DNA of 64,000 nt from Streptomyces sp. NBC_00459 (lineage in GTDB: Bacteria > Actinomycetota > Actinomycetes > Streptomycetales > Streptomycetaceae), in the NCBI RefSeq assembly GCF_036013955.1, contig NZ_CP107903.1:7812001-7876000 (forward strand). Reading direction: 5' to 3'. Position 1 is the stretch's first letter. Each line of letters opens with the position of its first letter. The notes below the pieces were generated by a model that worked only from the letters and a program-made list of their open reading frames with translations, did not search any database and was not told the origin of the DNA. This document shows positions 1-64,000 of this stretch, piece by piece. Made by a program: the position numbers and the translations under genes.

Positions 1-4
1 AGCT

Positions 5-94
5 GTGACCGCCGAGAACGTTGTCGGCCTCGTCGTGGCCGTCGCCCTGCTGGGCTATCTCGTCCTCGCCCTGATCTTCCCGGAGAGGTTCTGA
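5..94 (+). CDS. kdpF: KdpF, small subunit of the potassium-transporting ATPase
   Basis: This is a 29-residue single-span hydrophobic peptide, [20 protein letters not shown] followed by LALIFPERF, with a GTG start. The conserved ending LxFPExF and the position 8 bases before kdpA identify KdpF. It stabilises the KdpABC complex in the membrane. Only 4 bases precede it in the window, so its ribosome-binding site and promoter are not seen. Confidence 0.88.
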
Positions 95-102
95 GTCACG
101 TC

Positions 103-1767
103 ATGGGTCCCGTACTCGCCGGCGTGCTCCAGCTGCTCGCCCTCATAGGGGCACTGGCGCTCGCCCACATCCCGCTCGGCGACTACATGGCCAGGGTCTA
201 CTCCTCCGACCGGCACTGGCGTGTGGAGAAGTGGATCTACAAGGGCATCGGCGCCGATCCGGACACGGAGATGCGCTGGCCCGCGTACCTGCGCGGTGTC
301 CTCGCGTTCTCGGCCGTGGGTGTCCTGTTCCTCTATCTGCTCCAGCGGCTCCAGGGCGTTCTGCCCGGCTCGCTCGGCTTCTCCTCGATCGACCCGGACC
401 AGGCGTTCAACACCGCCGTGTCCTTCGTGACCAACACCAACTGGCAGTCCTACTACGGCGAACAGGCCATGGGTCACGTCGTGCAGACCGCCGGTCTTGC
501 CGTCCAGAACTTCGTCTCGGCAGCCGTCGGCATCGCCGTCGCGGTGGCCCTCGTACGCGGGTTCGCCCGCTCTCGCACCGGCGAACTGGGCAACTTCTGG
601 TCCGACCTGGTGCGTGGTGTCGTACGCATCCTGCTGCCGTTCTCCGTCGTCGTCGCGGTCGCGCTGGTCGCGTGCGGCGTGATCCAGAACTTCTCCGGCA
701 TTCACGAGGTCGGCCAGTTCATGGGCGGCTCGCAACAGTGGAACGGGGGTGCTGTCGCCTCGCAGGAGGCCATCAAGGAGATCGGTACCAACGGCGGCGG
801 CTACTTCAACGCCAACTCCGCGCACCCCTTCGAGAACCCGACGCCGTTCACCAACCTGCTGCAGATCTTCCTGATGCTGGTGATCCCGTTCGCGCTGACC
901 CGCACCTTCGGGGTCATGGTCGGCTCGGTCAGGCAGGGCTACGCCATCCTCGCGACCATGGCCACCATCTGGGTCGGCTTCGTCGCCCTGACGATGTGGA
1001 GCGAGTTCGCCCACCACGGGCCGGCCCTCCAGATCGCGGGGGGCGCCATGGAGGGCAAGGAGACCCGGTTCGGGGTCGGAGCCTCGTCCATCTTCGCGGT
1101 GTCGACCACGCTGACGTCCACGGGAGCGGTGGACTCCTTCCACTCCTCGTTCACCGGGCTCGGCGGCGGCATCACCATGCTCGGCATGATGCTGGGCGAG
1201 ATCGCGCCCGGCGGCACCGGCTCCGGCCTCTACGGCATGCTGATCATGGCGGTCATCGCGGTGTTCATCGCGGGGCTCATGGTCGGCCGTACGCCCGAGT
1301 ACCTCGGCAAGAAGATCGGCACCCGCGAGATCAAGTTCGCGGCCTGCTACATCCTGATCACCCCGGCCCTGGTGCTCGTCTTCACGGCAGCGGCGATGGC
1401 GTTGCCGACGCCCGGCAACTCGATGACCAACAGCGGGGCGCACGGCTTCTCCGAGATCCTCTACGCCTACACCTCCGCGTCGAACAACAACGGTTCGGCC
1501 TTCGCCGGGCTGAACGCGGACACCCAGTGGTTCAACACCACCTTGGGCCTGGCCATGGTCCTGGGCCGGTTCCTGCCGATGGTGTTCGTCCTGGCGCTGG
1601 CCGGTTCGCTCGCCGAACAGCAGCCGGTCCCGGTCACCGCGGGCACCCTGCGGACCGAGAAACCCCTGTTCACGGGTCTGCTGGTGGGCGCGATCCTCAT
1701 CATCACCGGCCTGACCTACTTCCCGGCTCTGGCGCTGGGGCCGCTGGCCGAGGGGCTGGCGTCATGA
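103..1767 (+). CDS. kdpA: KdpA, potassium-binding channel subunit
   Basis: The 554-residue polytopic membrane protein forms the K+ channel and selectivity filter of the Kdp P-type ATPase. The four filter loops can be read in order: [11 protein letters not shown], the [18 protein letters not shown] region, [12 protein letters not shown], and [10 protein letters not shown]. Length matches the family (about 555). It overlaps kdpB by 4 bases (ATGA), which implies translational coupling within kdpFABC. The pump scavenges K+ under limitation or osmotic stress. Confidence 0.96.
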
Positions 1768-3914
1768 CGACCGACACAACTGACACGACCGACACGACCG
1801 AGCAAGAGGACGCGATGTCCACAGCCACTCCGGCCCGGGCGCCGCACAGCGACGTACCCACCGGCCACCAGCCCGCCGAGAACCGTGTCGGCGCGGGCCT
1901 CTTCGACCCCGGGCAACTGCTGAGGTCGCTGCCGGACGCCTGCCGCAAGCTCGACCCACGGGTCATGGTCAAGTCCCCTGTCATGTTCGTGGTGCTGGTC
2001 GGGTCGGTGCTGACGACGGTGTTCTCCTTCAAGGACCCGGGCGACTGGTTCGGCTGGACCATCAGCGCCTGGCTCTGGCTGACCGTGATCTTCGCCAATC
2101 TGGCGGAGGCGGTCGCCGAGGGGCGTGGCAAGGCCCAGGCCGACACCCTGCGCAAGGCCAAGACCGACACCGTCGCGCGACGGCTCGTCGGGGACGGAGA
2201 GGAGCAGGTGCCCGGCACCGAGCTGCGCGTCGGCGACCGTGTCGTCTGCGAGGCCGGTGACGTCATCCCCGGCGACGGTGACGTCGTCGAGGGTGTGGCG
2301 TCCGTCGACGAGTCGGCCATCACCGGGGAGTCGGCGCCGGTCATCCGGGAGTCGGGCGGCGACCGGTCGGCCGTCACCGGTGGCACGAAGGTGCTGTCCG
2401 ACCGGATCGTCGTCAAGATCACGACGAAGCCCGGCGAGACCTTCATCGACCGCATGATCGCCCTGGTCGAGGGCGCGGCCCGGCAGAAGACGCCGAACGA
2501 GATCGCGCTGAACATCCTGCTGGCCTCGCTGACCGTCGTCTTCCTGCTCGCGGTGGCCACTCTGCCGCCGCTCGCTGACTACGCGGGCACCCATCTGACG
2601 ATGGTCGTGCTGGTCGCCCTACTGGTCTGTCTCATCCCGACCACGATCGGCGCGCTGCTCTCCGCGATCGGCATCGCGGGCATGGACCGGCTGGTGCAGC
2701 GCAACGTACTCGCCATGTCCGGCCGGGCAGTTGAGGCCGCCGGTGACGTCTCCACCCTGCTGCTCGACAAGACCGGCACCATCACGCTCGGCAACCGGCA
2801 GGCTTCGGAGTTCGTGCCGGTGAGCGGCACCACCGAGGCGGAGGTCGCGGACGCCGCACAGCTGTCCTCGCTGGCCGACGAGACGCCCGAGGGGCGGTCC
2901 ATCGTCGTGCTGGCCAAGGAGAGGTACGGGCTGCGCGAACGCCACCAGGGCGAGTTGGCCGGCGCCGAGTGGATCGCCTTCACCGCCCAGACCCGGATGT
3001 CGGGCGTGGACGTGGACGGCAGGAAGATCCGCAAGGGTGCCGCCGGTTCGGTCGTCGCCTGGGTGAAGGAGCAGGGGGGTGTCGTGTCCGAGGACGCCGG
3101 CGCGCTCACCGACCGGATCTCCGAGGCGGGCGGTACACCGCTGCTGGTGGCCGTCGAAGACAGCGACGGGGCACGGGTGCTGGGAGTCATCCACCTCAAG
3201 GACGTCGTCAAGGAGGGCATGCGGGAGCGGTTCGACGAGCTGCGCCGCATGGGCATCAAGACCGTCATGATCACGGGCGACAACCCGCTGACCGCCAAGG
3301 CCATCGCCGAGGAGGCGGGCGTCGACGACTTCCTCGCGGAGGCCACCCCCGAGGACAAGATGGCCCTGATCAAGCGGGAGCAGGCGGGCGGCAAGCTCGT
3401 CGCCATGACCGGCGACGGGACCAACGACGCGCCCGCGCTCGCCCAGGCGGACGTCGGCGTCGCGATGAACACGGGCACGTCGGCGGCGAAGGAGGCCGGC
3501 AACATGGTCGACCTCGACTCGAACCCGACGAAGCTGATCGAGATCGTCGAGATCGGCAAGCAACTCCTCATCACCCGGGGCGCGTTGACGACGTTCTCCA
3601 TCGCCAACGACGTCGCGAAGTACTTCGCGATCATCCCGGCGCTGTTCGCGGCCGTCTACCCGGGCCTCGACAGGCTCAACATCATGAACCTGTCCTCGCC
3701 CGACTCCGCGATCCTCTCCGCCGTCATCTTCAACGCGCTGATCATCATCGCGCTGGTGCCGCTCGCACTGCGGGGTGTGCGGTACAAGCCGATGAGCGCC
3801 GACCGGATGCTCCGCCGCAATCTCGGGATCTACGGCATCGGCGGCCTGATCGCCCCCTTCATCGGCATCAAGATCATCGACCTGCTGATCTCCCTCATCC
3901 CCGGCATTGGGTGA
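1764..3914 (+). CDS. kdpB: KdpB, ATP-hydrolysing subunit of the K+ pump
   Basis: P-type ATPase of about 716 residues. The actuator motif TGES, the phosphorylation motif DKTGT (Asp near residue 335), the nucleotide-domain motif [13 protein letters not shown] and the hinge [20 protein letters not shown] are all intact. The open frame extends far upstream over kdpA, but the ATG at 1764 overlaps the kdpA stop and is the sensible start. The N-terminus then has a threonine/aspartate run ([11 protein letters not shown]). A second ATG at 1815 could be used instead and would remove that run. Confidence 0.95.
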
Positions 3915-3918
3915 CGTC

Positions 3919-4551
3919 ATGAACAACTCGGTTACGAACACTGCCCGGTTGCTGGGAGCGGGGCTGCGTGCCCTGCTGGTGTTGACCGTGCTCACAGGTG
4001 TGATCTACCCGTTGGCCGTCACAGGTGTTGCCCAGGCGGTATTCCCGGGCAAGGCGAACGGCTCGGAGATCAGGTCGGAGGGGAAGGTGGTGGGTTCCTC
4101 GCTGATCGGTCAACAGGGGTACAGCCTGGACTACTTCCAGCCCCGCCCGGCCAATGGCCTGGGTGTGAACTCGGTCAACACGCAGTACAAGCTGATCCTC
4201 TCCGGCGCCACCAACCGCTCCGCCGACAATCCCGACCTGATCAAGTGGGTCAAGGAGGCGAAGGCAAAGGTCGTCAAGGACAACTCGACCGCCGACTACA
4301 AGGTCAGGCCGTCCGACGTACCCGCCGACGCGGTCACGTCCTCCGGCTCCGGCCTGGACCCGGACATCTCCCCGGCCTACGCCGACCTCCAGGTCCACCG
4401 GATCGCCGAGCGCGACGGTCTGTCCGTCGCCCGGGTGCGGAAGCTGGTCGACGACCACACGGAGGGCCGCACCCTCGGGTTCATGGGGGAGCCCCGGGTC
4501 AACGTCCTGGAGCTCAACATCGCGCTCAGGGAACTGATCAGGGGCCAGTGA
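3919..4551 (+). CDS. kdpC: KdpC, accessory subunit of the K+ pump
   Basis: A 210-residue subunit with one N-terminal membrane span (LLVLTVLTGVIYPLAVTGVA) and a periplasmic-side domain. It carries the family signatures LIGQ, YFQPRPA, SGSGLDPDISPAYA, and HRIAERDGLSVARVRKLVD. The ATG at 3919 follows the kdpB stop by 4 bases. An in-frame TTG at 3907 overlaps kdpB and is less likely. KdpC links KdpA and KdpB and raises ATP affinity. Confidence 0.94.
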   Translation: MNNSVTNTARLLGAGLRALLVLTVLTGVIYPLAVTGVAQAVFPGKANGSEIRSEGKVVGSSLIGQQGYSLDYFQPRPANGLGVNSVNTQYKLILSGATNRSADNPDLIKWVKEAKAKVVKDNSTADYKVRPSDVPADAVTSSGSGLDPDISPAYADLQVHRIAERDGLSVARVRKLVDDHTEGRTLGFMGEPRVNVLELNIALRELIRGQ

Positions 4552-4558
4552 TTCGGTG

Positions 4559-5242
4559 ATGACCCGGGTGCTGGTCGTGGAAGACGACCCCCAGCTCGTA
4601 CGAGCACTCGTGATCAACATGCGGGCACGCCAGTACGGAGTGGACGCGGCGCCGGACGGCACCACGGCCCTCCGGCTGGCGGCGGCCCGTCTGCCGGACG
4701 TCGTGTTACTGGACCTGGGCCTGCCCGACATGGACGGCGTCGATGTCATCAGGGCGCTGCGCGGCTGGACCCGGGTTCCGATCCTGGTGCTGTCGGCGCG
4801 CCGGTCGTCCGACGAGAAGGCGGCGGCGCTGGACGCGGGCGCCGACGACTACCTCACCAAGCCGTTCGGCATGGGTGAACTCCTGACCAGACTGCGGGCC
4901 GCCGTCCGCCGCACGGAGGAGGTCCCGCTCGCCCCCGGGGCGACGGTCGTCACGACCGACGGCTTCGTCGTCGACCTGAGCGCCAAGAGGGCCACGCGGG
5001 GCGGCCGGGACATCCCGCTCACTCCCACCGAATGGCATCTGCTGGAGATCCTGGTGACCAACCCGGGGCGTCTCATCAGCCGGAAGCACCTGCTCCAGGA
5101 GGTGTGGGGCGCCGGTCGGCACAGCGGGACCGACCATCTGCGCGTCCACATGGCCCGACTCCGCCGCAAACTGGAGCCGGACCCCGCGCATCCGCGCCAC
5201 CTGATCACCGAGCCGGGGACGGGGTACCGGTTCGAGCGATGA
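4559..5242 (+). CDS. kdpE: KdpE-type OmpR-family response regulator
   Basis: A 227-residue regulator with an N-terminal receiver (VLVVEDDPQLVRAL, phospho-Asp about residue 51 in VVLLDLGLPDMDG, switch Lys in DYLTKPFGM) and a C-terminal winged helix (LTPTEWHLLEILVTNPG, TGYRFER ending). It starts 7 bases after kdpC and is clearly co-transcribed. A GTG at 4556 is an alternative start. In most kdp operons the sensor kinase kdpD lies between kdpC and kdpE; here it is absent, so KdpE must be served by a kinase outside the window. Confidence 0.9.
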   Translation: MTRVLVVEDDPQLVRALVINMRARQYGVDAAPDGTTALRLAAARLPDVVLLDLGLPDMDGVDVIRALRGWTRVPILVLSARRSSDEKAAALDAGADDYLTKPFGMGELLTRLRAAVRRTEEVPLAPGATVVTTDGFVVDLSAKRATRGGRDIPLTPTEWHLLEILVTNPGRLISRKHLLQEVWGAGRHSGTDHLRVHMARLRRKLEPDPAHPRHLITEPGTGYRFER

Positions 5243-5320
5243 GGGCGCGGGCGGGCAGTGCGGGTGTGCGGGCGGTACGGACCCACCGGCGTCGGTTCGT
5301 CGTCCGGGGCGCGCAGCCGA

Positions 5321-6268
5321 TCACGCCAGTGCCCGACGCGCGACAGCCACCCCCGCCCGGAGGGCCGCCACGGGGTCCGGCGCCTCGTCCAGCTCGATGA
5401 GCACGGTGCCGGCGCCGGGTGTGCGGGACATCGCGTCGGCCCAGCCCGGCCAGTCCACGATGCCCGTGCCCAGTTCGGTCATGTAGGGCTGCTGCTGGGC
5501 GAACACCGTGTCGTCGATGGTGAGTTCGACGTCGATCGGCCCGACCGCGTCCTTCCAGTGGGCCAGTGCGATCCGCTGCGCGTGGCGACGCGCGACGGCC
5601 ACGGGATCCCCGCCGCCGAGCGCGATGTGGCACGAGTCGGGGCACAGCCACACATAGCGCGGGTCGGTCAGCGCCATGAACAGGTCGATGTCCCGCTCGT
5701 ACCAGAGCGTGCTGTTGGACTCCGTGTGGAAGGCGAGCCGCACACCGTGCCGGGCGACAGCGTCGCCGACCGCATGCGCGATGTCGGCCATCCGGGACAT
5801 GTACGCGGCGTCGACGAAGAAGGGCGGACGCGTCCCGAACGTCGTCCGCATGGGCAGCCCGGTGACCAGGAGGTCCGCCCCGGCCTCGGCGACGAAGGCG
5901 GCACGGCGCTCGGCGTCGGCGACGATCGCGGGCAGGCTGTCGCCGTGCCGCCAGTCCGGGGCGTCGCTCCCGGCGACGAAGGCACTCACGACGCTCAGGC
6001 CCCGGGCCTCCAGCGCGCGCCGGAACGAGGAGGCGCTGCCGAAGGCGCGCAGGGCCGACCCGATGTCGCCGGGCGCGAAGGTCAGCTCGACACCGCTGAC
6101 ACCGGCCAGGGCCAGCGCGTCCAGTATCCGCTCCCAGAAGCGGCCTGCGTCGGCGAGAGCCAACTGCCTTACGGCGTCCGGGGTTTCGAGTCCCCAGAAG
6201 GCCGGGTGGTAGAAGGTGATGACATCGGTGGCGAAGCGCGGCTCGGCGGCTTCGGCCGGCGGAGTCAC
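5321..6268 (-). CDS. TIM-barrel sugar isomerase/epimerase or lyase (AP endonuclease 2 fold)
   Basis: A 315-residue xylose-isomerase-like TIM barrel. Plausible metal ligands and acid/base residues are visible: His181 and Glu183 in FHTESN, Asp211 and His214 in PDSCH, His237 in AHWKD, and Glu292 in VLIELDEAP. It is the last gene of the minus-strand transporter operon, with a GTG start overlapping the deaminase stop (GTGA). The same fold is used by IolE/IolI, hydroxypyruvate isomerase, 3-keto sugar epimerases and the C-glycoside deglycosidases CarC/DgpC. The neighbouring sugar-oxidase-like gene makes a role on an oxidised sugar or glycoside plausible, but the substrate is unknown. No small beta subunit typical of C-deglycosidases is seen. 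Confidence 0.8.
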   Translation of the reverse strand: MTPPAEAAEPRFATDVITFYHPAFWGLETPDAVRQLALADAGRFWERILDALALAGVSGVELTFAPGDIGSALRAFGSASSFRRALEARGLSVVSAFVAGSDAPDWRHGDSLPAIVADAERRAAFVAEAGADLLVTGLPMRTTFGTRPPFFVDAAYMSRMADIAHAVGDAVARHGVRLAFHTESNSTLWYERDIDLFMALTDPRYVWLCPDSCHIALGGGDPVAVARRHAQRIALAHWKDAVGPIDVELTIDDTVFAQQQPYMTELGTGIVDWPGWADAMSRTPGAGTVLIELDEAPDPVAALRAGVAVARRALA

Positions 6269-6873
6269 TCGTCACCGCCACGGGCGTTGTAGACCACGAC
6301 CCCGTCGGCGTCGACCGCTTCCCGGTAGTTCCGGAACACGGCGAGCGCCTCCTCACGCAGCACGTCCTGGACGACCTCGATGCCGCGCGCCTCGAACTGC
6401 TCGGCCCAGTCCGCGCCGAGCGGGCCCTCGTCGAACGTGGTGATCTCCTCCAGCTCCGGTCCCTCGCCGGCGACCACGAGACCGCGCACCCCGGACCACA
6501 TGGTCGCGCCGTAACACTGCACGCACGGACGCCAGTTGACGACCAGCTCGTGTGCCGTCAGACCCTCGCCGCCCAGGTCCCAGCCACCGACGGCTGTTTG
6601 GGCCAGCCCCAGCGCGACGACCTCGGCATGCGCACTGGAGACACCGGAGGCGAGGACGACGTTCACCCCGACCGAGACGATCCGGCCGGTGTCCTGTTCC
6701 GCGACGAGGGCCGCGAACGGACCGCCGTTGCCCTCACGCCAGTTGCGGTCCGCGAGACGGTGCACGAGGCGCATCCGGTCGGCGCGGTCGGGGACGACGG
6801 GAGGCACCTCGGCCAACTCGTCGTCGATCCAGGCCGGCAGCGCCACCCGGTATTCCTTCGCGATGTCGATCAC
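6265..6873 (-). CDS. Zinc-dependent nucleobase/nucleoside deaminase
   Basis: About 202 residues of the cytidine/deoxycytidylate deaminase superfamily. His82 and Glu84 (SAHAEVVAL) plus Cys117 and Cys120 (WRPCVQC) form the zinc site and proton shuttle. GGPFAALVAE upstream resembles guanine-deaminase-type members. The GTG at 6873 is chosen because AAGGGAG lies 7 bases before it; a TTG at 6891 sits on top of that site and is unlikely. It overlaps the TIM-barrel gene by GTGA and follows the flavoenzyme by 39 bases. The deaminase suggests that the molecule handled by the operon has an amino-heterocycle part. Confidence 0.85.
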   Translation of the reverse strand: MIDIAKEYRVALPAWIDDELAEVPPVVPDRADRMRLVHRLADRNWREGNGGPFAALVAEQDTGRIVSVGVNVVLASGVSSAHAEVVALGLAQTAVGGWDLGGEGLTAHELVVNWRPCVQCYGATMWSGVRGLVVAGEGPELEEITTFDEGPLGADWAEQFEARGIEVVQDVLREEALAVFRNYREAVDADGVVVYNARGGDE

Positions 6874-6912
6874 GTTCCAACTCCCTTGCAAGGTACGAAG
6901 GTTCGGCGGAAT

Positions 6913-8442
6913 TCAGTGCGCGGCGAGCGCGGTGCGGTGTTCGGTGACGGCTCGGGCCGCGCGTACGGCCGTCACCGCGCCCGTCAGGGTGACGTTGGCG
7001 GCCATCGCGGTGGGGACCACGCCGTTGCCGGCGAGGTACAGGTTGTCGAAGCCCCACACCCTGCCGTCCGGGCCGCAGACACTGGTGCCGTCGTCGGCGA
7101 CGCCGGAGCGGACCGTGCCGGTCAGGTGCAGCGACGAGCCGGGCGGCAGCAGCGCCGACTCGGTCGCCGGGTCGAACGGGCCGAACTCCTCGGCGATCGC
7201 CCGGACTTCGGCGAGCGCTCGCCCGACAAGGGTCCGGTCGGCGGCGGAGTAGGCGAACTCGACGCCGATCCGGGGCAGTCCGGCGAGATCGGTGGCCGAC
7301 TCCGAGAACACCAGCCGGTTCTCGGGGCGCGACTCCACGGGGACGTACAGCGCGAGACCCACGGAGTGCGCGAGAGGACGGCCGTCGTCGTCCACGTACG
7401 TCCTGTTCATGATCTGGCCGTGGAACGGCTGCGCCGCGCCGTTCTGCGGCAGCCAGAGCGAGTCCGTGCAGAACTCGCCGACGCGGGGGAGCGGCAGGGC
7501 GTCGAGGGCGATGCCGAACCGGTCGAGGTCGAGCAGTACGCGGGCGGTGACGAAGGCGTGCTCGTTGAGATACCGGCCCAGGGCGGCGGGGCGGATGCCC
7601 GAGGCGAACAGCAACTGCGGGGTGCGCAGTGCGTCGGCGCACACCACCACTGTGTCCGCACGGAGTTCGGACTCGGCGCCGTCGGCGACGCGCCGGAGCC
7701 GGGCGCCGGCGACCCGGCCGTCCGACGACACGATGAGCGAGGTCGCGAGGGTACCGGTGACCAGGGTGAACGCGGGGTCCCCGCCCGTCGCGATCGCGGG
7801 GAGGATCGTCCCCGGGGCGGTGCGCGGGAGGGGGCCCGAGGGCGTCGCGGTGACCGCCATGGGCATGGGCTGCGGACGCCGGTCGTAGGGTCCGGCACCG
7901 TCGTAGCGTCGGCGCAGTGCGTCGAGGACCAGGTCGCCGACCTCGGTCGGGCCGATCGGGGCGGGTGTGACCGCGAGCAGTCGGCGTGCGGTGTCCAGGT
8001 CCGCCGCCCAGCCCGCCGGGTCGCCGAAGTCGAACACCTCGCTCCCGGCGGGCCACGGCGTCGCCGCGGTCCAGTGCACGCCCATGCCGCCCGCGTTCCA
8101 CGCGAGCGCCGTCGCGGGCATCGCCTCGGCGTCCTCGCCGAAGGCCAGCGCGTGGAACATGCCGGGCGTCAGCTCGTCGATGCCGTCCGCGACCTCACGC
8201 ACCACTTCGGCGCCCGTGTACATGCCCTGGATGCCGGTGGTGACCCGGTCGTTGTAGCGCTCCCACAGGACGGGGTCGTCGACATCGTGCAGGTGCACAC
8301 CGGGGGCCGTGCCGATCGCCTCGCCGCCGTCGACCATCGTGATGCGCAGCGTCGGGTCGGTGTCCCGCAGCAGTCGGGCCACGACGGCTCCCATGATGCC
8401 GCTGCCGACGACGAGGACATCGGTGTGGGGGGTGTCGGTCAC
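6913..8442 (-). CDS. GMC-type FAD oxidoreductase, pyranose/glycoside oxidase-like
   Basis: About 509 residues with an N-terminal Rossmann FAD site (VLVVGSGIMGAVVARLL) and the C-terminal GMC block (VWGFDNLYLAGNGVVPTAMA) that normally carries the active-site His/Asn region. The segment GGMGVHWTAATPW resembles pyranose oxidases and the bacterial glycoside 3-oxidases. The GTG at 8442 has GGAG at the right distance; longer starts to 8502 would overlap the ROK gene. Inference: it oxidises a sugar hydroxyl, probably C2 or C3 of a glycoside, ahead of the TIM-barrel enzyme. The exact position of oxidation cannot be told by eye. Confidence 0.83.
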   Translation of the reverse strand: MTDTPHTDVLVVGSGIMGAVVARLLRDTDPTLRITMVDGGEAIGTAPGVHLHDVDDPVLWERYNDRVTTGIQGMYTGAEVVREVADGIDELTPGMFHALAFGEDAEAMPATALAWNAGGMGVHWTAATPWPAGSEVFDFGDPAGWAADLDTARRLLAVTPAPIGPTEVGDLVLDALRRRYDGAGPYDRRPQPMPMAVTATPSGPLPRTAPGTILPAIATGGDPAFTLVTGTLATSLIVSSDGRVAGARLRRVADGAESELRADTVVVCADALRTPQLLFASGIRPAALGRYLNEHAFVTARVLLDLDRFGIALDALPLPRVGEFCTDSLWLPQNGAAQPFHGQIMNRTYVDDDGRPLAHSVGLALYVPVESRPENRLVFSESATDLAGLPRIGVEFAYSAADRTLVGRALAEVRAIAEEFGPFDPATESALLPPGSSLHLTGTVRSGVADDGTSVCGPDGRVWGFDNLYLAGNGVVPTAMAANVTLTGAVTAVRAARAVTEHRTALAAH

Positions 8443-8498
8443 AGTGAAACTCCATGTCTTGTACCGCTGTTGGTGCTGGGAGAGGGAGGCGCGCGGGG

Positions 8499-9656
8499 TC
8501 ACGCGCCGGGGACGAGGGGACCGAACAGCTCGGTGTCCATGCGGTCCAGGGCCAGCTTCACGGCGCCCACGAGGGGGGCCTCACGGCCCAGGACCGTGGC
8601 ACGCAGTTCGACGGCCGGGTTGCGGGCACGGCGCAGCGCCGCACGTACCCGGGGCAGCAGCACGTCGGCCGCGTCCTCCAGACCGCCGCCGAGCACGATG
8701 AGGGACGGCGCGATGGTCCACGACAGGGTCGTGAGGATCGACGCGATGTGTTCCACGAGCTCGTCGACCTCGGCGAGCGCGGCGACATCCCCCTCACGGG
8801 CCGTCTCGAACCGGCCGAGCGCGACCGCGCGCCTGGCCGGATCCGGTGAGGTGAGCCATGCCACCGGGCGGTTCTCGACCGAGCCCGCCGGGATCGAGGC
8901 CGCCTCGACGATCTCACCGGCGGCGCCGTCGAGACCGCGGTGCACCTCACCCCGGATGAGAATGCCGAGACCGGTCCGGTTGCCCAGCACCGCCCAGACG
9001 ACGTTGTCGTGGTCGTCGGCCGCGCCCCGCCAACGCTCCGCGAGCGCACCGAGGTTGGAGTCGTTGTCCGCGAACCAGGGCACCGGGACGCGCCGCGTGA
9101 GCTCGTCGGGCAGACGCACGCCCTCCCATCGGGTCGTGTGCACCAGGCGGCGGATGACCCCGTCGTCGTCGACGGCACCTCCGCTCGCGACCGCACCGGC
9201 CCGCAGCCGGTCCACCGACCCGCCCGCGTCGTCGAGCGCCTCCCGCACCAGCGCAGCCATGTCGTCCAGCGTGGCCCGCGGATCCTGGTAGGCGCGCAGC
9301 GTCCGTTGCGCGCGGCCGAGAACACGGCCCCGGACGTCCGCGACGGCCGCGGACGCACCCGAGGTGGTGAAGTGCACAGCCGCCAACAGGGCGTGCTCCG
9401 CCCGTAGTTCGTACCGTCGGGCGGGACGGCCCGCGCACCCGCTGGTCGGCACCCGGGCCAACTCCGCGACCCAGCCCGCCTCGACGAGCGAGTCCAGGAC
9501 GATTTCGATGGTCCGGCGCGAGAGACCGGCCCGCCCGGCGAGCGCGGTCAACGTCATCGGCTCGGCCGACACCGCCAACGCCCGCAGGATCACTGAGGTG
9601 TTGACGCGCCGGACGGCGCTCTGATTCAGGCCGTTCGTGCCGTTCGCCCCGGACAT
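8499..9656 (-). CDS. ROK-family transcriptional repressor
   Basis: A 385-residue regulator with an N-terminal winged helix (MTLTALAGRAGLSRRTIEIVL) followed by an ASKHA/ROK sugar-sensing domain (DNDSNLGALAERW, GLGILIRGEVHRG, GAAGEIVE). The start at 9656 shares one base with the esterase stop (TGATG), with GGAGG 7 bases upstream. The ROK zinc motif CxCGxxGC is not evident. Being inside the ABC/oxidase operon, it is the likely ligand-responsive repressor of the promoter region 14215-14591. Confidence 0.88.
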   Translation of the reverse strand: MSGANGTNGLNQSAVRRVNTSVILRALAVSAEPMTLTALAGRAGLSRRTIEIVLDSLVEAGWVAELARVPTSGCAGRPARRYELRAEHALLAAVHFTTSGASAAVADVRGRVLGRAQRTLRAYQDPRATLDDMAALVREALDDAGGSVDRLRAGAVASGGAVDDDGVIRRLVHTTRWEGVRLPDELTRRVPVPWFADNDSNLGALAERWRGAADDHDNVVWAVLGNRTGLGILIRGEVHRGLDGAAGEIVEAASIPAGSVENRPVAWLTSPDPARRAVALGRFETAREGDVAALAEVDELVEHIASILTTLSWTIAPSLIVLGGGLEDAADVLLPRVRAALRRARNPAVELRATVLGREAPLVGAVKLALDRMDTELFGPLVPGA

Positions 9657-11092
9657 CAGCATGCCTCCACCACCCCGGACTCGGGCCGTACGACGGGATC
9701 GAACACGCCTGTCGTGTCGGCGACGAGGGCCGCGCCCGGCCGGCCGTACTCGCGCGCCGGATCACCGGATCCACCGGTCGCCCGCGCCCACTCCGGCTCC
9801 CGGCCGTGGACGAAGCCGACCAGATCGGCGTGCATCGCGGCGGCCAACTCCACGGGCGGGCACGGTCCGAGCGCCTTCGCGCCGCCCGGTGCGTCGAGCA
9901 GGTCGAAGAAGAACGGGATGTCGACGCAGTGCCCGGCGCCGCCGAGCACGGGGGAGGGCCACTCGAAGGAGTACAGCCAGGTACCGGCGCCGGCGTCGCG
10001 GCGCGCGGCGGCCACGCGTGGGCAGGCGGCCCGGAACAGGGTGTCCGTCACCCGGGTGCCCGCCGCCCGGGCGGCGGCGAGTCCGGCCGGGCTGTACGGG
10101 CTCGGGTGCGGGTTCTCCGGCGCGGCACCGCAGTCGAACTCGTCGCCCGTCGCGCCGAGCAGCAGAGGTATGTCGTGTCCGTTTCCGGAGAGTCCTTCGG
10201 CGACGGACACCGGCAGGACGTCGTCGCCGATGACCGGGCCCAACGGGATCGTGTCGTCGCCGAGTTCGTCCCGCAGGCCGATGACGGCCCGTTGCAGCAG
10301 CTCCTCGGTGCGGCTGCCGAATCCGGCCCGCGTCGGCGGCGTCCCGACCCGTTCCCCGAGCCGTTCGACGAACCGGCGGCCCGCCTCCCGTTCCCCTGCG
10401 AAGAGGCCGCCGGACAGACAGACCGCCCGCTGGAAGAGGCCGCTCGTGGTCGGCGACGAGAGCAGCGCGAGCACCGCCGCGCCCCCGGCCGACTGACCGG
10501 CGAGGGTGACCCGGCCCGGATCACCGCCGAACGCGGCGATGTTCTCCCGGACCCAGTCGAGCGCGAGCAGCAGGTCCCGCAGCCCGAGGTTGGTGGGTAC
10601 GTCGTCCAGCGGGGCGAATCCGTCGACGCCCAGCCGGTAGCCGACGGTGACGCAGACGACGCCGTCCCGGGCGAACGAACGGCCGTCGTACCACGGACTC
10701 GCCGGGCTGCCCCCGAGGAAGCCGCCGCCGTGGATCCACACCAGCACCGGGCAGGGCGCCGCGTGACCGGCGACCTGGGCGGGAGCGACGACGGAGAGGT
10801 TCAGGATGTCGTCGCCGGGCACCGACGGCTCCGGCACCGTGGTCGTGGCGAACAGGGGCACGCGTTGCGAGGTGGGCCCGGGCCGGGACGCGTCGAACGG
10901 CGCCGGGAACCGGTCGCGTCGCAGCGGTGCCGCGAACCGCCGTACACCGGTCGGTGGTTGGGCGTACGGGATGCCGAGGAACCGCCGCACGGAGCCGGTG
11001 CGACGGCCGACGACCGGCCCGGCGGGGGCGTGGACGGTGACCGCGATGCCGCCGATTCCGGTGGTGCCGTCGATGTGGTCCATGGCGGTCAC
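9656..11092 (-). CDS. Type-B carboxylesterase
   Basis: A 478-residue alpha/beta hydrolase of the cholinesterase/para-nitrobenzyl esterase family. The oxyanion-hole motif HGGGFLGG (from residue 121), nucleophile Ser201 in GQSAGG, an acidic residue in GATGDEFD and His in GHCVDIPFFFDLL are visible. N-terminal RRFLGIPYAQPPTG is diagnostic. The GTG at 11092 overlaps the permease stop as GTGA; the ATG at 11083 is the alternative. No signal peptide is seen, so it is probably cytosolic and removes an ester from the imported compound. Confidence 0.88.
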   Translation of the reverse strand: MTAMDHIDGTTGIGGIAVTVHAPAGPVVGRRTGSVRRFLGIPYAQPPTGVRRFAAPLRRDRFPAPFDASRPGPTSQRVPLFATTTVPEPSVPGDDILNLSVVAPAQVAGHAAPCPVLVWIHGGGFLGGSPASPWYDGRSFARDGVVCVTVGYRLGVDGFAPLDDVPTNLGLRDLLLALDWVRENIAAFGGDPGRVTLAGQSAGGAAVLALLSSPTTSGLFQRAVCLSGGLFAGEREAGRRFVERLGERVGTPPTRAGFGSRTEELLQRAVIGLRDELGDDTIPLGPVIGDDVLPVSVAEGLSGNGHDIPLLLGATGDEFDCGAAPENPHPSPYSPAGLAAARAAGTRVTDTLFRAACPRVAAARRDAGAGTWLYSFEWPSPVLGGAGHCVDIPFFFDLLDAPGGAKALGPCPPVELAAAMHADLVGFVHGREPEWARATGGSGDPAREYGRPGAALVADTTGVFDPVVRPESGVVEAC

Positions 11093-11970
11093 CGCAGTCC
11101 CGATCCGGAGATGCCCTGCACGAAGTAGCGCTGGAGGAACAGGAAGAGCACCAGGACCGGCAGCATCACGACGATCGCGCCGGCCAGCAGCAGACCGTAG
11201 TCGGTGACGTGCGCGGCTGCCTGGCTGGTCGCGGCGAGGCCCACCGGCAGCGTGTAGGTGTCCATGCTCTGGGCGACGATGAGCGGCCAGATGAAGTTGT
11301 TCCACGACGACAGGAACGACATGATCGTGATCGTCGCGACAGCCGGGCCGGCCAGCGGCAGGAAGATCCGGAAGAAGATCCGGAACTCGCCCGCGCCGTC
11401 GATCCGGGCCGCCTCCAACAGCTCGTCCGGGATGGACATCGCGTACTGCCGCATGATGAAGACCGACAGTGGCAGGGCGATGCCCGGGAGGGCGATTCCG
11501 GTCAGGGTGTCCGCGAGTCCCATGTCCACGGTGAGCACGAACTGGGTGACGAACACCGTGCTGAACGGCACCATCATCGCCGCCATGACCGCGCCGAACG
11601 CGATCCTCCGGCCCGCGAAGTCAAGCTTGGCCAGGGCGTATCCGGCGGCCGACGCGGCCACGATGTTGCCTGCCACCACGAGGGCCGCGACCACGACGCT
11701 GTTGACGAGGAACCGCCCGAATCCGGCGGTCCGGAACAGCCGGGTGAAGTTGTCGAGGGTGACGTGGTGCGGGAGCCAGGCACCGGGGTCGGAGCGGATC
11801 TCGTCGAGGCCGCGCAGCGAGCCGCTCGCCACCCAGACGAACGGGAGCAGGGTGAGAAGGGCGCACAGCACCAGTGCGCCGTAGAGCAGCGGCCGGGAGA
11901 GGGACCGGCGGGACGCGGCGGCCCGGTCGGTGGTCGTACGGGCGCTCTCGAAGGCGGCCAGGGCGGTCAT
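11089..11970 (-). CDS. Sugar ABC transporter permease, MalG type
   Basis: About 293 residues with six predicted membrane spans and the binding-protein-dependent transport signature EAARIDGAGEFRIFFRIFLPL. The ending with FLQRYFVQGISGSGLR is typical of the carbohydrate uptake CUT1 inner-membrane component. The ATG at 11970 overlaps the stop of the partner permease by ATGA. Together with the upstream permease and lipoprotein it forms an importer that must borrow an ATPase, since none is encoded nearby. Confidence 0.93.
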   Translation of the reverse strand: MTALAAFESARTTTDRAAASRRSLSRPLLYGALVLCALLTLLPFVWVASGSLRGLDEIRSDPGAWLPHHVTLDNFTRLFRTAGFGRFLVNSVVVAALVVAGNIVAASAAGYALAKLDFAGRRIAFGAVMAAMMVPFSTVFVTQFVLTVDMGLADTLTGIALPGIALPLSVFIMRQYAMSIPDELLEAARIDGAGEFRIFFRIFLPLAGPAVATITIMSFLSSWNNFIWPLIVAQSMDTYTLPVGLAATSQAAAHVTDYGLLLAGAIVVMLPVLVLFLFLQRYFVQGISGSGLR

Positions 11971-12905
11971 GAGCGGGACCTCAGCAGTCGGAACTGGACG
12001 ACGCTCACCAGGGCCACGAGCAGCAGCATCACAAAGGACGCGGCCGAGGAGACCCCGAACTCGCCCGAGCCGAACTGGTGGTAGGTGTACAGCGCCATCG
12101 ACTCGGTGGAGCCCAACGGGCCGCCGTTCGTGAGCAGATACGGCTCGTCGAACACCTGGAGGTAGAAGACGGTCAGCAGCACCGACACCATGAGGGTGGT
12201 GGGCAGCAGCAGCGGCAGGGTGATGTGCCTCAACTGCCGCCACCGGCCCGCCCCGTCGAGGGCGGCGGCCTCGTACACGTCCTCCGGTATCGCCTGCAGA
12301 CCGGCCAGGAACAGCACCATCGCGGTGCCGAAGTTGCGCCACACGCCGAGCAGGATGACGACGGGCATCGCCAGGTTCGGATCGTCCAGCCAGTTCGGCC
12401 CGGCGAGGCCGACAGCGCCGAGCACCTTGTTGACGGTGCCGTCGGAGTTGAAGGCGTACTGCCAGATCAGGGCGACGGCCACCACGTTGGTGACGACCGG
12501 TGCGAAGAAGACCGTACGGAACACCCCGCGCAGCCTGCGGACACCGGAGTTCAGCACGACGGCCAGCGCGAACCCGAGCCCCATGGTCAGCGGCACCCCG
12601 ACGACCACGAAGAGGGCGGTGTTGAGGATGTCCCGCAGGAAGCTCTGGTCCTGGAACAGCCGGAGGTAGTTGTCCAGGCCGGTGAAGTCGACCGCGAACG
12701 GATGCCGCAGGTCCGTGCCCCGCAGGTCGGTGAGGCTGAACCCGAGCGCGGCGACGGTGGGGATCGCCGTGTAGAGCAGGAACACGACGGCGAACGGGGC
12801 GAGGAACAGCCAGGCGACGGCGGTTCGGCGCGCGCTCCGCGAGTTTCCGGAACCCCGGGAGCGGCGCGTCCGGCGCGGCGCTCCCGGGCTGATGGTCGTG
12901 GTCAT
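11967..12905 (-). CDS. Sugar ABC transporter permease, MalF type
   Basis: A 312-residue permease with about six membrane spans. The N-terminus is basic and disordered (RRTRRSRGSGNSRSARR) before the first span WLFLAPFAVVFLLYTAIP. The EAA loop reads YEAAALDGAGRWRQLRHITLPLL. It begins 7 bases after the lipoprotein gene. The partner of the MalG-type protein in a CUT1 carbohydrate importer. Confidence 0.93.
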   Translation of the reverse strand: MTTTISPGAPRRTRRSRGSGNSRSARRTAVAWLFLAPFAVVFLLYTAIPTVAALGFSLTDLRGTDLRHPFAVDFTGLDNYLRLFQDQSFLRDILNTALFVVVGVPLTMGLGFALAVVLNSGVRRLRGVFRTVFFAPVVTNVVAVALIWQYAFNSDGTVNKVLGAVGLAGPNWLDDPNLAMPVVILLGVWRNFGTAMVLFLAGLQAIPEDVYEAAALDGAGRWRQLRHITLPLLLPTTLMVSVLLTVFYLQVFDEPYLLTNGGPLGSTESMALYTYHQFGSGEFGVSSAASFVMLLLVALVSVVQFRLLRSRS

Positions 12906-12912
12906 CCGCGGC

Positions 12913-14214
12913 TCACTTCGCCCCCGTGCCGAGACTGTCGGCGTACGACTGGACGTTCGCGGCGGCCTTGGCGGCGGTCTCCGTGCCCTTGGCCACGGCC
13001 TCCATCTCCTTGCCCAGCCGCGTCGCGACCTGTTGCCAGGTGTTCACCTGCGGGAACGCCCGGGTGTTCTTCAGCTGGGTGAGGAAGGCGTCGAGGAGAG
13101 GCTGGTCCGCGATGGCGGGGTCGTCCCACGCGGAGATGACGGCCGGCAGCGAGCTGTACGCCCTGTACTGCGCGACCTGTGTGCTCGGCTTCGTGAGATA
13201 CCGGACGAGCTTCCATGACGCGTCCGCGTTGCCGGCTCCCGCGAGGACGCCCCAACTGCCTCCGGCGGAGAAGGAGTTGCTGCCCGATGCTCCGGCGGGC
13301 AGCGGGGCCGTGGCGACATGGGTGGCCGTCCAGCCGTCCTTCTTCGCGGCGGCGTCGAGCTGTCCGATCACCCATGGACCCGTGATCATCATGGCGGTCC
13401 TGCCGGACACGAAGTACGGCTGCGCGTCGAGGAAGGTGGGCCCGGCGGTGTCGGCAGTGCCGGAGGTGAAGAACGACGCGTTGTACTGGAGGGCGTCGAC
13501 CATCGCCGGGGTGTCGAGGGTCCATTTCCCGTCGGAGGAGAGCAGCGAACCTCCGGCCTGCCAGGCGTACATCGCGACGTCCTGACCGTTGAAGATGTCC
13601 CAGCCGATGTCGGCTCCGAGGCCTCGCTCGGCGCCGGCACCCTGGAGCGCCTTGAGGAACGGCACCGTCTCGTCCCACTTGGCCGGCGCCTTCACGCCTG
13701 CCTTCTTCGCGAGGTCGGCGCGGTAGACGAGCGCGTAGGTGTACGCGTACCAGGGCACGGTGTAGGCGACGTTTCCGGCCACGCCTGCGGCCCAGAGGCT
13801 CTCGAAGAAGCCCGCCTTGTCGACGAGGCCGTCCGGGACGGGCCGCAGGATCGACGGGTTGAGGAACTGCGACTGCGACTCGGGGAAGAACTGGGCGAGA
13901 TCGGGCCCCTTGCCCGCCGCGATCGCCGACTGGAGCTTGGTGTAGTACTCGCCGTTCGGGATCAGCGTCACCTTCACGGTGACGTCGGGGTTCGCGGCCT
14001 TGAAGGGCTTGATGACCTTGTCGAGCACATCGGCATCGCCCTGGGCGGCCCAGACGGTGACGGTGCCGGTGGCCGGCGAGGTGTCGACAGGCGCGGCGGT
14101 GGCTGTCGCGGCGGCGGTGTTGTCGCTGCGTCCACAGCCCGTGAGGGCGAAAGCGCCGGTGAGGGCTATGCCTGCGGTCAGCTTGAGGGCGCCGCGTCGG
14201 GAGGGGTTGGACAC
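12913..14214 (-). CDS. Extracellular sugar-binding lipoprotein (ABC importer)
   Basis: A 433-residue family 1 solute-binding protein. A basic N-terminus (SNPSRRGALK), hydrophobic core and lipobox ALTGC give a lipoprotein anchored on the outer face of the membrane. The mature domain starts after TVTVWAAQGDADVLDKVIKP. The GTG at 14214 is preferred because AGGAG lies 8 bases upstream; a longer start at 14274 would add a non-signal extension. It is the first gene of the eight-gene operon reaching 5321 and sets which compound is taken up. Confidence 0.92.
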   Translation of the reverse strand: MSNPSRRGALKLTAGIALTGAFALTGCGRSDNTAAATATAAPVDTSPATGTVTVWAAQGDADVLDKVIKPFKAANPDVTVKVTLIPNGEYYTKLQSAIAAGKGPDLAQFFPESQSQFLNPSILRPVPDGLVDKAGFFESLWAAGVAGNVAYTVPWYAYTYALVYRADLAKKAGVKAPAKWDETVPFLKALQGAGAERGLGADIGWDIFNGQDVAMYAWQAGGSLLSSDGKWTLDTPAMVDALQYNASFFTSGTADTAGPTFLDAQPYFVSGRTAMMITGPWVIGQLDAAAKKDGWTATHVATAPLPAGASGSNSFSAGGSWGVLAGAGNADASWKLVRYLTKPSTQVAQYRAYSSLPAVISAWDDPAIADQPLLDAFLTQLKNTRAFPQVNTWQQVATRLGKEMEAVAKGTETAAKAAANVQSYADSLGTGAK

Positions 14215-14591
14215 TCGGGGCTCCTGTGCAGGGATTCTGGGAGAAAGCAGCATTTTTGGTCCGATGGACCCCATGGGTGCGATGTCGCCTGTGAGGCTGA
14301 TGGTGAGAAAGCTACGAGTGAGGTATTTCGGCCGAGTGGCGGACCCGTCACGAATAATTTCGGAACTTGTAGCGAAATCGATTTGTTCCGTTTTGTCGTG
14401 CCTCGTGCCTCACGCCTCACGCTGAAAACAGGTGGCGGGTGAGGGAGGGGAGCGTTACCGTCTCGGACGATGACTACCGACTCCGTTCACAGATCGGGGG
14501 TCCCGTCCGCGCAAGGTGAGTGCTGATGCTCACTGGGAACGCGTACGGGGACACCTCCCTCTCTTTTTGGCCGCGTGTACGGGAGTTCGCC
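14215..14591. promoter_or_regulatory. Divergent control region of the glycoside operon, with a GGTCC dyad
   Basis: This 377-base stretch without a gene is noticeably richer in A and T than its surroundings, especially 14330-14400. It must hold the promoter of the minus-strand ABC/oxidase operon. A perfect dyad, GGTCC-GAT-GGACC at 14258-14270, lies 44 bases before the lipoprotein start and is a candidate ROK operator. A degenerate CCTCGTG/CCTCACG direct repeat lies around 14400-14421. No -10/-35 pair could be assigned confidently on either strand. Confidence 0.45.
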
Positions 14592-16437
<1,846 letters not shown>

Positions 16438-16443
16438 TCAAAC

Positions 16444-17778
16444 ATGTCCACTGGCATCTCCTTCGCCACCCCCGAGACCCAGACTCCCGCCGAGCCCCCG
16501 GCCCCTGAGGCCCTCGCCCCGAAGACCCCCACAGCCCCACCCCGCACCCCCCAACTCGACGTCGCCGCGCAGTTGTTGACCCTGCTGCGCGACACCACCA
16601 CCGAACCCCGCCCCGACACCCAGCTGGAGGCCCTGACACTGGCCGTGGCCGCCGACCTGCCCGTGCTCCTGTGGGGTGAGCCGGGGATCGGCAAGACCGC
16701 GGCCCTGACACAACTGGCCTCGGCCCTCGACCTTCCCCTCACCACGGTCATCGCGAGTGTCCACGAGCCGTCCGACTTCTCCGGACTGCCCGTCATCGGC
16801 GACGACCCTGCGACGCACGGCGTCCCGATGGCCCCGCCGGACTGGGCGGTGCGACTCGTACGGGCCGGCCGGGGGCTGCTGTTCCTCGACGAACTGTCCA
16901 CCGCCCCGCCGGCCGTTCAGGCCGCCCTGCTCCGGCTGGTCCTGGAGCGGCGGATCGGCGCCCTCCAACTGCCGCCCGGCGTACGGATCGTGGCCGCCGC
17001 CAACCCCCGGTCCTCGGCCGCCGACGGCTGGGAGCTGAGCCCGCCGCTGGCCAACCGGTTCGTCCATCTCCAGTGGACCCACGACCACGAGGTCGTCGTA
17101 CGCGGCCTCGGTGGGACCTGGCCCCGGGCCACCCTGCCACGGCTCGCCCCCGAAAAGCTGCCGGAGGCCGTGGACTTCGCCCGCCGCGCGGTGTGCGGGC
17201 TCCTCGACGCCCGTCCCAAGCTCGTGCACCTGCTGCCGAGCAGCGAGACGCGCCGGGGCGGCGCCTGGCCGTCACCCCGTAGCTGGGACATGACCCTGAG
17301 CCTGATCGCCTTCGCGACGGCCGCCGGTTCCTCCCGGGAGGTCCTCTCGCTGCTGGTGCGGGGCGCCGTCGGGGACGGTCCGGGGCTGGAACTGCTGGCG
17401 AGCCTGGACCGGATGGACCTTCCGGACCCCGAGTCGCTGCTCGCCGACCCGGCGAGTGCCGCACTGCCGGAACGGGGCGATCTGCGCCAGGCAGTGCTGG
17501 ACGGTGTGGTGGCGGCGGTCCGGGGGCGCCCGGAGAAGGCCCGCTGGGACGCGGCGTGGGCGCTGCTGGTGCGGGCGCTGGAGACCGGGGCCCCGGACCT
17601 GGTGGTCGTCCCGGCGACCACGCTGGCCTCGCTGCGTCAGGAGGACTGGGACGTGCCGGCGGAGATCGAGAGACTCGCCGGAGTGGTGTCCCTGTCCCGG
17701 CGGGCGGACCGGGCGGCGGACCGTGTGGCGGCCCGGGCAGGGGTGGAGGCCGGGGCGGGAACGAGGCGCGGCCGATGA
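16444..17778 (+). CDS. MoxR-type AAA+ ATPase
   Basis: A 444-residue ATPase with Walker A GEPGIGKT (residues 79-86), Walker B GLLFLDEL (about 145-152), and sensor-type IVAAANPRSSAADG and NRFVHLQW. Residues 1-40 are a Pro/Ala-rich tail. The RBS AAAGGTGA precedes ATG 16444. It overlaps the next gene by ATGA. MoxR ATPases usually work as chaperones or activators with vWA-domain partners, which is exactly the neighbour here. The client of this pair is unknown. Confidence 0.9.
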   Translation: MSTGISFATPETQTPAEPPAPEALAPKTPTAPPRTPQLDVAAQLLTLLRDTTTEPRPDTQLEALTLAVAADLPVLLWGEPGIGKTAALTQLASALDLPLTTVIASVHEPSDFSGLPVIGDDPATHGVPMAPPDWAVRLVRAGRGLLFLDELSTAPPAVQAALLRLVLERRIGALQLPPGVRIVAAANPRSSAADGWELSPPLANRFVHLQWTHDHEVVVRGLGGTWPRATLPRLAPEKLPEAVDFARRAVCGLLDARPKLVHLLPSSETRRGGAWPSPRSWDMTLSLIAFATAAGSSREVLSLLVRGAVGDGPGLELLASLDRMDLPDPESLLADPASAALPERGDLRQAVLDGVVAAVRGRPEKARWDAAWALLVRALETGAPDLVVVPATTLASLRQEDWDVPAEIERLAGVVSLSRRADRAADRVAARAGVEAGAGTRRGR

Positions 17779-19037
17779 ACGCCGACGCGCCGGGGTCCCT
17801 CGACCTCGACAAGCTCTTCGCCGCCCGGCTGCACGCCGTAAGGGCCCGCCCGTACCTGGCCACGGCACTGTTCGCCCTGCACCCCGTCGAGTCGCACCAG
17901 GTGCCGACGATGGCCGTCGACCGGCACTGGCGGTGCTACGTCTCACCCTCGTTCGTAGACCGCACCCCGGTTGAGGAACTGGCCGGAGTGTGGGTGCACG
18001 AGGTGTCCCATCTGCTGCGCGACCACCACGGGCGCAGCGACCGCTTCGCCCGGGAGCACGGGCTGAGCGGCCCGGGAGAGCGGTTGCGGATGAACATCGC
18101 CGCGGACTGCGAGATCAACGACGACGTGTTCGGCGACGGGCTCGTGTGCCCCGAAGGAGCTGTCGAGCCGGACTCGTTGGGGCTTCCGACGGGCGAGCTC
18201 ATGGAGGAGTACCTGCGCCGGTTCCGACTCGGGCCGAACACGCTGAACCTGTCCTGGCTGGACTGCGGCAGCGGCGCCGACGGACTGGGACGGGCATGGG
18301 ACCGGGGACCGGACGGCGCGCACGGCCTGAGCGAGCAGGAACGCGACGCGGTCCGGTTCCGGGTCGCGCAGGGCATCAACGGCCGCCCCGGGGATGCCCC
18401 GAAGGGGTGGCGGAGATGGGCGGAGGAGGCGTTCCATCCACCGTTGCCATGGCGGGAGTTGCTGGGCGCGGCGGTCCGCTCGGCGGCCTCCGGCAGCGGT
18501 GTGGGCGAGGACTACACCTACGGCCGGCCCGCTCGCCGCTCGACCGCTCTGCCCGGCGTCGTCCTGCCGAGCCTGCGGCGCCGGCCACCCCGGGTCTCCG
18601 TGGTCATCGACACCTCCGGGTCGGTCAGCGACGCCGAACTCGGCAGCGCCCTCCTGGAGGTCACGGCGATCTCCCGTGCCGTGGGCGGCCGACGCGACCT
18701 GGTCACCGTAGTGCCGTGCGACGCGGCGGCCCACATGGTGCACACGCTGTGCCGGGCCGAGGGGATTCCCCTGACGGGCGGCGGGGGTACGGACCTGCGC
18801 ACCGGCTTCGCCAAGGCGCTGCGGGCGACCCCGCGTCCCGATGTCGTCGTGGTCCTGACCGACGGCCAGACACCCTGGCCGGACACCCGGCCGCCGTGCC
18901 GGACGGTGGTGGGTCTGTTTCCCCGGCAGCGCACGGTCCGGCCATGGGGCGAGAGCGAGGGCGACGACGAGTATGTGCCGGACGCGCCGCCCGACTGGGC
19001 GCGCGTGGTCCACATCGGGTCGACGGCGACGGTCTGA
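17775..19037 (+). CDS. vWA-like protein with metallopeptidase motif (DUF2201 type)
   Basis: About 420 residues. The N-terminal half carries HEVSH (from about residue 75), an HExxH zinc-peptidase motif followed by LLRDHHGRSD. The C-terminal half is a vWA-like domain with a MIDAS-type DTSGS at about residues 278-282 and a VVVLTDGQTPWPDT segment. The ATG at 17775 overlaps the MoxR stop. Partner of the AAA+ ATPase; the ATPase may remodel or load metal into this protein or its target. Cytosolic, as no signal or membrane span is seen. Confidence 0.87.
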   Translation: MNADAPGSLDLDKLFAARLHAVRARPYLATALFALHPVESHQVPTMAVDRHWRCYVSPSFVDRTPVEELAGVWVHEVSHLLRDHHGRSDRFAREHGLSGPGERLRMNIAADCEINDDVFGDGLVCPEGAVEPDSLGLPTGELMEEYLRRFRLGPNTLNLSWLDCGSGADGLGRAWDRGPDGAHGLSEQERDAVRFRVAQGINGRPGDAPKGWRRWAEEAFHPPLPWRELLGAAVRSAASGSGVGEDYTYGRPARRSTALPGVVLPSLRRRPPRVSVVIDTSGSVSDAELGSALLEVTAISRAVGGRRDLVTVVPCDAAAHMVHTLCRAEGIPLTGGGGTDLRTGFAKALRATPRPDVVVVLTDGQTPWPDTRPPCRTVVGLFPRQRTVRPWGESEGDDEYVPDAPPDWARVVHIGSTATV

Positions 19038-19080
19038 CGCGCGGTGATCTCCGGTCCAACAGGGCTGAAAGGATGGGCCG

Positions 19081-20409
19081 ATGAGCACCCCTTCCTCACT
19101 TCTGTCGGCCTTTCGGCCCAAGGTCCAAGAGCGTCTCTACGACTTCTACGAAGAACTCCGGAGCGCCGACGACCTCTTCTGGGACCGCCGCACGGGTGCC
19201 TGGATCGCGACCGGGCACGCAGTCGTCAGCAGCGCCGCGAACGCCCCGGGACTGTCCTCGGTGCGCTACCCCGACATCGAGGCCGTCCCGGAGGAACTCC
19301 GGCCGCTGGCCCGGGTCCTGAGCCGCCAGATGCTCTACAACGACGCCCCCGACCATCCCCGGCTCCGGGCCCTGATCAGCAAGGCGTTCGCCCCGCGCGC
19401 GGTGGCCGTACTGCGTGCCCGGATCGTCGAAGCCGTCGACCGGATCATCGCCGGGGCGGCGCCGACCGGCCGGATGGACATCGTCGCGGACCTCGCCCGC
19501 CCCCTGCCGCTCACCATCATCTGCGACCTCCTCGACGTGCCGGAGGAGGACCGCGCCGCTGTCGCCGCCTGGTCCGAGCCGGTCGCCGAGGCCATCGGCA
19601 ACTCCCGGCTCGACGAGGACCGCAACCGTGAGGCCTCGCAGAGCATGGCGGACATGCTCGCGTACCTCCGTGAGCTCCTCACGCGCCAGGACACCCCGCC
19701 GGCCCCCGACACCCTGCGCGCGATGGTGACCGCGCAGGCCGGGGACACCGACCAGGACCTCGACGAACTCCTCGCCAACTGCGCGCTGTTGCTGATCGCG
19801 GGCCACGAGACCACCACCCACTTCATCGGCAACGCCACCCTCGCCCTGCTCCGCCACCCGGACGCGGCCGACCAACTGCGCCGCAGGCCCGAGCTGATGC
19901 CCGCCGCGGTCGAGGAACTCCTGCGCTACGACGCCCCGGTACAGCTGATGCTGCGCCGGGCGCGGCACGATCTGGACCTGGCGGGCCGCAAGATCGCCGA
20001 GGGGCAGACGGTCCTCCTGGTGGGCGGCGCCGCCAACCGGGATCCGGCCGTCTTCCCCGATCCCCATGTGCTGGACTTCGAGCGGGCCGGTTCCGGCGGC
20101 CGGCACATGTCGTTCGGACACGGTCCGCACTTCTGTCTCGGCGCGGCGCTGGCCCGGCTGGAGGGTGCGATCGTCCTGGAGGCGCTCCTCACCCGCCTTC
20201 CCGACCTGCGGCTCGACGGCACCGAGCCACCGCGATGGCAGCGCAGCCTCAACTTCCGCGGCCTCACCCGCCTGGACGTCGCCTTCACCCCGGCCTCGGA
20301 CGCCCACACCGGTGCCACGCCGGCCACCGCCTCCTCCGGCTTCCCCCCCGCGCCCCACACCGACGGCTGCCCGGTCCGCCATGGGGACGGCGAGGCCGCG
20401 GGCGCGTGA
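19081..20409 (+). CDS. Cytochrome P450 monooxygenase
   Basis: A 442-residue P450 with the I-helix oxygen-binding motif AGHETTTH (about 240-247), K-helix EELLR, and heme loop SFGHGPHFCLGAALARLEG with the Cys ligand near 351. It is soluble, like other bacterial class I enzymes, and needs a ferredoxin and reductase from elsewhere. AAAGGA lies 7 bases before the ATG. It follows the vWA gene by 43 bases, but a functional link is not evident. The 30-residue C-terminal tail (DGCPVRHGDGEAAGA end) is Ala/His-rich. Substrate unknown. Confidence 0.93.
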   Translation: MSTPSSLLSAFRPKVQERLYDFYEELRSADDLFWDRRTGAWIATGHAVVSSAANAPGLSSVRYPDIEAVPEELRPLARVLSRQMLYNDAPDHPRLRALISKAFAPRAVAVLRARIVEAVDRIIAGAAPTGRMDIVADLARPLPLTIICDLLDVPEEDRAAVAAWSEPVAEAIGNSRLDEDRNREASQSMADMLAYLRELLTRQDTPPAPDTLRAMVTAQAGDTDQDLDELLANCALLLIAGHETTTHFIGNATLALLRHPDAADQLRRRPELMPAAVEELLRYDAPVQLMLRRARHDLDLAGRKIAEGQTVLLVGGAANRDPAVFPDPHVLDFERAGSGGRHMSFGHGPHFCLGAALARLEGAIVLEALLTRLPDLRLDGTEPPRWQRSLNFRGLTRLDVAFTPASDAHTGATPATASSGFPPAPHTDGCPVRHGDGEAAGA

Positions 20410-20687
20410 CCGCACGGGCGCGGTGTCGTGTCCCGGCTCCGCGCACGGTGACGGGCGAGCACGGAGACAAGGTCGGCATGATCACCCTGTGCCGCTGACC
20501 GGCGAGAACGCACGTCGCGTATCGAGGGCCGGGGCCCCGCGCCCCTGCCCGACCAGGAACCCGGGTGTGTGGAAGGGACAGGACGGGGGACTTGGTTCAC
20601 AGGCCAGGTTCGGCGTCCCATGGGGCTGAGCCTGCTCAGGTTCCTCTGGTTCGGACATGGTGCCGGGGGAGCCGTCCGCCCCTCGGA

Positions 20688-21377
20688 TCACGGAAGACCG
20701 CCCTGCTCGCAGACCCGCCGGGCGACCTCACGGAGCTTGGTGTTGTTCTGCTGGGAGTAGCGGCGCAGCACGTCGAAGGCCTGCTCCTCGGTGATGTGGT
20801 GGCGGCCCATGAGGATGCCCATCGCCTCGCCGATGACATGGCGGGTGGCGACGGCCCGTTCCATCTGGGCATGGGTGCGGGCGCTGGAGAAGGCGACCGC
20901 CGCGTGGGAGGCCAGCAGCCACCCGGCCAGCTCGCTGGCCTCGGTGAAGGCACCGGGTCTGCGGGAGTAGAGGTTCAGCGCGCCAAGGTCTTCGTCGTCG
21001 GTGAACAGCAGAAAGCCCATCATGCTGCCCACTCCGAGCGCCTGGGCCTGCGGGGCGTAGGCGGGCCAGCGCGACTGCTCGTCGGTGACGTCGGCGATGC
21101 GGAAGACCCGCTCTCCCTGGGAGGTGCGGGCCGCGTCGAAGCACGGCCCCTCGCTCAACCGCTCCTGCAGCTGATCGCTGTCGATGACCAGCTGGTCGGT
21201 CGGGGCGAGTGTCTCGACCTGGTTTCCCTGGAGCACCAGGATGCCGGCCGCGTCGCAGCCGTCCACCAGCTCGGTGGCCGATTTGGTGATCCGCTGGAGT
21301 GTGGCATTGACCGACTCCTGTGCCAGCAGATCCCGCGCCATCGACGCCATCTGCTGTGCGAACCGTCCCCAGTCCAC
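20688..21377 (-). CDS. GAF-ANTAR RNA-binding antitermination regulator
   Basis: About 229 residues: a GAF sensor (LQRITKSATELVDGCDAAGIL to AFSSARTHAQM) joined to a C-terminal ANTAR three-helix domain (RHVIGEAMGILMGRHHITEEQ, FDVLRRYSQQNNTKLREVA). ANTAR proteins bind paired hairpins in mRNA leaders and prevent termination. The GTG at 21377 has GGAGG 5 bases upstream; an ATG at 21416 would add 13 residues. It is monocistronic. No target hairpin pair was recognised beside it. Confidence 0.88.
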   Translation of the reverse strand: MDWGRFAQQMASMARDLLAQESVNATLQRITKSATELVDGCDAAGILVLQGNQVETLAPTDQLVIDSDQLQERLSEGPCFDAARTSQGERVFRIADVTDEQSRWPAYAPQAQALGVGSMMGFLLFTDDEDLGALNLYSRRPGAFTEASELAGWLLASHAAVAFSSARTHAQMERAVATRHVIGEAMGILMGRHHITEEQAFDVLRRYSQQNNTKLREVARRVCEQGGLP

Positions 21378-21485
21378 TACGTCCTCCGACTCTCGTTCGG
21401 CCCGGACAAACCTCATACCCAGTTTTCCACCTGCGCCTCAGGCTGACTTCGGTGGTGGCGCGATCCTCCTTCACCCTCCGTAACG

Positions 21486-21851
21486 ATGCATGTCCGCCAC
21501 AGAGAAGACCCGATCCGGCCGCTCGGGGCCGAAGCGGCGCCACCCGTCCTGATCACCACCGACGACGCGCCGATCGGCGCTCGCGGCCTGACGATGAACT
21601 GTCTCGTCGGCGGGCGCGTCACGCAGAAGGCGCACACCGCGGAACCGATCTTCGACGTCGCCACCGTCGTCGCGCACGTCAGCAGCACCGTCACCCTGCT
21701 CCCCGGCGATCTGATCACGACCGGAACACCGGCCGGAACGGAAAACGGCCGTGAACGCGAGGTGTCCCCTCGGTCGGGGACGCGGGTGATCAGCGTGATC
21801 AAAGGCGTCGGTGAACTGCGCGACGCCGTGATGCGGCCGGGCCCGCAGTGA
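21486..21851 (+). pseudogene. C-terminal remnant of a fumarylacetoacetate-hydrolase family enzyme
   Basis: The 121-codon open frame holds only the later half of the FAH fold: LITTDDAPIGARGLTMNCLVGGR, EPIFDVATVVAHVSSTVTLLPGD, and the hallmark LITTGTPAG. Intact relatives are about 280 residues and carry an N-terminal metal-binding part that is missing here. The sequence before the fragment shows no continuing FAH frame. It is therefore most likely a decayed gene, squeezed between the GAF-ANTAR gene and the glycosyltransferase operon. Confidence 0.75.
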
Positions 21852-22005
21852 GGCGTGGGAGCGCTTTCGGCCATAGATCTGACTCCCCGTCAGTTCTCGG
21901 TGTTCTCCCCCTGCCCCCACAGGCGGCACGGCAACAGTGAGGTCCGCGGCCCTGGACCAGGGCCTGTGAGCCGCAGTCTGCCGTCCCCTCATGCCTGAGG
22001 AAGCC

Positions 22006-23295
22006 ATGACTCCCACCCCCCACCTCGCCGAAACCGCCGCCCGCACCGAGCGGCCGGCACCGTTCCAGCCCGTCGACCGAGCCCGTCTCCCGGACGCCGG
22101 TACCGCCACGGTGGACATCGTCGTACCGGTCTACAACGAGGAACGCGCCCTCCCCGGGTGCCTGCACACCCTCCACGCGCGACTGTCCGAGGGGTTCCCC
22201 TTCCCCTGGCGGATCACGGTCGCCGACAACGCCAGCACCGACGACACCCTCGCCACCGCCCGCCGCCTCGCCGACGAACTGCCCGGAGTGGGCGTCGTCC
22301 ACCTGGACCGGAAGGGGCGCGGGCTGGCCCTGCGCACCGTCTGGGGCGCCAGTGACGCGGACATCGTGGCCTACATGGACGTCGACCTGTCCACCGGCCT
22401 CGACGGACTGCTCCCGCTGGTCGCCCCGCTGGCCAGCGGCCACTCCGACCTCGCCATTGGCTCCCGGCTGGCACCCGGCGCGCGTACGGTGCGCGGGCCG
22501 CGCCGAGAGTTCGTCTCCCGCTGCTACAACGGCATCATCCGGCTCACCCACGGAGTCCGCTTCAGCGACGCCCAGTGCGGATTCAAGGCGGCCCGTACGG
22601 AGGTGCTCCGGCCGCTGCTGGAGGTGACCCGCGACGACGCCTGGTTCTTCGACACCGAGCTGCTCCTGCTCGCCGAGCACAACGGACTGCGCGTCCACGA
22701 GGTGCCGGTCGACTGGGTCGAGGACGTCGACACCCGGGTGGACGTGGTGAGCACCGCCACGGACGACCTGCGGGGCCTGTGGCGCATGGCGCGCCTCAAG
22801 GCCTCCGGCGGTGCCCGCGTCGACATCCGGCCGCGCCCCGCACCGTCCGCCGAGCACCCCGACGCCGTCCTCGCACCCGCGACGGGACGTGGCGTGCTGT
22901 CGTGGGAAGTCGGCTGCTTCATCGCGATCGGCCTCGTCTCCACGGTCGGGCAGGCCCTCCTGTACTGGCTGGCGCGCGGCTGGTGGACTCCCGCCGTCGC
23001 CAACCTGGTCTCGCTGTTCGTCCTCACCGTCCTCAACACCGAGGCGAACCGGCGTCTCACCTTCCGCCACTCCTCCACCGCGCCCGCCCGCGCCCACCTC
23101 GGTGCCGGCGGCCTGTTCGTCCTCGGCTACCTGGTCACCTCCGGCGCGGTGCTGTGGTTCAAGTGGCTCGACCCCGGCGCCTCACCGGCCGCCGAGACCG
23201 CGGTCCTCGCCGCGGCGTCCGTCGCCGTCACCGGCGTGCGCTTCGCCACCCTGCGGCTGGCCGTCTTCGCCGGCCCCCGCAGCCGTACCCGCTGA
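22006..23295 (+). CDS. Glycosyltransferase family 2 fused to a GtrA-like membrane domain
   Basis: About 429 residues. Residues 35-270 are a GT-A fold polyprenol-phosphate glycosyltransferase (VDIVVPVYNEERALPGCL, ADNASTDDT, DVDLS metal motif, GSRLAPGA, DAQCGFKA, WFFDTELLLLAEHNG). The C-terminus (about 300-425) has four membrane spans of the GtrA type with the NTEANRRLTFRHS motif. The ATG at 22006 has GAGGA 5 bases upstream; the ATG at 21991 has no good site. It probably makes or flips a lipid-linked sugar donor used by the next gene, to which it is joined by a TGATG overlap. Confidence 0.9.
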   Translation: MTPTPHLAETAARTERPAPFQPVDRARLPDAGTATVDIVVPVYNEERALPGCLHTLHARLSEGFPFPWRITVADNASTDDTLATARRLADELPGVGVVHLDRKGRGLALRTVWGASDADIVAYMDVDLSTGLDGLLPLVAPLASGHSDLAIGSRLAPGARTVRGPRREFVSRCYNGIIRLTHGVRFSDAQCGFKAARTEVLRPLLEVTRDDAWFFDTELLLLAEHNGLRVHEVPVDWVEDVDTRVDVVSTATDDLRGLWRMARLKASGGARVDIRPRPAPSAEHPDAVLAPATGRGVLSWEVGCFIAIGLVSTVGQALLYWLARGWWTPAVANLVSLFVLTVLNTEANRRLTFRHSSTAPARAHLGAGGLFVLGYLVTSGAVLWFKWLDPGASPAAETAVLAAASVAVTGVRFATLRLAVFAGPRSRTR

Positions 23296-25547
23296 TGAGA
23301 GCGAATCCAGACATGAGCAACTACGCGCACATCACGTCAGTCCCGGCGGCCTCGGAGCACACCGGGAGGCGTACGTCCGTCCGCTCGCTGCCCGCCTGGG
23401 CGGCACCCGCCGCACTCGGCGCCGTCATGGTGCTCGCGGCGGTCCTGTACGGATGGGCGCTGGGGTCCCTCGGATGGGGCAACAGCTACTACTCGGCGGC
23501 CGTGAAGTCGATGGGGAGGAACTGGACCAACTTCCTCTTCGGTTCCTTCGACCCGGTCGGCGTCGTCACGGTCGACAAGCCGCCCGCCGCCCTGTGGCCG
23601 CAGGTGATCAGCAGCAAGATCTTCGGGATGCACGGGTGGGCCCTGATCCTGCCGCAGATGCTCGAAGGAGTGGCCGCGGTGCTGGTGCTGCACCGCACCG
23701 TGCGCCGTTGGGCGGGGGAGGGCGCGGCGCTGGTCGCCGCCCTGGTACTCACCCTCACGCCCATCACGGTGGCCATCAACCGGGACAACAACCCGGACAC
23801 GCTGCTGGTCCTGCTGCTGGTGTCGGCGGCGTACGCGCTCACCCGCGCGCTGCGGGCCGAGGGCAGGTCCGCGACCTGGTGGCTGTGCGCGAGCGGCTTC
23901 CTGATCGGGTGCGGGTTCACCACCAAAATGCTCGCCGCCTGGATGGTCGTCCCCGCGTTCGCCGTCGCCTGGCTCGTGGGAGGAAGCGGCGCCTGGATAC
24001 CGCGAGTGCGGCGGCTGCTGGGCGCGGGCGCCATCCTGGCGGCGTCCTCCCTGTGGTGGGTCGCCATGGTCGCCCTGTGGCCGGGCGACCGCCCCTACAT
24101 CGGAGGCAGCACGGACGGCTCGGCCTGGGACCTCGTGATCGGCTACAACGGACTCGGTCGGGTCTTCGGCTCCAGTGACGGAGCACCCCAGGGAATGGGG
24201 GGCGGAGGCGGTGGCGGAGGGTTCGCCGGCGGGTTCGGCGGCGAGTCCGGCCCGACCCGGATGTTCGACACGCAGGTGGGCGGTCAGATCAGCTGGCTGC
24301 TGCCCCTCTGCGGGCTGGCTCTGGCCGTCGCGGTCGTCGTGGCGGTGCTGCACCGACGCGGGAAGCTGCCCGCCTCCGTCCCGCTGCCGGCCGCCGGCTG
24401 GCTGCTGTGGGGAACCTGGCTGGTGGTCTGCGCGGCCGTGTACTCGACCCAGAAAGGCATCTTCCACCCCTACTACACCACCCAACTCGCCCCGGCCATC
24501 GCCGCCCTGTGCGGCGGGCTGACGGCCGGCCTGGTCCGCCTGCACCGTGCGGGTCTCCGCTGGGCGCCACTGGCCGGCGCGGCCGGGGTCGTGGTGAGCG
24601 TGGTCTGGGCAGTGGTGCTGGTCCGTCGTACACCCGACTGGAACGGCTGGCTGGTGTGGCCGGTGCTGCTCGTCGGCTGCGCCGCCGTCGTCCTGCTGGT
24701 GCTGGCACGACGCAACGCCCGGTTGCTCACGGCTGCCGTGGGCGCGGCGGTGGCCTCGGTCCTGGTGGCCCCGGGAGCCTGGGCGCTGACCGTGCCCGCC
24801 TCCACCGGCATGGGCGGCTCCAACCCGACGGCCGGCCCGACGACGCTCGGCTTCGGCGGAGGCGGCGGCATGCCCAGGCAGGCCGGGAACGGCGGAGGTC
24901 TTCCGTCGGGCATGCCGTCCGGGATGCCGTCGAACATGCCGGGGCTGCCCGGCGCGGGCGGCTCCTCGAACGGGTCCGGTGCACCCTCGTCCGGCGGAAT
25001 GCCGTCCGGAATGCCGTCAGGGATGCCGTCAGGGATGCCTTCCGGCATGCCCACGGCGGGAGCGGGCGGCATGCCCGGTGCCGGCTCGGGAAGTGCCCCG
25101 GGCGGGCGAGGCGGTCCCAGCGGTGGCGGGGAACTCACCGCCGACCAGCGCAAGATCCTCCAGTACGCCGTCAAACACGCACCCGACGCGCGCATCAAGC
25201 TCGCCGTCGAGGGCGGCGCCCTGTCCGCCAGTGCTTTCATCCTGGGCACCGACGAGAACGTCATCGGCATGGGCGGCTTCACGAACAGCGACAACGCGCC
25301 GTCCGTGGCCCAGCTGAAGGCGTGGACCGGCAACGGCGAACTCCGCTTCGTCCTGGGTTCCGGCACCAACGGCGGCGGGCCGGGCGGCATGTCCGGCGGA
25401 TACGCCGAGCAGCGCTCCGACTGGATCGCCGACAACTGCGCGAAGGTTCCGGCGTCGTCCTACGGCGGCACGTCCTCCGAGTCGGACAGCGGCGGTGTGA
25501 TGGGATTCGGGGGAGCGAGCGTGCTCTACGACTGCGCCGCCGAGTAA
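23295..25547 (+). CDS. GT39/ArnT-like membrane glycosyltransferase with MPSG-repeat tail
   Basis: About 750 residues. The N-terminal half has many membrane spans and the GT-C signature YYSAAVKSMGRNW, VDKPPAALWPQ and a NRDNNPDTLLVLLLV loop, as in protein-mannosyl- and Ara4N-transferase-like enzymes. After about residue 500 comes a Gly/Met/Pro-rich linker with GMPSGMPSNM and a second GMPSGMPSGMPSGM run. It ends in an outer domain (TADQRKILQYAVKHAPDARI to VLYDCAAE). The start shares one base with the previous stop (TGATG); an ATG at 23313 is possible. Likely transfers a sugar from a lipid carrier to an envelope acceptor outside the membrane. Confidence 0.87.
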   Translation: MRANPDMSNYAHITSVPAASEHTGRRTSVRSLPAWAAPAALGAVMVLAAVLYGWALGSLGWGNSYYSAAVKSMGRNWTNFLFGSFDPVGVVTVDKPPAALWPQVISSKIFGMHGWALILPQMLEGVAAVLVLHRTVRRWAGEGAALVAALVLTLTPITVAINRDNNPDTLLVLLLVSAAYALTRALRAEGRSATWWLCASGFLIGCGFTTKMLAAWMVVPAFAVAWLVGGSGAWIPRVRRLLGAGAILAASSLWWVAMVALWPGDRPYIGGSTDGSAWDLVIGYNGLGRVFGSSDGAPQGMGGGGGGGGFAGGFGGESGPTRMFDTQVGGQISWLLPLCGLALAVAVVVAVLHRRGKLPASVPLPAAGWLLWGTWLVVCAAVYSTQKGIFHPYYTTQLAPAIAALCGGLTAGLVRLHRAGLRWAPLAGAAGVVVSVVWAVVLVRRTPDWNGWLVWPVLLVGCAAVVLLVLARRNARLLTAAVGAAVASVLVAPGAWALTVPASTGMGGSNPTAGPTTLGFGGGGGMPRQAGNGGGLPSGMPSGMPSNMPGLPGAGGSSNGSGAPSSGGMPSGMPSGMPSGMPSGMPTAGAGGMPGAGSGSAPGGRGGPSGGGELTADQRKILQYAVKHAPDARIKLAVEGGALSASAFILGTDENVIGMGGFTNSDNAPSVAQLKAWTGNGELRFVLGSGTNGGGPGGMSGGYAEQRSDWIADNCAKVPASSYGGTSSESDSGGVMGFGGASVLYDCAAE

Positions 25548-25611
25548 CCCGGGCCGGAGCGAGCACCGCCAGACACCAGACACCAGACGGCAGAACGGAT
25601 CCGCGGACGTC

Positions 25612-26355
25612 ATGACCGACAGGCCCCCAGCGGCGAGGCCGGGACATCGGCTCCTCGTGGTCGAGGACGAGCCCAGCATCCGTACGCTGCTGGAGGCGAC
25701 GCTCCGCCTGACCGGATACGAGGTGAGCAGCACCGACACCGGGCAGTCGGCTCTCCTGGAGGTCGAACGCCTGGAGCCGCACCTGGTGCTGCTCGACGTG
25801 ATGCTGCCCGACCTGGACGGCTTCGAGGTGACCCGCAGGTTGCGGGCGGCGGGGAACGACTGCCCGATCCTGTTCCTCACCGCCCGCACCGGCACCCACG
25901 ACCGCGTCAGCGGACTGCGCGCGGGCGGAGACGACTACGTCTCCAAACCGTTCAACATCGAGGAGGTCCTGCTGCGCATCGAGGCCATCCTGCGCCGAAC
26001 GGCTCCGGCCGTCACGGCGCGGGTGACGCCGAGCGTCCTGGGCTACGCCGACCTGGAACTCGACGAGGGCGCCCACGAGGTGCACCGCGCGGGGGAGTAC
26101 ATCGCGCTGTCACCCACCGAGTTCAAACTCCTGGCCTACCTCCTGGCGAACGCCGGACAGGTGGTGAGCAAGATCCAGATCCTCGACCACGTCTGGAGCT
26201 ACGACTTCGCGGGCGACGTCCGGATCATCGAGACCTACGTCCGCTACCTGCGCAAGAAGATCGACCGCTTCGATCCGCCGCTCATCCAGACGGTGCGCGG
26301 GGTCGGCTACAGCCTCCGTCTCTCCCGCGACCACGGAGGGACGCCGGAGCAGTGA
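25612..26355 (+). CDS. OmpR/PhoB-family response regulator
   Basis: A 247-residue receiver plus winged-helix regulator: VVEDEPSIRTLLEATLRLTGYEV, phospho-Asp about residue 62 in VLLDVMLPDLDG, YVSKPFNIEE, then SPTEFKLLAYLLANAG and VRGVGYSLRLS. It lies 64 bases after the GT39 gene and overlaps its kinase by GTGA, so the pair is probably transcribed with the glycosyltransferases and may adjust envelope glycosylation. Confidence 0.93.
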   Translation: MTDRPPAARPGHRLLVVEDEPSIRTLLEATLRLTGYEVSSTDTGQSALLEVERLEPHLVLLDVMLPDLDGFEVTRRLRAAGNDCPILFLTARTGTHDRVSGLRAGGDDYVSKPFNIEEVLLRIEAILRRTAPAVTARVTPSVLGYADLELDEGAHEVHRAGEYIALSPTEFKLLAYLLANAGQVVSKIQILDHVWSYDFAGDVRIIETYVRYLRKKIDRFDPPLIQTVRGVGYSLRLSRDHGGTPEQ

Positions 26356-27890
26356 CCCGTTTCCTGCCCCGGCCGCCCGGATCGCTGAGGCGACGCCTCG
26401 TCCTCGGCGTCACCGTCCTCGCCACCGCGGCCGTCCTGGCCTCCCAGGCCCTCGGCTACGTGGTGATCCGTTCCTGGCTGCTCGACCGCGTCGACGAGCA
26501 GCTCGTCGAGTTCCACCCGCCGGCGCCGGCCTTCTACGACGCCCTCGACGGGAAACTGCCGACGCCGGCGGAACAACCGGACATACTGCCCTCGGACTTC
26601 CATGTCTACTTCTACGACGCCTCCGGGCATCTCCTGAACGGCTCGCTCGGCTCCGAAACGACGTCAGGACCCCGGTTGACCGATGACGTGCGGGACCTCG
26701 GTCTGCGGGACGGGCATCCGGAGACCGTGCCCGCCGCCGACGGTGACGGCCGCTGGCGAGTGATGCTCAACCCCGGCCCCGGGGGCATGAACGCGGTGGT
26801 CACCCTGCCGCTCGACACCGTCGACGGCGCCGCCTCGAAGATCCTCTGGCTGAACGCGGTCCTGCTCGCCGTCACGATCGTCGCCCTGGTGGCCCTGGGC
26901 CGGTGGGTGGTCCGGCTGGGCCTGCTGCCCCTGACCAGAATGGAACGCACCGCCCAGGACATCACCGAGGGCCGGCTCGACCCGAGGTTGCCCGACACCG
27001 ATCCGCGCACCGAGATCGGACGCCTCGGCCGGGTCCTCAACTCCATGCTCGACCGCCTCCAGAAGGCGCTGCTGGCCCGTGAGGCGTCCGAGGCCCGGCT
27101 GCGGCGGTTCGTCGCCGACGCGGGGCACGAACTGCGCACCCCGCTCACCGTCATCCAGGGCTACGCCCAACTCGCCCTGCGCCCTGAGCGACGCCCGGCG
27201 CGGGAGCTGCGGGAGGCCAACCGGTTCATCGTGCAGAACGCGGAACGCATGAGCCTGCTCGTCGACGACCTCCAACTGCTCGCCACCCTGGACAAGGAGC
27301 CCTCCTACCGGAGAGAGCGGGTCGACCTGCTGTCCCTGGCGGCGGACGCCGTCACCGCGACCGTCGCCCACAGCGGGTCCCACCCCGTCGACCTCGGCCC
27401 GCTGCACACCCCGGCCGATCCCACCGGAGCCGAGGAGCTCGACATCGCGGAGACCGTCGGCGACCCGCACCGGTTGCGTCAGATCCTCGAGAACCTGCTC
27501 TCCAACGCCCGCGTCCACACCCCGCCCGGCACCCGCGTCCACGTGCGAGTCGGCACGACCGAGGCGGGTCCCGGCAGCGGCGGCACGGACCTGCCCGGAC
27601 GCACCGCCGTCTCACCGCCCCTGCCGGAGAGCCTGCCGATCAGCGTGATCGAGGTCGCGGACGAGGGACCGGGCCTCGAACCCGTCGACGCCGAGCTGGT
27701 CTTCGAGCGCTTCTACCGCGCCGACCCCGCCCGTTCCCGCCTCCACGGCGGCAGCGGCCTCGGCCTGGCCATCGCCGCGACCATCGCCGAGGGGCACGGC
27801 GGCCGCCTCGAACTCGACACGGCTCCCGGCCGCGGCTGCACCTTCCGCCTGGTACTGCCGGCGGCCGAAGCCGGCCAGGAACTCCGCTGA
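26352..27890 (+). CDS. Sensor histidine kinase (HAMP, HisKA, HATPase)
   Basis: A 512-residue kinase. One span near residues 17-38, an extracellular sensor of about 130 residues, a second span (ILWLNAVLLAVTIVALVAL), HAMP (PLTRMERTAQDITEG), phospho-His about 258 in ADAGHELRTPLTV, N box ILENLLSNARVHTP, and G boxes DEGPGL and GGSGLGLAIA. A loop between the N and G1 boxes (about 395-430) is longer than usual. The GTG at 26352 overlaps the regulator stop. Partner of the regulator at 25612. Confidence 0.93.
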   Translation: MTRFLPRPPGSLRRRLVLGVTVLATAAVLASQALGYVVIRSWLLDRVDEQLVEFHPPAPAFYDALDGKLPTPAEQPDILPSDFHVYFYDASGHLLNGSLGSETTSGPRLTDDVRDLGLRDGHPETVPAADGDGRWRVMLNPGPGGMNAVVTLPLDTVDGAASKILWLNAVLLAVTIVALVALGRWVVRLGLLPLTRMERTAQDITEGRLDPRLPDTDPRTEIGRLGRVLNSMLDRLQKALLAREASEARLRRFVADAGHELRTPLTVIQGYAQLALRPERRPARELREANRFIVQNAERMSLLVDDLQLLATLDKEPSYRRERVDLLSLAADAVTATVAHSGSHPVDLGPLHTPADPTGAEELDIAETVGDPHRLRQILENLLSNARVHTPPGTRVHVRVGTTEAGPGSGGTDLPGRTAVSPPLPESLPISVIEVADEGPGLEPVDAELVFERFYRADPARSRLHGGSGLGLAIAATIAEGHGGRLELDTAPGRGCTFRLVLPAAEAGQELR

Positions 27891-28206
27891 CCCCGCCGAA
27901 CGCGGGGCCGGGAGGGCGCCCCACGACCGAGGCGAGCGGGGAGCGTCAGTGCGGTCGGCGCGTCGACCGGACGGGCGCGGAGGGCTGATCGGGAGTGACA
28001 GCACGGGGCGCGGGCCACCGACCGGTCAGCAGCAGTTCAAGGTCTGTGCGGCACGGGTGTTTCGTGGGTCCGGCCGTCGAGGGGGCGCGCCTGGAGGGTT
28101 CCGGTACGCCGAAGCCCACACGTCGGGCGCGGAGCGCGGTCGGCGTGTGGGCGAGGAGCGTTCGGCGCCTGATCGAGTGGGTCAGGAACCTGTGTGGCGG
28201 GCCGTG
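27891..28206. other. Gene-free spacer with two hairpins between convergent genes
   Basis: These 316 bases hold no convincing gene. CCCCGC-CGAAC-GCGGGG at 27891-27907 follows the kinase stop and could end that transcript. GCCCACACG at 28114-28122 pairs with CGTGTGGGC at 28144-28152, 55 bases beyond the TetR stop on the minus strand. Neither has a clear T run, as is common for Streptomyces terminators. Confidence 0.45.
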
Positions 28207-28917
28207 TCAGTCCGTGTGGGGCGGCTCGAACACGGCAAAGGCGTCGCCGGCGTTGCGCAGTGGTGCCTCGGGCAGGGCGACGGGGTCCTGGGAGCGCAGG
28301 GCGCGCAGGAAGAGCGTCGTCGACCAGCGGGCGTGCGCGGCGAGCCGGGCGGAGTCGTGGCGGGGCTCCGGGCTCAGCAGGGCGTCCATCTGCAGCCCGG
28401 CCGCCGCCATGCGGACGAACAGGGCGGCGTACGTGTGGGGGTCCGGCAGGGTGTAGCCGTGCCGCCGGCCGTCCTCCAGCAGGGTGGCCGCCACGACGTC
28501 GACGACGTGGGGCACGCCCAGGGTGCGCATGGCCGCCGTCAGTTCGGGACGGCGGGCGGCTTCCGTGGTCAGCACCCGGATGAGGGCGAGGTACTGCGGG
28601 GCGGTCGTCGCCTCCAGGAGCTTGGTGACGATGTGCGTCAGCCGCTCCTGCGGGTCGTCGACCGAGGAGAGCATCGCCTGGTCCAGGTCGAAGTCCAGGG
28701 ACGAGCTGCCGCGCTCGATCACGGCACGGAACAGTTCCACCTTGTCGCCGAAGTGGGCGTACACGGTGGTCTTTGAGACGCCGGCCTCGGCCGCGACGAC
28801 GTCCATCGACGTCTGGTCGAAGCCCCGGTCGAGGAACAGGGTGACCGCCGCGTCGAGCACGGCAGCTCTCTTGCCCCGGCCCCCGGCCCCCGTACGGGGG
28901 CGCCCCTTGACCACCAT
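28207..28917 (-). CDS. TetR/AcrR-family repressor of the adjacent catabolic island
   Basis: A 236-residue regulator. The N-terminal HTH reads AAVLDAAVTLFLDRGFDQTSMDVVAAEAGVSKTTVYAHFGDKVELF (residues about 18-62); the C-terminal ligand domain is unassigned. The ATG at 28917 has GGAG 5 bases upstream. It follows the dioxygenase gene on the same strand by 132 bases, so ALDH, dioxygenase and regulator may form one transcript. The three ACTGWACNGTWCAGT palindromes of the island are its most likely operators, which would make it autoregulated. Confidence 0.9.
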   Translation of the reverse strand: MVVKGRPRTGAGGRGKRAAVLDAAVTLFLDRGFDQTSMDVVAAEAGVSKTTVYAHFGDKVELFRAVIERGSSSLDFDLDQAMLSSVDDPQERLTHIVTKLLEATTAPQYLALIRVLTTEAARRPELTAAMRTLGVPHVVDVVAATLLEDGRRHGYTLPDPHTYAALFVRMAAAGLQMDALLSPEPRHDSARLAAHARWSTTLFLRALRSQDPVALPEAPLRNAGDAFAVFEPPHTD

Positions 28918-29049
28918 CTCGCTCCTCCTCGGGCCGCCGACCCGGCAGTCGCCCATGTCTCTTGGCTTGTTGACCTCCTGGCGACCCTACCGTCGCGGCC
29001 GGGTGGTCCGGGACGCGACGGCAGGCCTTGCGCCATCGCTGCCGCGGTG

Positions 29050-30609
29050 TCAGCCGGACTTCTCGCCCCGTGCCGCGACCGCCCGGTCGAGGGTCACATG
29101 GTCGGCCCAGCTGCCGTGGAAGCCGAACGGGACGCGGCTGGGGAGCCTGACCCGGGCGAGCGGGGTGCGGACCAGGTCGGCGGCGTCGTGGACGAGGAGT
29201 TCGGACAGGCCCGTGAGGCGGTTCCACCACAGGGACAGCAGATAGCCGTCGTCCTCGGCGGAGGCGTTCTCGCGGGCGACGAAGACCGGTTCGCCGGGGT
29301 TGGTCAGCCCCGCCGGGCCCTCCACGACGCTGGTGGTGCCTCGCAGGAAGTCGTGCTTGGCCAGCCCGTCGCTCATCGTGTCCGCGGCGAGCGAGCGGGT
29401 GGTGACGAAGTAGCCGTAGCGATGCTCCAGCCCGGTGTAGGCGTCGTTGATCCGCGGGAACTCGCCGGCGAGACCGCTGAGCATCTCCTCGGAGGCCCTT
29501 CCGGTGGCCAGATCCACCCGCCAGCGGTGGGGCAGCGAGGGCGGGAACCAGGAGTGCGAGGTGACCGGGGTGTCGAGCCGGTCGGCGGGCGTGCCCAGCC
29601 GGGTGATGCGGTGCCCGTCGACGACGACCTGCCCGTCGCGCTCGTAGGCGTTGTAGAAGTGGGTGTTGGCCCAGTGCCCGCCGACGTCGTGCCAGGTGAC
29701 CTTGTGGGTGCTGCGGTTCATCAGGACGATCCGCACACCGTGGGGGAGCGACCCCTCGTCCCAGACGACACCCGGCTCGCCCCGCATGATGTGGTCCAGC
29801 CGGAACTGGGCCGGGGTGACGAAGAAGATCGCGTGGTTCTCGGTGACCGCGAAGTCGTGCATGAGCACGGGCACTTCGATACCGAAGCTGTGGCTGTCGA
29901 CGACCTGCCCGGTCTTCACGTCCGCCCGGTACCAGGTGATGACCGGGCCGGTCGCGGCGAAGAAGAGCATGTCGCCCGTGGCCGGGTCGGTCTTGTAGTG
30001 GGCGGTGCAGAGCACGTCGACGCCACCGTGGAAGTCGTAACTGCCGTACGTCTCCAGGGTTTCCGGGTGCACGGAGTACGGCAGCCCGCCCTCGTAGTAG
30101 ACCAGCAGGTGATCGTCGAAGATGCCGACGTTGGTGTTGGCGACGTTCTTCGCGGGCGGCGCGCCCTTGGGGAGCGGTGCCGTACTGCCGCCGTTGGCGA
30201 AACCGCTGTAGACGGCGTGGCCCTGCTCGACCTCGAACTTCATCGAGTCGGTCATGACCCAGCGGGTGCGGTAGGCGGCCCGTCCTTCGCGCAGATAGAT
30301 GCCGCACACCATGCCGTCCCCCTCCCACCAGTGATAGCGCTCCGGATCGCGCGGCCGGAAGCGGGGGTTGGAGGAGATACGGAACAGGGCTCCGGCGAGG
30401 TCCTCGGGGATCCGGCCCTCGACCTCCAGGTCGTAGGCCGCGTCCTCCTCCGTCCAGGGTGTGAAGGGTCCGTCGAGGAACTTGTTGCCGGGAGCCCAGC
30501 CGGCCGCGTCCTCGGACCGGCGCGGGGTCGGCGGGGTGGCCGCGGCGCGTGGGGCGATCGTCATCGGGTCAGGTGGAACAAGGCCGGGCCGGGGGGCGGC
30601 TGCGCTCAT
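29050..30609 (-). CDS. Carotenoid/lignostilbene-type cleavage dioxygenase
   Basis: A 519-residue seven-bladed propeller non-haem iron oxygenase. The four iron-binding histidines are placed as expected: His204 (CTAHYKTDP), His251 (LMHDFAVTENH), His317 (NTHFYNAYE) and His498 (PFGFHGSW). GALFRISSNPRFRP near residue 74 is also typical. These enzymes split a C=C bond with O2 into two carbonyl products. With an aldehyde dehydrogenase directly upstream and no carotenoid synthesis genes nearby, a stilbene or other aryl-alkene substrate is more likely than a carotenoid. The ATG at 30609 is chosen for family length; the RBS is weak. Confidence 0.9.
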   Translation of the reverse strand: MSAAAPRPGLVPPDPMTIAPRAAATPPTPRRSEDAAGWAPGNKFLDGPFTPWTEEDAAYDLEVEGRIPEDLAGALFRISSNPRFRPRDPERYHWWEGDGMVCGIYLREGRAAYRTRWVMTDSMKFEVEQGHAVYSGFANGGSTAPLPKGAPPAKNVANTNVGIFDDHLLVYYEGGLPYSVHPETLETYGSYDFHGGVDVLCTAHYKTDPATGDMLFFAATGPVITWYRADVKTGQVVDSHSFGIEVPVLMHDFAVTENHAIFFVTPAQFRLDHIMRGEPGVVWDEGSLPHGVRIVLMNRSTHKVTWHDVGGHWANTHFYNAYERDGQVVVDGHRITRLGTPADRLDTPVTSHSWFPPSLPHRWRVDLATGRASEEMLSGLAGEFPRINDAYTGLEHRYGYFVTTRSLAADTMSDGLAKHDFLRGTTSVVEGPAGLTNPGEPVFVARENASAEDDGYLLSLWWNRLTGLSELLVHDAADLVRTPLARVRLPSRVPFGFHGSWADHVTLDRAVAARGEKSG

Positions 30610-30748
30610 CGGTACGTCCAATGCGGGTGAGAGGCGGTGGTGGGAGGCACTGGTGGGAGGTGGGCTCGCGATGCCGGTCGGCGAACCCGGGTCATGAGGG
30701 GAGGCCGGGACCCCGCTGGGACGACGGGATCCCGGCCGGTCGAGGGGA

Positions 30749-32212
30749 TCAGAACGGGTAGCCGGGGATCTCTCCCCGGACGGTGACCCACTGCTGCTCG
30801 GTGAAGGCGTCCAGGTTGGCCGCGGTGCCACCGTGACGGGAGCCGTTGCCCGACTCGCCCATGCCTCCGAAAGGCACGGTGGCCTCGTCGTTGACGGTCT
30901 GGTCGTTGATGTGCACGAGCCCGGTGGGGATGCGGTCGGCCAGTGCCAGCCCCTTCGCCGGGTCGCCGGTCAGGATGCCGAGGGCGAGACCGTACTCCGT
31001 GTCGGTGGCGAGCCGGACGACCTCGTCGAGGTCCTGGAAGGCGACGACGGGCGCCACGGGGCCGAAGATCTCCTCGGTGTAGGCACGTGCGTCCAGCGGG
31101 ACGTCGGCCAGGACGGTGGGCCGGTAGACCAGACCCTCGTACGTACCGCCGGCGGCCAGTCGCGCTCCGGCGGCCAGGCTGTCGGTGACCACCGAGTGGG
31201 CGGCCTGCAACTGCCGCTCGTCGATCATGGGACCGACGGCGACCGCGTCCGTCGCGGGATCTCCGGCGGGCGCGGCCTCGGCGCGCTCGGCGAGCCGTGC
31301 GGTGTACTCCTCGGCGATGGAGGCGTGCACCAGGTGGCGGCTGGAGGCCATGCAGATCTGACCGGCATGGTGGAACGAGCCGAACGCACCCGCCGACACC
31401 GCCTTCTCCAGGTCGGCGTCCTCAAGAACGATCAGGGCCGAGTTGCCGCCCAGCTCCAGGTGCACCCGCTTCAGCCGTTGCGCCGCGGCCGTGGCGATCG
31501 CCTTGCCGGCCCGGGTGGACCCGGTGAACGCGATGACCGGGACCCGGGGGTCGTCCACCAGTGCCGCTCCGACGTCGGCGCCGCCGGGCAGGACGTGCAA
31601 CAGCCCCTCGGGCAGCCCCGCCTCCTCGAAGACCCGCGCGATCGTGACACCCCCGCAGACCGCTGTGCGCGGGTCGGGCTTGAGGACGACCGCGTTGCCC
31701 AGCGCCAGCGCCGGTGCCAGCGCCCGCATGGCCAGCACCATCGGCGCGTTGAACGGGGAGATCACACCCACGACACCGACGGGCCGGCGCCGCGAGAACG
31801 ACAGCCGGTCCTCCACCGAGCGGAGTACCTCGCCGAAGGGCGCCGCCGCGAGGGCCGCGGCCTCGTAGCACTCCTCGGCGGCGCCGTTCGAGGTCTGGAA
31901 CTCCGCGAACGGGCGCAGGGCTCCGGACTCCCGCACGACCCAGTCCGCGATCTCGGCCCGGTGCTTCTCGAACAGGGCCCCGGCGCGCCGCAGTACCTGC
32001 GCCCGCTCGGTGTACGGCAGAGCCGCCCACGCGCGCTGGGCCTGTACGGCCTGCGCCACGGCTCGGTCCAGGTCGGCGGGGGTGGCGGCTCCCACGCGGC
32101 CGAGCGTCTTGCCGGTGGCCGGTTCGACCGAGTCGTAGGGCTCACCGGAGCCGTCGACCCACCCGCCGGAGAAGATCCGCCCCTGCCAGCCACGATCGTC
32201 GAGAAAAGCCAT
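30749..32212 (-). CDS. Aldehyde dehydrogenase, benzaldehyde/vanillin type
   Basis: A 487-residue NAD(P)-dependent aldehyde dehydrogenase. Catalytic Glu is in VHLELGGNSALIV and nucleophile Cys in HHAGQICMASSR; VGVVGVISPFNAP and EEIFGPVAPVVAF are standard. GGAG lies 4 bases before ATG 32212. It resembles enzymes that oxidise aromatic aldehydes. It is the first gene of the minus-strand arm, 23 bases after a perfect ACTGTAC-C-GTACAGT dyad. It would oxidise the aldehyde made by the dioxygenase to the acid. Confidence 0.93.
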   Translation of the reverse strand: MAFLDDRGWQGRIFSGGWVDGSGEPYDSVEPATGKTLGRVGAATPADLDRAVAQAVQAQRAWAALPYTERAQVLRRAGALFEKHRAEIADWVVRESGALRPFAEFQTSNGAAEECYEAAALAAAPFGEVLRSVEDRLSFSRRRPVGVVGVISPFNAPMVLAMRALAPALALGNAVVLKPDPRTAVCGGVTIARVFEEAGLPEGLLHVLPGGADVGAALVDDPRVPVIAFTGSTRAGKAIATAAAQRLKRVHLELGGNSALIVLEDADLEKAVSAGAFGSFHHAGQICMASSRHLVHASIAEEYTARLAERAEAAPAGDPATDAVAVGPMIDERQLQAAHSVVTDSLAAGARLAAGGTYEGLVYRPTVLADVPLDARAYTEEIFGPVAPVVAFQDLDEVVRLATDTEYGLALGILTGDPAKGLALADRIPTGLVHINDQTVNDEATVPFGGMGESGNGSRHGGTAANLDAFTEQQWVTVRGEIPGYPF

Positions 32213-32234
32213 GATGCTCCGTTCATTGATCTGC

Positions 32235-32249
32235 ACTGTACCGTACAGT
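32235..32249. promoter_or_regulatory. TetR-type operator 1 (ALDH promoter)
   Basis: ACTGTAC-C-GTACAGT is a perfect 7+1+7 dyad, 23 bases before the aldehyde dehydrogenase start. A flanking CTGCA/TGCAG pair (32231-32235 and 32255-32259) extends the symmetry. On the minus strand the site contains TACAGT, the same -10 hexamer seen at the two other sites, although a good -35 is lacking here. Confidence 0.75.
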
Positions 32250-32407
32250 TTACTTGCAGTGCCGCGACTTTCGCCAGATGCGGTCGACCGTGGAGGCGGG
32301 GGGTGCGACTTCCGTCGGCACTTCTGGGCCGAAGAGCCCGGCCCGGTCGGCGACCGGGCGCCCATGTCGAGGTCTCCGGTGGAGGCCTCGCCCCCCTGTG
32401 GCCGAGC

Positions 32408-32443
32408 TTGACAGGCATACTGAACTGAACGGTACAGTTCAGT
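32408..32443 (+). promoter_or_regulatory. Promoter with embedded TetR-type operator 2 (monooxygenase operon)
   Basis: TTGACA at 32408-32413 and TACAGT at 32433-32438 are separated by 19 bases. The dyad ACTGAACTG-N7-CAGTTCAGT (32419-32443, 9-bp perfect arms) covers the spacer and the -10, so a bound protein would block RNA polymerase. The core matches the ACTGWACNGTWCAGT consensus. The regulated ATG is at 32476. Confidence 0.8.
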
Positions 32444-32475
32444 TAGTTTCCAGTCCCACCCAGCAAGGAGAGTCC

Positions 32476-33813
32476 ATGTCTCAGCCCACTGCACACAGGG
32501 AGCCGCCGACGCCTCCGCAGATTCCGCTCGCGGAGGTCAGGGCCGTCGAATCACCGTGGCTCACCGACGCCGGACGGGAGCTGCGTGACCGCATCGGGGA
32601 GCTGAAGACGCTGATCCGGTCGGACGCGCGTGAGGGGGAGCGCATCGGGGCGTTGACCCCCGACGTGCTGAAAGCGCTCGACGGGGCCGGCATCTACCGC
32701 ATGACGATGCCGGTCGAGTGGGGTGGCACCGCCCTCGGCGCGCGGGACCTGGTCGAGGTCATCGCGGCCCTGGGCGAGGGGGACGGCTCGGCGGCCTGGA
32801 GCGCGTTCGTCGGAGTCGGACTGCGCAACTTCCTCGCGCTCCAGCCGCGACTGGTCGAGGAGATACGTGCGGACGTCGAGGGCTGGGTGGGTCCGGCGCT
32901 CGTGGGTGCCTCCGTGTTCGCGACCACGGTCGGGGACGCCCGCAAGGTCGACGGAGGCTGGATGGTCAGCGGCCGGTGGGCCTTCGGCAGCGGCTGCAAG
33001 CATGCCCGCTGGGCGATGGTCGGGATCGCCTTCGACCCCGCGGAAGCCGGTGGCACCGGCCGTGGCGTGGTCGTGCTGGAGCGCGAGCAGTTCGAGATCC
33101 TCGACGACTGGCACGTCATGGGGCTCTCCGGAACGTCCAGCAACAGCCTGCGGGTCGCCGAGGAGGTCTTCGTCCCGGACTACCGCTTCCTCGACCTCGG
33201 TGAGTTCCCGCCCAGGCTCGACCGGATCCGGAACCACTACAGCGGCACCGCCTTCCGGCAGAGCGGCAGGGCGCTTCTGATGACCGTGGCCCTCAGCAGC
33301 ACCGCGATCACGCTGGGCATGGCGCGCGGTGCGATGTCGTGTTTCGCGGAACAGGCGGCCAAGCGGGCGCCGTTCACCCTGCCCTATCCGACCGTCGCCG
33401 ACATGGCGTCGGCACAGGTGGCGGCCGGGCGTGCCCAGGCGATGATCGTTCTCGCCGGCTCCACGATCGAACGCTACGCGGACCAGGTGGACGCACGCAC
33501 CGACGCCGGTCTCGAGTTCGGCGACGACGAGGAATCGGAGATCAGCCTCGCGCTCGCGTACGCGGCGAACCTCTGCGAGGACGCCATCAACCTGCTCCAG
33601 AAGACGCTCGGTTCGTCGACCGTCTCGCTGTCCAACCCGATCCAGCGATTCGTCCGTGACGCACGCGTGGTCACCTCGCACGGCGCGATCCGCGTGGATC
33701 CCCTCGCCGAACAGAACGGCCGACGCCTCCTCGGGCTCAAGCCCTTCCCCATGATCGGCGCGGCCGTACCGCAGCGCGGCCTGGCCGCCCCCGGCAAGGA
33801 GTCCGTACGATGA
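32476..33813 (+). CDS. ACAD-fold flavin-dependent monooxygenase (HsaA/HpaB-like)
   Basis: A 445-residue protein with the acyl-CoA dehydrogenase fold. Features favour a two-component flavin hydroxylase: SGRWAFGSGCKHARWAMVG, WHVMGLSGTSSNSLRVAEE, and the C-terminal SNPIQRFVRDARVVTSHGAI in place of the dehydrogenase active-site region. Such enzymes use reduced flavin and O2 to hydroxylate aromatics or similar rings, and an FMN reductase is encoded two genes downstream in the same operon. AAGGAG lies 5 bases before ATG 32476. Overlaps the next gene by ATGA. Confidence 0.85.
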   Translation: MSQPTAHREPPTPPQIPLAEVRAVESPWLTDAGRELRDRIGELKTLIRSDAREGERIGALTPDVLKALDGAGIYRMTMPVEWGGTALGARDLVEVIAALGEGDGSAAWSAFVGVGLRNFLALQPRLVEEIRADVEGWVGPALVGASVFATTVGDARKVDGGWMVSGRWAFGSGCKHARWAMVGIAFDPAEAGGTGRGVVVLEREQFEILDDWHVMGLSGTSSNSLRVAEEVFVPDYRFLDLGEFPPRLDRIRNHYSGTAFRQSGRALLMTVALSSTAITLGMARGAMSCFAEQAAKRAPFTLPYPTVADMASAQVAAGRAQAMIVLAGSTIERYADQVDARTDAGLEFGDDEESEISLALAYAANLCEDAINLLQKTLGSSTVSLSNPIQRFVRDARVVTSHGAIRVDPLAEQNGRRLLGLKPFPMIGAAVPQRGLAAPGKESVR

Positions 33814-34325
33814 GCGATTTCAGCATCGTGGGCGGTGTCGCCGAGATCCACACCCCCGAGCTCTACCGGACATGGATGGACCGGCCCGACTACATCGACG
33901 CGGTCGCGGCGTCTCCCGACCCGGGTACGGAGGCGGTCAAGCGGCTCGTGATCGAGTTCGAGGCCGAGCTGGCCCGACTGGTCCGCGACCGCACCGTCGA
34001 CAAGCAGGTCCGCGAGGTCATGGAGCGGTACACCGTCGACGACTACGTCCAGCACGACCCGAACGCTCCAGGGAACGGCCGGGAACTGCTGATCGAGTTC
34101 TTCCGTCACGTGCCGCTCGACCGGGGGACACCCCCGCCCGTGGTCGGCGTCACCGTCGAGGGAGAACTCGCCTGCGTGATGATGCGGGAACCCGCCCCCG
34201 ATCCGGTGATCCCGGGCGCCACCTACGACTGGAACATCCTCACCCTCTTCCGCGTCAGGAACGGCCGGTTGTCGGAGCACTGGAGCGCGTACCCGAAGCG
34301 GGTACCCGGAGAGGGGCCGATGTGA
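33810..34325 (+). CDS. SnoaL/NTF2-like protein
   Basis: A 171-residue protein. Its second half has the SnoaL-like alpha+beta pattern: MERYTVDDYVQHDPNAPGNG, then LLIEFFRHVP, and NILTLFRVRNGRLSEHWSAYP. An N-terminal stretch of about 60 residues (ELYRTWMDRPDYIDAVAA) is extra. Members act as small isomerases, cyclases or hydrolases, or bind small ligands. It overlaps both neighbours (ATGA before, GTGA after), so it works in the same pathway. The reaction is unknown. Confidence 0.75.
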   Translation: MSDFSIVGGVAEIHTPELYRTWMDRPDYIDAVAASPDPGTEAVKRLVIEFEAELARLVRDRTVDKQVREVMERYTVDDYVQHDPNAPGNGRELLIEFFRHVPLDRGTPPPVVGVTVEGELACVMMREPAPDPVIPGATYDWNILTLFRVRNGRLSEHWSAYPKRVPGEGPM

Positions 34326-35008
34326 GCGGCGCGGACGACATCATGAAGCTGCAGATCATCGTGGGCAGCACCCGGCCGGGCCGACTGGCGAGGCCGGTCG
34401 CCGACTGGGCGGCGGAGGCCGCCGAGAAGCACGGCGGCTTCGAGGTGGAACTGGTCGATCTCGTCGACTACGGCCTCCCCCTGCTCGACGAACCCGGCCC
34501 TCCCCGGATGGGCCGTTACGAGCACGAGCACACACGACGCTGGAGCGCGAAGATCAAGGAGGCGGACGCCTTCGTCTTCGTGACCCCGGAGTACAACCAC
34601 GGCCCCTCGGTCAGTCTGCTGAACGCCGTGGACTACCTCCACAACGAGTGGCTGTACGCGCCGGTCGGCTTCGTCAGCTACGGCGGAATCGCCGGCGGTC
34701 TGCGCTCCGTGCAGGTGATGAAGCAGGTCGTCACGACCGTACGCATGATGCCGGTCCCCGAAGCGGTCGCGATCCCCTTCGTCATGCAGCACGTCGAGGA
34801 CGGGGTGTTCAACCCGCCCCCGCAGGTCGCCGGATCCGTCGCACCCATGCTCACCGAGCTGGCCCGCTGGGCGGACGTGCTCCGCCCGCTGCGGACGGGG
34901 CCGCCCCCGCTGCCCCCGCCGCTGCCCGGCCCCGCGACGGGCCCGTCCGGATCGACCCCGGTTCCCGGCCCTCCGGGGACGAACACCGCGAGGGCCAGGA
35001 CGTCCTGA
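34322..35008 (+). CDS. NADPH-dependent FMN reductase
   Basis: About 228 residues of flavodoxin-like fold: LQIIVGSTRPGRLARPVADW (FMN phosphate loop), FVTPEYNHGPSVSLLNAVDYL and VGFVSYGGIAGGLRSVQ are the family landmarks. Residues after about 188 form a Pro/Gly-rich tail not needed for the fold. The GTG at 34322 overlaps the preceding stop; an ATG at 34343 is an alternative. Likely supplies FMNH2 to the monooxygenase at 32476. Confidence 0.9.
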   Translation: MSGADDIMKLQIIVGSTRPGRLARPVADWAAEAAEKHGGFEVELVDLVDYGLPLLDEPGPPRMGRYEHEHTRRWSAKIKEADAFVFVTPEYNHGPSVSLLNAVDYLHNEWLYAPVGFVSYGGIAGGLRSVQVMKQVVTTVRMMPVPEAVAIPFVMQHVEDGVFNPPPQVAGSVAPMLTELARWADVLRPLRTGPPPLPPPLPGPATGPSGSTPVPGPPGTNTARARTS

Positions 35009-35060
35009 CGGCGCGTACGCGCCGTGGCTGGACAAGCACGGTACGCAGGCCCCTCCGTAC

Positions 35061-35084
35061 GACCGGTACCGAGGCGTACCGGTC
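35061..35084. terminator. Hairpin 1 after the monooxygenase operon
   Basis: GACCGGTAC and GTACCGGTC form a perfect 9-bp stem around a 6-base loop, 52 bases after the FMN reductase stop. No T run follows. Confidence 0.6.
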
Positions 35085-35109
35085 GGGCCGGTGACCCACA
35101 GCCGAATCA

Positions 35110-35146
35110 CCTGTTGCCCGCGCCGAGACACGGCGCGGGCAACAGG
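35110..35146. terminator. Hairpin 2, strong bidirectional terminator
   Basis: CCTGTTGCCCGCGCC (35110-35124) pairs perfectly with GGCGCGGGCAACAGG (35132-35146) around the 7-base loop GAGACAC. The 15-bp GC-rich stem sits between converging genes and should act on both strands. Confidence 0.8.
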
Positions 35147-35216
35147 CATGCGCGCGTGGGGCTTTGTCGCAGCCGTGAGCGACCGGGAGGGCGCCCCGAC
35201 AGAACCGGGCGGCGGA

Positions 35217-35270
35217 CGGCCGTATGCCGCACAGCGCCCGAGTCCGTGCGGCACATGCGGCATACGGCCG
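35217..35270. terminator. Hairpin 3 with an alternative inner stem
   Basis: CGGCCGTATGCCGCA (35217-35231) can pair over 15 bp with TGCGGCATACGGCCG (35256-35270). A competing 8-bp stem TGCCGCAC/GTGCGGCA (35225-35232 with 35246-35253) lies inside, so two mutually exclusive folds are possible. Confidence 0.65.
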
Positions 35271-35278
35271 AGGGGTGC

Positions 35279-35302
35279 GGCCCGGGCACCGGTGCCCGGG
35301 CC
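35279..35302. terminator. Hairpin 4, near-continuous palindrome beside the MFS stop
   Basis: A 24-base perfect palindrome centred on CACCGGTG, with arms beginning GGCCCGGG. It ends 5 bases from the stop codon of the minus-strand MFS gene and is the first hairpin that transcript would meet. Confidence 0.65.
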
Positions 35303-35306
35303 GGCG

Positions 35307-36659
35307 TCAGACCGCCGCCGTCTGTGACTCGTCCGCCGGCGCGGGTTCGCGCTTCCTGTCGACCGGATAGCGCGGGAGCAGGAAGGTGAGCGCCAGAGTG
35401 AGCACGCTTGTCGCGCTCAGGGCGATCAGCGGGCCGCCGTAGCCGCCGGTGGCCTCGGCCGCTCCCTGAAAGAGGATCGGGGACAGGCCGACGCCGAAGA
35501 GGGCGACGACGCCCAGTGTCATGCCCTGGAGCTGCGCGAAGGCGCGCATGCCGAAGTAACGGGCCACCAGGTACGGCGCGACCGAGGACTCCGCGCCCAT
35601 CACCACGCCGAGCAGACACATGGCCAGCAGCAGCGCCGAGGTGCCACCCGTGGCGGCGAAGATCGCGACCGTACCGACCACGAGGCACGCGACGAACGGC
35701 GCGAGCGTGCGTGCGCTCCTCGAACGGTCCATGGCCACACCGGCGAGGAACTGTCCGACGATCGAGGACACGAGCAGCACCGACAGGGACAGGGACACGG
35801 TCGTGGCCGAATAGCCCCGGTCGCCGAACAGGGAGACGGCGTTCAGCCGCACGCTCATGGCCACCGCCGCGATCAGGATCATGACCGCGGCCATGAGCAG
35901 CCAGCCCCGGGAGCGCAGCGCGGCGCCGACCGGCACACCGGGAACTCCTTCCCGACCGCGTACGGCCTCCTCCGCCGCACCGTCCTCGTGGACCCGCTCC
36001 GGTTCGGAGAGCAGGAAGTACTGGGCGGGGAAGACGATCAGGAGGATGCACAGGGCGATCAGGAGGTACGTCGGGCGCCAGCCGAGACTGTCGATGGACA
36101 GCCGGCACAGTGGGGACATGATCGCTCCGCCCAGGCTGGTGGCGGCGCCGATGAGCAGTGAGTAGCCCGATCCCCGGTGGTGGAGGAACCACTCGGCGAC
36201 GACCTTGTAGAACACGCCCATGATGGCGACGTATCCGAAGGCGGTGGCGGCGAACATCGGCAGGAGAAGGAGGACGACGTTACCGCCGGCGAGTGCGGTC
36301 GCCGCGGTGAAGAGGGCGTACAGCGCCGCACCCGGTACCGCCACGGCGCGGGCGCCCCAGCGGTCCACCCAGCGGCCGGTCAGCGGCAGGACGAACGGTG
36401 CGGCGATGGTCGGGATGTTGAAGACGGTCAGCGTCTGCGACTGCGACCAGCCGAAGTCCCGGGCGACGGGTTCGACGAAGAACGTGATGGTCGGGTTGAG
36501 GGCGGCCGGGCTCAGGGCCATGGCCAGCACGCAGGCGATCGCGGCCTTCCACGCGAGTGAGGGGTAGCCCCGCAGGGAGGTCACGTACTCACGCAGGGAG
36601 CCCGCGGTGTGTGCCGGCTGGTCGGGTGCCGTGACGTCGGCATGAGGGTTCGGGGACAT
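35307..36659 (-). CDS. MFS transporter of the catabolic island
   Basis: A 450-residue major facilitator with about 12 spans and the inter-helix 2/3 motif GRWVDRWGARAV. The soluble N-terminus (about 40 residues) and C-terminus are short. The ATG at 36659 has GAAGGA upstream; extending to 36725 is not supported. Its promoter carries the third copy of the island's operator, so it is probably the importer (or product exporter) of the compound that the dioxygenase, ALDH and monooxygenase degrade. Confidence 0.9.
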   Translation of the reverse strand: MSPNPHADVTAPDQPAHTAGSLREYVTSLRGYPSLAWKAAIACVLAMALSPAALNPTITFFVEPVARDFGWSQSQTLTVFNIPTIAAPFVLPLTGRWVDRWGARAVAVPGAALYALFTAATALAGGNVVLLLLPMFAATAFGYVAIMGVFYKVVAEWFLHHRGSGYSLLIGAATSLGGAIMSPLCRLSIDSLGWRPTYLLIALCILLIVFPAQYFLLSEPERVHEDGAAEEAVRGREGVPGVPVGAALRSRGWLLMAAVMILIAAVAMSVRLNAVSLFGDRGYSATTVSLSLSVLLVSSIVGQFLAGVAMDRSRSARTLAPFVACLVVGTVAIFAATGGTSALLLAMCLLGVVMGAESSVAPYLVARYFGMRAFAQLQGMTLGVVALFGVGLSPILFQGAAEATGGYGGPLIALSATSVLTLALTFLLPRYPVDRKREPAPADESQTAAV

Positions 36660-36750
36660 CGTCGTCCTTCCGCAGGCGAGGGGTGACGCACGCCCGCCAT
36701 TCGGTCGGGGACCGGTGCGGTGCACACCGAGCGGCGTCGGTCAGACATGA

Positions 36751-36781
36751 ACTGTACGGTTCAGTCCATGTGGTGGGTCAA
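36751..36781 (-). promoter_or_regulatory. MFS promoter with embedded TetR-type operator 3
   Basis: On the minus strand, TTGACC (36781-36776) and TACAGT (36756-36751) are 19 bases apart, the same spacing as at 32408-32438. The dyad ACTGTAC-G-GTTCAGT (36751-36765, one mismatch) covers the -10 and part of the spacer. The MFS start is about 90 bases downstream. Confidence 0.75.
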
Positions 36782-36865
36782 GGGGCCTACGGTTTCAACT
36801 TCCGCCGCGCCGGTTCCGGCACAGGCCCCCCGAGCCCGGCGGGCCTCCGATCGGGGTCCGGAACG

Positions 36866-36892
36866 ACTTGCGGACCGAAACTGTCCGCAAGT
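36866..36892. promoter_or_regulatory. 10-bp inverted repeat before the AlkZ-like gene
   Basis: ACTTGCGGAC (36866-36875) and GTCCGCAAGT (36883-36892) are perfect arms around a 7-base spacer, ending 18 bases before the ATG at 36911. The sequence is unlike the island's TetR palindromes, so a different regulator is implied. It may instead form an mRNA hairpin over the weak ribosome-binding region. Confidence 0.6.
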
Positions 36893-36910
36893 GGAGTTAG
36901 CGTACGGACC

Positions 36911-38137
36911 ATGGAGAACACGGCGAAGCAGAACAAGGCGACGACGACCTCGGCGACGGCGGCTTCGGTGGCCGCTCCGGCGACGAGCCCGAGGCCTGCC
37001 TCGGCAGGCGCGAGCGTCGGCGCAGCCCCCGTCCTCGGCCCCCGCGCCCTCAACCGTGCCACCCTCGCCCGGCAACTGCTTCTCGCCCGGTCGCCGATGT
37101 CCGCCAAGGACGCACTCGCGCACCTGCTCGGACTCCAGGCGCAGAACGTGAAGCCCCCGTACCACGCCCTCGCCGCCCGCCTCGAAGGCTTCGTCCCCGA
37201 GGAGTTGTCCCGGCTCATGGCCGACCGGGAAGCCGTCCGCATCGTCACCATGCGCTCGACCATCCACACCCACACCGCCGACGACTGCCTCACCCTGCGC
37301 CCGCTCGTCCAGCCCGCCCGGGACCGCGAACTCACCTACTTCCGCAAGGGACTTGTGGGCGTCGACCTCGACCGGCTCACCGCCCTCGCGCGTGAACTCG
37401 TCGAGGCCGAACCGCGCACGATGAAGCAGCTGCGCGAGGCACTCCTCGTCGAGTGGCCGGACGCCGACCCGCAGTCCCTGTCCGTCGCCGCCCGCTGCCG
37501 GCTCCCGCTCGTCCAGGTCACCCCGCGCGGCCTGTGGGGCCGCAGTGGCCAGGTCGCCCTCACCACCGCCGAGCACTGGCTCGGCCGACCGGCCCAGGAG
37601 GCGCGGGCCGAGGAGACGTCGGTTCTGGACACGACCGTGCTCCGCTACCTCGCCGCCTTCGGCCCCGCCTCCGTGAAGGACATGCAGACCTGGGCCGGTC
37701 TGACCCGGCTGCGCGCCGCCTTCGAACGCCTGCGCCCGCAGCTGCTCACCTTCCGGGACGAGCACGGCACGGAGCTCTTCGACCTCCCCGACGCGCCCCG
37801 CCCCGACCCGGAGACGCCGGCAGCGCCGCGCTTCCTGCCCGAGTTCGACAACCTGCTCCTCTCGCACGCCGACCGCACCCGCGTGGTCCCCGCCGACCTC
37901 AAGGGCCGTACCTGGACGGGCAATCAGGCGCACTGCACCCTGCTCGTCGACGGCTTCCTCGCCGGCCTGTGGCGCCTTGAGGACCGCACACTCACCGTCG
38001 AGCCCTTCGGCGAGTTCACCAGGGCCCAGCGGTCGGCGGTGGTCGAGGAGGGCGGGCGGATGCTCGCGGCGCTGCACGGGGGAGCGGCGTACGACATCCG
38101 GTTCGGCACCGTCGTACGCGAACGGGAACGTGGATAG
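36911..38137 (+). CDS. AlkZ-like winged-helix DNA glycosylase (HTH_42 family)
   Basis: A 408-residue protein. After a 40-residue Ala/Thr-rich leader it shows the HTH_42 fold: LARQLLLARSPMSAKDALAH, then LLGLQAQNV with the Gln76-Ala-Gln78 motif, TMRSTIHTHTADDC, and a late RFLPEFDNLLLSHADRTRVV block. In this family a QxQ motif is linked with AlkZ-type unhooking of interstrand crosslinks and QxD with AlkX/YcaQ; this rests on family knowledge, not a test here. No convincing RBS precedes ATG 36911, so it may be leaderless or start elsewhere. Confidence 0.8.
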   Translation: MENTAKQNKATTTSATAASVAAPATSPRPASAGASVGAAPVLGPRALNRATLARQLLLARSPMSAKDALAHLLGLQAQNVKPPYHALAARLEGFVPEELSRLMADREAVRIVTMRSTIHTHTADDCLTLRPLVQPARDRELTYFRKGLVGVDLDRLTALARELVEAEPRTMKQLREALLVEWPDADPQSLSVAARCRLPLVQVTPRGLWGRSGQVALTTAEHWLGRPAQEARAEETSVLDTTVLRYLAAFGPASVKDMQTWAGLTRLRAAFERLRPQLLTFRDEHGTELFDLPDAPRPDPETPAAPRFLPEFDNLLLSHADRTRVVPADLKGRTWTGNQAHCTLLVDGFLAGLWRLEDRTLTVEPFGEFTRAQRSAVVEEGGRMLAALHGGAAYDIRFGTVVRERERG

Positions 38138-38178
38138 GGGGCGCTGCGGACCGCTCGTGGCCGGTCCGCAACGCCCCC
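38137..38178 (+). terminator. Terminator overlapping the AlkZ-like stop codon
   Basis: GGGGGCG-C-TGCGGACC (38137-38152) pairs with GGTCCGCA-A-CGCCCCC (38163-38178) with one C/A mismatch and a 10-base loop. It lies between converging genes. Confidence 0.7.
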
Positions 38179-38231
38179 TGGCATTCACCCGGGGGGTACC
38201 CGGGAGACTGTGGTGGCTGTACCGCTGGTGA

Positions 38232-39023
38232 TTACGACGCGACCTGCGTCGCCACCAGGCTGGAGAAGGTGGTCAGCCGGGTGTAGACCCCGGGGTAGCC
38301 GGCCGCAGCGCAGCCCTCGCCCCAGGAAGTAATACCTGCCAGGACGCCGCCGATCATCAGCGGGCCGCCGCTGTCGCCCTGGCAGGTGTCAACGCCGCCG
38401 GCGGTGTAGCCGGCGCAGACCATGTCGCTCGCGATGTAGCTGGAGCCGTACGAGCTGGTGCAGCTGGCGTTGGAGACCGTCGGGACGGTCGCCGTGCGCA
38501 GCTGGTTGGAGGAGCTGCCGTTCGAGGAGGTGGTGCCCCAGCCGATGATGCGGGCGGTGGTGCCGGCCGCGTACACACTGGTCTGGGACGAGGTGACGTA
38601 CGACGCCGTGGTGTACGGCATCGAGGTCGCGAGGGTCAGCACGGCCACGTCGTCGCCGTTGGTGGCGTCGGTGTAGCTCGGGTGGATCCAGATCTTGGTG
38701 ACCCGGCTGACGGTGCCGTTGGTGCCGTTGCGGTAGGTACGGCCGCCGACGACTCTGACGCTGCTCGTCGTCTCGTCGACCATACAGTGGGCCGCGGTCA
38801 CGACCTTGGTGGCCGAGACGAGGGTGCCACCGCAGAACTGGTTCTGCGAGGCGTCCGTGATCTGCATGACGTACGGGTACGTCGCAGCGGTGGTCGTGGT
38901 ACCGCCCACGATGGGCTGGGGCGCGGCGACGACGCCGGGAGCGGCGATCAACGCGGTCGATGCGGCGGCAGCGGTGGCCACCAGGACAACGGCGGCCTTC
39001 TTGGCACGGGCGAGCCCGAACAT
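38232..39023 (-). CDS. Secreted trypsin-like serine protease
   Basis: A 263-residue chymotrypsin-fold protease. The signal peptide spans about residues 1-30 (basic FGLARAKKAA, hydrophobic VVLVATAAAASTALIAAPG). A short propeptide ends before the mature IVGGT at residue 38. His79 (TAAHC), Asp in NGDDVAVL, and Ser in GDSGGP form the triad. Asp six residues before that Ser (VDTCQGDSGGP) predicts cleavage after Lys/Arg. AGGAG precedes ATG 39023. It resembles secreted Streptomyces trypsins used in protein feeding and during development. Confidence 0.94.
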   Translation of the reverse strand: MFGLARAKKAAVVLVATAAAASTALIAAPGVVAAPQPIVGGTTTTAATYPYVMQITDASQNQFCGGTLVSATKVVTAAHCMVDETTSSVRVVGGRTYRNGTNGTVSRVTKIWIHPSYTDATNGDDVAVLTLATSMPYTTASYVTSSQTSVYAAGTTARIIGWGTTSSNGSSSNQLRTATVPTVSNASCTSSYGSSYIASDMVCAGYTAGGVDTCQGDSGGPLMIGGVLAGITSWGEGCAAAGYPGVYTRLTTFSSLVATQVAS

Positions 39024-39150
39024 GGGTTCTCCTCTTGTGGGGATTGCCGGTGGGGGGACGCGCGGGTGTGGGGGGTGTTTCTGCACGGGGCGTTGGTGCT
39101 GCTCCGTGTGCCCGGCGTGCGGCACATCCACAAGGTAGGAGCCGGATAAG

Positions 39151-39181
39151 GTCCCTCCCAATGAGGGAACCCCCTAGGGGA
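39151..39181. promoter_or_regulatory. Two dyads upstream of the trypsin gene
   Basis: An imperfect dyad GTCCCTC-N5-GAGGGAAC (39151-39170) directly abuts the perfect palindrome CCCCTAGGGG (39171-39180), about 130 bases before the protease start. They are candidate operators; no regulator can be assigned. Confidence 0.4.
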
Positions 39182-39289
39182 ATTGGGGGAGGGAAAACCC
39201 TCGGTCGTACGGGGTCGACGGCGCGGTACGGTGAGTGCGCAAGGATGGATTGCGCGCAGGTGCACGGCCGTACGGCGGGTATGCGGGCG

Positions 39290-42118
39290 TTACTTCGGGT
39301 GGCGTCCCGCCGCCAGCCGGACGATGTCCACCCGAGACCGGATACCCAGCTTCCGGTACACCCGGGTGAGCGTCGCCTCGACCGTCTTGACGCTGATGAA
39401 CAGGCGTCCGGCGATCTCGCGGTTGGTCGCGCCCTCCATGACGAGCGCCGCGACCTGACGTTCCATCGCGGCGAGCCCGTCGAGAGCGGCAACGGCCTGC
39501 GGCTGCTGTACGAGCGGCTGCGGGGCGGGGTTCGGCACGGTGGCCGCGTCCACCCGGCGCAGCCAGGGCAGCGCGCGGGAACGTCTGAACAGGCGTGCCG
39601 CCTCGTCGTACGACGTAGGGGCGGGAGTCGGCCCGGGTCCCGGCGGTCCGGTGCGCAGCTCCGCCAGGGCGAGCGCGGCCCGCGCCTCCTCAAGTCCGTA
39701 GCCCAGCTTGGCGAGTCGGTCCTTCGCGGACGTCAACTGGGCCAGAGCCGCATCGCGTTCACCGCGCGCCGCCCGCACCAGCGCCTCCGACCGGTCGAGC
39801 ACCGCGAGCACGCTCTCGCGCCCCAGCCGCAGCGCGTGGGCGCGCGACACGTCGATGACCTCCTGCGCCTCGTCCAGCTCGCCGACGCCGACCAGCGCCT
39901 CCGCGAGGTCGCCCTGCCAGCGTCCGCGCGCCGGGTCGTCGACGCCGAGATCGTGCTCCAACTCCCGTGCCCGGCGCAGCGACTGCACCGCACCCGGCGC
40001 GTCCCCGGCCACCAACCGGGCGTATCCCAGGGCCGCCTGGGCCCGGGACAGGTACATCAGGTCGCCGTTCTCCTCGGCGTGCTCGACCGACTCCCGGGCC
40101 AGCGCCAGCGCCCGGTCCACGTCACCGCCGGACGCCTCCGCCAGCGCGGCGAGCATCCCGGAGGCGACCTCGCCGATACCGGTGTCCCGGGCCAGGCGCA
40201 GACTCTCCCGGGCCAGGTCGAGCGCCCGGCCGCAGTGCCCGCAGCGCAGTTCGGTCTCGGCGAGGCAGCGCAGGAAGTGCACCTCGCTCTCGACGGACCC
40301 GCGCCGGCGCACCTCGCGCAGCAGCGTGGTGATGGTGGCCCGTGCCTCGGGCAGCTGGTCGCTCATGATCAGCCAGCGGAACCGGGCCGAGCCGATGCCG
40401 TTGTGATGGACGGTCACCTGCGGGTCCTGGGGCTCCTTGAGGGCGCGTTTGATCGTGGCGGGTGCGTCCGGGTGGCCCATCAGGGTCTCGGTCTGGGCCT
40501 GGAAGGAGAGCGACATCAGCTCCGTGTGCCGGTCGCCGGCCCACGCGGCGAGCTCGGCCGCGCGCGCCGCCTCCTCGCGGCACTCGGCGAAGTTGCCCTC
40601 CACGAGGAGCGCCCGCCAGGCCAGTTGGTAGTGGATCAGGGCGAGCAGCTGCGGGTCGTCGCCCGCGTCGGCCAGTGCCTGCGGGAAGACGGCGTCGACC
40701 TCCGTCATGGCATGGCCCGCCGTGTCGATCACGATGATCCAGGCCCGCACCCGTTGCTCGGGCACCCCGCTCCGGTCGAGCACCTGGCGGGCGATGTCCC
40801 GCGCCAGATCCAGCTCACCGGCGGTGATCGCGTCCTCGGCGGCCCGCAGCCGGTGCTCGTCGGGGTTGGGCACGCTGTCGGCGGGGGTGTACCGGGCGGC
40901 GAGCAGTCCGAGCGAGGAGGCCACCGTGGGCGCCCCGCGGTCCCGGGCCAGCGCGGCGGCCTCGGCGAGTCGCGCGGCCACTCCCGGATCCGTGCCCTCG
41001 GTGGCCAGGGCGAGGTGCCGGGCCCGCTCGATGGGGTCGGAGGCCGCCGTGGACAGCGCGGCGTGCGCGGCCCGGCGCTCCTGGGCACTCGCCTCCGCGT
41101 ACAGCGCGGCCGAGACGAGGGGATGCGCGAACCGTACGGCCGGACCCTCGGGCTCGGTCGCCAGCAGTCCGAGGGCGGCGGCCTGGGCGGTCTCGGCCTC
41201 GGCGTTCTCCCGGCCGGCCTCGTGCAGCAGGGCCAGGGTGGGGCGGGCGCCGGCGCTCACCACGAGGAGGGTGCGGCGGGCGTCGTCCGACAGCATCTCC
41301 AGGCGGCTGAGGACCAGCGCGCGCAGCGAGGTCGGCACCGGCAGCGGCTCGCCCGGGCGCGGGGGAGTGGGGTTCTCGGCCAGGGCCCGGCCGAGTTCGA
41401 GGGCGTACAGCGGGTTGCCGGCACTGGTGCGGTGGATCTCGCGCACGGTCGAACGCGGGAGGTCGTAGCCCCGGTGCTCCAGGAGCATCTCCACCTGGGA
41501 GCGGGTCAGCGGGTTCACCCGGACGGCCAGGGTGTCAGGTGTGGACGCGCGTAGATAGCGGTCGTACTCCTGTCCGTCCGTCCGCCCCGCGAACAGCATC
41601 CGGACGGGGTCGTCGCCCAGACGGCGGGCGGCGAAACCGAGGAGTTCGGTGCTTGCGGTGTCCAGCCACTGGAGGTCGTCGGCGACGACGAGGACCGGAC
41701 CCTTCGCGGCCAGCGCGCGCAGCGCGGACAGCACGGCCAGCCGCAGTGCGAGCCCGTCGCGCTGGAGCGTCGACTCGCCACGGCCGGTGAGCGCCGACTC
41801 CAGGGCGACACGCTGGGCGACGGGCAACTGGCCGGACACCTCGTCCAGGGCGAGGCCGAGAAGATCGGCGAGCGCGAGGAAGGGCAGGTGGGATTCGGAC
41901 TCGGTGGCGGAGCAACGCAACACGGTCCGTGCCGATTCGCCGTATTCCGCGGCCAATGTCCGCAGGACGGTCGACTTTCCTATTCCGGCCGTTCCGTGCA
42001 GCAGGAGGCTGCCACCGCGCGAAAGCTGCTCGCGTGCCGAGATGAGCGCCTCGTCCCGGCCTATGAGCAGGTCGGAGCGGCATCGGCCAGACTCCTGGAA
42101 GTCCCGTCGCACGGTCAC
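39290..42118 (-). CDS. LAL-type LuxR regulator (large ATP-binding)
   Basis: A 942-residue regulator. The N-terminal AAA/STAND ATPase has Walker A LHGTAGIGKSTVL and Walker B PVLVVADDLQWLD. A long helical repeat (TPR-like) middle follows, and a C-terminal LuxR HTH (LAAMERQVAALVMEGATNREI then KTVEATLTRVYRKLGIRSRV). The GTG at 42118 has AGGAGG 6 bases upstream. LAL proteins are often pathway activators; the target is not evident. The secreted protease gene lies downstream on the same strand. Confidence 0.92.
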   Translation of the reverse strand: MTVRRDFQESGRCRSDLLIGRDEALISAREQLSRGGSLLLHGTAGIGKSTVLRTLAAEYGESARTVLRCSATESESHLPFLALADLLGLALDEVSGQLPVAQRVALESALTGRGESTLQRDGLALRLAVLSALRALAAKGPVLVVADDLQWLDTASTELLGFAARRLGDDPVRMLFAGRTDGQEYDRYLRASTPDTLAVRVNPLTRSQVEMLLEHRGYDLPRSTVREIHRTSAGNPLYALELGRALAENPTPPRPGEPLPVPTSLRALVLSRLEMLSDDARRTLLVVSAGARPTLALLHEAGRENAEAETAQAAALGLLATEPEGPAVRFAHPLVSAALYAEASAQERRAAHAALSTAASDPIERARHLALATEGTDPGVAARLAEAAALARDRGAPTVASSLGLLAARYTPADSVPNPDEHRLRAAEDAITAGELDLARDIARQVLDRSGVPEQRVRAWIIVIDTAGHAMTEVDAVFPQALADAGDDPQLLALIHYQLAWRALLVEGNFAECREEAARAAELAAWAGDRHTELMSLSFQAQTETLMGHPDAPATIKRALKEPQDPQVTVHHNGIGSARFRWLIMSDQLPEARATITTLLREVRRRGSVESEVHFLRCLAETELRCGHCGRALDLARESLRLARDTGIGEVASGMLAALAEASGGDVDRALALARESVEHAEENGDLMYLSRAQAALGYARLVAGDAPGAVQSLRRARELEHDLGVDDPARGRWQGDLAEALVGVGELDEAQEVIDVSRAHALRLGRESVLAVLDRSEALVRAARGERDAALAQLTSAKDRLAKLGYGLEEARAALALAELRTGPPGPGPTPAPTSYDEAARLFRRSRALPWLRRVDAATVPNPAPQPLVQQPQAVAALDGLAAMERQVAALVMEGATNREIAGRLFISVKTVEATLTRVYRKLGIRSRVDIVRLAAGRHPK

Positions 42119-42302
42119 CGCTCCCCTCCTGTGTCGTGTGGGAGCCAATATTAGGCAACAGATCTTTGAATTTCGGACCGGCGGCGAGGTGAGCCGAATA
42201 ACAGGACGGTTGAGGCATCGGAAAATTCAAGTCACATGTGAGTGAATACTCCGTATGCGTGTGCGGAGCGTGACGACGGAACCCCTCCGGGCCGACGGAT
42301 CC

Positions 42303-43139
42303 TCAGGGCAGCAGCCCCGCCCGCCGCGCCGCCACGACCGCCTCCCAGCGCGAGTGGGCGCCCAGCCTGCGCATCGCCGAGCGCAGATAGCCCTTCACCG
42401 TCTCCGGTCGCAGCCCCAGCCGTTCCCCGACGACCGCGTTGGACGCCCCCGAGGCGACACACGCCAGGACGTCCAGCTCACGCGGTGCGAGCGCGACCCG
42501 GTCCTCGGGGCGCCCGACGGCCAGCAGACCGCACGCGTCGAGCAGCGCGCCCCGCAGTTCCGGATCAGTGATCCGCGGAGCCAGCGCACGCAACGCCGTG
42601 TGCGCCTCCCGCACCTGCTCCCACGCCCCGTCACCGGGCACCCCGGTACCGGCGGGCTCCGGACCCACCGCCGCCAGCAACTCCCGTGCCTGGTCCCGTA
42701 CGGCCAGCGCCTGCTCCACATCCCGGGCCGCCTCGACCGCCGCGCCGATCGTGCGGTCACCCAGGGGCTGGGCGCTGCGCAGGGCGCCGTACAGCACTCC
42801 ACGCACCCGGCGCCGCACGACGACCGGGACCGCCACCACGGAGCGCAGGCCCTCGGCGGCGACCGGGATGTCGTACTCGTGGCTGATCACCCGGGAGGCG
42901 GAGTAGTCCGTCACCGCGCACGGGCGGGCGAGAGCCGCCGCCCTGCCGCCCAGGCCGTTGCCCGAGGTCACCGCGAGCGCGCGCAGCGCCTGGGTGGAGG
43001 TGCCGCTCAGTTCGCTGATGCGCATGTGCCGGCGCCCCGCCTCCACCAGCCCGCCGAAGGCGACCGGCAGCCCGGTCGCCCGCCGCAGCCGGGCCAGCGC
43101 CCGCCGCACCTCCGCCGCCTCGGCCGTGTCTGCTGCCAC
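42303..43139 (-). CDS. GAF-domain LuxR-type regulator divergent from acyl-CoA ligases
   Basis: About 278 residues: a GAF-like sensor (GLPVAFGGLVEAGRRHM to VVAVPVVVRRRVRGVLYGAL), a helical linker, and a C-terminal HTH (LAPRELDVLACVASGASNAVVGERLGLRPETVKGYLRSAM). GTG 43139 is supported by GAAGGGG 9 bases upstream; a GTG at 43199 would add 20 residues. It is divergent from the acyl-CoA ligase pair across about 145 bases and probably controls them in response to an acyl or aromatic ligand. Confidence 0.83.
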   Translation of the reverse strand: MAADTAEAAEVRRALARLRRATGLPVAFGGLVEAGRRHMRISELSGTSTQALRALAVTSGNGLGGRAAALARPCAVTDYSASRVISHEYDIPVAAEGLRSVVAVPVVVRRRVRGVLYGALRSAQPLGDRTIGAAVEAARDVEQALAVRDQARELLAAVGPEPAGTGVPGDGAWEQVREAHTALRALAPRITDPELRGALLDACGLLAVGRPEDRVALAPRELDVLACVASGASNAVVGERLGLRPETVKGYLRSAMRRLGAHSRWEAVVAARRAGLLP

Positions 43140-43284
43140 GTCATCGCCCCTTCGTCGCGGCCCGCTCGTGGTGTGTTCGCCGGTCGTACGGGCACTCACC
43201 CCCGTTCGGGGGTAGTGAGACCGGCATCACGGATTACACGATGTCAGAGAGCCGCCCGGCAATGGTCCGGGAGGAGGAGGAGTG

Positions 43285-44955
43285 ATGACGACGGTGACCG
43301 AGCGCTTCCGCGAGGCGCGGGACTTCCTGCTGGCCCACCGCGAGGACTACGCCACAGCGTACGAGGGTTTCCGCTGGCCGCGCCCCGAGTGCTTCAACTG
43401 GGCCCTGGACTGGTTCGACGTCATCGCGGACGGGAACGACCGCACCGCCCTGCACATCGTCGAGGAGGACGGCTCCGAGGTCAGGGTGTCCTTCGCCGAG
43501 ATGTCCGCCCGCTCCGACCGGGTCGCCAACTGGCTGCGCGGGCTCGGGATCCGCCCCGAGGACCGCGTCCTCGTCATGCTCGGCAACCAGACCGAGCTGT
43601 GGGAGATGGCCCTCGCCGCGATGAAGCTCGGCGCCGTCGTCATCCCCGCCACCCCGCTGCTCGGCCCCGCCGACCTGCGCGACCGGGTGGACCGCGGCCG
43701 GGTCGCCCACGTCCTGGTCCGCGCCGAGGACACCGGCAAGTTCGACGAGGTCCCCGGCCGCTACACCCGGATCGCGGTGGGCGGTGCCCCCGAGGGCTGG
43801 CAGCGCTACGAGGACGCGTACGACGCGCCCGCGGAGTTCACGCCGGACGGGCCGACCCACTCCGACGATCCCCTGATGCTCTACTTCACCTCGGGTACGA
43901 CCGCCCGCCCCAAGCTCGTCGAGCACACCCACGCCTCGTACCCGATCGGGCATCTGGCGACCATGTACTGGATCGGCCTCAGGCCCGGCGACGTCCATCT
44001 GAACATCTCCTCGCCCGGCTGGGCCAAGCACGCCTGGTCCAACCTCTTCGCGCCCTGGATCGCCGAGGCGACCGTCTTCATCCACAACTACACGCGCTTC
44101 GACCCGGCCCGGCTGATGGCGGAGATGGACCGCGCGGGCGTCACCTCCTTCTGCGCCCCGCCGACCGTCTGGCGCATGCTCATCCAGGCCGACCTGACCC
44201 AGCTGCGCACCCCGCCGCGCGAGGTCGTGGCCGCCGGGGAGCCCCTCAATCCCGAGGTCATCGAACAGGTGCGCCGCTTCTGGGGCGTCACGATCCGGGA
44301 CGGCTTCGGGCAGACGGAGACCGCCGTGCAGGTCTCCAACAGCCCCGGCCAGCCGCTCAAGACGGGCTCCATGGGCCGCCCGAGCCCCGGCTACCGGGTC
44401 GTCCTCCTCGACCCGGTGTCGGGTGAACCGGGCGCGACCGAGGGGGAGATCGCGCTCGACCTCTCCACCCGCCCGGTCGGCGTGATGACCGGCTACCACG
44501 GCGACGCCGACCTCACGGCGGAGGCGATGGCCGGCGGCTTCTACCGCACCGGGGACATCGGCTCGCGCGACCAGGACGGCTACATCACCTACGTAGGCCG
44601 GTCCGACGACGTCTTCAAGGCCTCCGACTACAAGATCTCCCCCTTCGAGCTGGAGAGCGCGCTGCTGGAGCACGAGGCGGTCGCGGAGGCCGCCGTGGTC
44701 CCCGCGCCGGACGAACTGCGCCTGGCCGTACCGAAGGCGTACGTGGTGCTCGCGGCGGGCTGGGAGCCGGGGCCGGACACCGCGAAGGTCCTCTTCGAGC
44801 ACAGTCGTGAGGTCCTCGCCCCCTACAAGCGCCTGCGCCGCCTGGAGTTCGCCGACCTGCCCAAGACCGTGTCCGGCAAGATCCGCCGCATCGAACTGCG
44901 CGAGGCGACCGCGGCCGGCTCGGAGAACGAGTACCGCGAGGAGGACTTCCGGTGA
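43285..44955 (+). CDS. AMP-forming acyl-CoA synthetase (medium-chain ACSM type)
   Basis: A 556-residue ANL ligase. The P-loop-like motif [47 protein letters not shown], and the C-terminal catalytic Lys in [14 protein letters not shown] are intact. It activates an acid to acyl-adenylate then acyl-CoA. Domain pattern is closer to ACSM/benzoate-type ligases than to long-chain FadD. A purine-rich GGAGGAGGAG run precedes adjacent GTG 43282 and ATG 43285. Overlaps the next ligase by GTGA. Confidence 0.9.
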
Positions 44956-46547
44956 CTTCGGTGACTTCCTACACCCACGGGATCAGCGACACTCCGCTGC
45001 TGGGAGACACGATCGGCGCCAACCTGGACCGGGCCGTCGCGAGGTGGCCCGACCGTGAGGCGCTGGTCGACGTGCCCTCCGGACGGCGCTGGACGTACGC
45101 CCGGTTCGCGGCGGACGTCGACGAGTTGGCGTACGCGCTGATCGCGAGCGGGATCGCCGCGGGCGACCGGGTGGGGATCTGGGCGGTCAACTGCCCCGAG
45201 TGGGTGCTGGTCCAGTACGCCACCGCGCGGATCGGCGCGGTCATGGTGAACATCAACCCGGCCTACCGCACCCATGAGGTGGAGTACGTCCTCAAACAGG
45301 CCGGGATCTCGCTGCTCTTCGCCTCTCTCAGCCACAAGGCGAGCGACTACCGGGCGATGGTCGAGGAAGTGCGGGGCGGCTGCCCGCAGTTGCGGGAGAC
45401 CGTGTACATCGGGGACCCGGGCTGGGACGCGCTGATCGCGCGCGGCACCCCGGTGCCGTTCCCGGAACTGTCCTGCGACGACCCGATCAACATCCAGTAC
45501 ACCTCGGGCACGACCGGCTTCCCGAAGGGGGCCACGCTCTCCCACCACAACATCCTCAACAACGGTTATTTCGTCGGCGAGTTGATCGCCTACACCGAGC
45601 AGGACCGGGTGTGCGTCCCGGTGCCCTTCTACCACTGCTTCGGCATGGTGATGGGCAACCTCGCGGCCACCTCGCACGGCGCGTGCGTCGTCATCCCTGC
45701 GCCGTCCTTCGAACCGGCGGCGACCCTGCGGGCGGTGGCCGAGGAACGCTGCACCTCGCTGTACGGCGTACCGACCATGTTCATCGCGGAGTTGAACCTC
45801 CCCGACTTCGCGACGTACGACCTGTCGTCCCTGCGCACCGGCATCATGGCGGGCTCGCCCTGCCCGGTCGAGGTGATGAAACGGGTGGTCGCCGAGATGC
45901 ACATGGCCGAGGTGTCCATCTGCTACGGCATGACGGAGACCTCCCCCGTGTCCCTCCAGACGCGCCGGGACGACGACCTGGAACACCGCACCGGCACGGT
46001 CGGCAGGGTCCTGCCGCACATCGAGGTCAAGGTCGTCGACCCGGCGAACGGGACGACCCAACCCCGTGGCACGGCAGGGGAGTTGTGCACGCGCGGCTAC
46101 AGCGTGATGCTCGGCTACTGGCAGCAGCCCGAGAAGACCGCCGAGTCGGTCGACGCCGGCCGCTGGATGCACACCGGCGACCTCGCGGTGATGCGCGAGG
46201 ACGGGTACGTCGAGATCGTCGGCCGCATCAAGGACATGATCATCCGGGGTGGTGAGAACATCTACCCGCGCGAGATCGAGGAGTTCCTGTACGGCCATCC
46301 GAAGATCGCCGACATCCAGGTGGTCGGAGTGCCGCACGAGCGCTACGGCGAGGAGGTCCTCGCCTGTGTCATCCCGCACGAGGCCGCCGAACCCCTCACG
46401 CTCGCCGAGCTACGCGCCTTCTGCGAGGGGCGGTTGGCCCACTACAAGATCCCGAGCCGTTTGCAGGTGCTGGACGCCTTCCCGATGACGGTGTCGGGGA
46501 AGGTGCGGAAGGTGGAGCTGCGGGAGAGGTACGCCGGGGAGCAGTGA
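44952..46547 (+). CDS. AMP-forming fatty-acyl-CoA synthetase
   Basis: A 531-residue ANL ligase with [50 protein letters not shown] and [12 protein letters not shown]. It differs clearly from the upstream ligase and looks like a medium-chain or branched fatty-acid activating enzyme (LeuABC-linked and related FadD types). The two-ligase operon with a divergent GAF-LuxR regulator suggests use of exogenous carboxylic acids as carbon source. Confidence 0.92.
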
Positions 46548-46560
46548 GAGCGGCGGATCC

Positions 46561-46587
46561 GCGCAGGCCCTGTCTCAGGGCCTGCGC
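46561..46587. terminator. Bidirectional terminator over the GNAT stop codon
   Basis: GCGCAGGCCCTG (46561-46572), loop TCT, CAGGGCCTGCGC (46576-46587): a perfect 12-bp stem serving the ligase operon and the converging acetyltransferase gene, whose last codons lie within it. Confidence 0.75.
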
Positions 46588-47078
46588 ATGCAGACGCGGG
46601 GCCAGCGGTCGAGGCCGTGCTCGGCCTCCGTGGCGCGGATCCTCCGCAGACCCGGGGTGAGTTCGGCCTCGGCGAGAGTGCGGAAGCCCAGGCGGGTGTA
46701 GTAGGGCGCGTTCCACGGGACCTCGGTGAACGTCGTCAGGGTGAGATGGCTCAGGCCTTCCTCGCGGGCGTGCTCGGCGGCGTGGGCGAGAAGTGCCCGG
46801 CCGATGCGGCGGTGCGCGAAGTCGGGGTGGACGGAGACCTGTTCGACGTGAAGGGCGCCGTCCACCGGTTCGGCGATCAGATAGGCCAGGGGCCGGGCAT
46901 CGTCGTCGGCGGCGACCCAGGCGCGGCCCGCTCGCCGGAACCGCTCCAGCACGTCCAGGGCAGGCGGCTCGTCGTCCGCGATCTCCGCCATCCCGAGCTC
47001 ACGGTAGGGGGAGCCGGCGGCGCGTTCGATGGCACGCAGGGCGGGGAGTTCGGCGGCGGTGGCCGGTCGGATGCGCAT
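46575..47078 (-). CDS. GNAT-family N-acetyltransferase
   Basis: A 167-residue GCN5-related acetyltransferase. Motif A with the acetyl-CoA loop reads VEQVSVHPDFAHRRIGRALL; motif B is NAPYYTRLGF. Residues LRAIERAAGSPYRELGM near the N-terminus are typical of small-molecule or peptide acetyltransferases. No substrate clue is available from the neighbours. Confidence 0.88.
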   Translation of the reverse strand: MRIRPATAAELPALRAIERAAGSPYRELGMAEIADDEPPALDVLERFRRAGRAWVAADDDARPLAYLIAEPVDGALHVEQVSVHPDFAHRRIGRALLAHAAEHAREEGLSHLTLTTFTEVPWNAPYYTRLGFRTLAEAELTPGLRRIRATEAEHGLDRWPRVCMRRP

Positions 47079-47148
47079 CTGCCGAGTATCCGACCCGGAC
47101 GCGCCCGGGGCACGCGGATATCCGGTCTCCGGCAGGGCCGCCGGGGCC

Positions 47149-47898
47149 TCAGACCCCGCTGGCGTCGAGGTCGTCGGCCGGACTGTTGACCGGCTGCGGG
47201 GTGCCGGTGAGGTCGAGGACGAAGAGGGGGACGCCCAGGTTCTCGGCGCCGGCGCGGGCCTCGTCCTCGTACCCGGCGAGGGAGAAGTAGACGCAGTCCG
47301 AGGACTCCGTCATGGCTGTCAGCCACAGGCACTCGATGTCCCGCAGCGACGCCGGGCTCACCGTCGGGTCGACCTGCGCCAGGACTCCGCGGGCGGCGAG
47401 CCCCACGCCGGACGGGGGCCGCTGGTCGGCGCGGCGGATGTCCTGGTAGCCGAGCCAGCGCAGATAGAGGGCGGCGGCGGTGACCGCGTCGCGCGCGGTG
47501 CGGATGGTGACGGGCTGGAAGGCGCGCCGGGAGCGGGAGGCCGGGCGGGAGGCGCGCAGGGCGGCGGGGAGTTTCGCCGCGCCGGGCGGGGACTGGGCGT
47601 CCTTCGTCCGTGGCCCTGTCGGCCGGGTGTCGGGGACCGGCCGCGTCACCGGGATGCGCAGGACCGTGCCGCAGGGGCAGCCCAGTTCGGGGTGCGGCCA
47701 CTGGTCCCCACGTCCGCAGGCCGCGCAGCGCACGGTGACCCACTGCTCGTCCCAGACGCGATGGGTGACGGCCGTCGCGGTCGCCCGTTCGTCGAGTGAC
47801 GGGCTGACCGGCGCACCGCACGCGCACGGATAGGACGGCGCCGCGTACAGATGCTCGCGCAGGCAGGCCGGACACCGCACCGGCATGCTCTCGGCCAT
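47149..47898 (-). CDS. Two zinc ribbons joined to a degenerate restriction-endonuclease-like domain
   Basis: A 249-residue protein of unknown role. The first half has two zinc-ribbon-like Cys sets (CPAC...CACG and CAAC...CPCG). The last 120 residues look like the Mrr/PD-(D/E)XK fold (AALYLRWLGYQDIRRADQ, GVLAQVDPTVSPASLRDIE, YFSLAGYEDEARAGAENLGVPLFVLD). The expected catalytic lysine is replaced (AQVD where QVK is usual), so nuclease activity may be lost. The ATG at 47898 has GGAG 7 bases upstream. Monocistronic, divergent from gcl. Confidence 0.7.
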   Translation of the reverse strand: MAESMPVRCPACLREHLYAAPSYPCACGAPVSPSLDERATATAVTHRVWDEQWVTVRCAACGRGDQWPHPELGCPCGTVLRIPVTRPVPDTRPTGPRTKDAQSPPGAAKLPAALRASRPASRSRRAFQPVTIRTARDAVTAAALYLRWLGYQDIRRADQRPPSGVGLAARGVLAQVDPTVSPASLRDIECLWLTAMTESSDCVYFSLAGYEDEARAGAENLGVPLFVLDLTGTPQPVNSPADDLDASGV

Positions 47899-47999
47899 GG
47901 CCAACTCCACTACGTGACGTCGGGGTCAGAGCCCCATCGTGCTCCACCGGACCCCCGCTTGTCCGTCTCTTGACGGCCTTCGCGAGTCCACTTACATTG

Positions 48000-48037
48000 T
48001 TTCCAGATAGCAGAAAATGATTTCCGCAATACGGAAA
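48000..48037. promoter_or_regulatory. Paired operators of gcl
   Basis: Two 17-bp sites of form TTTCC-N8-GAAA: site A TTTCCAGATAGCAGAAA (48000-48016) and site B TTTCCGCAATACGGAAA (48021-48037), offset by 21 bases, two DNA turns. Site B is a 6-bp perfect dyad. They lie 74-111 bases before the gcl start and match a pair in front of hyi. Confidence 0.75.
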
Positions 48038-48110
48038 GTTTGAACCAAGGTCACGGAGGCTTTCTCTCTCCGCGGGGCGCGACGGGAGTACGAATCCGAG
48101 GAGTTGCTCT

Positions 48111-49895
<1,785 letters not shown>

Positions 49896-49931
49896 CGCCG
49901 AGGGCGCGGGGAGAGCCGAGGACATGGAAGA

Positions 49932-49963
49932 AGGGGGTGCCCATGGGCACCCCCTCTTTGTTT
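49932..49963 (+). terminator. Rho-independent terminator of gcl
   Basis: AGGGGGTGCCCA/TGGGCACCCCCT (49932-49955), a perfect 12-bp stem palindrome, is followed by CTTTGTTT. It is the most classical terminator in the window, 37 bases after the stop. Confidence 0.88.
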
Positions 49964-50076
49964 CCCCCGTTGTTCCCCCGTGCGTTTTCCCGTTGTTCCC
50001 CCGTGCTGACAACAATGTGCCCGACCCTGGGGGGAGTTGAAGCCCCCGGGGCCGGGTTCAGAGCTGGATTTGAGGT

Positions 50077-50138
50077 TTCCGGGCGGCGCCGACGCCTGGG
50101 CGCGACAGGACAATTGTCGGCGCGGGCGCCGCCCGGAA
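50077..50138 (-). terminator. Terminator of the hyi-glxR operon
   Basis: TTCCGGGCGGCGCC (50077-50090) pairs over 14 bp with GGCGCCGCCCGGAA (50125-50138). The 34-base loop contains another palindrome, GACAATTGTC. It lies 27 bases beyond the glxR stop. Confidence 0.75.
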
Positions 50139-50164
50139 GATCGAAGAAGGAACAGAAAGGCGCG

Positions 50165-51055
50165 TCAGACCTCGGCGCCCGACAGACGTTCCACGGCCCT
50201 CAGCAGCGCGGAGTGGTCCAGGCCTCCGTCGCCCTGCGCCCGCAGGGACGCGATGAGTTGGGCGACCACCGCACCGACCGGCAGCGCGGCGCCGACCGCG
50301 CGGGCCGCGTCCGTCACGATGCCCATGTCCTTGTGGTGGAGGTCGATACGGAAGCCCGGTGCGAAGTCGCGGTTCAGGAAGTTGTCCTTCTTGCGCGTCA
50401 GCACGGTCGAGCCGGCCAGTCCGCCGCCCAGCACCTCCAACGCCGCCCTCAGGTCCACGCCCGACCTCTCCAGGAAGACCACCGCCTCGGCGCACGCCTG
50501 GATGTTCACCGCGACGATCAGCTGGTTCGCTGCCTTCACCGTCTGGCCGGAGCCGTGCGGGCCGCAGAGCACGACGGTCCTGCCGAGCGCCTCGAAGATC
50601 GGCACTGCCGAGTCGAAGTCGGCCTGTTCACCGCCGACCATGATGGACAGCACTGCCTCGACCGCGCCCGCCTCACCGCCCGAGACGGGCGCGTCCAGCA
50701 CCCGGACGCCCTTCTGGGCCGCCGCCTTCGCCAGATCCACCGACGTCTGCGGGGTGATCGACGACATGTCGACCAACAGGGTGCCGGGCCGCACGTTCGC
50801 CAGGATGCCCTCAGGGCCGTACGCGACCGCCTCGACCTGCGGTGACGCGGGCACCATCGTGATCACGACGTCGGCCTCGCGCACGGCCTCGGCGATCGAA
50901 CCGGCCGCGGTGCCGCCGGCGGCGACGAGGCGGTCGAGCTTGTCCTGTTCCAGGGTGAAACCGATGACGTCGTAACCCGCCTTGATCAGGTTCTCGGACA
51001 TGGGGGAGCCCATGATGCCGAGGCCTATCCAGGCGACCTTGGGACGATTGCTCAT
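50165..51055 (-). CDS. glxR: 2-hydroxy-3-oxopropionate (tartronate semialdehyde) reductase
   Basis: A 296-residue beta-hydroxyacid dehydrogenase. N-terminal NAD(P) site VAWIGLGIMGSPMSENLIKAG; substrate motif LDAPVSGGEAGA; catalytic Lys in SGQTVKAANQLIVAVN; KDNFLNRDFAPGF and HHKDMGIV complete the signature. It reduces tartronate semialdehyde from Gcl to glycerate. Starts 30 bases after hyi. Confidence 0.93.
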   Translation of the reverse strand: MSNRPKVAWIGLGIMGSPMSENLIKAGYDVIGFTLEQDKLDRLVAAGGTAAGSIAEAVREADVVITMVPASPQVEAVAYGPEGILANVRPGTLLVDMSSITPQTSVDLAKAAAQKGVRVLDAPVSGGEAGAVEAVLSIMVGGEQADFDSAVPIFEALGRTVVLCGPHGSGQTVKAANQLIVAVNIQACAEAVVFLERSGVDLRAALEVLGGGLAGSTVLTRKKDNFLNRDFAPGFRIDLHHKDMGIVTDAARAVGAALPVGAVVAQLIASLRAQGDGGLDHSALLRAVERLSGAEV

Positions 51056-51085
51056 GACGGGGCGCCTCTCTGCTGCTCTGCGATG

Positions 51086-51925
51086 TCAGGGGGTTCGGCG
51101 TGCTTCGCGCGGCAGCCAGTCGAACGCCTCGGCGCTCGGCCGGTCGCCCGGCTTGTACTCCAGGCCCACCCAGCCCTCGTAACCGGCCTTGCGCAGCCGG
51201 TCCAGGTGGTCCGCGAGGGGGAGTGTGCCGGTGCCGGGGGCGCCGCGGCCGGGGTTGTCGGCGATCTGGACGTGGCCGGTCTTCGCGGCGAACCGGTCGA
51301 TCACCGCGGGGAGATCCTCGCCGTTCATGGACAGGTGGTAGAGGTCCATCAGGAAGCGGGCGTTGTCGAGGCCGGTCGCCTCGTTGACCTTGTCGACGAC
51401 CTCCACGGCGGCCGGCGCGCTCACCAGCGGATACCGGGGCGACTCCGGCTTGTTGAGCGCCTCGACGAGGAGAATCGCGCCGATACGGTTCGCGGCGCGC
51501 GCCGCGAGGACCAGGTTCTCCAGTGCCAACGTGTCCTGCTCCGCCGGGTCCACGCCCTCGATCCGGTTGCCGTACAGCGCGTTGAGCGCGCCGCAGCCGA
51601 GCGACTCGGCCAGCCCGGCGGCCACCTCGATGTTGGCGCGGAACCGCTCCGACTCCTCGCCGGGCACCGACACGGCGCCCCGGTCCGGGCCCGGCAGCTG
51701 TCCGGCGTAGAAGTTCAGGCCGGTGAGCCGGACGCCCGCGTCCTCGATCGCGGCCCGCAGGGAGTCGAGCTCGGACCGGGCAGGGGTGGGGGAGTCGAGC
51801 CAGGGCCACCACAGCTCGACCGCGGTGAAACCGGCGGCCCGGGCCGCCGCCGGGCGCGCCAGGAGCGGGAGTTCCGTGAAGAGGATCGACAGGTTGACGT
51901 TGAAGCGCTGCTCTGGGAATCCCAT
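51086..51925 (-). CDS. hyi: Hydroxypyruvate isomerase
   Basis: A 279-residue TIM barrel with N-terminal RFNVNLSILFTELPLL, GFTAVELWWPW, LVEALNK, FLMDLYHLSMNGEDLP and HVQIADNPGRGAPGTG, which identify Hyi. It interconverts hydroxypyruvate and tartronate semialdehyde. First gene of the hyi-glxR unit, with paired operators just upstream. Confidence 0.93.
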   Translation of the reverse strand: MGFPEQRFNVNLSILFTELPLLARPAAARAAGFTAVELWWPWLDSPTPARSELDSLRAAIEDAGVRLTGLNFYAGQLPGPDRGAVSVPGEESERFRANIEVAAGLAESLGCGALNALYGNRIEGVDPAEQDTLALENLVLAARAANRIGAILLVEALNKPESPRYPLVSAPAAVEVVDKVNEATGLDNARFLMDLYHLSMNGEDLPAVIDRFAAKTGHVQIADNPGRGAPGTGTLPLADHLDRLRKAGYEGWVGLEYKPGDRPSAEAFDWLPREARRTP

Positions 51926-51944
51926 GGCCGTCGGCGCCTCTCCT

Positions 51945-51982
51945 ATTTCGTATCGTGGAAGTAACTTTCTACCTGATGGAAG
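51945..51982. promoter_or_regulatory. Paired operators of hyi-glxR
   Basis: Read on the minus strand, CTTCCATCAGGTAGAAA (51982-51966) and CTTCCACGATACGAAAT (51961-51945) match the gcl sites (12 of 17 positions for the second) and are likewise offset by 21 bases. They begin 20 bases upstream of the hyi start. An IclR-family regulator such as AllR is a reasonable candidate from what is known of Streptomyces allantoin metabolism. Confidence 0.72.
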
Positions 51983-52123
51983 ACTGCCGTCGAGCCTCGG
52001 AGCTTGTCAAGAGGTCTCCCCCGAGTGGCGGGGCGGTGAGGGGGCGGTTACACAGGGTTCAACGTTCATATGAGCGGGGCGCACGTCTCCCGTGTGTCAG
52101 TGCACTGAAGTTGTGAGGCAAAC

Positions 52124-53092
52124 ATGGCCGTCGAGCCATTCCCTGCCTGCCCGGAGAACTCCGGAACAGGCGAAACCCGTACCGTCACCCGCATACGCAC
52201 GAACGACCTGGTGCGCACCGTGGTCGTCGCCAGACCCCTGGACGATGTCGTCCAGCTCGTCACCCTCCTGGAGCAGTCACCCGACGGTCTGCCGACCGCG
52301 GCCACGGTCCTGCGGGTCGCGGCCGTGGCGCGCTCCGTGGAGGACGTCTCACGCCTCGTGGAGCTGCTCGGTCCGCCGACGCACGGTGTCGACCGGATGG
52401 ACGAGGCGATCCGCACAGCCGTCGAGCAGCGCCCGGTGGCCGAGGTCGGCCGTCTGGTCGCGCTTCTGCACGCGGCCCCGCACTCCGCGCACGCGGAGGC
52501 CCAGGCGGTGCGGGCCGCCGCCACCAGCAGGCCGGTCGAGGACCTCGTGCAGTTGATCGGCAGCATCGACGACGTCCGGGACCGGGACCGGGATCCGGAT
52601 CCCGCGATCGCCCGCCCCGCACCGCAGGCGGGGGAGACGGCGGCTGTCGTGGGCGCCAGACGTGACGTCCTGTGGCTCCGCAGGGCCGTCGCCGTCCTCG
52701 TCATGCTCTGCGGCGCCGCCCACTTCCCGCTCGACTGGGTCGACGCGCCGAGGCACGGACTGGCCGCCTCGCTCGGCGTCTCCGCACTGTGCCTGCTGGC
52801 CGGCGCGGCGCTGTGGTTCGGCCGGTCGCCGGCCGTGACCGCCGCTGCCGTGGTCGCGCCGGGCGCGCTGGCCGCCGTCCATCTGCTCGGCGGTCACGTC
52901 GGCTCGGCGACACTCGCCTACGTACGCCAGGCGGGCGGAGCCGTTTCCCCGCTGCCCGCTCTGGCGGCCTGCGCCGCGACGCTCGCCGCGCTGACGGCAC
53001 TTGCCGTGGCCCTGGCCCGCCGACGGCGTGTCGCCGGTGCGCGTGACACCGTCCCCGACCCTGTCCTGAAGGTGAACTCCCTTCGCCTGTAG
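52124..53092 (+). CDS. Unknown membrane protein with four 33-residue repeats
   Basis: A 322-residue protein not recognised. Residues 36-148 contain four helical repeats with an exact 33-residue period: ARPLDDVVQLVTLLE (36), ARSVEDVSRLVELL (69), QRPVAEVGRLVALLH (102), SRPVEDLVQLIGSI (135). Residues about 188-300 form four membrane spans (AVAVLVMLCGAAHFPLDW, LGVSALCLLAGAALWFG and two more). GAGG precedes ATG 52124. The repeats resemble a small helical-repeat solenoid facing the cytoplasm; function unknown. Confidence 0.75.
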   Translation: MAVEPFPACPENSGTGETRTVTRIRTNDLVRTVVVARPLDDVVQLVTLLEQSPDGLPTAATVLRVAAVARSVEDVSRLVELLGPPTHGVDRMDEAIRTAVEQRPVAEVGRLVALLHAAPHSAHAEAQAVRAAATSRPVEDLVQLIGSIDDVRDRDRDPDPAIARPAPQAGETAAVVGARRDVLWLRRAVAVLVMLCGAAHFPLDWVDAPRHGLAASLGVSALCLLAGAALWFGRSPAVTAAAVVAPGALAAVHLLGGHVGSATLAYVRQAGGAVSPLPALAACAATLAALTALAVALARRRRVAGARDTVPDPVLKVNSLRL

Positions 53093-53178
53093 GCCGGTTC
53101 GGGTATGAGGCGCATGCTCTTCGGAGTGGGCGCACAGCCCTGCTGATTGTCGCAGGGGAGTCCGTTAGGGTCGTGTCC

Positions 53179-53208
53179 GAGCGGCTGGGACACGAGCGGC
53201 TGGGACAC
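53179..53208 (+). repeat. Two tandem copies of a 15-bp repeat in the leader of the next gene
   Basis: GAGCGGCTGGGACAC occurs twice in a row (53179-53193, 53194-53208). The 9-mer GTCGTGTCC just before it is complementary to GGACACGAC at the end of the second copy, so the leader RNA could fold into a hairpin ending about 10 bases before the ATG. Confidence 0.8.
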
Positions 53209-53222
53209 GACCTGACGGAAGA

Positions 53223-53486
53223 ATGGGCACAGTGCGACTGCGAGTGGAGTTCACGACCGAGCCCTTCGATCTCGACGAGGCACCCGCGCACGCGCTGGTC
53301 GCCCGCGAGGTCATCGAGGCCGCCGAACTGGACGCGGTGGACGTCGGCCCGTTCGGCAACACCGCCGAGGGGCACGCCGACGCCGTGCTCACCGCCCTGG
53401 ACGCGCTGCTGCGCAGGACCCTGGAGGCCGGCGCCACCCGAATCTCCCTCCAGGTCAACGTGATCGACGAGGAGGGCGACCGGTGA
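53223..53486 (+). CDS. Thiamine-binding-like small protein (MTH1187/YqgV family)
   Basis: An 87-residue ferredoxin-like fold protein. VGPFGNTAEGHADAVLTALDALL followed by EAGATRISLQVNVI matches the (G)PMGT-EG...LEAGA-RV pattern of the MTH1187/YkoF thiamine-binding group. Starts at ATG 53223 with a weak GGAAGA site; overlaps the next gene by GTGA. Confidence 0.65.
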   Translation: MGTVRLRVEFTTEPFDLDEAPAHALVAREVIEAAELDAVDVGPFGNTAEGHADAVLTALDALLRRTLEAGATRISLQVNVIDEEGDR

Positions 53487-53908
53487 CCGGCGGCGGGGAC
53501 GGATCCGGCGCCGCTGCCTTCGTCGCGGCCGTGAAACCGCTGGTCGACGCCATGGGGGGCGAGCTGGTCGCCCCCGGCCGGGCCGGCCCCGACGATGTCG
53601 TGCTCGCCTGGGAGGGCGCCGACGTGGTCGCCGTACGCCTGCCACAGCTCGCCGACTCGCTCGATCACATCCTGGCCGCCCTGGAGCGCCGGCACGGCAA
53701 GCCACTGGCCGAACTGGACCGCAAGGCCAAGCAGGAGACCGTACGGATACTCGAGGCGCGTGGCGCCTTCTCCGTGCGGCACGGGGTCGAGACCGTGGCG
53801 AGCGCCCTCGGCGTCAGCCGCTTCACGGTCTACAACTACCTCAACTACGCCAACGAGCAGCGGGCCAAGGCGCGCGAGAGCGAGGACCAGCCGCGGCAGG
53901 ACGGCTGA
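53483..53908 (+). CDS. HTH_22 (YheO/DauR-like) DNA-binding protein
   Basis: A 141-residue protein. Residues about 75-125 carry the C-terminal HTH_22 domain: LDRKAKQETVRILEARGAFSV then VETVASALGVSRFTVYNYLN. The N-terminal half keeps only a small remnant of the PAS-like YheO domain. It is coupled to the thiamine-binding-like gene. Possible regulator of the purine-catabolic genes further right, but this is inference only. Confidence 0.78.
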   Translation: MTGGGDGSGAAAFVAAVKPLVDAMGGELVAPGRAGPDDVVLAWEGADVVAVRLPQLADSLDHILAALERRHGKPLAELDRKAKQETVRILEARGAFSVRHGVETVASALGVSRFTVYNYLNYANEQRAKARESEDQPRQDG

Positions 53909-53981
53909 CCCGGCGGGTGGGGAGGGGCAGCGAGTTGGTGATTCCGCCGCAGTATGCGCCGCCAAAGGGCATGCTGGCCGA

Positions 53982-54683
53982 ATGACGGAGCCACAGGCAG
54001 TCCTGGGAGGTCCGGAACCGAACCCGAATCCGGAACAGGCGATCGTCGTAGCCGGCGTCGACGACCACCCGCTCATCCTGGGTGGTCTGCGGTTGTACTT
54101 CGCCGAGAACGCCCCGGACATCCGGCTGGGTGCCATTGAACCCAGTGTCACAGCACTGCTGGAACGAACCGACGGCCCCGCCTCCGTGGTGCTGCTCGAC
54201 CTGCTCCTGCCGACCGAACCGGACGTCGCGCACAACGTGGCGAGAATCGTGGCGACCGGTGCTCGTGTTGTCATCCTCACCTCGGACTCCCGCCCGGGAG
54301 TCGTGCGCAGCGCCATCGACGCGGGCGCCCTCGGGCTGGTCCTGAAAGGCGATCCGGAGGAATCCGTCGTCGACGCGGTACGGGCGGCGCACGCGAACGA
54401 GTTCTCGGTGTCCAGCAGACTCGCTCACGCCATGGTCACCGACCCGCGGGCAGGGGTGCGGCTCTCCGAGCGGGAGCGTCAGCTCCTTGTGCTGATGGCC
54501 CAGGGCAAGCCGCGCAAACTGATCGCGAAAGAGATGGGGATCGCGGTGGACACCCTGAAGTCCTTCCTCGACCGGGCGGCGAGGAAGTACAAGGAGGTCG
54601 GCCATCCGACGGCGGGCCCCGGCCAGTTGGTGGCCTTCGCCTTACGGGACGGTCATATCGACATCGAGCCCGAAGCCACGTGA
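53982..54683 (+). CDS. Response regulator with LuxR-type HTH
   Basis: A 233-residue regulator: receiver with AGVDDHPLILGGL, phospho-Asp73 in VVLLDLLLPTEPD, VVILTSDS and switch Lys in LVLKGDPEE; then an HTH (LSERERQLLVLMAQGKPRKLIAKEM, DTLKSFLDRAARKY). The recognition helix departs from the usual NarL/LuxR VxxHxxxxxxKL pattern. It overlaps the kinase by GTGA. The ATG at 53982 is preferred; the longer open frame upstream overlaps the HTH_22 gene. Confidence 0.88.
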   Translation: MTEPQAVLGGPEPNPNPEQAIVVAGVDDHPLILGGLRLYFAENAPDIRLGAIEPSVTALLERTDGPASVVLLDLLLPTEPDVAHNVARIVATGARVVILTSDSRPGVVRSAIDAGALGLVLKGDPEESVVDAVRAAHANEFSVSSRLAHAMVTDPRAGVRLSERERQLLVLMAQGKPRKLIAKEMGIAVDTLKSFLDRAARKYKEVGHPTAGPGQLVAFALRDGHIDIEPEAT

Positions 54684-56920
54684 GACCGGGGACCTACCGG
54701 TTCAGCGTCGAACGCGGGATGCAGCGTTCGTTCACCGTGTTGGCGGTCCTGCTCGCCGTGCAGTGGGCGGTCATGGTGACGACCTCACCGGAACTCGACG
54801 CCCTGCTGGCCGTCTCCGGCTGGTGGTTCGTCCTCGTACTGCTGGTCGAGGCCTTCCGCGCCTGGCGCTGCCTGCTGGCCGCTGCGGACGCGTGGCTGGT
54901 CTGCGGCGCGGTCCTGTTGGTGTACGCGGCGATGGCCTTGTCCCCTCCGGGCGACATCGTGGTGGGAGCCAGGGGCAATCCCGCTCTGATCGCGGCTGTT
55001 CTGGCGGCGGGATTCTTGACTCCGGTGCGCGCCTGGACGGTCTGCGTGGTGGTCTTCTTCGCGCAGGTGGTCGCCTGTCTGCCGCTGGGCGGTCCGTCGG
55101 GGGCGCTGGAAAGCCTGTGGCCGGGCATCTCCGGCGCGCTGGCCGCGGGCGTGCTGACCCGGGTGATGCGGTCGGCCGCCGCCAGGGCCGATCACGCGCA
55201 GGAAGCGCTGCTGGCGGCACAGGCCCAGGAGGCCCAGGCCGAGGGCCGGCGGTCCGCGCACCGCACATTCCAGAGGATGCTCCACGACGACGTGGCCACG
55301 GCCCTGCGCGCGGTGGCCGGTCGGGGCGTCACACAGGCCGAAGCGCGACGGACATGCGCGGACGCGGTGGCCGCGATGGCACGAGCGCCGATGGCACCGA
55401 TCACGAGCAGCACCAGGAATCTGGCCCAGGACATCGAGGAACTCGGCACCGTCCTGCCCATCGAAACCACGTTCCACATCGAGGGCGAAGTCCAGGTGCC
55501 GGCCCCGGTGGCCGCGGCCATGCTCGCCGCCGCACGAGAAGCGTTGCGCAACGTCGACCGCCACGCCTTCGCCAGCGCTGTCTCCGTACGGCTGAGCGAG
55601 GACGGGCACGGTGTCGTCCTGATCGTTTCGGACGACGGGGTCGGCTTCTCCCCTACGCGGTCGCACCGGTCGTCCTGGGGGTTGAGCCGGTCCGTCGTCG
55701 ACAGGATGGCGGAGGTGGGCGGTACCGCGGATGTGATCAGCACCGAGGGCGCGGGCACCTCCGTCCGACTGGGGTGGACCCGCGACGCCGCCCCACCGGT
55801 GGCGGCCGCCCGCCCGGACCGGGCCGCCCTGATCGCCTTCGCGGTGGGTGACATGCGCAGGCCTCTCGCCGCGGTCTGTGTGCCCTACCTGCTGAGCATG
55901 TATGTGATCGCGGTGGTCCACAGCGATGCCACGGCGAGCGCGGACCGGCTGACCGTCTGGTTCTCGGTGCTGGTCCTGATCACCCTGGCCCTGATCGTGC
56001 GCGCCGACCGGCCGGTGCCCGGCTGGGTGAGCCTCGGGAGCACCACGGTCGCCCTCGGTGGTCTGCTGTACGCGCTCTCCGTCATACCGGCCGACAGCCT
56101 CGACAATTTCGACTCCTGGCCCATCGGGGCGCTCACGCCCCTGTTCGTCGTTCTGCTGACGACCCGTTCGGTCCGGGAGGCCGTGGTTCCGCTCGTGCTG
56201 GAGGAGATCGCGATTCTGTCGCTGATCGCGACGGGAGGCCTGGTGGCCGACTCACCGGCGGCTGTTCTGCCTGCCCTGCTGTCTCCGGTGTTCGGTGTCG
56301 TCATGGTCTGGATCATCGTGCGTACGGTCGTCGGACTCGGTGCCGTCGTGGCGGCGGCCAACCGCGACCAGGTGGCGATCGCGGTCGCCGAAGCGGGACA
56401 CGAGGCCCGTACGGCGCTGCACCAGCGGAGGATCGAGGAGATCGGCGCACAACTGCTGCCCTTCCTGAGGGAGATCGCCGAGGGAAGCGAGCAGAGGGCC
56501 TGGCACGAACTGAGAGAACAGGCCCAACTGCTCGAGACGACGGCGCGTGACGAACTGCACCTGCCCGGCGTGATCGATGCCGAGGTCCGGGACCGCCTCG
56601 ACGTGGCCCGGCGGGCCGGCTGTGTCGTCAGGTTCCAGTCGGACAGCGACGCCGTGTATCCGCCCCTCGTGCTGCGCGATCTGCTGGCCACCGCACTCAC
56701 CGGCTCCGAGCCGCCCCTTCGGCTGACCCTGAGTCTGTATCCCGGCACGGAACAGGTGGAGGTGAGTCTGGTGACCGTCCCTGGAGATGCCGCCAGGAGC
56801 GCCCGGCTTCGCCGGTCCTTCGCGGGCTTCGCCCCGGTCGTGGACGACCTGCCGGAAGCGACCTGCGCACATCTGGTGGTGCGTCAAGCAGGCGGCACGC
56901 CCCCGATTTCGGGGACATGA
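54680..56920 (+). CDS. Histidine kinase with two membrane domains and two kinase-like cores
   Basis: A 746-residue protein. Residues 16-160 hold about five membrane spans. A coiled coil (ADHAQEALLAAQAQEAQAEG) leads to His202 in QRMLHDDVATALR, the presumed phospho-acceptor. A HATPase domain follows (REALRNVDRHA, SDDGVGF, SWGLSRSVVDRMAEVGG; about 275-375). A second membrane block (about 385-560) is followed by another coiled segment (AEAGHEARTALHQRRIEEIGAQLLPFL) and a region like an ATP-binding domain without clear N or G boxes. This duplicated layout is unusual; the second core is probably inactive or regulatory. It is coupled to the response regulator. Confidence 0.8.
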   Translation: MRPGTYRFSVERGMQRSFTVLAVLLAVQWAVMVTTSPELDALLAVSGWWFVLVLLVEAFRAWRCLLAAADAWLVCGAVLLVYAAMALSPPGDIVVGARGNPALIAAVLAAGFLTPVRAWTVCVVVFFAQVVACLPLGGPSGALESLWPGISGALAAGVLTRVMRSAAARADHAQEALLAAQAQEAQAEGRRSAHRTFQRMLHDDVATALRAVAGRGVTQAEARRTCADAVAAMARAPMAPITSSTRNLAQDIEELGTVLPIETTFHIEGEVQVPAPVAAAMLAAAREALRNVDRHAFASAVSVRLSEDGHGVVLIVSDDGVGFSPTRSHRSSWGLSRSVVDRMAEVGGTADVISTEGAGTSVRLGWTRDAAPPVAAARPDRAALIAFAVGDMRRPLAAVCVPYLLSMYVIAVVHSDATASADRLTVWFSVLVLITLALIVRADRPVPGWVSLGSTTVALGGLLYALSVIPADSLDNFDSWPIGALTPLFVVLLTTRSVREAVVPLVLEEIAILSLIATGGLVADSPAAVLPALLSPVFGVVMVWIIVRTVVGLGAVVAAANRDQVAIAVAEAGHEARTALHQRRIEEIGAQLLPFLREIAEGSEQRAWHELREQAQLLETTARDELHLPGVIDAEVRDRLDVARRAGCVVRFQSDSDAVYPPLVLRDLLATALTGSEPPLRLTLSLYPGTEQVEVSLVTVPGDAARSARLRRSFAGFAPVVDDLPEATCAHLVVRQAGGTPPISGT

Positions 56921-56975
56921 CCACGGACGTGCGCTGCGTCACGCTGGGGGAGAGCCCGAGTGTGAAAGGAACATC

Positions 56976-57407
56976 GTGGGAGCTGTTCTCATTTTTGTGC
57001 TCTTCTGCCTGTTGGTAGGCACCGGAGCCTTCTTCCAGAGCCGGCATTTCTTCCGAAGCGTGGAAAAGCAGTACGAGATGCGGGGCCAGGTGAACCCGCA
57101 GGCAGTGTTCCAGGCCGCCGCCGAGGCGGCCAAGGGAATTCGCTGGACCGTTCGCGAAACGAGGCAGGGACTGGAAACACGCCATCCTGTGGGCAGCGTG
57201 ATACGCGTGAACCTGGAAACCGAAGAAAACGGTGAGTGTGTCACCACTCTCTTTCTTCGCGATATCGCCTTCACCTCGCAGCTGGGCGGACTGATCAAGA
57301 CGCCTCGCGCCTACCGGGCCATTCAGCGGAAGCGGAAAAGGATGATCGCCGCCATCTCGTCCGTACCGGGCGCAGGCGACTGGCTCGAAGTGGACGGCCT
57401 GAACTGA
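56976..57407 (+). CDS. Unknown small single-span membrane protein
   Basis: A 143-residue protein not recognised. Span GAVLIFVLFCLLVGTGAFF at the N-terminus, then a soluble domain with GQVNPQAVFQAAAEAAKGIRW, NLETEENGECVTTLFLRDIA and a basic patch (RAIQRKRKRM). AAAGGA lies 5 bases before GTG 56976. 55 bases after the kinase gene. Probably a membrane-anchored partner in the same cassette; codon third positions are less GC-rich than average here. Confidence 0.68.
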   Translation: MGAVLIFVLFCLLVGTGAFFQSRHFFRSVEKQYEMRGQVNPQAVFQAAAEAAKGIRWTVRETRQGLETRHPVGSVIRVNLETEENGECVTTLFLRDIAFTSQLGGLIKTPRAYRAIQRKRKRMIAAISSVPGAGDWLEVDGLN

Positions 57408-57464
57408 CCGGAGAGATCTGGCCAGAGAACTGGCCGCAGAGAACCGACCGGAGAGGGAAACACC

Positions 57465-57620
57465 GTGGCGACCAAAGAGCAGTACGAAGCGGCACTCAGC
57501 AAGGCGGAAAGGGCAGGCCTCGGCTCCTTGGACAAGCAGCAGCTGGAACTTGTCCAGAAGCTGTACAGGGAAGCCGGGTCACGAGGGAACCGCGCGCGCA
57601 AAGTCATCGACGGCAAGTAG
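57465..57620 (+). CDS. Unknown 51-residue basic protein
   Basis: GTG at 57465 opens a short frame encoding MATKEQYEAALSKAERAGLG, then a helical SLDKQQLELVQKLYREAG segment and a basic tail (RGNRARKVIDGK). A GAGAGGG purine tract precedes it. It is highly charged and predicted mostly alpha-helical. It sits between two other small genes of the kinase cassette with short gaps on both sides, which supports its being real. Confidence 0.6.
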   Translation: MATKEQYEAALSKAERAGLGSLDKQQLELVQKLYREAGSRGNRARKVIDGK

Positions 57621-57645
57621 TCACCGTCCAGGAGGAGCGACAGGC

Positions 57646-58071
57646 ATGGGAATCTTCGGGCGCAGTAAGAACGCAGCACCTGGCGGCGGCAGGGGAACGG
57701 GGTACGTCGGCAGTTTCCTTTCGCCGCATTCGCCGGACGATACCGCTCGCATCGTCCACGCGGGCCTCGCCGGCCAGTTGTCGAACGAGTCGGCCGAGGT
57801 CACGGGCCCCGGTCTCCTGGAATCGATATACCTGAGCAGGTTCGATTCCAGCGGTATCACCGTGGTCGCCGGAAACTCCGTCGACACGTACTTCTCCTTC
57901 GCTGTCGACCTGACGGCGACATCGGCAGGAACGGAAGGGCGTGCCCATCTCGACCGTCCCGCACGGTCGGTCAAGCGATGGATGGGCAACACCATCAAGA
58001 TCAGTTCTGGTGTCCAGATCGCCCTGGAGGGGGCCGGCGTCCAGATCGTGAGCTGGGACATCGGGTTCTGA
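57646..58071 (+). CDS. Unknown 141-residue protein of the kinase cassette
   Basis: Not recognised. After a Gly-rich start (GIFGRSKNAAPGGGRGTGYV) comes a soluble alpha/beta-looking domain (GPGLLESIYLSRFDSSGITVV, DTYFSFAVDLTAT, VQIALEGAGVQIVSWDIGF). No signal or span. GGAGGAG precedes ATG 57646 by 8-9 bases. Last gene of the cassette, followed by a UUCG-loop terminator. Confidence 0.68.
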   Translation: MGIFGRSKNAAPGGGRGTGYVGSFLSPHSPDDTARIVHAGLAGQLSNESAEVTGPGLLESIYLSRFDSSGITVVAGNSVDTYFSFAVDLTATSAGTEGRAHLDRPARSVKRWMGNTIKISSGVQIALEGAGVQIVSWDIGF

Positions 58072-58129
58072 CCGGACGCGGGCCGGGCGGGGAGTGAACG
58101 AGGAGACCCATCGGGCGACGAGGAGACTG

Positions 58130-58160
58130 CCGCAGCCACCTTCGGGGTGGGCTGCGGTTT
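58130..58160 (+). terminator. Terminator of the kinase cassette
   Basis: CCGCAGCC-ACC (58130-58140), loop TTCGG, GGT-G-GGCTGCGG (to 58157) followed by TTT. One bulged G; a UUCG-type loop. Confidence 0.72.
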
Positions 58161-58225
58161 CCCGACGAGTCCGGCAGCCTTGGTCTCGGCGCGTCCGGTG
58201 CGGCCCTCGCCGTTACCCGAAATTT

Positions 58226-58266
58226 TCAACAAAGTGTTGACGTCTTGTCGCCGGAAGGCGTTAGCT
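58226..58266 (+). promoter_or_regulatory. Promoter and operator of the uricase operon
   Basis: TTGACG (58237-58242) and TTAGCT (58261-58266) are 18 bases apart. The perfect dyad TCAACA-AAG-TGTTGA (58226-58240) overlaps the -35, a good position for a repressor. It differs from the gcl/hyi sites, so a second regulator is implied. The start of the first gene is 65 bases beyond the -10. Confidence 0.65.
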
Positions 58267-58331
58267 GTGCGCAGCCAGCCCGGCGTGCTTTCCGCACGCA
58301 CCCAGCACGCACAAGGCCACGGAGGTCTGCC

Positions 58332-58844
58332 GTGACGTCGAGTACGACCCCTGGCGGCCTCGCCCGGTTCAACACCCTGGAGGAGTCCGCGGCCCGCGCC
58401 GCCCTCCACGACGCCTGCGCCTCGACGGCCTGGGGACAGCACCTGCTCGCGAAGCGCCCGTACGCCACCGCCGAGGACCTGTACACGGCGAGCGACATCG
58501 CGACGGCCGAGCTGACCGCCGACGACCTCGCCGAGGCGATGGCCGGGCACCCGCCGATCGGCCGTCCCAAGCCCGGTGACCCGACCTCCGCCCGCGAACA
58601 GCGCGGCATGGCCGGGGCCTCCGAGGAGCTGAGGGCGGAGATGCTCGAGCTGAACCTCGCCTACCAGGAGAGGTTCGGCCATGTCTTCCTGATCTGCGCG
58701 ACCGGCCGGACCGGCGAGCAGATGCGCGACGCGGTACGGGAACGGATCGGGAACACGCCGGAGCGGGAACGGGAGATCGTCCGCACCGAACTGGGGAAGA
58801 TCAACCGCATCCGGCTCGGCAACCTCGTACAGGAAGAGCAGTGA
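58332..58844 (+). CDS. OHCU decarboxylase (ureidoimidazoline decarboxylase)
   Basis: A 170-residue all-alpha enzyme converting OHCU to S-allantoin. The catalytic His is in AGHPPIG; SAREQRGM, LNLAYQERFGHVFLICATGR and RTELGKINRIRL follow. GGAGG lies 6 bases before GTG 58332. Overlaps HIU hydrolase by GTGA. Confidence 0.93.
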   Translation: MTSSTTPGGLARFNTLEESAARAALHDACASTAWGQHLLAKRPYATAEDLYTASDIATAELTADDLAEAMAGHPPIGRPKPGDPTSAREQRGMAGASEELRAEMLELNLAYQERFGHVFLICATGRTGEQMRDAVRERIGNTPEREREIVRTELGKINRIRLGNLVQEEQ

Positions 58845-59284
58845 CAGACATGAGCACCGACGCCACCGACCCCATTGCCTTCGTCGCCTCCGTGTCCACG
58901 CACATCCTGGACACCAGCGTCGGCCGCCCCGCCGCGGGCGTCGCCGTCCGGCTCGCCGCGCGCAGCGGGCAGGGCGCCCACTACGGGCGGGGGGAAGCCT
59001 GGCGGGAGCTCGGCGGCAGCGCGACCGACGCCGACGGGCGGTGCAAGGACCTGCCGGCGCTGCCGGAGGGCACGACCCATGTACGGCTCGATTTCGAGGT
59101 CGAGCCGTATCTGGAGAAGAAACAGGCCGATGCGCAGCAGGACGCCCCCGCGAATCGGGACAGCGGTGCGGCGGGAGCGTTCTTCCCGGAGGTGACGGTC
59201 ACGTTCGCCGTCGTACCGGGCGAGCACTACCACGTACCGCTGCTGCTCAACCCGTTCGGCTACTCCGTATACCGAGGGAGCTAG
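58841..59284 (+). CDS. 5-hydroxyisourate hydrolase (transthyretin-related)
   Basis: A 147-residue transthyretin-fold enzyme hydrolysing 5-hydroxyisourate to OHCU. N-terminal STHILDTSVGRPA with the active-site His and the C-terminal signature YRGS are present; YHVPLLLNPFGYS lies just before it. An insertion of about 25 residues (QADAQQDAPANRDSG) enlarges the middle. GTG 58841 overlaps the previous stop. Confidence 0.95.
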   Translation: MTDMSTDATDPIAFVASVSTHILDTSVGRPAAGVAVRLAARSGQGAHYGRGEAWRELGGSATDADGRCKDLPALPEGTTHVRLDFEVEPYLEKKQADAQQDAPANRDSGAAGAFFPEVTVTFAVVPGEHYHVPLLLNPFGYSVYRGS

Positions 59285-59291
59285 CAGCACC

Positions 59292-60212
59292 ATGACCGAT
59301 TCAGCCAGCCAGGGCCGCCCGGTGTTCCTCGGGCAGAACCAGTACGGCAAGGCCGAGAACCGCGTCGTGCGCGTCACCCGCGACGGCGCCACCCACCACG
59401 TCAAGGATCTCAACGTCTCGGTGTCGCTGTCCGGCGACATGGACGAGGTCCACCTCTCCGGCTCGAACGCGAACGTCCTGCCGACGGACACCACCAAGAA
59501 CACGGTGTACGCCTTCGCCAAGGAGCACGGCATCGACTCCGCCGAGCAGTTCGGCATCCATCTGGCCCGGCACTTCGTGACCAGTCAGGAGCCGATTCTG
59601 AAGGCCCGCATCCGCATCGAGGAGTACTCCTGGGAGCGGATCGAGGCGGCGGGCGAGGGCGAGCACTCCTTCGCCCGGCAGGGTCAGGAGACCCGGCTGA
59701 CCCAGATCACGTACGACGGTTCGTCGTGGGAGGTGGTCTCCGGGCTCAAGGACCTGGTCGTGATGAACACGACCGACTCCGAGTTCTGGGGCTACGTCAA
59801 GGACAAGTACACGACGCTCCCCGAGGCGTACGACCGCATCCTGGCGACCCAGGTGTCCGCGCGCTGGCGCTTCAACTGGTCCGACGGGGAACGGGAGATG
59901 CCCGACTGGGAGGAGTCCTACGCGCAGACCCGGAAGCACCTGCTGTCGGCCTTCGCGGAGACCTATTCGCTCTCCCTCCAGCAGACCCTGTTCCAGATGG
60001 GTGCGCGGATCATCGAGCAGCGCGACGAGATCGACGAGGTGCGTTTCTCCCTCCCCAACAAGCATCACTTCCTGGTGGACCTGAAACCCTTCGGGCTGAA
60101 GAACGACAATGAGGTCTACCTCGCCGCCGACCGTCCGTACGGCCTGATCGAGGGCACGATCCTGCGGGACGGCGCCGAGGCGCGCATCCCCGCCGACCTC
60201 ACCAACCTCTGA
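59292..60212 (+). CDS. Urate oxidase (uricase)
   Basis: A 306-residue T-fold uricase that oxidises urate to 5-hydroxyisourate with O2 and no cofactor. GQNQYGKAENRVV, NVLPTDTTKNTVYAFA (with the active-site Thr), and NKHHFLVDLKPFGLKNDNEVY are the family marks. Follows HIU hydrolase by 7 bases, so the three urate-to-allantoin enzymes are co-expressed. Confidence 0.96.
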   Translation: MTDSASQGRPVFLGQNQYGKAENRVVRVTRDGATHHVKDLNVSVSLSGDMDEVHLSGSNANVLPTDTTKNTVYAFAKEHGIDSAEQFGIHLARHFVTSQEPILKARIRIEEYSWERIEAAGEGEHSFARQGQETRLTQITYDGSSWEVVSGLKDLVVMNTTDSEFWGYVKDKYTTLPEAYDRILATQVSARWRFNWSDGEREMPDWEESYAQTRKHLLSAFAETYSLSLQQTLFQMGARIIEQRDEIDEVRFSLPNKHHFLVDLKPFGLKNDNEVYLAADRPYGLIEGTILRDGAEARIPADLTNL

Positions 60213-60257
60213 CGCGTACCCGGAAGTCAAGGACGAGAAGTTAAGGACGAACGAACG

Positions 60258-61631
60258 ATGGTTCAGCGCATCGTCATCGAGAACTGCGCGGTCGCGACCG
60301 TGGACGCCGCCGACACCGAGTACGCGTCCGGCCATGTGGTGATCGCCGGCAACCGTATCGAGTCGGTCGGCGCAGGAAAGGCCCCCGAGGGTCTGGCGGA
60401 CGCGGTCCGGCGCATCGACGCGAGCGGGCATCTCGTCACCCCCGGTCTGATCAACACGCACCACCACTACTACCAGTGGATCACCCGGGGCCTGGCCACC
60501 GACCACAACCTCTTCGACTGGCTGGTGGCGCTGTACCCGACGTGGGCGCGTATCGACGAGCCGATGGTCCGCGCGGCGGCGCAGGGCTCGCTGGCCATGA
60601 TGGCCCGCGGCGGAGTCACCACCGCCATGGACCACCACTACGTCTTCCCGGAGGGCTCCGGCGACCTGTCCGGCGCGATCATCGGCGCGGCCCGCGAGAT
60701 GGGCGTCCGCTTCACCCTCGCCCGCGGCTCGATGGACCGCAGCGAGAAGGACGGCGGCCTGCCCCCGGACTTCGCCGTCGAGACGCTGGAAGGTGCGCTC
60801 GCCGCCACCGAGGCCACGGTCGACGAGCACCACGACCCCTCCTTCGACGCCATGACCCAGGTCGCGGTCGCCCCCTGCTCACCGTTCTCCGTCTCGACCG
60901 AACTGCTGCGCGAGGGCGCGGAGTTGGCGCGGCGCAAGGGCGTACGCCTGCACACCCACGGCTCGGAGACGGTCGAGGAGGAGCAGTTCTGCAAGGAACT
61001 GTTCGGCATGGGCCCGACCGACTACTTCGAGTCGACAGGCTGGCTCGGCGAGGACGTGTGGATGGCGCACTGCGTCCACATGAACGACTCGGACATCGCC
61101 GCCTTCGCCCGTACGAAGACGGGTGTCGCCCACTGTCCGTCCTCCAACGCCCGGCTGGCGGCGGGCATCGCACGCGTCCCCGACATGCTGGCGGCAGGCG
61201 TCCCGGTCGGTCTCGGCGTCGACGGCACCGCGTCCAACGAGTCCGGCGAACTTCACACCGAACTGCGCAACGCCCTCCTCATCAACCGCCTCGGGGCACA
61301 CCGGGAAGCGGCCCTGAACGCCCGTCAGGCGCTGCGCCTGGGGACGTACGGCGGTGCCCAGGTGCTGGGCCGGGCAAGGGAGACCGGGTCGCTGGAGCCG
61401 GGCAAGCTCGCCGACCTGGTCCTCTGGAACCTGGACACCCTGGCCCACGCGTCCATCGCCGACCCTGTCACCGCCCTCGTCCTCGGCGCGGCGGCCCCGG
61501 TCACCGCGTCCTTCGTGAACGGTGAACAGATCGTCGAGAACGGGCGGTTGCTGCACGTCGACGAGGACGAGATCGCCCGCTCGACGCGCACGGAGGCCCG
61601 GCGGCTGGCCGAGATCGCCGCGCGAGCCTGA
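60258..61631 (+). CDS. 8-oxoguanine deaminase-type amidohydrolase
   Basis: A 457-residue metal-dependent amidohydrolase. Zinc ligands in NTHHHYYQW, LHTHGSE, MAHCVHMND and GLGVDGTASNES are intact. The overall pattern fits 8-oxoguanine/atrazine-chlorohydrolase-like deaminases. It would turn 8-oxoguanine into urate, feeding the uricase directly upstream (45-base gap). Guanine deaminase is the main alternative. Confidence 0.88.
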   Translation: MVQRIVIENCAVATVDAADTEYASGHVVIAGNRIESVGAGKAPEGLADAVRRIDASGHLVTPGLINTHHHYYQWITRGLATDHNLFDWLVALYPTWARIDEPMVRAAAQGSLAMMARGGVTTAMDHHYVFPEGSGDLSGAIIGAAREMGVRFTLARGSMDRSEKDGGLPPDFAVETLEGALAATEATVDEHHDPSFDAMTQVAVAPCSPFSVSTELLREGAELARRKGVRLHTHGSETVEEEQFCKELFGMGPTDYFESTGWLGEDVWMAHCVHMNDSDIAAFARTKTGVAHCPSSNARLAAGIARVPDMLAAGVPVGLGVDGTASNESGELHTELRNALLINRLGAHREAALNARQALRLGTYGGAQVLGRARETGSLEPGKLADLVLWNLDTLAHASIADPVTALVLGAAAPVTASFVNGEQIVENGRLLHVDEDEIARSTRTEARRLAEIAARA

Positions 61632-61650
61632 CCCCGGGGCCCCGAAAGAC

Positions 61651-61682
61651 CTCCGGCCGAGGGGGACGGCCCTCGGCCGGAG
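61651..61682. terminator. Bidirectional terminator between purine operon and chitosanase
   Basis: CTCCGGCCGAGGG (61651-61663) and CCCTCGGCCGGAG (61670-61682) form a perfect 13-bp stem with a 6-base loop between converging genes. Confidence 0.8.
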
Positions 61683-61713
61683 TCCTGCCGTCACCACCGA
61701 CCGTCCCGACCGG

Positions 61714-62535
61714 TCAGCCGATGTAGTAACTGTCCCCGTACACCTTCCAGTCGAGCGGCGGATCCAGGTCCAGGTTCCCCTGGTCGAGGAAGACCCGCTG
61801 GGCGGTGTCCACACGGCTGGTGTCCTCGTGGGCCGCCTCCTGCTCCATCGCCCACACCCGGGCGTCGAGGAAGGCGTTCAGGTACGTCGTCTCGTCGCCG
61901 CCGTCCGCCGGGGGTGCGGCGTTCGCGATGGCCCGGGTGCGGATGCCGCCGAAGCTGAGGCTGTCCGTGCCGGGGCCGTGCATGACCATGGCGTCGTAGT
62001 AGGCGAACTGGCCCAGCGTGCCGACACCGTCCTTCTTGGCGCGGGCGACGGCCGGGTCGAAGTAGACGCGGTCGCGCTCGTCGTCCTGGGCCTCGCGGAA
62101 GGCGGACGTCTTCGCGGCCTTGCGCCACGCGGCGGGGAAGCCCGGGTCCAGGCCCTCGTGCGAGTCCGTGCCGTCCACCGCGCGCAGGGCGGGCAGATAG
62201 GCCGCCAGGACGTTGTCCGGGTCCCGCTCGGTGTACAGCTCGACGAGGGCCAGCAGGTCGCTCGTACCGGAGCAGAAACCGATGATCCCGGCGGTGTAGC
62301 CACGGCCGTCGTCGATGTCCTGGATGTAGCCGTACTGCGCCCGCCAGTCCAGCGACGAGTTCTCCGCGCTGCACACCAGCCGCATCGCGATGTCCTTCTT
62401 GGCCGGGTCGTCGAGCCCGCTGCCGGTCGCCTCGGTGGTCGCGCCGGACGCGATCCGCTGGGTGGTCAGGATCGCGGTGGCGCCGAGGGCGGCCAGCAAC
62501 GTACGACGGGCGGCGGCTCTGTGCATCATCGGCAC
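61714..62535 (-). CDS. csn: Secreted GH46 chitosanase
   Basis: A 273-residue endo-chitosanase. Glu58 in SAENSSLDW and Asp76 in DDGRGYTAG correspond to catalytic Glu22 and Asp40 of mature Streptomyces CsnN174. Long blocks such as GIIGFCSGTSDLLALVELYT, AQDDERDRVYFDPAV, GQFAYYDAMVMHGPG, GGDETTYLNAFLDAR and DTSRVDTAQRVFL are also shared. The signal region AARRTLLAALGATAIL has a twin-arginine look. GGAG lies 5 bases before GTG 62535. It cleaves beta-1,4 glucosamine chains outside the cell. Confidence 0.95.
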   Translation of the reverse strand: MPMMHRAAARRTLLAALGATAILTTQRIASGATTEATGSGLDDPAKKDIAMRLVCSAENSSLDWRAQYGYIQDIDDGRGYTAGIIGFCSGTSDLLALVELYTERDPDNVLAAYLPALRAVDGTDSHEGLDPGFPAAWRKAAKTSAFREAQDDERDRVYFDPAVARAKKDGVGTLGQFAYYDAMVMHGPGTDSLSFGGIRTRAIANAAPPADGGDETTYLNAFLDARVWAMEQEAAHEDTSRVDTAQRVFLDQGNLDLDPPLDWKVYGDSYYIG

Positions 62536-62632
62536 GGGATCTCCAGGAGGGGCGCGACGGAAGGAGGTCGAGAGTCGCGCGCCAGGTTGGGAATGCCGTG
62601 GGGTGCCGGTAGGAGGTCGCTGTGAGTGCCTG

Positions 62633-63055
62633 TCAGAGCCCGAACAGCCGCGGCTCCGAGGCCAGTTCGCGGAAGTACTCCTTCGGGTCCGGGACGAGCT
62701 TGCGCGCCGTGAGGTCCATCAGCCCGCCGACCGCCGTGATCTCCGCCGCGACCGTGCCGTCCGCCTTGCGGATCGTCTGCCGGATACGGAAGGTCTTGCC
62801 CTCGCCCCAGAGGAAGTCGCAGGTCACCTCGACCTCGTCGCCCGCGAGCAGCTCCCGCTGATAGCGGATGGTGGTCTCCAGGGCCACCGGCCCCACGCCC
62901 TTCGTCATCAGCCCGGCCTGGCTGATTCCGGCCGCGTGGAGCAACGACCAGCGGGCGTGCTCCGCGTAGTTGAGGTACACGCTCTGGTTGAGGTGCCCCT
63001 GCACATCGGTCTCGTACCCACGCACGGTCACCGGGACGGAAAACGGTTCGGCCAC
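62633..63055 (-). CDS. Acyl-CoA thioesterase, hotdog (4HBT) fold
   Basis: About 140 residues: VRGYETDVQGHLNQSVYLNYAEHARW holds the 4HBT active-site Asp/His-Asn pattern; MTKGVGPVALETTIRYQREL and VEVTCDFLWGEGKTFRIRQ follow. GTG 63055 with AGGGG upstream is chosen over a longer start at 63085. Releases an acid from an acyl-CoA; specific substrate unknown. Confidence 0.88.
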   Translation of the reverse strand: MAEPFSVPVTVRGYETDVQGHLNQSVYLNYAEHARWSLLHAAGISQAGLMTKGVGPVALETTIRYQRELLAGDEVEVTCDFLWGEGKTFRIRQTIRKADGTVAAEITAVGGLMDLTARKLVPDPKEYFRELASEPRLFGL

Positions 63056-63150
63056 GACTTCCCCTTCACGACTGCTCGGCTTCACAACGAGGGCGCCAAG
63101 CGTACTGAGCGGTTGCTCACAGCCGTCAACTGCCTTTGCTCATGCGGTGG

Positions 63151-63798
63151 TCACGTCCGTCGGGGCGACGCCAGCAGATAGCGCGCGCCGGTACGCGGCT
63201 CGGTGTGCGCGCTGACCTGCCAGCCCGTCCTCTCCAGCGTGGCCGCACAGGCCCGCAGCGCGTCACCGTCGGGCTCGCGCACGGCGACGGCCTCCGGCTG
63301 CGGAGTCGCCCGCACCCGGTAACCACCACCGGCCCCGCCCCCGTCCTCGGGGCGGTGGCCGGCCGCCTCCAGTGCCAACGCGGCGGCCTGCACCAGATGC
63401 TTACGCTCCCAACCGCACGGACGGTCCATGGCACCGTCCGCATTGGTCATCCGACGCAGCTCCAGCAGCCCCTGCCAGGCGCTGTGCACCTCACGCGTCC
63501 GGGCGGGCCCGGCGGCCGGTATCCCCTGTTCGCCGCCCACGCGCGCGGCGAACACCCCGGGGGCTCCGGAAGCGGGGGGAGCCTCGGTGGCGGCAGGCGT
63601 GTCCGCAGGCGGCGCCTCCTCCCGTACGCGATGGCCCGCCGGTGTCAGGAAGTGGTCGTGCGGTGGCCGCGGGTGCCGGAAGGCGAGCCCTCGCCTGACC
63701 AGCGCGGCGAGCTGGAACTCCGTACCCCGCAGCCGTCCGGTGACGGGGTCGGCCGTGTCGATGACGCGTCGCTGGGCGGCGGTCGGCGGTCGTGTTAT
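63151..63798 (-). CDS. Unknown gene with apparent ATA start codon
   Basis: About 215 residues, not recognised. The frame shows strong GC3 bias from 63798 on. Its N-terminus reads (ATA)TRPPTAAQRRVIDTADPVTG, then GTEFQLAALVRRGLAFRHPRPP, and a C-terminal domain GWERKHLVQAAALALEAAGH ... RYLLASPRRT. GGGGAGGAG lies 6 bases before the ATA, where a start is expected; no ATG, GTG or TTG occurs in frame until GTG 63555, which would discard about 80 well-coded residues. Either ATA is used, or an ATG has mutated or been misread. Confidence 0.6.
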   Translation of the reverse strand: MTRPPTAAQRRVIDTADPVTGRLRGTEFQLAALVRRGLAFRHPRPPHDHFLTPAGHRVREEAPPADTPAATEAPPASGAPGVFAARVGGEQGIPAAGPARTREVHSAWQGLLELRRMTNADGAMDRPCGWERKHLVQAAALALEAAGHRPEDGGGAGGGYRVRATPQPEAVAVREPDGDALRACAATLERTGWQVSAHTEPRTGARYLLASPRRT

Positions 63799-63883
63799 GG
63801 CGCACTCCTCCCCGGTCGTGGCCCGATGCGGGCGATCGGCCGGTCAGCCGTTCACCTGGTCGATCCGAGCCGTTCTTCGAAGA

Positions 63884-64000
63884 CTACGACCCGGGTCCGA
63901 CATCGCGAGCCCAGCGCTCCAGCTCGGCGAACTCGCGCTCCTGAAGACCCCGGCGCGGGTCGATCCGCAGCAGCAGTGCCCGCCCGGTGTGGTGCTCGGC
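63884..64000 (-). CDS. C-terminal end of an unidentified protein (cut by window edge)
   Basis: The last 38 codons of a minus-strand frame read AEHHTGRALLLRIDPRRGLQ then EREFAELERWARDVGPGS and a TAG stop. Third positions are GC-rich, so it is probably real. It is too short to identify. Confidence 0.5.
   Translation of the reverse strand, partial: AEHHTGRALLLRIDPRRGLQEREFAELERWARDVGPGS

Follow-up and report, generated by a model that had tools for sequence, protein, structure and literature searches.

One question raised by the stretch of Streptomyces sp. NBC_00459 DNA analysed here (64,000 nucleotides in all, referred to below as the window) is what three small proteins are doing in the same run of genes as a response regulator and a membrane sensor kinase. 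A first-pass annotation had proposed a new signalling cassette at 53982-58071, and within these limits the five genes RR-HK-p143-p51-p141 are confirmed as genuine, with correct boundaries and a conserved hairpin behind them. The features, including the approximate extent of the inserted segment, are as follows.

53929-58200, + strand: insert, approximate extent, between the HTH_22 gene and the uraD promoter region
53982-54683, + strand: RR, NarL/LuxR-type response regulator, 233 aa
54680-56920, + strand: HK, membrane sensor histidine kinase, 746 aa, GTG start, overlapping RR by 4 bases
56976-57407, + strand: p143, GTG start, single hydrophobic N-terminal segment (residues 1-19)
57465-57620, + strand: p51, GTG start, conserved basic small protein with a GNRARKxIDG tail, the shared component
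57646-58071, + strand: p141, ATG start, beginning MGIFGRSK, soluble partner 3' of p51
~58125-58160, + strand: GC-rich hairpin, likely cassette terminator, retained in G091 with changed sequence

The tight spacing and the coupling of kinase and regulator claimed at the outset both hold, with gaps of 55 bp (HK-p143), 57 bp (p143-p51) and 25 bp (p51-p141) following the overlap of RR and HK. The whole five-gene order, for which a homology search had been suggested, is retained in a sister genome, G091, where the kinase stops 3 residues sooner, and the Streptomyces relatives show RR-HK followed by small genes. The predicted terminator likewise has its counterpart in the GC-rich hairpin, which lacks a T-run: the region 58110-58180 folds at -36 kcal/mol (z -2.36; 4 of 200 shuffles fold equally well). 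A terminator consensus scan missed this hairpin, its three sites lying all within p143 (1.9 expected).

How the cassette came to occupy this position is suggested by both its composition and its surroundings. The third codon positions of the small genes are indeed less GC-rich, the GC3 of p143, p51 and p141 being 0.74-0.79 and that of RR 0.82, with none of the 49 other window gene calls of 100 aa or more lower, and that of HK 0.86, with one of the 49 lower (the comparison set derives from an in-house gene caller, and overlapping chunks may count a gene twice). This low-GC3 insert of ~4.3 kb separates the HTH_22 gene from uraD; 16 of 18 same-genus comparators have an empty site there, with 125-253 bp from one gene to the other. 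Its left edge is placed by homology to G091, starting at 53929, and its right edge by homology to the empty sites before uraD, the best matches of which start at ~58200-58211. Judged by these features the cassette is a horizontally acquired segment, inserted as one unit, in keeping with the initial hint of acquisition. Codon changes between the window and G091 (synonymous/nonsynonymous) number 39/9 for RR, 107/67 for HK, 28/14 for p143, 8/5 for p51 and 22/14 for p141, the control, the flanking uraD, giving 10/15; third codon positions vary most in all six genes compared, the cassette five and uraD.

The two signalling proteins are catalytically plausible. RR matches Pfam GerE above the cut-off (5.2e-8) and Response_reg at 27.6 bits, slightly under the cut-off of 30.2, which the regulator of locus L019 passes with 42.4. 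Residues D27, D28, D73, T100 and K122 are identical in all 5 rows of the alignment, such that RR combines the acidic pair, phospho-Asp, T/S and K of a NarL/LuxR-type regulator with a LuxR-type HTH, and the adjacent HK has the H-box, N-box and G-boxes of the kinase of such a system. By hydropathy and alignment HK consists of a TM block with a DHp/CA core, followed by a further TM block with a degenerate second core. The first core keeps its catalytic residues (H202, N291, DDGVGF and G334 in a 22-row alignment, for which 18 loci were tried for extra rows and L062 yielded no usable call) and matches Pfam HATPase_c (4e-9, residues 284-364); Pfam HisKA_3 gave no match to HK. The second half aligns with the first in hhalign (P 1.6e-5, probability 79%, 22 rows), the same comparison with only 5 rows giving nothing, and this alignment indicates a second core that is a degenerate duplicate of the first. 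The description "dual-core kinase" is thus right in that two cores are present, the second being degenerate. The catalytic plausibility of both RR and HK is supported by these predicted features. HK is not a member of the MacS kinase family (NCBIfam NF047322), scoring 48.6 bits against a curated cut-off of 300.

The small proteins were initially said to match nothing recognisable, and in the libraries used (Pfam, NCBIfam, PADLOC and PHROGs) this still stands, p143 and p141 being without a match and p51 having only a sub-threshold match in Pfam. The hydrophobic segment of p143 (hydropathy 2.58, residues 1-19) belongs to a protein that is 90% identical in G091. AlphaFold without an alignment returned poor models (mean pLDDT 50.7 for p143 and 33.8 for p141). 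The best sequence matches in the PDB, at E 0.87 for p143, 0.25 for p141 and 0.0076 for the p51 profile, the last to a designed binder, were taken as unrelated. Alignments of 1-5 rows support no common origin of p143 and p141 with each other or with other partners. In a tblastn search of plasmids, in which p51 was represented by its G110 homologue, there was no match for p143, p141, p174, p144, the p51 homologue, the G593 kinase or the window HK; a G225 GTPase matched 23 records, none covering more than 80% of the query.

Both p143 and p141 occur in 2 of 246 genus genomes, each time in the cassette, and p51 in 8 of 392 at E below 1e-10 and in one further genus, these counts being lower bounds because many genomes had only part of their first-look candidates scored; the genus, family and class searches share genomes, and their counts are kept separate. 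Weaker p51 matches comprise nine at E 0.001-0.093, one more in another search and, in the 392-genome search, five at E 1.5e-4 to 0.009, including one that coincides with the single match just named; the eight viewed as loci (three of the nine, the one, and four of the five) did not look like p51 on inspection by eye. Six of the ten strong p51 loci lie behind a dual-core kinase (the window, G091, G107, G110, G242 and L021) and four elsewhere: two behind AAA/radical-SAM/kinase-like operon genes (G593 and G559), one in a CHAT-gene locus (G742) and one with its partner only, as a solitary pair (G245). Small genes widespread alone in unrelated contexts had been named in advance as evidence against a cassette, and p51 goes part of the way towards this, being the only one of the three found with different platforms, p143 and p141 being confined to the cassette.

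In 10 of 10 strong loci a small same-strand gene starts 24-293 bp 3' of p51, a raw count. These followers fall into four families, p141 (2 loci), p144 (4), p174 (3; common to G593, G559 and G742) and p124 (1), among which hhalign found no clear mutual relation, the shallow alignments having little power. Standing beside different genes and followed by unrelated small ones, p51 is a candidate for a common connector. Among the four loci without the dual-core kinase, the AAA protein of G593 matches the PADLOC model PDC-M37B (1.2e-29) and the caspase gene of G245 the caspase model (6.8e-28); a Pfam-confirmed CHAT gene lies ~4.1 kb before the G742 p51, with a broken CHAT-like gene, recognised by eye, between them; and the G245 pair has RES-type, CHAT and caspase genes at distances of ~2.4, ~3 and ~7 kb, of which the RES-type and CHAT genes are on the opposite strand. 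An integrase gene is also found near the G742 copy. The window genome has an AAA/radical-SAM/kinase operon of its own, with no p51 behind it, and this operon is absent from 4 of 4 other p51 genomes tested.

The kinase family is distributed across Actinomycetota, and its Streptomyces clade, in which the seven module-bearing rows of the kinase tree form one starred set (99/98), has no fewer than three alternative sets of downstream genes. G107, G110, G242 and L021 carry RR-HK-p51-p144-mem201 in one strand-order, the dual-core kinase of G107 and G110 being 42% identical to the window HK, and the kinase loci L019 and L024 have a GTPase module in place of p51. Because of these alternative sets, and of p51 occurring without this kinase at 4 of 10 strong loci, the five genes cannot be taken as a fixed unit. 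Of the proposed signalling cassette there remain the acquisition, the plausible RR/HK pair and the small genes that travel with it.

The reading that we prefer, tentatively and at rather less than an even chance, is of an acquired two-component cassette in which the membrane kinase and regulator would control, and probably anchor, a module of p51 plus partner. A membrane signal would induce the first HK core to autophosphorylate at H202, the phosphate would pass to D73 of the regulator, and the latter would raise the expression of its own operon; p51, as a small adaptor, could then bring p141 to a membrane assembly comprising p143 and/or the degenerate core, the outcome being an inducible response of conflict or stress type. 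In the relatives the same adaptor would serve AAA/radical SAM/kinase-like, and perhaps CHAT, platforms with other partners. We infer that p51 is a portable adaptor linking variable partners to different platforms, of which the two-component system is the one in this cassette. That it represents a new Streptomycetaceae adaptor class, loading unrelated small partners onto different platforms, with the two-component system sensing for a conflict-type module, we consider unlikely, if worth stating; a variant of this view would make p51 a peptide substrate modified by the radical SAM enzyme where one is present. The link to conflict is one of guilt by association, via gene proximity at four loci. 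Also weighing against the preferred reading are the lack of an NTPase, protease or nuclease in the window cassette, the AAA/radical-SAM/kinase operon of the window genome with no p51 behind it, the absence of that operon from the other p51 genomes tested, and the GTPase module that L019 and L024 have instead of p51.

The main rival, to which we give almost the same chance, is an ordinary envelope or nutrient two-component system that plays no part in conflict, in which the small proteins would be accessory modulators or regulon members and p143 would assist the kinase at the membrane. The intact catalytic residues of RR and HK agree with such a system, as do the lack of any p51-type module, by eye, in the 6 of 6 non-Streptomyces loci read and the lack of PADLOC matches at 0.01 for the window kinase and small proteins (the regulator matching weakly, 0.0087). 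Against it, p51 also accompanies AAA/radical-SAM/kinase-like genes and a CHAT locus, always with a small gene following, and the module is swapped inside one kinase clade. A further rival is a toxin-antitoxin or effector-immunity pair under two-component control, the basic p51 and a variable partner forming a two-gene unit in 10 of 10 loci with a sparse distribution and, in G742, an integrase gene nearby. We regard such a pair as improbable: a single unchanging protein that goes with several unrelated partner families is more what one expects of an adaptor than of a specific antitoxin, and p143, p141, p144, p174 and p124 have, where searched, no toxin-family or solved-structure match. Least likely by far is that the cassette belongs to purine catabolism and controls the adjoining uraD/HIUase/urate oxidase genes. 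It does lie between HTH_22 and uraD, which is the right-hand neighbour in G091 too, but the pair stands without it in most comparators, its relatives sit in other contexts, a hairpin separates it from uraD, and the uraD upstream region is retained.

Two-component signalling is usually regarded as a matter of stress and nutrient sensing. If the adaptor reading is true, one tiny shared protein links it to modular conflict systems of multicellular bacteria, and a short list of loci is suited to direct adaptor tests. The titles and abstract openings of the open-access literature searched contain no description of this arrangement. The five proteins have no Pfam match at E up to 1 to the roadblock, CvnC-type and Ras-like GTPase genes by which a conservon operon is recognised, nor any to DUF742. 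The likeness to conservons (Cvn; PMC13343842) is that a sensor kinase shares its operon with small accessory proteins, and two cassette relatives carry a GTPase gene. The NTP-dependent conflict systems of multicellular bacteria combine a constant core with variable effectors and include a case in which a standalone peptide gene accompanies a radical SAM gene, no histidine kinase domains being reported there among vWA-associated effectors (Kaur et al. 2020, PMC7159879). The five proteins of the window cassette lack the NTPase/vWA/protease core so described; genes of this type occur only in the vicinity of p51 relatives at other loci, and the likeness lies in those relatives adjoining AAA and radical SAM genes.

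Within the kinase family itself the regulator lies beside the kinase in the Streptomyces loci and in Cellulomonas L023, in another order in L034 and L026, and, unlike the window, L035, L046 and L061 have no regulator called next to the kinase; in all six of these non-Streptomyces loci p51, p143 and p141, or a similar small-gene module, were absent by eye. The RR-HK-p51-p144-mem201 relatives share with the window the regulator, the dual-core kinase and p51 (60-63% identity), p144 and a membrane protein of 201-204 residues replacing p141 and p143. The analysis also documents a kinase family in which a degenerate second core persists, the dual-core NarL/LuxR-type systems of Actinomycetota (Nocardioides, Cellulomonas, Aeromicrobium and others) possessing, like that of the window, one intact and one degenerate core.

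All five genes that the first-pass annotation had assigned to a candidate signalling cassette were recovered, in the order and at the window positions listed here.

53982-54683: NarL/LuxR-type response regulator
54680-56920: dual-core sensor kinase of 746 residues, overlapping the regulator by 4 bases
56976-57407: p143, 55 bp after the kinase
57465-57620: p51, 57 bp after p143
57646-58071: p141, 25 bp after p51

The sister genome G091 retains all five at 90-96% protein identity, with changes most frequent at third positions; uraD, the flanking control in the same comparison, also has a third-position excess, but its codon changes comprise 10 synonymous and 15 nonsynonymous ones. Also retained there, with altered sequence, is a GC-rich hairpin 3' of the cassette (about 58125-58160; -36 kcal/mol, z -2.36, 4 of 200 shuffles equally good), which is without a T-run and absent from the consensus terminator scan listing.

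By its tested features the cassette is a two-component system. Residues D27, D28, D73, T100 and K122 of the regulator are invariant in all five aligned rows, and the kinase has two cores, each preceded by a membrane block; the first core is intact (H202, N291, DDGVGF, G334). The second is degenerate, its N and G boxes being absent and its histidine not conserved across 22 rows, and is alignable with the first core across 140 columns of that alignment (probability 79%, P 1.6e-5 for that one comparison), a similarity undetectable with a five-row alignment. Relatives with a single long frame of 683-788 residues, taken from 80 listed of 247 confirmed stretches, occur in Nocardioides, Cellulomonas, Aeromicrobium, Propionibacteriaceae and others; among eight kinase loci whose genes were read, a p51-type module was seen at none of the six outside Streptomyces. 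Within the genus, kinase matches at 1e-20 were found in 9 of 246 genomes, full-length in five (the window, G091, G110, G107 and G225), in two pieces in G242, and partial, first half only, in three.

The lower third-position GC previously remarked on in the small genes is borne out: GC3 is 0.74-0.79 in these and 0.82 in the regulator, below all 49 other window gene calls of at least 100 residues, only one of which is lower than the kinase (0.86). The insertion site is flanked by an HTH_22 gene and uraD, and HTH_22 is upstream of uraD in 17 of 18 fetched same-genus comparators (a count excluding four loci from outside the genus and the second uraD copy of G008), the spacing being 125-253 bp in 16 of these and 992 bp in the other; the 18th locus stops 206 bp upstream of uraD. 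In G091 uraD is still the right-hand neighbour, the HTH_22 gene lies about 7.2 kb further left, and homology with the window cassette starts 53 bp ahead of the regulator gene (window position 53929). The cassette is therefore an inserted element, and the adjoining purine genes are commonly found without it. The intervening 7.2 kb in G091 is other DNA; in the 2.4 kb preceding its regulator (L006:11900-14255) our own gene caller found one 52-residue frame only. The surrounding window region (48111-61631) is one of purine and glyoxylate catabolism, with OHCU decarboxylase, HIUase and urate oxidase identified by search, and with genes that we take to be a carboligase, a reductase and an isomerase.

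All seven Streptomyces rows of the kinase tree carry a downstream module and form one starred set (99/98; midpoint root). The modules are p143-p51-p141 (the window and G091), p51-p144 with a 201-204-residue membrane protein (G107, G110, G242 and L021), and a GTPase with proteins of 99-107 and 141 residues (G225 and AP-93); p143 and p141 were found in the first only, each in 2 of 246 genus genomes at E 0.001. The GTPase module (L019:11799-13559; L024:9498-11220) is a second module type behind the dual-core kinase; its 141-residue protein is cysteine-rich, with a possible, sub-threshold zinc ribbon, and the L019 GTPase, the one of the two that the scan covered, matches Pfam MMR_HSR1 and PADLOC LeoA (2.8e-10). 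In G225 a p144 relative (55% identity) stands in front of the GTPase set. Since the p144 rows have the GTPase rows, rather than the window, as their nearer neighbours in the tree, p51 was either lost in the GTPase lineage or gained twice.

Strong p51 matches (E below 1e-10) occur in 8 of 392 genus genomes; a family-level search gave 3 of 200, one of them (G742) from another genus, and a class-wide search of 296 genomes gave none beyond the genus. Six of the 10 strong loci, L021 included, stand behind the dual-core kinase. In G593 and G559 an AAA gene (AAA_2, 1.4e-41 in G593), a radical SAM gene (Fer4_12, 3.9e-22 in G559, with Radical_SAM 0.2 bits under cut-off; by eye in G593) and a kinase-like gene precede p51, the last with a sub-threshold Pkinase score of 15 bits and PADLOC PD-T4-6 (2.4e-6) in G593 and without a Pfam match in G559. 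In G742 a CHAT gene (4.8e-46) lies about 4.1 kb ahead of p51, with two genes in between, one encoding 223 residues and the other an apparently broken, CHAT-like one (judged by eye; no Pfam match), and an integrase gene follows the region; this locus (L160:6355-17365) also holds a p174 partner and what is presumably a small excisionase-like gene. In G245 the pair of p51 and partner is solitary; the opposite strand has a presumed RES-type gene at about 2.4 kb and a CHAT gene at about 3 kb, and a caspase gene is located at about 7 kb. Common to all 10 loci is a small gene beginning 24-293 bp downstream of p51, and this partner varies among four families, p141 (2 loci), p144 (4), p174 (3) and p124 (1), with no clear mutual relation in pairwise comparison; the best hint of kinship comes from p144 and p174, which share a short RDWxxGPL match (E 0.005 across ten residues; hhalign P 0.023).

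The genome of the window itself carries an AAA/radical SAM/kinase-like operon at about 6.93 Mb (L162:6192-11604), its kinase-like protein 43% identical to that of G593. At 1e-30, with 10 candidates scored per genome, this was the only one of 91 genus genomes with the operon, which is suggestive for this genome; p51 does not stand behind it. The absence of the operon from all four of G091, G107, G110 and G245 shows that p51 does not need it. The opposite-strand gene that follows presumably resembles AbiEii nucleotidyltransferases, and has no NCBIfam match.

Our tentative preference is for an acquired two-component system in which p51 serves as adaptor for variable partners. The kinase would autophosphorylate and the operon would regulate itself, and p51 would carry p141 to one of two places, p143 or the second kinase core, with a putative output of conflict or stress type. 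That p51 belongs to a portable adaptor class, joining unrelated partners to differing platforms, with the two-component system sensing for a conflict-type module, is rather unlikely. An ordinary two-component system with the small proteins as accessory parts is an alternative almost as likely as the preferred reading. The distances separating p51 from the CHAT, RES-type and caspase genes in G742 and G245 weigh slightly against both adaptor readings and in favour of this alternative. That p51 and its partner form a toxin-antitoxin-like pair is improbable.

Titles and abstract openings yielded no published description of the arrangement. The cassette lacks defining parts of conservons and of the NTPase-centred conflict systems, and so belongs to neither kind. 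Conflict-system cores with variable effectors, and a radical SAM protein likely modifying a peptide, are described in the sections consulted of Kaur et al. 2020 (PMC7159879), which also report histidine kinases to be absent among vWA-associated effectors. Such systems contain small helical adaptor domains, according to the consulted part of PMC8195603, and by analogy p51 could act like these.
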